A stretch of DNA of 37,228 nt, from the NCBI GenBank assembly GCA_016778675.1, contig JADHPA010000004.1, forward strand, positions 1 to 37,228, given 5' to 3'. A program made the position numbers and the translations under genes. Source of the stretch: Candidatus Pelagibacter sp. (GTDB lineage Bacteria; Pseudomonadota; Alphaproteobacteria; Pelagibacterales; Pelagibacteraceae). The notes below the pieces were generated by a model. The model made no database searches. It saw only the letters and a program-made list of their open reading frames with translations, and was not told the DNA's origin. Within the stretch, counting starts at the first letter, position 1; every line of letters begins with the position of its first letter. Shown here piece by piece: positions 1 to 37,228 of the stretch.

Positions 1-2367
1 GGCTATGATTGGTCTAAACAATTTAGAAAATCTGCAAGAATAGTTGGAGATGTAATTGGTAAATATCACCCGCATGGTGATCAATCTGTTTATGACGCTT
101 TAGTTAGAATGGTTCAAGATTTTTCTATGAGCTTACCTTTAGTTGAGGGGCAAGGTAACTTTGGTTCTATAGACGGAGATCCAGCAGCAGCTATGAGGTA
201 TACTGAGACAAGATTGGCTAAAGTTTCCCAGTATTTAATTGATGATATTGAAAAAAATACTATTGAATATAAAAGTAATTATGATGAAACTGAAAAAGAA
301 CCTTCAGTTTTACCTGCACAATATCCAAATCTACTAGTTAATGGAGCTGGAGGTATAGCAGTTGGTATGGCTACAAGTATACCCCCACATAATCTTGGTG
401 AAATAATTGATGGAACATTAGCTTTAATTGAAAACAAAGATATTAAGATTAAAGATTTAATGAAGCATATACCTGGTCCAGATTTTCCAACTGGGGGCGT
501 GATCATTGGCAAGTCAATTATTAAAGATGGATACAATATTGGACGTGGATCTTTTAAAATAAGAGGCGAAATATCCGTTGAAGCACAAAAAAATGGAAGA
601 GAAAGACTTGTTATTACCTCGGTACCTTATCAAGTGAACAAATCAGTACTAAACGAACGTATTGCACAGCTTGTTAGAGAAAAAAAAATTGAAGGCATTA
701 AAGATATTAGAGATGAGTCAAATAGAGAGGGTATAAGAGTTGCTATTGATTTAAGAAATGGTGTGGAGCCTGAGACTATTAAGAGACAACTTTATAAAAA
801 TACATCTATAGAAAGTTCTTTTGGTTTTAATACTTTAGCTATAGTTGATGGAAAACCAAAAATTTGTAACCTCAAAGAGTTTTTATCTCATTTCTTATCA
901 TTTAGAGAAGATGTTGTAATTAAGAAGACTAAATTTGATTTAAAAAAAGCGGAAGATAGAGCACACATATTAATTGGCCTTTCTGTTTCTGTAGAAAACC
1001 TAGATAAGATTATTAAGATTATTCGTTCTTCAAAAACACCAGATGATGCAAAAAAATCTTTATTAAATACTAAATGGAAAATAAATAAATCTTTAAAATT
1101 AATATCCTTAATAGTGGATAAAAAGGGTAAAAATCTTTATTCTCTTTCAGAACCTCAAGTAATTGCAATTTTAGAATTGAGACTTCAAAAGTTAACCGCT
1201 TTAGGCATCAATGAAATTGAAGTAGAGATTAAAAAATTAGCAGATTTAATAAAAGGATATAAAAAAATAATTAATTCAAAAAAAGAGCTTTTAAAGGTAA
1301 TAAGTGAAGAGCTTAAAACTATCAAAGAAAAATTTGCTGTACCAAGAAGAACTAAAATTATTGATGCAATTTTGAATTATGATATTGAAGAAACTATTCA
1401 AAAAGAGTCAGTAATCATAACAGTTACTTTACAAGGTTATATTAAACGTGGTGCATTAAGTAACGTTAAACAGCAAAAAAGAGGTGGTAAAGGAAAATCT
1501 GGTATTGTTACAAGAGATGAAGACTCTGTTGTTAAAACATTATCTGTTAATACGCACACATCATTACTCTTTTTTTCAACCGAAGGTCTTGTTTATAAAA
1601 TTAAAGCTTGGAAAATTCCCGAAGGATCAACTGCATCTAAAGGAAAATCATTATTCAATATTTTACCTTTAAAAAGTCACCAATCAATTAGCTCTATAAT
1701 GCCATTTCCTGAAAATGATTGGAAAAATTTGCAAATAGTTTTTGCAACTGCCAAAGGTAAGATTAGAAAAAACAGTCTTGAAGATTTTTCATCTATTAAT
1801 TCAGCTGGAAAAATTGCAATGAAACTTGATCCAAATGATAAAATTGTTGGGGTTGAAATCTGTAAAGATGATCAAAATATAATGCTAAGTACAAAAAATG
1901 GAAAATGTATCAGATTCGAGTCGAAAAAATTAAGAATTTTTAAAGGAAGATCTTCTAAAGGAATAAAAGGTTTAGAATTAGCACCGAATGATGAAATTGT
2001 TTCATTATCCATTATTGATCATGTAAAGAATAAAAAAGACTCAAAAACAGAAGAGAGATTTATTTTATCTATAACTGAAAATGGTTATGGTAAAAAAACA
2101 TTACATAATGATTACAGGGTAACAAATAGAGGTGGAAAGGGAATTATCGGGATTGTTAATTCTCCAAGAAATGGAAACATATCCTCGAGCTTTCCAGTTT
2201 TAGAGGGTGATGATGTAATGATCTCAACAAATAAAGGTAGAGTTATTAGAGTTGCAGTAAAAGAAATTAGAACAGCAGGAAGAAATACTCAAGGTGTACG
2301 TATTATTAAATTATCGGGTGATGAAAAAGTAGTTTCAGCAATAAAAATTGATGATAACTTAGTGTAA
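1..2367 (+). CDS. gyrA: DNA gyrase subunit A (5' truncated by the window edge)
   Basis: Open from base 1 in frame 1: [42 protein letters not shown]..., [12 protein letters not shown], and a GyrA-box QKRGGKG in the C-terminal domain. Stop overlaps the coaD start (TAATG). Confidence 0.96.
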
Positions 2368-2861
2368 TGAAAAAAGTTGCTGTGTATCCTGGTACGTTTG
2401 ATCCTATTACATATGGCCACATAGATGTTATTAAAAAATCCTTAAAATTATTTGAAAAAATTGTCATTGCAGTTTCAGATGGTGCAAATAAAAATTACTT
2501 ATTTAATTCTGATGAAAGAATAGAAATCATCAAGAAAGCACTTTTCAAAGATCTAAAATTGAATAAGAGTAAAATTGAGATCATTTCGTTTCAGTCATTA
2601 ACTACTGATCTTTGTAAAAAATATAAATCAAATATAATTTTAAGAGGTCTTAGGGCTGTTTCTGATTTCGAATATGAATTTCAATTAGCGGGTATGAATA
2701 GAAAGTTAAATAACAATATTGAAACGATTTTTTTAATGTCAGATATAGAAAACCAGATTATTTCTTCTAGATTTGTAAAAGAAATTATCAAATTAAAAGG
2801 TGATATTAGAAAATTTACTACAAAAAGCACAATAAAGTCTTTAAAAGAAAAATATGAATAA
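2367..2861 (+). CDS. coaD: Pantetheine-phosphate adenylyltransferase
   Basis: [58 protein letters not shown] motifs. Confidence 0.96.
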   Translation: MKKVAVYPGTFDPITYGHIDVIKKSLKLFEKIVIAVSDGANKNYLFNSDERIEIIKKALFKDLKLNKSKIEIISFQSLTTDLCKKYKSNIILRGLRAVSDFEYEFQLAGMNRKLNNNIETIFLMSDIENQIISSRFVKEIIKLKGDIRKFTTKSTIKSLKEKYE

Positions 2862-3408
2862 ATTTATAATCAAAATTTTACTTTTAATCTTTTTAACAAC
2901 TAATAATGCAACTGCAGAGGAGAACATAATGATTTTAAAACTTAAAGATGGTGATGTAAAAATAGAACTTTTTGAGGACGTGGCACCTAATCACGTAAAA
3001 AGAATTAAACAACTCGCTGAAGAAGGTAAATATGATGGTGTAGTTTTTCACAGAGTAATTGATGGTTTCATGGCACAAACTGGTGATGTTAAGTTTGGAA
3101 ATTCTACAAGCGACGAGTTTGATCTAAGACGAGCTGGTATGGGCGGTTCAGATCTTCCAGATCTTAAGGAAGAGTTCAGCAATTTACCCCATGAAAGAGG
3201 AACCTTATCAATGGCTCGTTCACAAGATCCAAATAGTGCTAATAGTCAATTTTTTATCTGTTTCAAAGAGGCTTCATTTTTAGATAGACAATACACGGTC
3301 TTCGGTAAAGTTATTGAAGGAATGGAATTTGTAGATAAGATTAAAAGAGGTGACCAAAATAATAATGGCTCAGTAACTAATCCAGATAAGATTATTAGTT
3401 TTAAATAA
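2854..3408 (+). CDS. Peptidyl-prolyl cis-trans isomerase, cyclophilin type, with N-terminal signal peptide
   Basis: VVFHRVIDGFMAQTGD, GTLSMARSQDPNSANSQFFIC; hydrophobic N-terminus. Confidence 0.93.
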   Translation: MNKFIIKILLLIFLTTNNATAEENIMILKLKDGDVKIELFEDVAPNHVKRIKQLAEEGKYDGVVFHRVIDGFMAQTGDVKFGNSTSDEFDLRRAGMGGSDLPDLKEEFSNLPHERGTLSMARSQDPNSANSQFFICFKEASFLDRQYTVFGKVIEGMEFVDKIKRGDQNNNGSVTNPDKIISFK

Positions 3409-3424
3409 TCATTTAAAACAATTA

Positions 3425-4537
3425 ATGACGTTAAAAAAATTTAATTTTAATGTCTTGGGAAATGATAACTATGCCAGAGCTGGTGTTATTGAAACTCATA
3501 GAGGAAATATTCAAACTCCAGCTTTCATGCCAGTTGGAACCCAGGCAACTGTTAAGGCCTGCTTAATTGATGATGTTATAAAAACAGGTTCAGAAATTAT
3601 TCTTTGTAACACTTATCATTTAATGATTAGACCTGGAGTTGAAAGAATTATTAGTGCTGGTGGTCTTCATAAATTTATGAATTGCAAACTTCCTATTCTT
3701 ACAGACTCTGGAGGATTTCAAGTAATGTCTTTATCAAAGTTAAATAAAGTGGATAGAGAAAAAGGTGCGATTTTTAATTCACATGTTGATGGAAAAAAAT
3801 TTATTTTAAGCCCTGAAGAAAGTATCCGCATTCAAAAAGAACTAGACTCAGATATTGTAATGATCATGGATGAATGTCCAAAGAAAACTAGTAATTACAA
3901 AGTCATTAATAAATCAATGGAACTATCAATTTATTGGGCCGAGCGATCAAAAATAGCATTTGGCTCAAATCCCCACAAAGCTCTTTTTGGTATTGTTCAA
4001 GGAGGATTATTCAAGGATCTTAGATTAAAGTCACTTAATGCCTTAACTAAAATTGACTTTGATGGTTATGCAATTGGAGGACTTGCAGTAGGTGAGACGC
4101 AAAAAGAAATGTTTAATGTTTTAGATGATATCAAAGAACATATGCCGAGTGATAAACCTCGATATTTAATGGGTGTTGGAACACCTACAGATATTCTTGG
4201 AGCCGTTAAAAGAGGCGTTGATATGTTTGATTGCGTTATGCCAACAAGATCAGGAAGAACAGGTCTAGCTTTTACTTGGAATGGACGTTTAAATATTAAA
4301 AATAATAAATATAAAAATGACAATGAGCCATTAGATATTAATTGTAGTAATTTAAGTCTTAATAAATATTCTAAAAATTATATAAACCATTTATTTAACA
4401 CAAATGAAATTTTAGGTTCTACTCTTTTAACACTACATAATATCAACTTTTATCAAGAATTAATGTCTGCCATAAGAGATAATATTAAAAATGGTACATT
4501 TAACAAGTTTCACGATGAATACATTGATAGGTTGTAA
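3425..4537 (+). CDS. tgt: Queuine tRNA-ribosyltransferase (tRNA-guanine transglycosylase)
   Basis: TPAFMPVGTQATVKA, LTDSGGFQVMSL, GIVQGGLFKDLR, MFDCVMPTRSGRTG. Confidence 0.95.
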   Translation: MTLKKFNFNVLGNDNYARAGVIETHRGNIQTPAFMPVGTQATVKACLIDDVIKTGSEIILCNTYHLMIRPGVERIISAGGLHKFMNCKLPILTDSGGFQVMSLSKLNKVDREKGAIFNSHVDGKKFILSPEESIRIQKELDSDIVMIMDECPKKTSNYKVINKSMELSIYWAERSKIAFGSNPHKALFGIVQGGLFKDLRLKSLNALTKIDFDGYAIGGLAVGETQKEMFNVLDDIKEHMPSDKPRYLMGVGTPTDILGAVKRGVDMFDCVMPTRSGRTGLAFTWNGRLNIKNNKYKNDNEPLDINCSNLSLNKYSKNYINHLFNTNEILGSTLLTLHNINFYQELMSAIRDNIKNGTFNKFHDEYIDRL

Positions 4538-4737
4538 TAAAAATATTTGCAATTTAACAAGTTATCGAATAAATAATTGTTTTTTGGTAATAAAATTTAT
4601 TTAAGTTTAGATATTTTTTTATTGTTTAAATTTTTAAGTGTAAAGAAATTTAAAAATTTTAAAGAAGGCTTCACCAAAAGTTTTTTTTTAAAATGTGATA
4701 GAAAAAAACAAAATCTCAACTTTTTTAAATTCTATGT

Positions 4738-4813
<76 letters not shown>

Positions 4814-4824
4814 AAAAAATAAAA

Positions 4825-5652
4825 TTAACTAATATTAATTGGTGGATAGTCAAGTATCACACTGTTTTCCCACTCTGAAAGATCTTTTATTCTTTTAGAA
4901 GAAGAGGGATGGGTGCTCATAAACTGAGGTGGCTCTTTCCCTTTGTTGGACTCTTTCATTCTTTCCCATAGTTTTTTTGTTTCTCTAATATCAAATCCTG
5001 ATAATGAAGCAAAAATCATTCCTAAATAATCAGCTTCACTTTCTTGAGTTCTAGAGAAGGGATTCATTAATCCTATTTGAGATAACAAACCAACAGTATT
5101 CATACCAGTTACTCTATTAACTTGTGATAATTTGCCTCCTGAAAAAATATCAATAAGCTGAGTACTTGTATTTAATAAAACACTTCTGCTAGCTCTTTCA
5201 ACGGAATGCTTTGCAACAGCATGGGCTATCTCATGACCCATCACTGAAGCTAAACCATCGGTATTTTTGGTAACCTTAAGAATTCCTGTATAGACAGCAA
5301 TTTTACCACCTGGCATACACCAGGCATTTTTGATCTTTTTATTATCAATTAATATATACTCCCAATCAAAATTTGTTGTAGGGTCATCTAGTCCAGCTCT
5401 ATAAAAATATTCCGATATTGAATCTTCCATTCGTTTTCCAATATCTTTAATTTCGTTAAGTGTTTTTTTATCATCACTCATTTTTTCTTTTTCTTTTACT
5501 TTTTCATAAATTTGGGCTGCTTGAGCATTTAATTTAGCCTCAGGTATAATTTTAAACTGTCTACGATCTGTAATAGGTGTTGTAGAGCAAGCATTAATCA
5601 GTAGACCTGAACATCCACACCCCATTACATTTAAAAATTTTCTTCTATTCAT
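4825..5652 (-). CDS. M48-family metallopeptidase, probable Tat/lipoprotein-type signal
   Basis: HEIAHAVAKHS zinc motif, ESEADYLGM; N-terminus MNRRKFLNVMGCGCSGLLINAC. Confidence 0.9.
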   Translation of the reverse strand: MNRRKFLNVMGCGCSGLLINACSTTPITDRRQFKIIPEAKLNAQAAQIYEKVKEKEKMSDDKKTLNEIKDIGKRMEDSISEYFYRAGLDDPTTNFDWEYILIDNKKIKNAWCMPGGKIAVYTGILKVTKNTDGLASVMGHEIAHAVAKHSVERASRSVLLNTSTQLIDIFSGGKLSQVNRVTGMNTVGLLSQIGLMNPFSRTQESEADYLGMIFASLSGFDIRETKKLWERMKESNKGKEPPQFMSTHPSSSKRIKDLSEWENSVILDYPPINIS

Positions 5653-5775
5653 TTTTTATAAAATTTGATAATTATATAATCATTATCAGATATGAATTTA
5701 AACAACAAAATATTATTAGTTCTTTTCATTATTTCAATCTCATTTGTAATTTATTCTAGCTACAATTAATATAAA

Positions 5776-6387
5776 ATGTCAAAAAAGAAAAAATCATTAA
5801 CCTTGAAATTACGAAATTATTTTTTTACTGGGGTAATTGTACTTGTTCCAATTGGATTTACACTTTATTTAAGTAAATTTTTAATTAATTTTTCAACAAA
5901 ATTAGTTCCAGCTGGACTAAATCCAAACACTTATCTTCCTTATTCAATTCCTGGAATTGAAATAATTTTGACAATCATATTTATTACAATCGTAGGAGGT
6001 CTCTCATTATCTTTTATTGGGAAAAAATTTTTACAATTAGTTGATGATCTTTTTAAGAGAATACCTATTTTGAGAACAATATATTCTGCTATAGGTCAGA
6101 TGACAGATTCATTTAGAGAGCAAGAAGGAAATAAAAAAAGTGTTGTTTTGGTTGAGTACCCAAGAAAAGGCTCATGGGCGGTTGGTTTTGCTACCAAAGA
6201 AAATACTGGCGAAATTAAAACTAAAACCAAATTAAATCTTGTAAACGTTTTTGTTCCAACAACACCAAATCCAACAAGTGGTTTTTTACTGATGATACCT
6301 AAAGAAGAACTAGTTTATCTGGATATGACATTTGAAGAAGCATCAAAATTTATTGTTTCTGCAGGAACCTCAAAACCAAAAAATTAA
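5776..6387 (+). CDS. DUF502 family membrane protein
   Basis: Two TM segments; GVIVLVPIGFTLYL, IPILRTIYSAIGQMTDSF, VFVPTTPNPTSGFLLMIPKEEL; sits convergent with recG. Confidence 0.85.
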   Translation: MSKKKKSLTLKLRNYFFTGVIVLVPIGFTLYLSKFLINFSTKLVPAGLNPNTYLPYSIPGIEIILTIIFITIVGGLSLSFIGKKFLQLVDDLFKRIPILRTIYSAIGQMTDSFREQEGNKKSVVLVEYPRKGSWAVGFATKENTGEIKTKTKLNLVNVFVPTTPNPTSGFLLMIPKEELVYLDMTFEEASKFIVSAGTSKPKN

Positions 6388-8435
6388 ACTATATCATTAA
6401 TAATATCAGCTTGATCGTATAATTTTAGCAAAGGTCTATATTTTTCTATATTAATGTTTTCTTGTTCAATTTTTTTAATTTGTTTTTCTGCCAAGATAAA
6501 CAAATCTTCATTTTGTATAGGATCAGCTAACCTAAAATTTTTAGCACCACTTTGTTTAAATCCTAATAAGTCGCCAAAACCTCTAAGTCTCATGTCTTCC
6601 TCTGATATTTCAAAGCCATCATTAGAATTTTTCAATATATTGATCCTTTTTTTTGCATTGACACTTAAATTAGATTTAAACATTAAAATACAGCTTGCTT
6701 GTTTATTGCCTCTACCAACACGACCTCTTAATTGATGGAGTTGTGACAAACCAAATTTATTAGCATTTTCAATTATAATTACATTAGCATTCGGAAAATC
6801 TATCCCAACTTCAATTATTGTTGTTGAAACTAATATTGAATATTTTTTATTAAGAAACTTATAAAGAATTTCCTCCTTTTCATCATTTTCAATTTTCCCA
6901 TGAAGTAAGGCTACTTTATTTGGAAAGATTTTATTCAAATACATGTATTTATTAACAGAGGATTGATGATCTAATTTTTTAGACTCTTCAATTAAAGGAC
7001 ATACCCAGAAAACTTGATTACCTTCTGTAATTTCTTTTTTAACAAATTTGATAACATCATCCATTTTAGTTTCTAGTTTACTATAGGTTTTAACTTCTTT
7101 ACGATTATTAGGTTTTTCTCTAATTATTGATACATCCATGTCACCATAAACAGACATAGTTAAAGTTCTTGGTATAGGCGTTGCAGACATCAAGAGTACA
7201 TCGCAATTATCTCCACCTTTGTCAGATAATAATTTTCTTTGCCTAACACCAAATTTATGCTGTTCATCAATAATTATATAGCCTAATTTATTAAACAATA
7301 TTTTCTTTTGAAATATTGCATGGGTTCCAAAAATCATTTTGATTTTATTATTTTTTAATTCGTTGATAATTCTTTTCTTATCTAAGTTTTCACTTTTACT
7401 TGAAAGTAATTCTATAGATAAATTTTCAGGAAATAGTTTTTTAGCTAAGGTGTAGTGTTGTCTAGCTAATATTTCTGTGGGCGCCATTAGAGCTACTTGG
7501 AAATTTGAATTTATTACACTTAATGCAGAAATTAATGCTATAATAGTTTTTCCACTGCCTACATCACCTTGTAAAAGTCTAAACATTTTACTGTTTGAGC
7601 TTAAGTCCTTATTGATGTCGGTTAATGATTTTTTTTGATCATTTGTCAATTTAAAATTTAGTTTATTAATTATTTGGTTATATGAGTTATCTGAAATTTT
7701 TTTTGAAGTTTTTTTAATTTTCTTAATTTTTTTTCGAATTTCTGAATTGACAAGAAATGATGCAAATATTTCATCGTATGCTAGTCTTTGATAAAAGTTT
7801 GCTTTATAATTTTGAATATTTTCTGGGTCATGTAGTTTAATAATTGACTCATTCCAACTTTCATTTTTAAATCTTTCTAATATCTCTTTGTCATGCCATT
7901 CATTTAAGATAGGTAAATTCTCTAATATTTGTTTAATAATTTTATTATAATTTTTTTCAGTAATACCTTCTGTAAGAGAATATTTATTATGAACTGTCTC
8001 TATTAATGAACTGTCCTTTGAAACATATGTTGGGTTTGTTATTTGATATTTGCCCTTGAAAGATGTGATTTTACCACTAATAGTAACTTCTTGATTAAGT
8101 GGCAAAATTTTTCTTACATATCCTTCGTAACTATGAAAAAAAATACAATCAATTTTGCCAGTCTCATCTGAGCAATTCACTCTATTTGGTAAGTTTCTTA
8201 CTCTAGGAAATTGATATTTTGCTGGTATTATTCTAATTGTCTGAACTTTATTAATTTGAAGGTCAGAAATTTTAGTGACTAATGATCTATCTGTATAAGA
8301 TTTTGGTAGTCTCCATAATAAATCAAAAATTGTATTAACTTTTTTTTTCTTCAAAATATCCATGGTTTTTTTTCCAACACCATTTAGTTTTGTAAGATCT
8401 GATAATAAATAATCGTAATTATTCTTATTTTTCAT
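6384..8435 (-). CDS. recG: ATP-dependent DNA helicase RecG
   Basis: RLLQGDVGSGKTIIALIS, APTEILARQHY, IIDEQHKFGVRQR, LLMSATPIPRTL, QLRGRVGRG. Confidence 0.97.
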   Translation of the reverse strand: MKNKNNYDYLLSDLTKLNGVGKKTMDILKKKKVNTIFDLLWRLPKSYTDRSLVTKISDLQINKVQTIRIIPAKYQFPRVRNLPNRVNCSDETGKIDCIFFHSYEGYVRKILPLNQEVTISGKITSFKGKYQITNPTYVSKDSSLIETVHNKYSLTEGITEKNYNKIIKQILENLPILNEWHDKEILERFKNESWNESIIKLHDPENIQNYKANFYQRLAYDEIFASFLVNSEIRKKIKKIKKTSKKISDNSYNQIINKLNFKLTNDQKKSLTDINKDLSSNSKMFRLLQGDVGSGKTIIALISALSVINSNFQVALMAPTEILARQHYTLAKKLFPENLSIELLSSKSENLDKKRIINELKNNKIKMIFGTHAIFQKKILFNKLGYIIIDEQHKFGVRQRKLLSDKGGDNCDVLLMSATPIPRTLTMSVYGDMDVSIIREKPNNRKEVKTYSKLETKMDDVIKFVKKEITEGNQVFWVCPLIEESKKLDHQSSVNKYMYLNKIFPNKVALLHGKIENDEKEEILYKFLNKKYSILVSTTIIEVGIDFPNANVIIIENANKFGLSQLHQLRGRVGRGNKQASCILMFKSNLSVNAKKRINILKNSNDGFEISEEDMRLRGFGDLLGFKQSGAKNFRLADPIQNEDLFILAEKQIKKIEQENINIEKYRPLLKLYDQADIINDIV

Positions 8436-8462
8436 GATAGATAGAATATAATAGTAATTACA

Positions 8463-8726
8463 ATGATTAATATAAAGGATTTAAAAAATAAAATAGTTTA
8501 CCGTGCTACCTATAGAGGTACTAAGGAAATGGATAAACTTTTAACTTCTTTTACTAAAAAATATATAAATAAACTTAATGAAAATGATCTCATACTTTTA
8601 AGCAATCTATTGGATAACGATGATGAAGATCTCTATAAGCTAAATCACAATATACAAACAGACAAATTTTTTGAAAATAACAAAATTATTGAATTATTTA
8701 AAAATTATGAATACAGATCAGATTAA
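8463..8726 (+). CDS. sdhE: Succinate dehydrogenase assembly factor SdhE (DUF339)
   Basis: RATYRGTKEMDKLL motif, 87 aa, next to recG as in many alphaproteobacteria. Confidence 0.85.
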   Translation: MINIKDLKNKIVYRATYRGTKEMDKLLTSFTKKYINKLNENDLILLSNLLDNDDEDLYKLNHNIQTDKFFENNKIIELFKNYEYRSD

Positions 8727-8816
8727 TGGCGGAGAGACTGAGATTCGAACTCAGGAAAGAGTTGCCCCTTTGCCGGTTTTCAAGACCGGTGCATTCAACC
8801 ACTCTGCCATCTCTCC
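8727..8816 (-). tRNA. tRNA-Ser (TGA)
   Basis: GGAGAGA acceptor stem, CCGGT-CTTGAAA-ACCGG anticodon arm, long variable arm, T-arm GTTCGAATC, encoded CCA. Confidence 0.95.
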
Positions 8817-8905
8817 GTAACAACGTTTTATTATCATAATTTTTTAATTCAACAATAAAATAGATAAATTGAATAAATAATGAGCTAATATTTGAAATAT
8901 TTATA

Positions 8906-9787
8906 ATGAAAAATAATAAATTCAATAAAGGTATTATTTTAACAGCCTTAGGATCTTTTTGGTGGGGAGTAATTGGTGTAATTTATTTTAAGTTTATTTC
9001 CTATACTGGCTCTATAGAAGTGGTAATTCATAGATGTGTATGGACAGCAGTAATGTTGATAATAACTACTTTTTATTTTTCAAAATGGAATATTTTTTTT
9101 GAAATAATATCTAATATTAGAAATATAACTCTATTATTTTTTTCAAGTGTATTAATATTTCTCAATTGGGCGACCTGGATCTATGCTGTAGGAAATGAAA
9201 AAATTATAGATGCTAGTTTTGGATATTTTATTATGCCAATTTTGAGTGTTTTTTTAGGATATATTTTTTATGATGAAAAAATAAATCAAAAAAGAGGTCT
9301 GTCTATTATTTTGGTATTGATTTCAATAATTTTCTTATTGTTTAAAAACTTTGACTCAATACCTTGGGTTGGAATAATTGTAGGTGTAAGCTGGGGGCTT
9401 TATAATCTGATAAGAAAAAAGGTTAATGTAGATACAGATATTGGTCTATTAATAGAAAGCTTATTTATTTTACCATTTGCCTTGTTAGGATTTTATCTTT
9501 TATATCAAAATGGCCAAAATTATTTCAGTTTTAACAATATACCATTAATGTTTATATTAATGTTGGCTGGTCCAATGACAGTGATTCCTTTATTTTTATA
9601 TGTAAGAGGTGTTGAACTTTCAGGATTAGGACCAACTGGAATGATTTTTTATATAACTCCTACATTTCAGTTTTTACTGGGTTTTTTTTACTATAATGAA
9701 ACTTTTTCTCTCGATAAATCATTAAGTTTCATTTTAATTTGGATTGCTGTAATTATTTATTTAAAAGATTTATATGAAAATAATTAG
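8906..9787 (+). CDS. EamA/RarD-like membrane transporter
   Basis: GIILTALGSFWWGVIGVIYFK, multi-TM, GPMTVIPLFLYVRGVELSGLGPTGMIFYITPTFQF; RarD-type motifs. Confidence 0.88.
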   Translation: MKNNKFNKGIILTALGSFWWGVIGVIYFKFISYTGSIEVVIHRCVWTAVMLIITTFYFSKWNIFFEIISNIRNITLLFFSSVLIFLNWATWIYAVGNEKIIDASFGYFIMPILSVFLGYIFYDEKINQKRGLSIILVLISIIFLLFKNFDSIPWVGIIVGVSWGLYNLIRKKVNVDTDIGLLIESLFILPFALLGFYLLYQNGQNYFSFNNIPLMFILMLAGPMTVIPLFLYVRGVELSGLGPTGMIFYITPTFQFLLGFFYYNETFSLDKSLSFILIWIAVIIYLKDLYENN

Positions 9788-10775
9788 ATATTTATTAATA
9801 ATATTTTTTATATTTTTTGCCAGCAACTTACTGGCAGATGAAAATGATTTTTCTAAATGGTTAAAAAATTTTAGAATTTATGCTTTAAAACAAGGTGTTT
9901 CTGAAAAAACTTTTGACCTTGCAATGTCTGATGTTGTGTTTTTACCAAAGGTAATAAAGTATGACCGTTTTCAGCCTGAATTTTATGAGGATACAAAATT
10001 ATACATATCCAAAAGAACTTCAGATCAGAAATTAAAGAAGGGGAGTGATATTTATAGGTCGAATAAAGATTTTATAAACCTTATTGATGATAAATTTTCT
10101 GTTGAAAAAGAGTTGCTTTTAGCACTAATGGGCATTGAAACTAATTTTGGAACTTACGTTGGCAAGATGGATATTTTATCATCTCTTGCAACATTAAGTT
10201 TTGATGAAAGAAGATCTGAGTTTTTCACAAAAGAACTTATTACAATACTTAAATTGATAGATAGTAAAAAAATTAATCATGATATCCTATATGGTTCTTG
10301 GGCGGGGGCTTTTGGATATTTTCAATTTATGCCTTCTACTATGGAACGTTATGCGATTGATTTTGATAGAAATAATATTATTGAATTAAAGTCAACAAAA
10401 GATGCTTTTGCTTCTGCCGCAAATTATATAAATAAAATTGGTTGGAAAAAAAATCAACCTTGTTTTATTAGAGTAAAATTAGATAAAAATGTGCCCCAAA
10501 ATATATTAAATACATCGGCAAGAAATTTGCACAGCAAGGAAAAATTTAAGACTTTAAAAAAATATTTAATTGAAAATGATAATTTTACAAATATTGACAA
10601 CAATATGATAGCCTCAATAATTACACCAGATAAAGATATTATTCCTGATGCGCAAAATTTAGAACCCGCTTATATTGTTTTTGAAAATTATGAAAAAATT
10701 CTACAATGGAATAGATCATTACGTTTTGCTCTAGCTGTTTGTACTTTAAAAGAAAAATTTGAAAATGTTCTATAA
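9774..10775 (+). CDS. Lytic murein transglycosylase, MltB-like
   Basis: ALMGIETNFGTYVGKMDILSSLATLSFDERRSEFFTKEL, GSWAGAFGYFQFMPSTMERYAID; signal peptide. Confidence 0.92.
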   Translation: MKIIRYLLIIFFIFFASNLLADENDFSKWLKNFRIYALKQGVSEKTFDLAMSDVVFLPKVIKYDRFQPEFYEDTKLYISKRTSDQKLKKGSDIYRSNKDFINLIDDKFSVEKELLLALMGIETNFGTYVGKMDILSSLATLSFDERRSEFFTKELITILKLIDSKKINHDILYGSWAGAFGYFQFMPSTMERYAIDFDRNNIIELKSTKDAFASAANYINKIGWKKNQPCFIRVKLDKNVPQNILNTSARNLHSKEKFKTLKKYLIENDNFTNIDNNMIASIITPDKDIIPDAQNLEPAYIVFENYEKILQWNRSLRFALAVCTLKEKFENVL

Positions 10776-11520
10776 AAAAAAAATATTTCTTTTTTTTATT
10801 ATGTTATTTGTAAGTAACTGTACTGCTATCAACCACACTAAAATTCAGACATCTCAACTTTTAGAAGATCCCTTTATTAATAAAGGGTTTGCCCTTATTT
10901 ATAATGAAAATCATTTAAAAGAAAAAATAATCTCTAGAAAAATAGATGAGAGAAGCCTTATAATTTTTCAAAAAAATTTAAAAAAAAATACAAAAGTTAA
11001 AATTACCAATATAAAAAATAATAGATCAATAATCGCAACCGTTGGAAATAATGCTAATTATCCTTCTTTTAATAATTCTGTTTTATCAATCCGTATAGCA
11101 GATGAAATAAATTTAGATAAGAAAGAGCCATATATAGAGATTTTAGAAATCCTAGAAAACTCAGTTTTTGTTGCAAAAAAAGCTAAAACTTTTGAAGAAG
11201 AAAAAAAAGTTGCTACTAATGTACCAGTAAATAATATTAGTATTAGCGATTTAAATAGTGCTCAAATTAAAAGCTCAACTAAAGCTACAGATAAATTTTC
11301 ATATAAAATTAAAATTGCTGACTTTTATTTTAGAGATACATCTTTGTTATTAATTGATAGAATCAACAATGAAACTAATGTGAAAGATGTTAAAATTGAA
11401 AAGATTATGGAAAATAAATATAGAGTTTATCTAGGTCCATTCTATAACATTAATACTCTACAAAAATCTTTTAATGATATAAACATATTAGAGTTTGAAA
11501 ACATCGAAATTATAAAATGA
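10759..11520 (+). CDS. RlpA-like/SPOR-domain lipoprotein
   Basis: Lipobox-like LFVSNC; position between mltB-like and dacA-like genes; C-terminal SPOR-like YRVYLGPFYNINTLQKS. Confidence 0.6.
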   Translation: MKMFYKKKIFLFFIMLFVSNCTAINHTKIQTSQLLEDPFINKGFALIYNENHLKEKIISRKIDERSLIIFQKNLKKNTKVKITNIKNNRSIIATVGNNANYPSFNNSVLSIRIADEINLDKKEPYIEILEILENSVFVAKKAKTFEEEKKVATNVPVNNISISDLNSAQIKSSTKATDKFSYKIKIADFYFRDTSLLLIDRINNETNVKDVKIEKIMENKYRVYLGPFYNINTLQKSFNDINILEFENIEIIK

Positions 11521-12671
11521 ATAAAACAAATTTTTTCTTAACATTATTTACACTTTTGTTATTTTCATTTAATTCAAAAGCTGAATTTAATATTAAGGCA
11601 AGAACAGCTATCCTACAAGACTATCTATCTGGTGAAATTTTATTTGAAAAAGAACCTGATAAATCAATCTATCCTGCTTCTATGACAAAAATCATGACTG
11701 TTATAATAGCTTTTGATTTAATTAAGAAAGGTGACTTAAGCTTAGATGAAAAATTTATTGTATCTGAAAATGCATGGCGATTATCATCGGCTGGTTATTC
11801 ATCAATGTTTATCATGGTCGGCGATGAAGTCTCTGTAGAAAATTTACTTAAAGGGATAATTATTGCTTCAGGTAATGATGCCTGTGTAGCTTTAGCCGAG
11901 GGTATTGCTGGCACAGAAGATGAATTTGCAATCATGATGACTGCCAAGGCAAAAGAAATTGGTATGGAAAATACTAATTTTGCTAATTCGTCAGGAATAA
12001 ATAACACAAAAAATGTATCTACCGTTAAGGACATATTAATTATGTCAAACTACCTTATAAAAAATTTTCCTGAAGAATATAAAATGTTTGCTGAAAAAGA
12101 ATTTACTTGGGATAGAACTGGAGGTGAACCAATAACACAAGGAAATAGAAATCCACTATTATATTCCTCACTTGGTGCAGATGGTATTAAAACTGGTTAT
12201 TTAGCTGTTGAAAAATATTCTTTGGCTTCATCTGTTGATAGAAATGGCAGAAGGTTAATTGCAGTTGGAAGTGGTTTTGATACAAAAAGTGATAGATCTC
12301 GTGAAAGCTCTAAACTTATAAAATGGGGATTGACGAATTTTGATTTGGTTAAAGTTACACAAAGTGATACGCCTATTGAAGATGTTGAAGTATGGCTGGG
12401 TAAAAAAAACACTGTAAAGACCTATGTTAATAAAGATATTTATAAAGTAATTAATAAAGGAAGAAAAAGTTTATTAAAAGTTACATTAAAGTATAATGGT
12501 CCAATACATGCTCCTATTAAGAAAGATGATGTAATTGGTAAATTAAACCTAAGTTATAAAGGTGAATTTATTGAAGAATATGACTTATTAGCATTCGAAG
12601 ATGTTAAAAAATTAAATATTTTCTCTAGATTAATGAAATCTATTAATTTTTTAATATGGGGCGATGTCTAA
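11517..12671 (+). CDS. D-alanyl-D-alanine carboxypeptidase (S11 family, DacA-like)
   Basis: YPASMTKIMT (SxxK), SGNDA (SxN), DGIKTGYL (KTG). Confidence 0.94.
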   Translation: MNKTNFFLTLFTLLLFSFNSKAEFNIKARTAILQDYLSGEILFEKEPDKSIYPASMTKIMTVIIAFDLIKKGDLSLDEKFIVSENAWRLSSAGYSSMFIMVGDEVSVENLLKGIIIASGNDACVALAEGIAGTEDEFAIMMTAKAKEIGMENTNFANSSGINNTKNVSTVKDILIMSNYLIKNFPEEYKMFAEKEFTWDRTGGEPITQGNRNPLLYSSLGADGIKTGYLAVEKYSLASSVDRNGRRLIAVGSGFDTKSDRSRESSKLIKWGLTNFDLVKVTQSDTPIEDVEVWLGKKNTVKTYVNKDIYKVINKGRKSLLKVTLKYNGPIHAPIKKDDVIGKLNLSYKGEFIEEYDLLAFEDVKKLNIFSRLMKSINFLIWGDV

Positions 12672-13275
12672 AAAACCAATTATTGTCTTTGAGGGTATAG
12701 AAGGGACTGGCAAATCTCATCATATCAAAAAAGTTGCTTTTTTTTTAAAAAAAAAAAATATTGCTTTTATAAAAATCAGAGAACCTGGTGGAAGTGTTAA
12801 TTCAGAGAAAATTAGAAAACTAATATTAGATAATAAATCTAACTTTAATAAAGAAACTGATTTGCTTTTATATTTATCTGCTAGAAGTGAAAATATTGAA
12901 CTAATTAAAAAAAATAAAGGTAAAAAAATTATATTAATAGATCGTTTCTCTGATTCTACAATTGCTTATCAACATTATGGGATGGGAGTAAATCGTAAAT
13001 TAATAGAAAATATTAATAATCATTTACTAAAAGATATAAAAATTGATTTTACTTTTTTAAATATAGTCAATAATTATAATATGAAAAAAAGACTTGGCCA
13101 GAGAAAGAGACTTAATAGATATGATAAGTTCGATACTAAATTTTATAATAAAGTTCAAAATGGCTTTATAAAACTATTAAAATTAAAACCAAAAAAATAT
13201 ATTAAGATTAATTCTAATATGAATATAAAGATTAATGAAAAAATTATATTGGATAAAATCAAAAGTTTAATTTAA
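12664..13275 (+). CDS. tmk: Thymidylate kinase
   Basis: VFEGIEGTGKSHHIK, REPGGS, LLYLSARSENIE, DRFSDSTIAYQHYG. Confidence 0.94.
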   Translation: MSKKPIIVFEGIEGTGKSHHIKKVAFFLKKKNIAFIKIREPGGSVNSEKIRKLILDNKSNFNKETDLLLYLSARSENIELIKKNKGKKIILIDRFSDSTIAYQHYGMGVNRKLIENINNHLLKDIKIDFTFLNIVNNYNMKKRLGQRKRLNRYDKFDTKFYNKVQNGFIKLLKLKPKKYIKINSNMNIKINEKIILDKIKSLI

Positions 13276-13279
13276 GGAT

Positions 13280-14212
13280 ATGAATTTAGAACCTTCAGAA
13301 AATACATCAATTTACGGCTATAGATATTTTTTTAGTGAAATTACTGAACTTTACAATAATAGAAAAATGCCTAATAAGATTTTATTATCTGGCAAAAAGG
13401 GCTCAGGAAAAGCCACATTTGCCTATCATTTAGTCAATTTTTTTTTATCAAAAAATGAAGAATTTAAATACAATTTAACTGAGAATAAAATTAATCCTGA
13501 AAATAAATCCTTCAAGTTATTACAGAGTACCTCGCATCCAAATTTTTATTTGATTGATTTACTGGCTGAGAAAAAAAATATAGATGTTGCTCAAATAAGA
13601 GGAATGATCTCTTATACAAATAAATCTACTTTTAATAATCAAGATCGATTTATAATGATTGATAATGTTGAGTATCTTAACAAAAATTCTATTAATGCTT
13701 TACTTAAAATCATAGAAGAACCTAATGAAAATATTTATTTTATCTTAATAGCTAATAGTGAAAAAAATATTTTACCTACTTTAAAATCTAGATGCATCAC
13801 ATTTAAAATTCATTTTTCTTTTGATGAAACAGTTAATATATGCAATCAAATTCTTAATCAAAATATTTTAAATGAATTAAATTATGATTTGATTAATTAT
13901 TATTTTACTCCTGGTGAAATTATTAAATTAATTCGATTTGCAGAAGAAAAACAAATTAATCTCAGAGAGCATGATGTTTCTTCTATAATAAGTTTAATTA
14001 TTGAAAATACATATTATAAAAAAAGTATATTTATTAAAAATTTGTTAATTAATTTTATCGAATTATTTTTATTAAAAAGATATAAAACATCAAATAATAA
14101 AAATTATTTATTAAATTTTTATCAAAGTTTTATTCAAAAAATTAATAATACTGAAAAATTCAATCTTGATGAAGAGAGTTTATTTTTAGAATTTAAATCA
14201 AAAATATTATAA
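13280..14212 (+). CDS. holB: DNA polymerase III subunit delta' (HolB-like AAA protein)
   Basis: SGKKGSGKATFAYHL, DNVEYLNKNSINALLKIIEEPNENIYFILIAN, SRC; between tmk and metG. Confidence 0.85.
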   Translation: MNLEPSENTSIYGYRYFFSEITELYNNRKMPNKILLSGKKGSGKATFAYHLVNFFLSKNEEFKYNLTENKINPENKSFKLLQSTSHPNFYLIDLLAEKKNIDVAQIRGMISYTNKSTFNNQDRFIMIDNVEYLNKNSINALLKIIEEPNENIYFILIANSEKNILPTLKSRCITFKIHFSFDETVNICNQILNQNILNELNYDLINYYFTPGEIIKLIRFAEEKQINLREHDVSSIISLIIENTYYKKSIFIKNLLINFIELFLLKRYKTSNNKNYLLNFYQSFIQKINNTEKFNLDEESLFLEFKSKIL

Positions 14213-15751
14213 ATGAATAAAAATTTTTATATTACTACACCAATTTATTATCCTTCAGCAAAGCCACATATGGGGCACGCATACTCGAGTATAGCAGCTG
14301 ATTTTTTTGCTAGATTTAAACGTATTGATGGTTTTAATGTACATTTTTTAACTGGCACAGATGAACATGGTCTAAAGATTCAAAGAGCAGCTGAAAGTAA
14401 AAATATAGATCCTCAAATTTTTTGTGATGAAATAAGTCAAACGTTTAGAAATTTGTCTAATACATTAAATTTATCAAATACGGATTTTATTAGAACTACT
14501 GAAGATAGGCATAAAAAAACAGTCCAATATTTATGGTCACAACTTGAGAAAAATGATGATATCTACTTATCTAAATATTCAGGGTGGTATTCTGTTTCAG
14601 ACGAAGCTTTCTACGCCGAAGAAGAAATTTCTGTAAAAGAAGATAATAAAATAGCTACTTCATCTGGATCCCTAGTTGAATGGATTGAAGAAGAGTCTTA
14701 TTTTTTTCGTTTATCTAAATGGCAGGATAGCTTGCTTGAATATTATGAAAATAACCCAGATTTTATTTCACCAAAATCTAGAAAAAATGAAGTCATTAGT
14801 TTTGTAAAAAGTGGTTTAAAAGATTTATCAATAAGTCGTAAAGCTTTTTCTTGGGGAATTAAAGTTCCAAATAATCCAGAACATGTTATCTATGTTTGGT
14901 TAGATGCATTAACGAACTATATTAGTGCTTTAAATTATCCAAATATAGATGATGATTTGTTTAAAAATTTTTGGCCTGCCTCAGTTCACTTAATAGGCAA
15001 AGATATATTAAGATTCCATGCTGTCTACTGGCCAGCCTTTTTAATGGCAGCAAAAATTACATTACCAAATAAAGTTTATGGTCATGGTTGGATTTTGTCT
15101 GGTGATGAAAAAATGTCAAAATCAAAAGGTAATATACTTGACCCTCTAGATATTATTGAAACTTATGGCCTTGACCCCTTGAGATATTATTTAATTAAAG
15201 AGGTTTCTTTTGGTAATGACGGTAATATTTCTCAAGATAGGTTAGAAGACTGTATTAATAGTGATCTTGCAAATAATTATGGCAATTTATGCCAAAGGGT
15301 TACAGCATTTGCTGAAAAAAATTGTCAATCCAAAGTTCCTGATATCAAAAATTTTATTGAGGAGGATTTATCAATGTTAAATAAATTTTCGGATAATATT
15401 TCTTTAATACGTAAAGAAATTGATAATCAAAACATAAATTACTATATTAACTTTATTATTAATGCACTATTTGAAGCAAATAAATACTTTAATGATCAAG
15501 AACCTTGGAAAAAAAAAGATGACCCACAAAGACTTGCTACAATAATATATACATCTCTTGAAATGATTAGAAAAATTACTTTCATGCTTTATCCTATTAT
15601 TCCAGAGTCAACCATCAAAGCTCTAAATATATTTGGTCTTAAAGAAGAAGACATTGACTTTAATTCTATAGGAGAAAATAATTTTCTTAAGTCCGGAGAG
15701 ATAATTAATAAAATTGATATTTTGTTTAAAAAGATTGAAAAAAATGATTGA
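14213..15751 (+). CDS. metG: Methionyl-tRNA synthetase
   Basis: TTPIYYPSAKPHMGHAYSS, GTDEHGLKIQRAA, KMSKSKGN. Confidence 0.97.
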   Translation: MNKNFYITTPIYYPSAKPHMGHAYSSIAADFFARFKRIDGFNVHFLTGTDEHGLKIQRAAESKNIDPQIFCDEISQTFRNLSNTLNLSNTDFIRTTEDRHKKTVQYLWSQLEKNDDIYLSKYSGWYSVSDEAFYAEEEISVKEDNKIATSSGSLVEWIEEESYFFRLSKWQDSLLEYYENNPDFISPKSRKNEVISFVKSGLKDLSISRKAFSWGIKVPNNPEHVIYVWLDALTNYISALNYPNIDDDLFKNFWPASVHLIGKDILRFHAVYWPAFLMAAKITLPNKVYGHGWILSGDEKMSKSKGNILDPLDIIETYGLDPLRYYLIKEVSFGNDGNISQDRLEDCINSDLANNYGNLCQRVTAFAEKNCQSKVPDIKNFIEEDLSMLNKFSDNISLIRKEIDNQNINYYINFIINALFEANKYFNDQEPWKKKDDPQRLATIIYTSLEMIRKITFMLYPIIPESTIKALNIFGLKEEDIDFNSIGENNFLKSGEIINKIDILFKKIEKND

Positions 15752-16508
15752 TTCACATTGTCACTTAGATCATGAGCCGCTTTTAGAAAATTTGGACGAA
15801 GTTATTAAAAGGTCTAAAGATGTTGGTATAACTAAATTGTTAACAATATGCACTACATTAGATAGTTTTAATAGAATTAAAGAAATTATAAAAAGAGATC
15901 CAATTATATATGGAACATTTGGAATTCATCCTCATGAAACTAACGATAATTTATCAGTAGATAAAAATTTTATAATTAAAGAAGTTAACCAAAATGACAA
16001 GATAATTGGGGTTGGAGAAACAGGATTAGATTTTTTTTATGACCACAGTGATAGAGAAAAGCAAATAAGTTGTTTTAAGGCTCATATTGATGCTGCAATA
16101 GCTCTTGATAAGCCTATTATTATTCATTCAAGGGATGCAGAAGAGGAAACTTACCAAATTCTAAAATCTTACAAATCACAAGGATTAAAAATTTTAATGC
16201 ATTGTTTTACGGGCTCTACAACTTTTGCTAATAAATTATTAGATTTAGATGCGTTTTTTTCTGCAAGTGGAATAATCACATTTAAGAATAGTCTTGAATT
16301 ACAAGAAACATTTAAAACTATTCCCTTAAATAGACTTCTTGTAGAAACTGATAGTCCTTTCTTAGCTCCTATACCTATGAGGGGAAAAAAAAATGAACCT
16401 AGCTTTGTTAAATATACACTTGAAAAATTATCTTTAATTAAAAATCAAACTATTAAAGATATGTCAGATTTGACAACTGATAATTTTAATAGACTTTTTG
16501 ATTTTTAA
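15744..16508 (+). CDS. TatD family hydrolase (start moved to 15744 from the ORF-track 15714)
   Basis: MIDSHCHLDHEPL, GVGETGLDFFYDHS, IIIHSRDAEEET, MHCFTGS, VETDSPFLAP. Confidence 0.95.
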   Translation: MIDSHCHLDHEPLLENLDEVIKRSKDVGITKLLTICTTLDSFNRIKEIIKRDPIIYGTFGIHPHETNDNLSVDKNFIIKEVNQNDKIIGVGETGLDFFYDHSDREKQISCFKAHIDAAIALDKPIIIHSRDAEEETYQILKSYKSQGLKILMHCFTGSTTFANKLLDLDAFFSASGIITFKNSLELQETFKTIPLNRLLVETDSPFLAPIPMRGKKNEPSFVKYTLEKLSLIKNQTIKDMSDLTTDNFNRLFDF

Positions 16509-17281
16509 TGTCAGTTAGATTTGTCATACTCGGTAGTGGGAGTTCAATGGGTGTACCTAGAGCAGATGGTTATTCTGGTAATTGCGATCTAAGAAATAAA
16601 AAAAACTTTAGAACACGATGTTCTGCCTTAATTAAATTTGACAATCAAAACATCTTAATTGATACCTCTCCTGATTTAAGAACACAACTTTTACAAAATA
16701 AAATCAAAAATATTAGTAGAGTTTTTTATACTCATCTACATGCTGATCAAACTCATGGTATTAATGATTTAAGACCTTTTTTTTTGATTAATAAAAAACA
16801 AATTCCTGTATATGCAGATAATCTTACAGCTAAATATTTGCTATCAACTTTTGGTTATTGTTTTAAATCATCACATGGATACCCATCAACACTAAAGATT
16901 AACTCTCTTAAAAAAAAGCATATGTTTATTAATAAGAATAAAAAGATTTTAATTGAATCCATTCCAGTTGAGCATGGTAAAATTAAAAGTGTTTGTTATA
17001 TAATTAATAAAAAATTAGCATATGCTAGCGATATAAGTTTATTTTTTAAAAAAGATTATAAAAAATTAAAAAAAATTGATTATTTAATTATTGATTGCTT
17101 ATGGTATAGAAATCATTCTGCTCATTTTAATCTAGATCAAGTATTAGAGCTGGTTAAAGATCTTTCACCAAAAAAAACAATTTTGACAAATATGCATAGC
17201 GATCTTGATTATGATAAGTTAAAAAAAAAATTACCAAAAAAAGTTACTCCTGGTTTTGATGGACTTACAGTAAATCTATAA
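16508..17281 (+). CDS. MBL-fold metallohydrolase (PhnP-like)
   Basis: LGSGSSMGVPR, YTHLHADQTHGINDLRPF, LTNMHSDLDYDKL; downstream of tatD as in other alphaproteobacteria. Confidence 0.9.
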   Translation: MSVRFVILGSGSSMGVPRADGYSGNCDLRNKKNFRTRCSALIKFDNQNILIDTSPDLRTQLLQNKIKNISRVFYTHLHADQTHGINDLRPFFLINKKQIPVYADNLTAKYLLSTFGYCFKSSHGYPSTLKINSLKKKHMFINKNKKILIESIPVEHGKIKSVCYIINKKLAYASDISLFFKKDYKKLKKIDYLIIDCLWYRNHSAHFNLDQVLELVKDLSPKKTILTNMHSDLDYDKLKKKLPKKVTPGFDGLTVNL

Positions 17282-17830
17282 TACAGACTCTATCTTATTA
17301 ATAATTTTTCCAGACATAGGGGTTACAAAAGAATTAAAAGTGTCTTCTATTTTACCCTCTTTATTAATCAATATTTTATGAAAATTCCATTTTGGAACTG
17401 TTGAGGTACCATAATTTTTCTTTGCCCATTTATATATTTCGTGAGCATTGTCTCCTTTAACATCAACCTTATCTGTCAATGGAAAAGTAATGTTAAAATT
17501 AGTTTCACAAAAATCTTTAATTTCTGCATTAGATCCTGGTTCTTGACCTCCAAATTGATTTGATGGCACTCCTATAACATAAAAACCTTTATCTCTATAT
17601 TTTTCGAATAGTTCCTGTAGTCCAGTATATTGTTTTGTAAAACCACACTTACTAGCTACGTTTACTAGTAAAATAGTTTTTCCTTTGTATTGATTTAAAT
17701 CAATAACTTCATTGTTTATATTTTTGATCGTATGATCAAAAAATATTTTTTCATATTTTGCATCGACCTTGTTAAAAAAAGAGAACATTAATATTGTTAA
17801 TATAATTATGAAATAATTACTACTATACAT
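17276..17830 (-). CDS. Glutathione peroxidase, N-terminal hydrophobic segment
   Basis: LLVNVASKCGFTKQYTGLQ, GVPSNQFGGQEPG, WNFHKILINKEG. Confidence 0.94.
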   Translation of the reverse strand: MYSSNYFIIILTILMFSFFNKVDAKYEKIFFDHTIKNINNEVIDLNQYKGKTILLVNVASKCGFTKQYTGLQELFEKYRDKGFYVIGVPSNQFGGQEPGSNAEIKDFCETNFNITFPLTDKVDVKGDNAHEIYKWAKKNYGTSTVPKWNFHKILINKEGKIEDTFNSFVTPMSGKIINKIESVL

Positions 17831-17833
17831 GAT

Positions 17834-19006
17834 CTATTTTTTAGAGGCATATAATAAAATAAAATAGCCAAATATAGTTGATAAAAGAGAACCAGAAAGA
17901 ACACCAATTTTTACACCATCCATATACTGAGTATTATCAACAAATGCTAAATTTCCAACAAACAAACTCATAGTAAAACCAATACCAGTTAATATTGAAA
18001 CACCATATAAACTTAACCAGTTAGACTTATCGGGCATTTGTGCTGCTCCTAATTTTACTGCAAGATATGATATAACCATCACGCCAACTTGCTTACCAAC
18101 AAATAGTCCTAAAAGTATACCCAATGGAACAGGTGCCAACAAACGAGAAAATGATAATCCTGTTAAATTAACACCAGCATTTGCAAAAGCAAATATTGGC
18201 ATAATGATGAAGGCCACATAAGGGCTTATTGCGTGCTCAAGTTTAATTAATAAAGAAAAGTCTTTTTCTTTAGCTCTATGAGGTATTGTTGATGCAAGTA
18301 AAACACCTGCTATAGTCGCATGAATGCCAGATTTGTAAGTAAAAAACCACATAAAGGATCCAATTATCAAATAAGGAATAAATTTCTTAATTCCAAACTT
18401 ATTTAATATTAGTAACAAAATATAAGAAATCAAAATTAAACTTAAATAACTAATACTTAGATCTCCTGAATAGAAAAAAGCAATAATTAATATAGCACCA
18501 AGATCATCAATAATTGCCAAAGCAGTTAAAAAAATCTTTAATGAAATTGGAACTCTTGATCCTAATAAAGATAATATACCTAAAGAGAAAGCAATATCTG
18601 TTGCTGAGGGTATAGCCCAACCATTTAATGTATCTGAATTACCAAGATTTATTGAAACATAAACTAGTGCAGGAATTACCATCCCTCCAACCGCACCTAT
18701 GATTGGAAGTAGTGCTTTTTTTAGATTAGAAAGCTCACCTTGTATAAATTCTCTTTTAATCTCTAAAGTAACAAAAAAGAAAAAAACAGCCATCAATAAG
18801 TCGTTAATCCAATGATGAACAGAAAGTTTTAAGCCGAAATTGTTAACACCTATAAACAAATATTGCTCAAGGGTACTAAAATATAATTCACTTAGATTTG
18901 AATTACTTATTACAAGAGCAATTATTGCTGCAATCAATAAAACTAATCCACTTGCTGCCTCTAATTGAAAAAACCATTTAAAGGGTTTTGATAAAGTTTT
19001 TATCAT
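17834..19006 (-). CDS. nhaA: Na+/H+ antiporter NhaA
   Basis: VHHWINDLLMAVFFFFVTLEIKREFIQGEL, ATDIAFSLGILSLLGSRVP, GIGFTMSLFVGNLAF. Confidence 0.96.
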   Translation of the reverse strand: MIKTLSKPFKWFFQLEAASGLVLLIAAIIALVISNSNLSELYFSTLEQYLFIGVNNFGLKLSVHHWINDLLMAVFFFFVTLEIKREFIQGELSNLKKALLPIIGAVGGMVIPALVYVSINLGNSDTLNGWAIPSATDIAFSLGILSLLGSRVPISLKIFLTALAIIDDLGAILIIAFFYSGDLSISYLSLILISYILLLILNKFGIKKFIPYLIIGSFMWFFTYKSGIHATIAGVLLASTIPHRAKEKDFSLLIKLEHAISPYVAFIIMPIFAFANAGVNLTGLSFSRLLAPVPLGILLGLFVGKQVGVMVISYLAVKLGAAQMPDKSNWLSLYGVSILTGIGFTMSLFVGNLAFVDNTQYMDGVKIGVLSGSLLSTIFGYFILLYASKK

Positions 19007-19009
19007 AAA

Positions 19010-19474
19010 TTAAAATAAATCTTGAATAAATAGACCTATATCCCTAAAGGTTTCATATAAATTATAAAGTAAAAGTTCAGTATTTGGGACAATTTTTCCT
19101 AAAGGTGTTTTAAAAGTATCTATAATAATAATAAAAGCAGCAAAAGATATTATTGAGACAACTAATATATTTAATATTCTATAATTTTTTTTATCAGGCA
19201 AGGGTTCAATAGTTTTTTCCACTTCAACATTTTCTATTTCATCATTTGAAGGTTTTTCAGAAGAATTAGCATCATCATTTTTTGGAGATATAGTCTCTGC
19301 TTTTTTATTATTTTGAATTTCAGGTTTAGTTACTTCTTGAGGTGACTCTATTTTTTTTTCTTTAAAAAACCATGTATTGTTACAAGCACTACACTGTAAC
19401 AGACGACCTTCTTCTGGAATTAGAATGGCGTCTAAATCAAACATTTTATGACAATTGTTACATTGAACGATCAT
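19010..19474 (-). CDS. Zinc-ribbon (MJ0042-type) membrane protein
   Basis: N-terminal CNNCHKMF...LQCSACNNTWFF, one C-terminal TM helix. Confidence 0.8.
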   Translation of the reverse strand: MIVQCNNCHKMFDLDAILIPEEGRLLQCSACNNTWFFKEKKIESPQEVTKPEIQNNKKAETISPKNDDANSSEKPSNDEIENVEVEKTIEPLPDKKNYRILNILVVSIISFAAFIIIIDTFKTPLGKIVPNTELLLYNLYETFRDIGLFIQDLF

Positions 19475-19567
19475 ATAGTCTGTATATACGATTCTTGTGA
19501 AAAAGCCTTATTTTTGATGTTCTTTATTCTTTGAAATTACGAATATCTAATGTATTAGTACCTCAAT

Positions 19568-19644
<77 letters not shown>

Positions 19645-19648
19645 TTTT

Positions 19649-19930
19649 ATGAAAAAAGCAATAATTTATATTCCAACAAAAAACTCAATGCAGTCTGGAC
19701 TTGGTAAATCTGATAAATGGCTTATTAGATTTGAAACAAATGACTCGGGATTAAATCCTTTAATGGGATGGGAATCTAGTTCAGATACATTATCAGAATT
19801 AAATTTAGAATTTTCTACAAAAGAGTTAGCCATTGAGTATGCAAAAAAAAATAAAATAGATTTTGAAATAATCGAACCTCAAAAAAGAAAAACTGTTAAA
19901 AAGTCTTATGCAGACAATTTCTTAAAATAA
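19649..19930 (+). CDS. NADH dehydrogenase accessory subunit, NDUFS4/ETC complex I-like (start moved to 19649)
   Basis: [29 protein letters not shown]...[36 protein letters not shown]-track start 19601 lies inside tRNA-Pro. Confidence 0.87.
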
Positions 19931-19935
19931 AACTA

Positions 19936-20928
19936 ATGTTTAAATTTTTTACTCAAAGAAAATGGCAACTATGGTCGTGGATTGGATCTTTTGTTATTCT
20001 TTCGTCTCTTTGGATACAAGTTCAAATTGATGTAAAAATTAATGAATGGTTTGGTCAATTTTATGACATGATACAAAAAGCATTGGCAGCACCAAATTCA
20101 ATCACTATAGAGGAATATTGGGCTAGCTTATTATCATTTATAACACTTGCAGGTATTTATGTGGCCCTTGCTACTATTGTTGCTTTTTTCACAGCACACT
20201 ATTTATTTCGTTGGAGAACTGCAATGGTTGAATGGTATCATGGTGTATATGATAAAGCTCGAACTATAGAAGGTGCTTCACAAAGAGTTCAAGAAGATAC
20301 AATTAAGTTTTCAAGAATTATGGAGGGTTTGGGTACAAGTCTTATAGAGGCAATAATGATGATTATTGAATTTACGCCAATTTTATTTGGACTGAGTATT
20401 GGTATACCCATATTGTTTTTTGGTGACTGGAATTATGGTTTAATAGTGGGGGCTTTTATTTGGACAATAGGTGGAACTTTATTTTTGATCTTATTAGGTA
20501 TTATTTTAAGACTTGTAGGAGTTGAATATGATTTACAAAAACAAGAAGCGGCATATAGAAAATTATTGGTAATTGCTGAAGATGATATGACTATAAGACC
20601 AAAAAATATTAACGAATTATTTGATGATGTAAGAAAAATTCATTATTTGTCATATTTAAGATATCTATATTTTAACCTTGGTAGGATAGCTTATTTACAA
20701 GCAAACGTATTATCTGCTTATGTTTTTTTAGCACCCGCTATTGTTGCAGGATTGGTTACACTTGGTGTAATGCAACAGATTATTAGAGCGTTTGGTAGAG
20801 TAGAGGGATCAATGCAATATATATTTAAATCCTGGCCAACAATAATTGAGCTCGCTAGTGTTTATAAACGTTTAAGAGAATTTGAGTCTAAAATTAATTC
20901 ATCAAAAACAATTGAAGAAAAAATTTAA
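19936..20928 (+). CDS. SbmA/BacA-like peptide-uptake family membrane protein
   Basis: QRKWQLWSWIGSFVILSSLWIQVQIDVKINEWFGQFYDMIQKAL, YLFRWRTAMVEWYH, EGASQRVQEDTIKFSRIMEGLG. Confidence 0.87.
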   Translation: MFKFFTQRKWQLWSWIGSFVILSSLWIQVQIDVKINEWFGQFYDMIQKALAAPNSITIEEYWASLLSFITLAGIYVALATIVAFFTAHYLFRWRTAMVEWYHGVYDKARTIEGASQRVQEDTIKFSRIMEGLGTSLIEAIMMIIEFTPILFGLSIGIPILFFGDWNYGLIVGAFIWTIGGTLFLILLGIILRLVGVEYDLQKQEAAYRKLLVIAEDDMTIRPKNINELFDDVRKIHYLSYLRYLYFNLGRIAYLQANVLSAYVFLAPAIVAGLVTLGVMQQIIRAFGRVEGSMQYIFKSWPTIIELASVYKRLREFESKINSSKTIEEKI

Positions 20929-21875
20929 TGTCTTTAGACAAAAAGTATATTGAACATTTTGTAAATGTTTCATCAAAAGCAGCATTGGCTTCATCTTATT
21001 TAGTTGGAAAAAAAGATAAGATTGCAGCTGATCAAGCCGCTGTGGATGCTATGAGAATTGAGCTTAATAAAATAGATATGAATGGCACTATTGTTATAGG
21101 TGAAGGAGCATTAGATGAAGCACCACTTTTATATACAGGAGAAAAATTAGGAAATAAAAAAGGTCCCGAGTTTGATATTGCGGTCGATCCACTTGAAGGA
21201 ACAAATTTTGCAGCAAATAATTTACCAGGAGCAATCTCTGTAATAGCAGTTTCTGAAAAGGGAAATCTTTTTAATGCACCAGAAACATATATGGATAAAA
21301 TTGCTACTGGTAAGATAGAAAAAGGTCTAGTTGATCTTGATTTTTCAATAAAGAAAAATATTTCAAATTTAGCAGAATTTTTAAATAAAGACATTTCATC
21401 TATTACAGCCTGTGTAATGGATAGGCCAAGACATAAAAAAATTATTGAAGAGCTAAAACAGCTTAATGTTAAAATTAAGCTTATTACTGATGGAGATGTT
21501 TTGGGTGCCTTATATGTTTCTAATCCCAAATATAATGTGGATATATTTTTAGGTATTGGCGGTGGTCCTGAAGGCGTTTTGGCAGCTTCTGCACTTGATG
21601 CTTTTAATTGTCATTTCCAAGGAAGATTTATTTTTGATAATGATAAAGATATCAATGAAGCAAAAATAATGAATATTAAAGATTTAGATAAAAAATATGA
21701 ATTAAATGAAATTGTTAAAGGAGATTCAATTTTCTGTGCAACTGGAATAACTTCTAGCGAGGTATTATCTGGAATTCATATAGAAGGTAATAGGTATAAT
21801 TCAGAAACTCTAGTTACACATAAAAATACTAATTTTAAAGAAATCTTAAAAAGATCAAATATACTTGTAGAATGA
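20928..21875 (+). CDS. glpX: Class II fructose-1,6-bisphosphatase
   Basis: VIGEGALDEAPLLYTGEKLG, IAVDPLEGTN, GIGGGPEGVLAA, FCATGIT. Confidence 0.95.
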   Translation: MSLDKKYIEHFVNVSSKAALASSYLVGKKDKIAADQAAVDAMRIELNKIDMNGTIVIGEGALDEAPLLYTGEKLGNKKGPEFDIAVDPLEGTNFAANNLPGAISVIAVSEKGNLFNAPETYMDKIATGKIEKGLVDLDFSIKKNISNLAEFLNKDISSITACVMDRPRHKKIIEELKQLNVKIKLITDGDVLGALYVSNPKYNVDIFLGIGGGPEGVLAASALDAFNCHFQGRFIFDNDKDINEAKIMNIKDLDKKYELNEIVKGDSIFCATGITSSEVLSGIHIEGNRYNSETLVTHKNTNFKEILKRSNILVE

Positions 21876-23566
21876 TTTCAGTTTCAGGTAAAAACTGGGA
21901 AGAAATAAAAATTAATCAAAGTTTAGTAAGCAAGTTAAAGCAAGATTATGGTTTTAATGATATTTTATCAAGATTAATTATTTCAAGAAAATTTAATGAA
22001 GAAGAAATTGCTTCAATAAATAACAATCTTAATCTTAATAATGTTTTTTTTAATACGGATGATTTTAAAAGATCAGTTCAACTAGTTTTAGAGTCTATAA
22101 ATAAAAAAGAAAAAATATGTATTTTAGGTGACTATGATGTGGATGGGTCTGCAGCAACATCATTATTTGTTAAATTTCTTGGTGATATTAAACACCCATA
22201 TTTTTATTATATACCTGATAGACAAAAAGACGGTTACGGTGCAACTAAAAAACTTTTTCAAAAATTAATATTAAAAAATCCAAAACTAGTTATCATGGTT
22301 GACTGTGGGTCAACATCTAATGAAGCTATCGATTTTTTAAATAAAAATAAAATAAAATCTTTAATAATTGATCATCATGAAATTAATAAACCATTTCCAA
22401 ACGCAAATTCAATTATAAACCCTAAAAAAAATAATGGTTATAATGAATATGATTATTTATGTGCAACAACGCTTTCATATTTTTTCTTAGATCTATTAAT
22501 TAAGGAAATCAACTGTAAAACTATAATTAAAGATTATCTAATTTATGTCTTATTAGCAACGGTATGTGATGTAATGCCTATAAGAAAACTCAATAGACTA
22601 ATCGCAATAAATGCTCTTAATAATTTTGATATAGAAAAAAATCTGCCAATTAAAACATTATTTGATTTAAATAATAAGAAAAACAAAATTAGTATTAATG
22701 ATCTTGGTTATTTAATTGGACCAATTTTAAATGCTGGTGGAAGATTGGGTAAATCTGAATATGCTACGGAAGTACTATCATCAACTAATGATAAAATCAT
22801 AAATGATAAGTGTAAAGATTTAATAAAATTGAATGAAAAAAGAAAACATATTGAAAATTTAATATTAAATGAGATTAATTTTAAAAAAATTGAAGAAAAT
22901 AATAAAGATGTAATTATCTACTATAGTCCAAATATTAATGAGGGTTTGATTGGAATTGTTGCAGCAAGATTGAAGGATTTTTTTAACAAACCAGCTATTG
23001 TTATCACTTCATCAAATGATTTATTAAAAGGATCTGCAAGATCTGTTTATAATTATAATATTGGACGTGTTATTAAGAATTTGTTAGATGAAGAAATAAT
23101 TTTTGGAGGAGGAGGTCATAATATGGCAGCTGGATTTACTTTAAGTAAAGAAAATCTTAAAAAATTTACTGATTATATATTACAAGATTTTCAAAAAAAC
23201 GTAAATTTGAGAAATAATACTTTTTATTACGACTCAGAAATTTCATCTCATTCTTTAAAGCAAGAATTTTATGAAAATTTAAAAAAAATAGAACCTTTTG
23301 GAACTGGAAACATGTTACCTACATTTTTAATAAAAGATTTAAAAATACTAAAATCAAAAATATTGAATAACAGTCATATATCATTGATATTAAAGTCAAA
23401 AACAGGATTTTCTATTAAATCCATATCCTTTAATTCTATTAATACTAAGATGGCTGATTTCTTAATGGGCTATAAAAAGAATATTAATGTTATAGGACAA
23501 ATAAGTGAAAACATATGGAATAATAAAAAAACTCTACAATTAACTATTAGAGACATTGCGCTATAG
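21872..23566 (+). CDS. recJ: Single-stranded-DNA-specific exonuclease RecJ
   Basis: ILGDYDVDGSAATSLF, IIDHHEIN, GPILNAGGRLG, FGGGGHNMAAGFTL, EPFGTGN. Confidence 0.95.
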   Translation: MISVSGKNWEEIKINQSLVSKLKQDYGFNDILSRLIISRKFNEEEIASINNNLNLNNVFFNTDDFKRSVQLVLESINKKEKICILGDYDVDGSAATSLFVKFLGDIKHPYFYYIPDRQKDGYGATKKLFQKLILKNPKLVIMVDCGSTSNEAIDFLNKNKIKSLIIDHHEINKPFPNANSIINPKKNNGYNEYDYLCATTLSYFFLDLLIKEINCKTIIKDYLIYVLLATVCDVMPIRKLNRLIAINALNNFDIEKNLPIKTLFDLNNKKNKISINDLGYLIGPILNAGGRLGKSEYATEVLSSTNDKIINDKCKDLIKLNEKRKHIENLILNEINFKKIEENNKDVIIYYSPNINEGLIGIVAARLKDFFNKPAIVITSSNDLLKGSARSVYNYNIGRVIKNLLDEEIIFGGGGHNMAAGFTLSKENLKKFTDYILQDFQKNVNLRNNTFYYDSEISSHSLKQEFYENLKKIEPFGTGNMLPTFLIKDLKILKSKILNNSHISLILKSKTGFSIKSISFNSINTKMADFLMGYKKNINVIGQISENIWNNKKTLQLTIRDIAL

Positions 23567-23615
23567 TTTATTGCGCTTGATAAATAATGACTTTTAAAAT
23601 AAAAGATCTCAACGT

Positions 23616-23690
23616 GGTCCCTTCGTCTATCGGTTAGGACAGCTGGTTTTCATCCTGCAAAGGGGGGTTCGATTCCCCCAGGGACCGCCA
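23616..23690 (+). tRNA. tRNA-Glu (TTC)
   Basis: GGTCCCT/AGGGACC acceptor stem, anticodon loop TTTTCAT, T-arm GGTTCGATTCC, encoded CCA. Confidence 0.96.
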
Positions 23691-23697
23691 TTATATA

Positions 23698-23979
23698 ATG
23701 TATTATGTATATATGCTTACATCAGTCAGCCCAGGTGTCAAAAAAACCTATGTTGGTTACACTAATAATGTTTCTCTAAGACTAAAAAAACACAATTCTA
23801 ACAAGGGAGCCAAATCAACAAAAGGATATAAATGGTTGTTAATATTTAGTAAAAAATTTATAACTAAAAATGATGCTATGTCTTATGAGTATAAATTAAA
23901 AAAAGATAAAATAAAAAGAAAAAATATTTTGAATAATTTTATTCTTAAACATTCTATTGATGAACTCATTAAAAACTAA
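23698..23979 (+). CDS. GIY-YIG nuclease-family small protein
   Basis: YYVYMLTS...KTYVGYTNNVSLRLKKHNSNKGAKSTKGYKW; typical short GIY-YIG ORF. Confidence 0.88.
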   Translation: MYYVYMLTSVSPGVKKTYVGYTNNVSLRLKKHNSNKGAKSTKGYKWLLIFSKKFITKNDAMSYEYKLKKDKIKRKNILNNFILKHSIDELIKN

Positions 23980-24499
23980 AATTTCAGGTTTAAAAGTTAT
24001 AAAGACAAAACTTTATAGAGATAACAGGGGTTTTTTTAAGGAAGTGTACAGAAATAACATACTTAAAAACCAAAAATTCATTTTCGATTGTATGTCTAGG
24101 TCAAAAAAAAATGTTTTAAGAGGATTGCACATTCAACTAAATAAATCTCAAACAAAGTTAATTACTGTAACTGAAGGAACAATTTTTGATGTAGCGGTTG
24201 ATTTAAGGATAAAATCTAAAACATTTGGACAATATATTGGTTTAAAAATTTCACATGATGATGATTTTTCGTTTTTAATACCAGCTGGTTTTGCTCATGG
24301 CTTTATTTGTCTCTCTGAAAGATGTACGGTTTATTATAAAACAAGTAACTATAGAGATGAAAAAAGTGAAAGAACACTCTCTTGGAATGATACGTCTTTA
24401 AACATTAAATGGCCTGTAAAAAAACCAATTTTGTCTGGTAAAGACCAAAAAGGCTTATCATTACCAGAATTAAAAAAAGAATTAAAATTTAATAAATGA
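23957..24499 (+). CDS. rfbC: dTDP-4-dehydrorhamnose 3,5-epimerase family protein
   Basis: RDNRGFFKEVYR, VLRGLHIQ, VTEGTIFDVAVDLR, IPAGFAHGF. Confidence 0.88.
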   Translation: MMNSLKTKISGLKVIKTKLYRDNRGFFKEVYRNNILKNQKFIFDCMSRSKKNVLRGLHIQLNKSQTKLITVTEGTIFDVAVDLRIKSKTFGQYIGLKISHDDDFSFLIPAGFAHGFICLSERCTVYYKTSNYRDEKSERTLSWNDTSLNIKWPVKKPILSGKDQKGLSLPELKKELKFNK

Positions 24500-26610
24500 A
24501 CATATCGATATTATTGCCATACAAAGAAAATTACTCTCCAAGTTACCCAGGAGCAGTATCGCTATTTGTTGATGCAACAACCAAAGTTAGCAAATATAAG
24601 AAAAATATTACAATTTTTGGAAATACAAAATTTAAAAAAAAACTTTATGGTAAATATAAAAATATAGAATTAATAAAAAACAACTTATTACTAAGTCAAA
24701 GCTTTGTCTATGTTAAGAGATTTATTGAGTCTCAAAAAAAGATAAATTCAGATATTATAGAAATTCATAATAGACCCAATTATATAAATAAAATAAAAAT
24801 TCTTAATAAAAAAATTGTTTTATACTTTCATAATGATCCAGTAACAATGCTTGGATCAAAAACTATAAAAGAAAGGGTAAGATTATTAAATGACTGTGAA
24901 AAGATTATATTTAATAGCGAATGGTCAAAAAAACAATTTTTAACAAATTTAAATAATTTTTATCAAAAATCAGAAAAACTCGAAGTTATACACCAGTCAA
25001 TTAATAAAGAAAAAATTAATTTAAAAAAAAAGGAAAAATTAATAACATTTGTTGGAAAATTAAATTTGGCTAAAGGATACGATTTATTTGGCTCTGCTAT
25101 AGTTAAAATATTAGATAAACATAAAGATTGGAAGGCGAACGTAATTGGTGATGAACCTAGAGAAAAATTATTATTTAAACACAAAAACCTAAGTTTATTA
25201 GGTTTTCAAAGTCATACAAAAGTACTAAATATTTTTAAAAAAACAAGTATAGCAGTTGCTTGCTCAAGATGGAATGAACCATTTGGTCGAACTAGTTTAG
25301 AGGCTTCTAGCAGGGGGTGTGCTGTAATAATATCGGATAGAGGAGGTCTTCCTGAAACAATCACAAATGGTATTATAATAAGAGATCTAAATGTTAAAAA
25401 TGTGTTTAGAGAAATAGATCAATTAATTAAAAATAAAAAAAAAACTAAAACAATACAAGAGCTATCAATTAAAAATTTCTATCTAACGGACCAATATATA
25501 TCAACCAAGATTGATAATTATAGGAATAAGATTTCTTATCCAAAAAAACTTCTTATTAATAATACAAAATTTCCAGGTAAATTAAAAATACTTCATGTGA
25601 CTAACTTCAATGAAAGACATAATGGAAGACTATTTTATAATACAGGCAAAAGAATTAATAATGGTTTGATACGTCTTGGACATAGTGTTTTAGAATTTAG
25701 TGACCGTGATATTGTGAGTTACTATAGATCATTAAATGATCTAGATGGATCAAAAAAATTAAATAAAAAATTGTTAGAAATCATCAGCAATTATATTCCT
25801 GATCTTATAATTTTAGGTCATGCAGATTTAATAAAAATCGAAACATTGGAATATATCAAAAAAATCTACCCAAATATTAAATTTGCTCAATGGTTTTTGG
25901 ATAGAATGGACACACTCTGGATTGCTAATAAAAAAAGATTTCTAAATAAAATTAGTATTATGGACGCAAATTTTTGCACCACAGATCCTATGAGTTTAAA
26001 TTTTAAGAATAATTATCCCATTTATTTTATGCCAAATCCAGTAGATGTGTCATTTGAAAAATTACACAATTATAAAAAAAAATTTTTTAATAATGATGTT
26101 TTTTTTGCAATGAGTCATGGTGTTCATAGAGGTGTTTTAAAATCAGGAAAATTCGATAATAGAGAGCATTTCATTAATGAACTCTTAAAAAAAACTCAAG
26201 ATGTAAGATTTGATTTATACGGAATGAAAAATAAACAACCAATTTGGGCAGACAATTTTATAAGAGTTATTTCAGAATCAAAAATTGGTTTAAATTTAAG
26301 CCAAGGAAAAGCAGCTAAATATTATAGTAGTGATAGATTTGCTCAATTAATTGGGAATGGATTGCTGGTTATGATTGATGAAAACACAAAATTTGGCGAT
26401 TTTTTCAATAAAGATGAAATAGTATTATATAAAAATATTGATGATCTTTCAGAAAAAACTTCAAAATTCTCAAATGATGACAGATTAAGAAAAAAAATTG
26501 CAAAAAAAGGTCATGATAAATATTTCAAATATTTTAATTCAACAATAATTGCTGAATTTATTATTCAAAAAATTTTTTCTAATAATAAAAAAAGATTTTA
26601 TTGGGAATAG
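24496..26610 (+). CDS. Two-module glycosyltransferase: N-terminal GT4-like, C-terminal CgeB/Glyco_trans_1_2-like
   Basis: N-half: FVGKLNLAKGYDLF, SRWNEPFGRTSLEASSRGCAVIISDRGGLPETI. C-half: ILGHADLIKIETLEYIKK...FAQWFLDRMD, IGLNLSQGKAAKYYSSDRFAQLIGNGLLVMID. Confidence 0.8.
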   Translation: MNISILLPYKENYSPSYPGAVSLFVDATTKVSKYKKNITIFGNTKFKKKLYGKYKNIELIKNNLLLSQSFVYVKRFIESQKKINSDIIEIHNRPNYINKIKILNKKIVLYFHNDPVTMLGSKTIKERVRLLNDCEKIIFNSEWSKKQFLTNLNNFYQKSEKLEVIHQSINKEKINLKKKEKLITFVGKLNLAKGYDLFGSAIVKILDKHKDWKANVIGDEPREKLLFKHKNLSLLGFQSHTKVLNIFKKTSIAVACSRWNEPFGRTSLEASSRGCAVIISDRGGLPETITNGIIIRDLNVKNVFREIDQLIKNKKKTKTIQELSIKNFYLTDQYISTKIDNYRNKISYPKKLLINNTKFPGKLKILHVTNFNERHNGRLFYNTGKRINNGLIRLGHSVLEFSDRDIVSYYRSLNDLDGSKKLNKKLLEIISNYIPDLIILGHADLIKIETLEYIKKIYPNIKFAQWFLDRMDTLWIANKKRFLNKISIMDANFCTTDPMSLNFKNNYPIYFMPNPVDVSFEKLHNYKKKFFNNDVFFAMSHGVHRGVLKSGKFDNREHFINELLKKTQDVRFDLYGMKNKQPIWADNFIRVISESKIGLNLSQGKAAKYYSSDRFAQLIGNGLLVMIDENTKFGDFFNKDEIVLYKNIDDLSEKTSKFSNDDRLRKKIAKKGHDKYFKYFNSTIIAEFIIQKIFSNNKKRFYWE

Positions 26611-26618
26611 TTATATTG

Positions 26619-27503
26619 ATGTTTTCAATAATCATACCTACATTTAATAATATAAAATACTTAAAACTATGCATTGAAAGTATTAAAAAAAATTCAATAT
26701 TTGTGCATGAAATAATTCCACATATTAATGAAGGAACTGATGGTACAGAAGAATATTTAATAAGTGAAAATATTAAATATACAATTACTAAATATAATGC
26801 TGGTATTTGTGAGGGTGTTAATACTGCAGCTAAAAAAGCAACTACAAATTATATATTGTACGCACATGATGACTTTTATTTTTTACCTGGATGGGATGAA
26901 GTTTTATTAAAAGAGATTAAAAAAATACCACATAATAAATTCTATTTATCTGGAATTATGATGAATAACGGTCCTTTAAAATTTGATTGTGGAAATAAAC
27001 TAGAAGAATTTAATGAAGAAAAACTTTTAAATAATTTTAAGAATATAAATCATTTTGATTTTCAAGGATCTACATGGGCACCACATTTAATCCATAAAGA
27101 ATTATGGAATAAAGTAGGTGGTTTTAGTGAAGAATATTTTCCTGGGACAGGATCGGATCCTGATTTAAATAAAAAACTTTGGAATGAAGGTGTTCGTATT
27201 TTTAAAGGAATTAATGATTTCAAAGTTTACCATTTTGGTTCAATAGTTACCCGAAAATACAAAAATCATCCAACTATTAAAACTGAATCAGGTAGTAGGG
27301 GTAATAAGATTTTTTTATTAAAATGGGGAATGACAATTAATTTTTTTAAAAGATTTATTTTAAAATCAGATAAGTTATATGAGGGAGAACTAAGCAAACC
27401 AAAGATAACAATTATATATTTACTAAAATATATGTTGTGTAAATTAAATTATTTTTATATCAAATATATATATAATTTTAATAATCAAAATAATCTTAAA
27501 TAA
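26619..27503 (+). CDS. Family 2 glycosyltransferase (likely start 26619; ORF track 26601)
   Basis: MFSIIIPTFNNIKYLKLCIESI, NAGICEGVNTAAKKATTNYILYAHDDFYFLPGWDEVLL. Confidence 0.85.
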   Translation: MFSIIIPTFNNIKYLKLCIESIKKNSIFVHEIIPHINEGTDGTEEYLISENIKYTITKYNAGICEGVNTAAKKATTNYILYAHDDFYFLPGWDEVLLKEIKKIPHNKFYLSGIMMNNGPLKFDCGNKLEEFNEEKLLNNFKNINHFDFQGSTWAPHLIHKELWNKVGGFSEEYFPGTGSDPDLNKKLWNEGVRIFKGINDFKVYHFGSIVTRKYKNHPTIKTESGSRGNKIFLLKWGMTINFFKRFILKSDKLYEGELSKPKITIIYLLKYMLCKLNYFYIKYIYNFNNQNNLK

Positions 27504-28183
27504 TGGAAAATTTAAACCCTATAAAACTTTTTTTTAATAGAATCTATTATTTTTTATTTATTGAGCGTTTTAATAAAAAATTATCATTCAATTTTCCAAA
27601 AGATATATTCAGATGGGATTTAATTCAATTTTTAATAAATAAATATGATTATTCAACTTATTTAGAAATAGGCTGTGATAAAGACCAGTCATTTTCAAAA
27701 ATAAAGATTTCTCACAAAGTCGGTGTTGATCCAATTAGTGGAGGCACTATAAGAAAAACTAGTGATGAATTTTTTAAAAGCAATAAAGAAAAATTTGATA
27801 TAATATTTATTGACGGACTCCATCATTACGAGCAAGTAATAGTTGATATTAATAATGCACTTAGCGTATTAAATGATAACGGACATATTCTAGTGCATGA
27901 TTGTTTGCCAAGAACTATAGCTCATCAGGCTATTCCAAGGTATAGGGGTTCTTGGAATGGCGATGTATGGAAATCAATTGTAGAACTTAGAACAAAAAAA
28001 TATCTTGATGTTTTTACTTGCGAAATTGATTTTGGTGTTGGAATTATTCAAAAAAAAATTAATTCAAATTTACTAGAATTAAAAATAGATAATTTTAAGA
28101 ATTTAAAATTTAAAGATTACTACCATCGAAATAAAGAATTTATGAATGTAATTTCTTATTCTGAAGCTTTAAAAAAAATATAA
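27503..28183 (+). CDS. Class I SAM-dependent methyltransferase (Methyltransf_24-like)
   Basis: TYLEIGCDKDQSF, FDIIFIDGLHHYEQVIVDINNALSVLNDNGHILVHDCLP. Confidence 0.82.
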   Translation: MENLNPIKLFFNRIYYFLFIERFNKKLSFNFPKDIFRWDLIQFLINKYDYSTYLEIGCDKDQSFSKIKISHKVGVDPISGGTIRKTSDEFFKSNKEKFDIIFIDGLHHYEQVIVDINNALSVLNDNGHILVHDCLPRTIAHQAIPRYRGSWNGDVWKSIVELRTKKYLDVFTCEIDFGVGIIQKKINSNLLELKIDNFKNLKFKDYYHRNKEFMNVISYSEALKKI

Positions 28184-28185
28184 TT

Positions 28186-29034
28186 TCATTTTACGCGTTT
28201 AAATGATTTGTTGCCTTTTATTGAGTTAATTAGACCAGACCATCTTTCAATATACTTTTCTTTTTTTTCTATATCTCTAATCAATGTAAACATAATTATT
28301 CTAAATAGTATTCTTATCATAATTGGTATAAATATCAAAATTGCTAAAAAAAATGTATAATGTTTTTTATAATAGTAAAACTTTGACCAAATAAAATGCC
28401 AAGTATAAAGTTTTTCTAATTGTTTTTTCTCATAAATATTACTCGTTGATACAGAAGTTCCTACATAGTGTTTTATCTTAATATTATTTATTTGGTAATT
28501 TTTTTTTATTTGATGAGATCTTAAACAAAAATCACTTTCCTCAAAATATAAAAAATAATTTTCATCAAAGCCACCAATGAGGTCAAAAGTTTTCTTTTCA
28601 AAAAACATACATGATCCGCTTATAAATTTCATCTCTTCTATTTTTTTTTTATTATCACTTTGAATAAGTGATTTTGGATTTGCATTTATAAATCTTGGAC
28701 CTAATACTGAAAAATTATCATTCAAGATTTTTGCTGCATCTAAAAATTTATTAATATTAGTTTCATTCAATCCACTAATATCAGGATTACTTATTAAAAA
28801 ATATTTTGTACTTACTAATTTACTTGCATAATTTATTGCTGACCCATAACCATTATTTTCTATAATATTTATTGAAACTTCTGGAAAATTTTTGTTTATG
28901 ATATTTTTTAACTCAATATCATTAGAATTGTCTATTATTATAATTTTATATTTAATATGAATATCTTTAATGAAATTTAAAACTAAACTTTTGCTTTTAT
29001 GAGATAACAATATAATAGTAATTTCATTATTCAT
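28186..29034 (-). CDS. Family 2 glycosyltransferase (rhamnosyltransferase-like), C-terminal TM segment
   Basis: IIIDNSND, ENNGYGSAINYASKLVSTKYFLISNPDISG, SGSCMFFEKKTFDLIGGFDENYFLYFEESDFCLR. Confidence 0.87.
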   Translation of the reverse strand: MNNEITIILLSHKSKSLVLNFIKDIHIKYKIIIIDNSNDIELKNIINKNFPEVSINIIENNGYGSAINYASKLVSTKYFLISNPDISGLNETNINKFLDAAKILNDNFSVLGPRFINANPKSLIQSDNKKKIEEMKFISGSCMFFEKKTFDLIGGFDENYFLYFEESDFCLRSHQIKKNYQINNIKIKHYVGTSVSTSNIYEKKQLEKLYTWHFIWSKFYYYKKHYTFFLAILIFIPIMIRILFRIIMFTLIRDIEKKEKYIERWSGLINSIKGNKSFKRVK

Positions 29035-29040
29035 TTCTTC

Positions 29041-29997
29041 TTAAATTTTTATTTTATTTAATGCATTATTTTTAAATAAATTTGCCTCTTTAATATATCT
29101 TCTTACCATTTCTGTTGATTTATGTCCTGTCATAGCCATTATACTTCTTTCTTCAGCTCCTGATTCAGCAGCCGATGTTGCAAAACCTGACCTTAAACTA
29201 TGTCCAGAATAATTTTTGCTATCTATGCCCGCTAATTTTAAATATTCTTTGATAAGTAAAGCTACTGTTTGATCTGTTAGTCGGTTTTCTGATAAATTTG
29301 AGCCTTTTGTAAATCTTCTAAATAAAGGACCTGATGTAATTTTAGCTATCTCGATCCATTTTTGCATTGAATGAACTGGGCAATATTTTGAATTATTGAA
29401 GTAGGGTAGAGCCTTTAATGTACCTTCTCCCAATTGGTCTGTTTTAGATTTCCTTAAATTAATTTTTAGGCCCTCTGATACAAATTCTAGATCATCATAG
29501 TCTAATGAAACTATCTCATTTCTCCTAAATCCTCCAGAAAACCCAATTAATATAATTGATCGATCCCTGAGTTTTTTAATTTCTTCATTTTTTTGTTCAT
29601 CTATAACATTAATTATTTTTTTTAAACTATTGATTAATAAAGGTTTTTTTGCTTTTTGAGAGCTTCCTTTTCTTCTTTTAATGCCCATTATATTCTCAAT
29701 AATTGATGGGTGTTTTGTATCTAAATAGTAACCTTTAACCTTATGTATAACGCCTATTGATACCAATCTTCTTTTTAAAGTGCTCATTTTGATATCTTTG
29801 GTTGATAAATGCGTTAAATATAACGTAACTATTTTTGGTTCAGATGGTAAAGATTTAAATCCATTTTGTGCGCAGAATAATCCAAAATCATTAAAATCTG
29901 ATTTATAAGCTCTCACAGTATTTATAGCTTTAGAGTTCTTTAGATTTAATAAAGTTTCTTCCTGTAAGGCTTTTATATCTGTTATTATATTATTCAT
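29041..29997 (-). CDS. Tyrosine recombinase / phage-type integrase (XerC/D-like fold)
   Basis: Catalytic pattern present: GGFRRNEIVSLDYDDL (R), HSLRSGFATSAAESG (HxxR), MTGHKSTEMVRRYI (H, Y). Confidence 0.93.
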   Translation of the reverse strand: MNNIITDIKALQEETLLNLKNSKAINTVRAYKSDFNDFGLFCAQNGFKSLPSEPKIVTLYLTHLSTKDIKMSTLKRRLVSIGVIHKVKGYYLDTKHPSIIENIMGIKRRKGSSQKAKKPLLINSLKKIINVIDEQKNEEIKKLRDRSIILIGFSGGFRRNEIVSLDYDDLEFVSEGLKINLRKSKTDQLGEGTLKALPYFNNSKYCPVHSMQKWIEIAKITSGPLFRRFTKGSNLSENRLTDQTVALLIKEYLKLAGIDSKNYSGHSLRSGFATSAAESGAEERSIMAMTGHKSTEMVRRYIKEANLFKNNALNKIKI

Positions 29998-30000
29998 ATT

Positions 30001-30037
30001 TATTACTATTGATAACCATTAATTATCGTTAGTAATA
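30001..30037. repeat. Imperfect inverted repeat with recombinase core-site architecture (ATTACTATTGATAA - CCATTAA - TTATCGTTAGTAAT)
   Basis: 14-bp arms at 30002-30015 and 30023-30036 match 12/14 as inverted repeats around a 7-bp spacer; begins 3 bp upstream of the integrase start codon. Confidence 0.7.
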
Positions 30038-30079
30038 TATTAAGTGTTTTTGTTTGTCAATACATATAAATATAAAATA

Positions 30080-30517
30080 ATGATTAGAAAATTAGAGCAA
30101 AAAGATAAGGAAAATTGGACTAGATTATATAATGATTATGCCGATTTCTACAAAGTCCCAATGAATACCGGGATTTTAGATAATCTTTGGAGCTGGATTC
30201 ACGATGATAATCATATTGTTAATGGCATTTGCTTTGAATTAGAAGGTAAAATCGTTGGTATTGCTCATTATAGAACAATGCCAAGACCAATTAAGGGCCA
30301 ATATATTGGCTTTTTAGATGATCTATTTGTGGAACCGGAGTTTAGAGGTCAAAAAATAGCACAAAAGCTTATTGTTCATCTAAAATCCCTATCTAAAGCT
30401 AATAATTGGGATGGAATTCGTTGGATCACCCACTCTTCCAACCAAAATGCTAAGAAATTATATGATAAAATAGCAAATAATACTGGTTTTGAACTATATG
30501 AACTTAAAGGGGACTAA
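30080..30517 (+). CDS. GNAT family N-acetyltransferase (start moved to 30080)
   Basis: IRKLEQKDKENWTRLYNDY, FLDDLFVEPEFRGQKIAQKLIVHL, ITHSSNQNAKKLYDKIANNTGFELY. Confidence 0.9.
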   Translation: MIRKLEQKDKENWTRLYNDYADFYKVPMNTGILDNLWSWIHDDNHIVNGICFELEGKIVGIAHYRTMPRPIKGQYIGFLDDLFVEPEFRGQKIAQKLIVHLKSLSKANNWDGIRWITHSSNQNAKKLYDKIANNTGFELYELKGD

Positions 30518-30776
30518 GTTTCAGATAAAAGTCTGGAATTACTTAAGGAAAATACCCAGGGGCAAAGTTAAGACCTACTTGGAAGTTGCTAAAGCCATTG
30601 GAAAACCTAAGGCATTCAGAGCTGTTGCTAATGCAGTGGGTAAAAACCCTTATCCACCCAAAATACCCTGTCATAGGGTGATAAGATCAGACGGAAGTCT
30701 TGGTGGCTACTCAGCAAAAGGTGGAATTAGGCTAAAACGTCAATTATTAAGGTCTGAGAAGGTGTTAATCAAATAG
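30489..30776 (+). CDS. Methylated-DNA-protein cysteine methyltransferase domain protein (single MGMT DNA-binding/active-site domain)
   Basis: FQIKVWNYLRKIPRGKVKTYLEVAKAIGKPKAFRAVANAVGKNPYPPKIPCHRVIRSDGSLGGYSAKGGIRLKRQLL; active-site PCHRV intact. Confidence 0.9.
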   Translation: MNYMNLKGTKFQIKVWNYLRKIPRGKVKTYLEVAKAIGKPKAFRAVANAVGKNPYPPKIPCHRVIRSDGSLGGYSAKGGIRLKRQLLRSEKVLIK

Positions 30777-30857
30777 AGATTTTAACCTATTAAAAGCATC
30801 TAAAAGTCAATAAAATCAATACTTATAGAGCTTTTTTATAACAATAACTAAAAATGT

Positions 30858-30863
30858 TATAAT
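30858..30863 (+). promoter_or_regulatory. Perfect -10 box TATAAT upstream of the structured noncoding RNA
   Basis: TATAAT at 30858-30863, about 7-10 bp before the 5' strand of the closing stem; -35 match is weak (TTTATA). Confidence 0.6.
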
Positions 30864-30869
30864 GCACCC

Positions 30870-31045
30870 TTTAGTTGTACCAGATATGAGATCATGCTAA
30901 AATTAAGGTGCTCTATGGACGTTTAAATGGCATATTCTGATAGTGCATTGCTCTAGTTTTCAACAATAACAACAGTTTTTTAGTTGTCCAAAAAAGCTCA
31001 ATTTTAAAGGGTTTTTGACCCCACTTCATATCTGGGCAACATATC
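30870..31045 (+). ncRNA. Candidate 6S RNA (SsrS-like) or other structured ncRNA
   Basis: Closing stem CCAGATATGA (30880-30889)/TCATATCTGG (31026-31035) extended by GTTG (30874-30877)/CAAC (31037-31040); upper pairings AAAATT/AATTTT (30899-30904/31000-31005) and GGAC/GTCC (30917-30920/30986-30989); small hairpin GGGT-TTTTG-ACCC in the 3' strand of the central bubble; no ORF in the interval. Confidence 0.6.
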
Positions 31046-31309
31046 ATTATATTTTATAGATCTAATATTGGATATAAACGTTGATATACAATGCTTTTTT
31101 ATTGATTAGAATAATTTTTAAAAAATTAAATTTTAATTAGATATCATGACTTTAATTTAAAAAAGTATTTATAAATTTTTAACTACGATTATGCTATTTT
31201 CTTCTTATTTTGATAATTAGTTATTATAATAAAAATATAATAATTACAATAGTATAATTAGTAAACTTAATGTATTATATTAAGTATTAGTAAATAAAAG
31301 TTACCTATA

Positions 31310-32158
31310 TTAAATTCTTTTGACCACTACTTCTCTTCTAGAAATATAAATACCACTTAGCACAATTATAAAGAGACCTAAAAATGTCCAATTATCAGGG
31401 AAATCACCAAAGAAATAGTAACCAATAATCACATTAGGAATTATCTCAGTATAGCCTAAAGGAGCTAATTTAGATGCATCAGCGTATTTAAGCGACAATA
31501 TAAGGAATAAGTGGCCAATGCATGCAAAGACCCCTATTCCAGCCATAATAGACCACTGATTAAGAGTAGGTTTAACCCAAATAAAAGGAATTATCATAGA
31601 TATTATGATCGCCCCTACTAAACCTGTTAATAAAAGTGTTAATAATGGATTGTCTGAAGTACTTAGCTTTCTTGTAATGATCAAATAAAAACCATACATA
31701 ACACCTGTTCCTAGGGCAGCAAAACTTGCTAGATTTAATTCTAAAAAACCTGGCCTAATTACTACTAAGGAACCTACAAATCCAATTATTACAGCTGTCC
31801 ATCTTCTTAAACCCACCTTCTCACCTAATAAAATGGGTGAAAATGCTGTAACGATTAATGGAGCAATAAAAGCTAATGTTAAAGCTTTAGCTAATGAGAT
31901 TACAGATATTGAATAAAAAAAACATACATTCGCAGAAAGTAAAATCAAACCTCTAAGTATTTGTAGTTTTGGTTTATCAGACCAGACTAGGTGTTTTTTA
32001 TAAAAGAAAAACATTATTGGAAGAGTAAATACAACTGTGAAAAAATACCTAGCCCAAGTTATTTGTAGTACTGGTAAATCTGTACTTAAATATTTTGCAA
32101 ATCCATCCATTACTGGAAGAAACATCCAACCTAATAAGCTAAAAATAATGGCTTTCAT
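31310..32158 (-). CDS. EamA/DMT family transporter
   Basis: About ten TM segments; two EamA-like repeats; ITWARYFFTVVFTLP, GEKVGLRRWTAVIIGFVGSLVVIRPG. Confidence 0.92.
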   Translation of the reverse strand: MKAIIFSLLGWMFLPVMDGFAKYLSTDLPVLQITWARYFFTVVFTLPIMFFFYKKHLVWSDKPKLQILRGLILLSANVCFFYSISVISLAKALTLAFIAPLIVTAFSPILLGEKVGLRRWTAVIIGFVGSLVVIRPGFLELNLASFAALGTGVMYGFYLIITRKLSTSDNPLLTLLLTGLVGAIIISMIIPFIWVKPTLNQWSIMAGIGVFACIGHLFLILSLKYADASKLAPLGYTEIIPNVIIGYYFFGDFPDNWTFLGLFIIVLSGIYISRREVVVKRI

Positions 32159-32175
32159 AAGCCAATAGATACAGT

Positions 32176-33072
32176 TTAATTGAAGTACTTTAAAGCAAAG
32201 AATACTACTATTGGAATAGTAATAAAAGACATCAATGTTGATGTTACAATTGTACTAGCAATACTATCAACAATTTTTTTAGGCGAATACATCGAACCAA
32301 CAAGATAATTTAATACAGCACTAGGCATTGCACTTTGTATTAATAAAACACCAGCTGCAAAACCATTTAAATCGAGTTTATTTATTATAAGAATACATAT
32401 AATTGGACCTAAAATAACACGTCCTAAGGCTAATATGATTGAGTCTTTTAAAGAAAACTTAAACCTTGTTAAGGCTATACCAAGGGACATTAAAACTAAA
32501 AATATTGTTGCATATGTTAGAAGAAAAGTGGTGTTTTCAAGAAATACTGGGACATCTAAGTTAAAATAAAGAAATAATATTGATATTATTATTGCATAAA
32601 CAGGTGGACTTTTAAGAACCACATTAAAAGAAAATTTTTTTTTAGCAAGAAAAACACCCAATGTAAAATGAAACAAAATTATAACAGAGGCTATAGCAGA
32701 TGCTACGCCAAGCCCTTCAGTGCCATAAGCAAAAAGACAAATTGGTATACCCATATTACCAGTATTTGGTAAAATCATTGGTGGTAGCTCCATACTTAGA
32801 TCTCTTTTTAAAATAAAAAGAAGTATTAAACCAACTATGGAAAAGCCTACAATCATAACTAAAGCATAGAAGAAGTAGGAGGTAAAAACTGCTAAAGTAA
32901 TACCTGTGGTAGTTACAGTATAAAAAATCATTGCAGGCGTTCCTATATTACCTGCAAAATTAGTTATGAAATTAGTGTCTATTTTTGGATTTTTTTTCCC
33001 CAGGTAATAACCAATACCGATAACAAAAAAAACAGGAAATAAGACTTCAAAAATTTTGGAATATAATTCCAT
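32176..33072 (-). CDS. AEC (auxin efflux carrier) family transporter
   Basis: FPVFFVIGIGYYLGKK, LPNTGNMGIPICLFAYG, QSAMPSAVLNYLV. Confidence 0.9.
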   Translation of the reverse strand: MELYSKIFEVLFPVFFVIGIGYYLGKKNPKIDTNFITNFAGNIGTPAMIFYTVTTTGITLAVFTSYFFYALVMIVGFSIVGLILLFILKRDLSMELPPMILPNTGNMGIPICLFAYGTEGLGVASAIASVIILFHFTLGVFLAKKKFSFNVVLKSPPVYAIIISILFLYFNLDVPVFLENTTFLLTYATIFLVLMSLGIALTRFKFSLKDSIILALGRVILGPIICILIINKLDLNGFAAGVLLIQSAMPSAVLNYLVGSMYSPKKIVDSIASTIVTSTLMSFITIPIVVFFALKYFN

Positions 33073-34364
33073 TAATTATGAATTCTAATTAATGTAGGAT
33101 ATTTAAGAATATCTTTATCTTTTTTAAATTTTGCAAGACAGTTATTTGAATTAAGTTCGCTTGTTTTGTGAGTAATAATAACAACAGTAGCTTTATTATT
33201 TTTTTTATCTGGTGTTTGAATCATTCTTTTTACAGAAATTTTGTATTGAGCTAACCTGTTAGTAATTCTGGACAGAACGCCAGGTTTATCTTTAACTTCA
33301 AATCTCAAATATAAAGAATTAGTATAATTATTGACATTATAACATTTTATGGACTTGCGCTTGTTGTTAGGTATTCCAAAGGGTTTTTTAATATCCCCTT
33401 TCAAAATTGAAAGTAAATCAGAAAGTAATGATGAAGAAGTAGGTCCAGGCCCAGCACCCTCCCCTTGTAATATACTTTCACCAACAGGTTTACCTTCAAG
33501 TATGACAGCATTCATCACACCAGAAACATTACCAATGTAAGAATTTTTACTTACAAGACATGGGTGGACAGTTTCAAATAAACAACCATTAATAATTTCA
33601 GAAATACCAAGTAACTTAATACGTAAATTTAATTGGCTAGCTATTTCAATATCTTTTAATTCAATTTTTTCAATTCCTTCCATTAAACATTTATATTTTG
33701 AAATCTTAGTATTAAATGCAAGAGCAGACAAAATTCTTACTTTAGCAAAAGCATCAAAACCATTAAGATCTAATTTAGGGTTACCTGGTTCAGCATATCC
33801 TAATTTTTGAGCCTTTTTTAAAACATTGGCAAAACTATCTTTAGAATTTCTCATTTCTGATAGAATATAATTGGAAGTTCCATTCAAAATTCCATAAACT
33901 TTAGTAATTTTGTTAGTTGCTAGACCCTCTTTAATAGTTCTTAATATTGGAATACCACCAGCAACAGATGCTTCAAATTCAAGATTAACATTATTATCTT
34001 CAGCTAATTTAGCAAGATAATCTCCATGTTTTGATATTAGGGCTTTATTTGGTGTAATAACGTGAATTTTATTTCTTAAAGCAGTTTCAACTACTTTTTT
34101 AGAAATGCCATCAGACATTCCTATTGCTTCAAATAAAATATCAACTTTATTTAATTTAAAAATATCTAAAGGATTTTTAAAAAAGATATCTTTATTAACT
34201 TTAAATTTTCTTTTCTTTTTTATGTTTTTTGCAGAAACAGCTACAATATTAATTCTTTTACCAGTAATTAATTCAATTTCTTTTTTTTTTGTATTTAATT
34301 CATTTAGTAAATAATTACCTACTTGACCCAATCCAACTACAGCAATATTTAAATTCATTTTCAT
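33072..34364 (-). CDS. hom: Homoserine dehydrogenase with C-terminal ACT domain
   Basis: VVGLGQVGNYLL, VITPNKALISKHGDYLA, EASVAGGIPILRTIKEGL, GILNGTSNYILSEM, EGAGPGPTSSSLLSDL; LRFEVKDKPGVLSRITNRLAQ (ACT). Confidence 0.96.
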   Translation of the reverse strand: MKMNLNIAVVGLGQVGNYLLNELNTKKKEIELITGKRINIVAVSAKNIKKKRKFKVNKDIFFKNPLDIFKLNKVDILFEAIGMSDGISKKVVETALRNKIHVITPNKALISKHGDYLAKLAEDNNVNLEFEASVAGGIPILRTIKEGLATNKITKVYGILNGTSNYILSEMRNSKDSFANVLKKAQKLGYAEPGNPKLDLNGFDAFAKVRILSALAFNTKISKYKCLMEGIEKIELKDIEIASQLNLRIKLLGISEIINGCLFETVHPCLVSKNSYIGNVSGVMNAVILEGKPVGESILQGEGAGPGPTSSSLLSDLLSILKGDIKKPFGIPNNKRKSIKCYNVNNYTNSLYLRFEVKDKPGVLSRITNRLAQYKISVKRMIQTPDKKNNKATVVIITHKTSELNSNNCLAKFKKDKDILKYPTLIRIHN

Positions 34365-34577
34365 TTACTTGTTTATATCAGGATACTCTGTGTTTTTTGA
34401 ATATTCTTTAAGAAATAATTCAAATTCATTAAAAGACATTCTTTTAAATTCTGTATCTGATAAATTAAAATTCTTAACATTTGTTTTTTTTAAAGTATTA
34501 TCATTAAGTTCAACTATATTATCGTTTAAATTACATGCCGATAAAATAAATAAACAAATTAATGTAAGATATTTCAT
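34365..34577 (-). CDS. Small putative lipoprotein of unknown function (70 aa)
   Basis: Signal/lipobox MKYLTLICLFILSACN; tightly packed between hom and argC in the same orientation. Confidence 0.65.
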   Translation of the reverse strand: MKYLTLICLFILSACNLNDNIVELNDNTLKKTNVKNFNLSDTEFKRMSFNEFELFLKEYSKNTEYPDINK

Positions 34578-35596
34578 TTTAATCCTCTGAATTTATTAAA
34601 TCCAAATCTAATATTCATATTTTGTATAGCTTGTCCTGCACCACCTTTAATTAAATTATCTATTGCTGATAAGATAATAATTCTATCTTTATACTTAGTT
34701 TTGCAAATTGATATATGGCAATTATTTGTATTAATTATATCATTTGTACTTATTAAAGAATTAGTTTTTAGAATTTTTACAAATCCATTATTGGGATAAT
34801 GATTAATCAATACTTTTTCTAATTTCTTAATAGTAGAGCCTTTATTAAGGTCTACATAAATGGTGCTTAATATTCCTCTAAACATTGGTGTTAAATGTGG
34901 TGTAAAAGTAAAATTTACTTTCTTTTTTGTAAAAGAATTTAATTCTTGTTGTATTTCAGAATTGTGTCGATGAAAACCAACACCGTATGCACTTAAGGAT
35001 TCATAAAGGTTTTTATTTTTATACTTGTCATGCACTCCTCTACCTGCACCAGAATATCCAGATTTAGAATCTATAATTATATTATTAACTTTAATTAAAT
35101 TTTTTTTAATCAATGGAATTAACGGCAACAATATTGATGTTGGATAACAACCTGGGCAGCCAATAATATTAAAATTTTTAACTTTTTCACCTGTAATTTC
35201 AGGTAATGAATATATAGATTTTTTAATATTTGAAATTGATCTGTGATTTTGTTTATACCATTTTAAATATAAGGATGCATTATTAAGTCTAAAATCTGCT
35301 GCCAAATCAATTAGCACATTATGTTTTAATAAACTATTAGATATAGATTGTGCCTCACCATTTGGTAATGCAGTAAATACCAAGTCTACTTCTTTTAAAA
35401 ATGATTTATTAAATTTAGTAATCTTTGGTAAATTTTTTGATTTTAATGATTTTTCATAACTGGTAATTTTCTTACCAACAGATGAACTACCACATAAATA
35501 TTTTATATTAATATTTTTGTGCTTAACTAATAACTTTATTAATTGAACACCAATATAACCAGTAGAACCAGCAACTAAAACATTAAGCTTAGGCAT
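34574..35596 (-). CDS. argC: N-acetyl-gamma-glutamyl-phosphate reductase
   Basis: VAGSTGYIGVQLIKLLVKH, FTALPNGEAQ, IGCPGCYPTSILLPL, YSGAGRG, FTPHLTPMFRGI. Confidence 0.95.
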   Translation of the reverse strand: MPKLNVLVAGSTGYIGVQLIKLLVKHKNINIKYLCGSSSVGKKITSYEKSLKSKNLPKITKFNKSFLKEVDLVFTALPNGEAQSISNSLLKHNVLIDLAADFRLNNASLYLKWYKQNHRSISNIKKSIYSLPEITGEKVKNFNIIGCPGCYPTSILLPLIPLIKKNLIKVNNIIIDSKSGYSGAGRGVHDKYKNKNLYESLSAYGVGFHRHNSEIQQELNSFTKKKVNFTFTPHLTPMFRGILSTIYVDLNKGSTIKKLEKVLINHYPNNGFVKILKTNSLISTNDIINTNNCHISICKTKYKDRIIILSAIDNLIKGGAGQAIQNMNIRFGFNKFRGLK

Positions 35597-35629
35597 TGTT
35601 TATTATAACTATTTTGAAATAAAAAAGAA

Positions 35630-36070
35630 TTATCTTTTCGAGAATTGGAAGCTTCTTCTGGCTTTTTTTCGGCCAGGTTTTTTTCTTTCAACAGATCTTG
35701 AGTCTCTAGTATTAAGTTTCTCTGTTTTTAATGTACTTCTTAGCTCTGAGTCAAATAATATTAAGGCTTTTGCAATACCGTGAACCATTGCTCCTGCCTG
35801 TCCAGTGTGTCCGCCTCCTGCAACACTACATCTAACATCATATGCTGTTGCTTGATTAATAATTTCAAAAGGTCTTGTGATTTGCATTTTATGGCTACCG
35901 CTAGTGAAGTATTCATCCATAGTTCGACCATTAACATAAATTTTACCAGTCCCTTTTTTTAACCAAATCTTAGCAATTGATTTTTTTCTTCTGCCAGTTG
36001 CATATTTGCTATCTTTAAAATCTAATTTGATTTTTGGTTTTTTTGATACTGTTTGCGCTGTTTGTTCCAT
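35630..36070 (-). CDS. rpsI: 30S ribosomal protein S9
   Basis: YATGRRKKSIAKIWLKKGTGKIYVNGR, GGGHTGQAGAMVHGIAKAL, RDSRSVERKKPGRKKARRSFQFSKR. Confidence 0.98.
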   Translation of the reverse strand: MEQTAQTVSKKPKIKLDFKDSKYATGRRKKSIAKIWLKKGTGKIYVNGRTMDEYFTSGSHKMQITRPFEIINQATAYDVRCSVAGGGHTGQAGAMVHGIAKALILFDSELRSTLKTEKLNTRDSRSVERKKPGRKKARRSFQFSKR

Positions 36071-36071
36071 A

Positions 36072-36533
36072 TTAATTTCTAATTAAATTTTTACTATTTA
36101 ATTTTCCTAAATCTAAAAGTTTAGGATTTTGAGCTGTATGTGGATGGTCTTCACCTGCATAAATTTTAACTTTAGTTAATTGCTTTCTACCAAGAACACC
36201 TCCTGGTAACATTCTTTTAATTGCTAATTTTAAAGTCTCTCCTGGTTTATTCTTTTCTAATAATTTTTCAGGAGTTATTTCTTTAATTCCACCTGGATGA
36301 CCCGTATGTCTGTAGTATTTTTTGTCTTTAAATTTTTTTCCAGTAAATTTTGCATGCTCTATATTTTTAACAACAACAAAGTCACCATCATCCATGTGAG
36401 GTGTGTAAGTAGTTTTGTTTTTTCCTCTAACAATCATTGCTATTATAGATGCTAATCTTCCAACAACTGCTCCTTTAGCATCAATTTCAAACCAATTACT
36501 CGTTAATTCGCTACTTTTTAAAAATTTAGTCAT
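36072..36533 (-). CDS. rplM: 50S ribosomal protein L13 (start moved to 36533; ORF track 36599)
   Basis: NWFEIDAKGAVVGRLASIIAMIVRGK, DFVVVKNIEHAKFTGKKFKDKKYYRHTGHPGGIKE, VLGRKQLTKVKIYAGEDHPH. Confidence 0.97.
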   Translation of the reverse strand: MTKFLKSSELTSNWFEIDAKGAVVGRLASIIAMIVRGKNKTTYTPHMDDGDFVVVKNIEHAKFTGKKFKDKKYYRHTGHPGGIKEITPEKLLEKNKPGETLKLAIKRMLPGGVLGRKQLTKVKIYAGEDHPHTAQNPKLLDLGKLNSKNLIRN

Positions 36534-36615
36534 AGAGCGAGGATTAATACTATTAATAATTATAAAGTCAATTTTATATTTCTCTTGCAATATAGCCATT
36601 TAATGGTAATTTTTA

Positions 36616-36660
36616 TTTGCCGATTTGTTCCTATTGCAGGCTAATAATTGCTAAAAAGGA
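36616..36660 (+). promoter_or_regulatory. SAM-II riboswitch aptamer
   Basis: TTTGCCGATTTGTTCCTATTGCAGGCTAATAATTGCTAAAAAGGA fits the SAM-II pattern: P1 GCC/GGC (36619-36621/36639-36641), TATTGCA core, GCTAAAAAGG 3' segment, pseudoknot TCC (36629-36631)/GGA (36658-36660). Confidence 0.8.
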
Positions 36661-36679
36661 TTTTTTACCCACATTTTCG

Positions 36680-36738
36680 GTAGGCGCATTTGAACTGTAT
36701 TGTACGCCTTGCATAAAGCAAAAGTACTAAAAAAGGAG
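36680..36738 (+). promoter_or_regulatory. SAM-V riboswitch aptamer overlapping the metY ribosome-binding site
   Basis: GTAGGCGCATTTGAACTGTATTGTACGCCTTGCATAAAGCAAAAGTACTAAAAAAGGAG: P1 GGCG/CGCC (36683-36686/36705-36708), possible pseudoknot ACT (36694-36696)/AGT (36723-36725); AGGAG SD at 36734-36738, ATG at 36746. Confidence 0.88.
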
Positions 36739-36745
36739 TATTAAG

Positions 36746-37228
36746 ATGAGTACAAAAAGACAAAACCCAGAAACTATTGCATTGCATGGTGGTGATTATA
36801 GAAGTGATCCAACTACAAAAGCTGTAGCTGTGCCAATTTATAGAACAACTTCATATCTATTTGATAGCACTGAGCATGCAGCCAATTTATTTGGTCTAAA
36901 AGAGTTTGGAAATATCTACACAAGAATTATGAATCCAACCAATGATGTTCTTGAAAAAAGACTGGCTGCCTTAGATGGTGGATTAGCAAGTTTAACTGTC
37001 TCTTCTGGGCAAACAGCTTCAACCTTTGCTATCTTAAATGTTGCTCAAGCTGGGGATAACATTGTTAGTTCTACAGATCTTTATGGTGGAACTGTTTCAT
37101 TGTTTACTCATACATTGAGCAAGCTTGGTATTGAAGTTAGATATGCTGATCCAGCAGATCCTAAAAACTTTGAAAAAGCAATAGATGATAAAACTAGAGC
37201 TTTTTATGGGGAAACATTACCCAATCCA
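36746..37228 (+). CDS. metY: O-acetylhomoserine aminocarboxypropyltransferase/sulfhydrylase (3' truncated by the window edge; absent from ORF track)
   Basis: Frame from ATG 36746 open to the window end: [92 protein letters not shown]...; Cys/Met-metabolism PLP enzyme. Confidence 0.94.

What the first reader, a model, noticed from the sequence alone, without database searches (positions are those of the whole stretch)
36616..36738. Tandem SAM-II + SAM-V riboswitches in front of metY
Two different SAM-sensing aptamers lie about 20 nt apart in one leader. Seen directly: both have the xATTTG...TATTG(C/T)A core followed by a purine-rich 3' segment (GCTAAAAAGGA vs GCAAAAGTACT), and each can form its own P1 and pseudoknot. 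SAM-II is followed by TAAAAA-GGAT-TTTTTA, an AT hairpin that competes with the aptamer's A-rich 3' strand. SAM-V ends at the Shine-Dalgarno. From established knowledge, a SAM-II/SAM-V tandem (proposed transcription plus translation control) has been described in marine alphaproteobacteria, so this is probably a known arrangement and not a new class. The competing AT hairpin as the expression platform is my inference.
Basis: partly seen in the sequence, partly recalled or inferred. Interest (0 to 1): 0.7.

Follow-up and report, generated by a model that had tools for sequence, protein, structure and literature searches.

The report
Compact SAM-II plus SAM-V metY leader
The RNA leader of a methionine-synthesis gene in a SAR11 (Pelagibacter-like) ocean bacterium carries, in front of a well-known SAM sensor (SAM-V), a second shortened SAM-II-type sensor that standard models miss; the pair recurs in about a hundred related species without the terminator that earlier papers describe for such pairs.

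Summary
SAM-V is certain: 36673-36741, Rfam 80.7 bits against a cut-off of 41. That test is not valid here: no pelagibacteral SAM-II I scanned passes it, including the experimentally tested bhmT SAM-II of 'Ca. P. ubique' HTCC1062.

Comparative evidence shows the upstream element is real. It is a compact SAM-II-type pseudoknot with a 3-bp P1, at 36614-36663, found 106 of 106 times in fetched SAM-V leaders of metY (87) and mmuM (19) that lack a terminator. A model built only from mmuM leaders of other genomes finds the window's metY copy at E=2e-10.

The published SAM-II/SAM-V tandem (bhmT) has an intrinsic terminator between the aptamers. This one does not, and HTCC1062 metY and mmuM are listed in the papers I could read as SAM-V only. 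The AT hairpin is unsupported: 0 kcal/mol at 37 C, seen only in the closest relatives.

Instead, the metY linker carries T(C/T)GG(T/C) in 87 of 87 leaders (0 of 28 terminator-type ones), complementary to the P1/L1 strand GCCGA. This suggests a P1 switch. SAM binding and the switch are inferred, not shown. New variant of a known kind.

The parts
36614..36663 (+). compact SAM-II-type aptamer (whole conserved element)
   Evidence: R1 covariance model 71.1 bits; leave-own-genome-out profile 4.2e-15, mmuM-only profile 2e-10; 85% mean pairwise identity against 62% in the linker and 68% upstream
36619..36641 (+). P1 of the compact aptamer: G36619 C C with G36639 G C36641 (3 bp), closing L1 and the 5' pseudoknot strand
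   Evidence: pairs 100% kept in 45 distinct relatives; G-C replaced by A-U in 2
36622..36627 (+). L1 GATTTG (SAM-contacting segment in SAM-II)
   Evidence: GATTT invariant in 45 distinct sequences; role from the SAM-II literature
36629..36660 (+). P2 pseudoknot of the compact aptamer: UCC (36629-36631) with GGA (36658-36660) and GC (36636-36637) with GC (36650-36651)
   Evidence: 97% and 100% of cells paired; U-A to A-U compensatory change in 2 sequences; CTC/GAG version in a more distant hit, L198
36677..36682 (+). linker anti-P1 segment TCGGTA, complementary to T36618-A36623 (TGCCGA)
   Evidence: core pairs 87/87 in metY leaders; T(C/T)GG(T/C) in 0/28 terminator-type leaders; in the minimum-energy fold of the leader
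36673..36741 (+). SAM-V riboswitch aptamer (RF01826)
   Evidence: 80.7 bits, cut-off 41, E 6.1e-12
36682..36709 (+). SAM-V P1: AGGCG (36682-36686) with CGCCT (36705-36709); its first base abuts/overlaps the anti-P1 segment
   Evidence: sequence; inner 4 bp in the fold
36735..36738 (+). Shine-Dalgarno GGAG at the 3' end of SAM-V
   Evidence: sequence; inside the SAM-V match
36746..37228 (+). metY (O-acetylhomoserine sulfhydrylase), 5' part, runs off the window
   Evidence: TIGR01326 9e-68 over the 161 aa present; Pfam Cys_Met_Meta_PP 8.6e-44

Best explanation
The metY leader is a terminator-less tandem of two SAM aptamers. A compact SAM-II-type pseudoknot (3-bp P1, no P3, short P1-P2 connector) lies near the 5' end of the leader, 10 nt before the SAM-V match. 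SAM-V itself, as established, hides the Shine-Dalgarno when SAM is bound. I propose that without SAM the 5' strand of the compact aptamer (TGCCGA) pairs with the linker (TCGGTA), replacing P1, and that SAM captured by the nascent aptamer keeps P1 closed and leaves the linker free. The upstream aptamer would then be a co-transcriptional, probably more sensitive sensor acting on mRNA level or on SAM-V folding, with SAM-V as the translational gate. Shown here: both aptamer sequences, their conservation and association, the absence of an intrinsic terminator, and the conserved linker complementarity. Inferred: SAM binding by the compact element, the P1 switch, and the direction of its output.
For: SAM-V at 80.7 bits. 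Compact element in 106/106 fetched non-terminator SAM-V leaders of the genus, 87 metY and 19 mmuM; R1 hits 105 of 298 genomes of the order. Leave-out profiles 4.2e-15 and 2e-10. GATTT, TATTGC and GCTAAA invariant. Compensatory changes in P1 and P2. Conserved more than the linker or upstream flank. The same model finds SAM-II-like leaders of metX and metW in other genera of the order. It occurs without SAM-V before mmuM in two genomes (L169, L170). No terminator in the window, while the bhmT control is detected. Linker complementarity: 5 core pairs in 87/87; mean -11.1 kcal/mol against -2.7 for the upstream flank and median p 0.02 against GC-matched genomic segments; mean pair probability 0.86 against 0.003 for P1 in pseudoknot-free ensembles. 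Two solo SAM-V metY leaders lack both the compact element and TCGG. Published: metY and mmuM mRNA rise 7.1-fold and 6.1-fold in sulfur-limited HTCC1062 (PMC5069961), more than translational SAM-V alone must predict; in the bhmT tandem the linker was shown to block SAM-II (PMC11508383).
Against: Below both Rfam SAM-II cut-offs. Few covarying sites: 2 of 8 pairs, 4 cells. Fold energy of the leader is no better than shuffles (z 0.54). Dinucleotide shuffles, which keep CGG, give only p about 0.07 per metY linker and 0.22 for mmuM, so the switch is much weaker for mmuM. Linker changes at the core pairs are one-sided in metY, and a subtype covariation test beyond CCGAT was negative. The leaders are related, so 87/87 is not 87 independent events. 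mRNA changes may follow from translation or stability. The energy model ignores pseudoknots and ligand.
Confidence: 0.62

Rival explanations
1. One reading: SAM-II controls transcription through the TAAAAA-GGAT-TTTTTA hairpin, as in the published bhmT tandem with a terminator.
For: The letters are present and would use the aptamer's A-rich strand; at 10 C the hairpin is about -1.2 kcal/mol.
Against: 0 kcal/mol at 37 C; no GC pairs and no U-run after the stem; no terminator-like site; the arm is present only in the closest relatives (L049, L095), while the other leaders have AAAT/AATT there.
Confidence: 0.08
2. The compact element binds SAM and acts mainly at mRNA level by another route (Rho-dependent termination or RNA decay), without a linker P1 switch; the TCGG complementarity is incidental.
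For: metY and mmuM mRNA respond to sulfur limitation in HTCC1062; the mmuM linkers mostly lack TCGG yet keep the element.
Against: TCGG is fixed in 87/87 metY leaders, has no other complement known in SAM-V, and is absent where the element is absent or a terminator is present.
Confidence: 0.2
3. The compact element is a SAM-II-derived aptamer for a different ligand (for example SAH or another methionine-cycle metabolite), giving a two-input leader.
For: P1 and the connector differ from SAM-II; no binding data exist.
Against: The segments that hold SAM in SAM-II/SAM-V (AUUU, UAUUG, CUAAA) are invariant; associated genes are the same SAM-regulated ones.
Confidence: 0.07
4. The element is a non-functional remnant of the ancestral SAM-II plus terminator tandem.
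For: Other genera of the order have full SAM-II, terminator and SAM-V before metY, so loss of the terminator is plausible.
Against: The element is conserved at 85-88% identity, as much as the coding start, while the linker is near the shuffled baseline; it is retained alone, without SAM-V, in two mmuM leaders.
Confidence: 0.04

Closest known systems
[quoted passage not shown] Pelagibacter ubique' HTCC1062 (Poiata et al. 2009; PMC11508383; PMC9481103)
   Same: SAM-II-type aptamer 5' of SAM-V, methionine gene, SAM-V at the Shine-Dalgarno; a linker able to interfere with SAM-II
   Different: Published tandems have a full P1 and an intrinsic terminator after SAM-II (PMC9481103: always, in the original 120 examples). 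Here P1 is 3 bp, no terminator, an aptamer-to-SAM-V linker of only about 25 nt carrying TCGG, and the gene is metY
SAM-V riboswitch of metY (RF01826; crystal structure in PMC6061858)
   Same: The downstream aptamer is an ordinary member, same gene, same 69-nt match length as HTCC1062 metY
   Different: Published as a lone element for metY; here and in HTCC1062 itself a second aptamer precedes it
SAM-II / SAM_alpha (RF01726, RF00521), including metX SAM-II leaders of SAR11 relatives
   Same: L1 GATTT, TATTGC and GCTAAA cores, H-type pseudoknot, no P3
   Different: P1 of 3 bp instead of about 5-6, connector 4-10 nt; scores far below Rfam cut-offs

Membership tests
SAM-V (RF01826) | covariance-model score at or above the gathering score | tested here: met
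   80.7 bits, cut-off 41, full length
SAM-V (RF01826) | 3' end overlaps the Shine-Dalgarno of a methionine gene | tested here: met
   match ends 36741, GGAG 36735-36738, metY ATG 36746
SAM-V (RF01826) | SAM binding | not testable with these tools
   shown by others for HTCC1062 metY (PMC6061858); not for this sequence
SAM-II (RF01726 / RF00521) | score at or above Rfam gathering score | tested here: not met
   17.2/44 and 14.3/36; but no SAM-II of this order that I scanned reaches it, HTCC1062 bhmT included
SAM-II (RF01726 / RF00521) | H-type pseudoknot with P1 and P2, L1 in between, no P3 | tested here: met
   pairs kept in 97-100% of cells, with compensatory changes in both helices; P1 only 3 bp
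SAM-II (RF01726 / RF00521) | conserved ligand-site nucleotides GAUUU / UAUUGC / GCUAAA | tested here: met
   invariant in 45 distinct sequences
SAM-II (RF01726 / RF00521) | SAM binding | not testable with these tools
   needs in-line probing or ITC
[quoted passage not shown]
   SAM-II-type rather than Rfam-grade SAM-II
Published tandem SAM-II/SAM-V | intrinsic terminator between the two aptamers | tested here: not met
   0 terminator-like sites; positive control found in bhmT

The most novel reading that the evidence does not exclude
Most pelagibacterial SAM-V leaders recorded as single riboswitches are in fact two-aptamer devices. A compact SAM-II sensor at the 5' end switches its own P1 strand between itself and the linker next to SAM-V, so one ligand is read twice, once co-transcriptionally and once at the ribosome-binding site, without a terminator.
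Probability: 0.4. Interest if true: 0.75.

Novelty: new variant of a known kind. Interest (0 to 1): 0.58.

Why it matters
SAR11 bacteria are extremely abundant in the ocean and need reduced sulfur; metY and mmuM are among their few strongly sulfur-responsive genes. A second, overlooked aptamer could explain why metY and mmuM mRNA, not only protein, respond to sulfur limitation although SAM-V is considered purely translational. It also shows that Rfam cut-offs miss the SAM-II of this whole clade, so tandem counts are underestimates, and it gives a short natural system for testing how a linker gates an aptamer, the open question left by the 2024 bhmT study.

Tried and rejected
AT hairpin as terminator: rejected. 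Rfam threshold as a refuter: rejected after controls. Promoter consensus just upstream of the element: 37 of 106 best -10 matches sit 6 nt before the element, but scores are no better than shuffles (5.9 against 5.6), and the simple scan found fewer sites than shuffles, so no claim beyond 'plausible'. Covariation of the variable L1 base (GATTTG A/T) with the linker: negative. Thermodynamic stability of the leader: not significant. 'SAM-V is never alone': rejected, because solo SAM-V occurs before metY in G036 and G086, and a SAM-V match without a recognisable SAM-II lies before a gene that I take to be osmC in the HTCC1062-like genome. Pattern scan of the named genome collection gave no answer three times, so organism names were not obtained. 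Poiata et al. 2009 is not held, so its supplement could not be checked for these leaders.

Full report
What is there. The window ends in the leader and first 161 codons of metY on the + strand (TIGR01326 9e-68); rplM lies divergently upstream (Pfam L13). The genome is a SAR11 (Pelagibacter) MAG: G011 in its genus has 1,308,759 bases and SAM-V matches inside the intergenic regions that PMC2704228 lists for 'Ca. Pelagibacter ubique' HTCC1062 (metY 1005679-1005890, mmuM 732778-732938, bhmT 1127293-1127553), so I take G011 to be HTCC1062 (inference).

SAM-V. Rfam finds SAM-V at 36673-36741 with 80.7 bits against a cut-off of 41. It ends at the Shine-Dalgarno GGAG (36735-36738), just before the metY start codon (36746). 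This is the ordinary, published metY SAM-V (PMC6061858).

The upstream element by Rfam. SAM-II models give 17.2 bits (cut-off 44) and 14.3 bits (cut-off 36) within 36607-36675. Similar RF01726 scores occur elsewhere in the genome, so Rfam alone is no evidence. Controls show the test is not informative in this clade. Among leaders of the order that do carry a full SAM-II and terminator, the best score is 31.0 bits, and the HTCC1062 bhmT SAM-II, reported with a KD of 1.2 uM (PMC5069961), is not listed at all even at E=10. The metX- and metW-linked SAM-II of related genera also stay below the cut-off.

The upstream element by comparison. I fetched the surroundings of the SAM-V matches found in 298 genomes of the order, one genome per species. 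Of 134 distinct SAM-V leaders read, 28 have a full SAM-II followed by a CCACCGC...GGTGG-T8 terminator; the classification lists 29 rows because the HTCC1062 bhmT locus was fetched twice. The other 106, all from the window's genus, carry the same compact element, before metY (87) or mmuM (19). Its consensus is GCCGATTTG(A/T)TCC-TATTGC(G/A)GGC-N4-10-GCTAAAAxGGA. In the window it spans 36614-36663. The 21-nt core occurs once in the window with 2 mismatches to the consensus, none in 100 shuffles. A profile without this genome finds it at 4.2e-15 and a profile made only from mmuM leaders of other genomes at 2e-10. The element is 85% identical between metY leaders, against 62% for the linker (34-mer shuffled baseline 59%), 68% for the upstream flank, 90% for SAM-V and 84% for the coding start.

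Structure. P1 is 3 bp (G36619-C36641, C36620-G36640, C36621-G36639). P2 is a pseudoknot of UCC (36629-36631) with GGA (36658-36660) plus GC (36636-36637) with GC (36650-36651). On 45 distinct sequences 98.9% of cells pair. P1 shows a G-C to A-U change in two mmuM sequences (HTCC1062 and this genome) and P2 a U-A to A-U change in two others. A more distant hit (L198) has CTC/GAG in place of UCC/GGA. All SAM-contacting segments are invariant. A P1 of this size is not prohibitive: the SAM-V P1 here is itself only AGGCG/CGCCT, and its pocket superimposes on SAM-II (PMC6061858). The element lacks the P3 hairpin of SAM-V and is not at a Shine-Dalgarno, so it is SAM-II-type.

Independence from SAM-V. 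The compact-element model also finds SAM-II-like leaders of metX and metW in other genera. In two genomes the compact element stands before mmuM with no SAM-V at all (L169, L170). Conversely, two metY leaders of the genus have a weaker SAM-V and no compact element (L192, L194). The two parts are therefore separable, and their usual pairing is maintained.

Expression platform. No terminator-like site exists between the aptamers, while the scan does find the one in the bhmT leader. What is conserved in the linker is T(C/T)GG(T/C) directly before SAM-V P1: 87/87 metY leaders, 0/28 terminator-type leaders, and not in the two solo SAM-V leaders. It is complementary to the P1/L1 strand: in the window T36618-A36623 with T36677-A36682. 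The five core pairs are standard in 87/87. Pairing energy averages -11.1 kcal/mol against -2.7 for the upstream flank, median p 0.02 against GC-matched genomic segments. In pseudoknot-free ensembles the anti-P1 helix has mean probability 0.86 and P1 0.003. In the window's minimum-energy fold it abuts SAM-V P1. Limits: dinucleotide shuffles, which keep CGG, give only about 0.07 per leader; changes are one-sided; and the mmuM linkers, mostly with ATCAAAT or ATCAATC opposite L1, reach significance in under half of cases. I rate the switch as likely for metY and uncertain for mmuM.

How it most likely works. SAM-V blocks the ribosome-binding site when SAM is bound (established for HTCC1062). The compact aptamer is transcribed first. 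I propose that with SAM it folds and keeps its P1; without SAM, the linker, once transcribed, takes over the P1 strand. That makes it a co-transcriptional sensor whose state is set before SAM-V exists. The published finding that the linker of the bhmT tandem blocks SAM-II binding in full-length RNA (PMC11508383) fits this behaviour. Its output is inferred; published 7.1-fold (metY) and 6.1-fold (mmuM) mRNA rises in sulfur-limited HTCC1062 (PMC5069961) are compatible with an mRNA-level effect but do not prove it.

Against the literature. PMC9481103 states that in the original 120 tandems SAM-II always precedes an intrinsic terminator and counts 149 tandems. [quoted passage not shown] In G011 the compact element lies at 1005759-1005808 and 732859-732908, inside those same intergenic regions. 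No paper found describes it, but Poiata et al. 2009 could not be read. I therefore classify it as a new variant of a known kind.

Noticed in passing
G000:C28:13531-13658 (-), locus L002: The window's own genome has a second compact-SAM-II/SAM-V leader, before mmuM, with the P1 compensatory change (ACC/GGT) and a linker AATTGGTA largely complementary to the P1/L1 strand ACCGATT.
   Followed up: yes
L169 (G252:C1), L170 (G245:C22): Compact element alone, without SAM-V, shortly before mmuM; L170 keeps GATCAAAT, complementary to ATTTGATC of L1.
   Followed up: partly
L192 (G086), L194 (G036): Solo, lower-scoring SAM-V before metY without the compact element and without TCGG in front.
   Followed up: partly
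L178 (G027:C1:87691-87746): SAM-II-like pseudoknot whose 3' P2 strand reads CGGAGGTAAAAATG, so the Shine-Dalgarno would lie inside the pseudoknot: a possible translational SAM-II.
   Followed up: no
L198 (G458:C3:146377-146426, -): Weak SAM-II-like hit outside the order with a terminator-like hairpin and U-run before an 85-aa protein of no known NCBIfam or Pfam family.
   Followed up: partly
window 36072-36599 (-): The longest rplM reading frame starts about 30 aa before the L13 domain; the conserved start MTKF... (near 36530) is more likely the true one, leaving about 215 nt of intergenic space for the metY promoter.
   Followed up: partly
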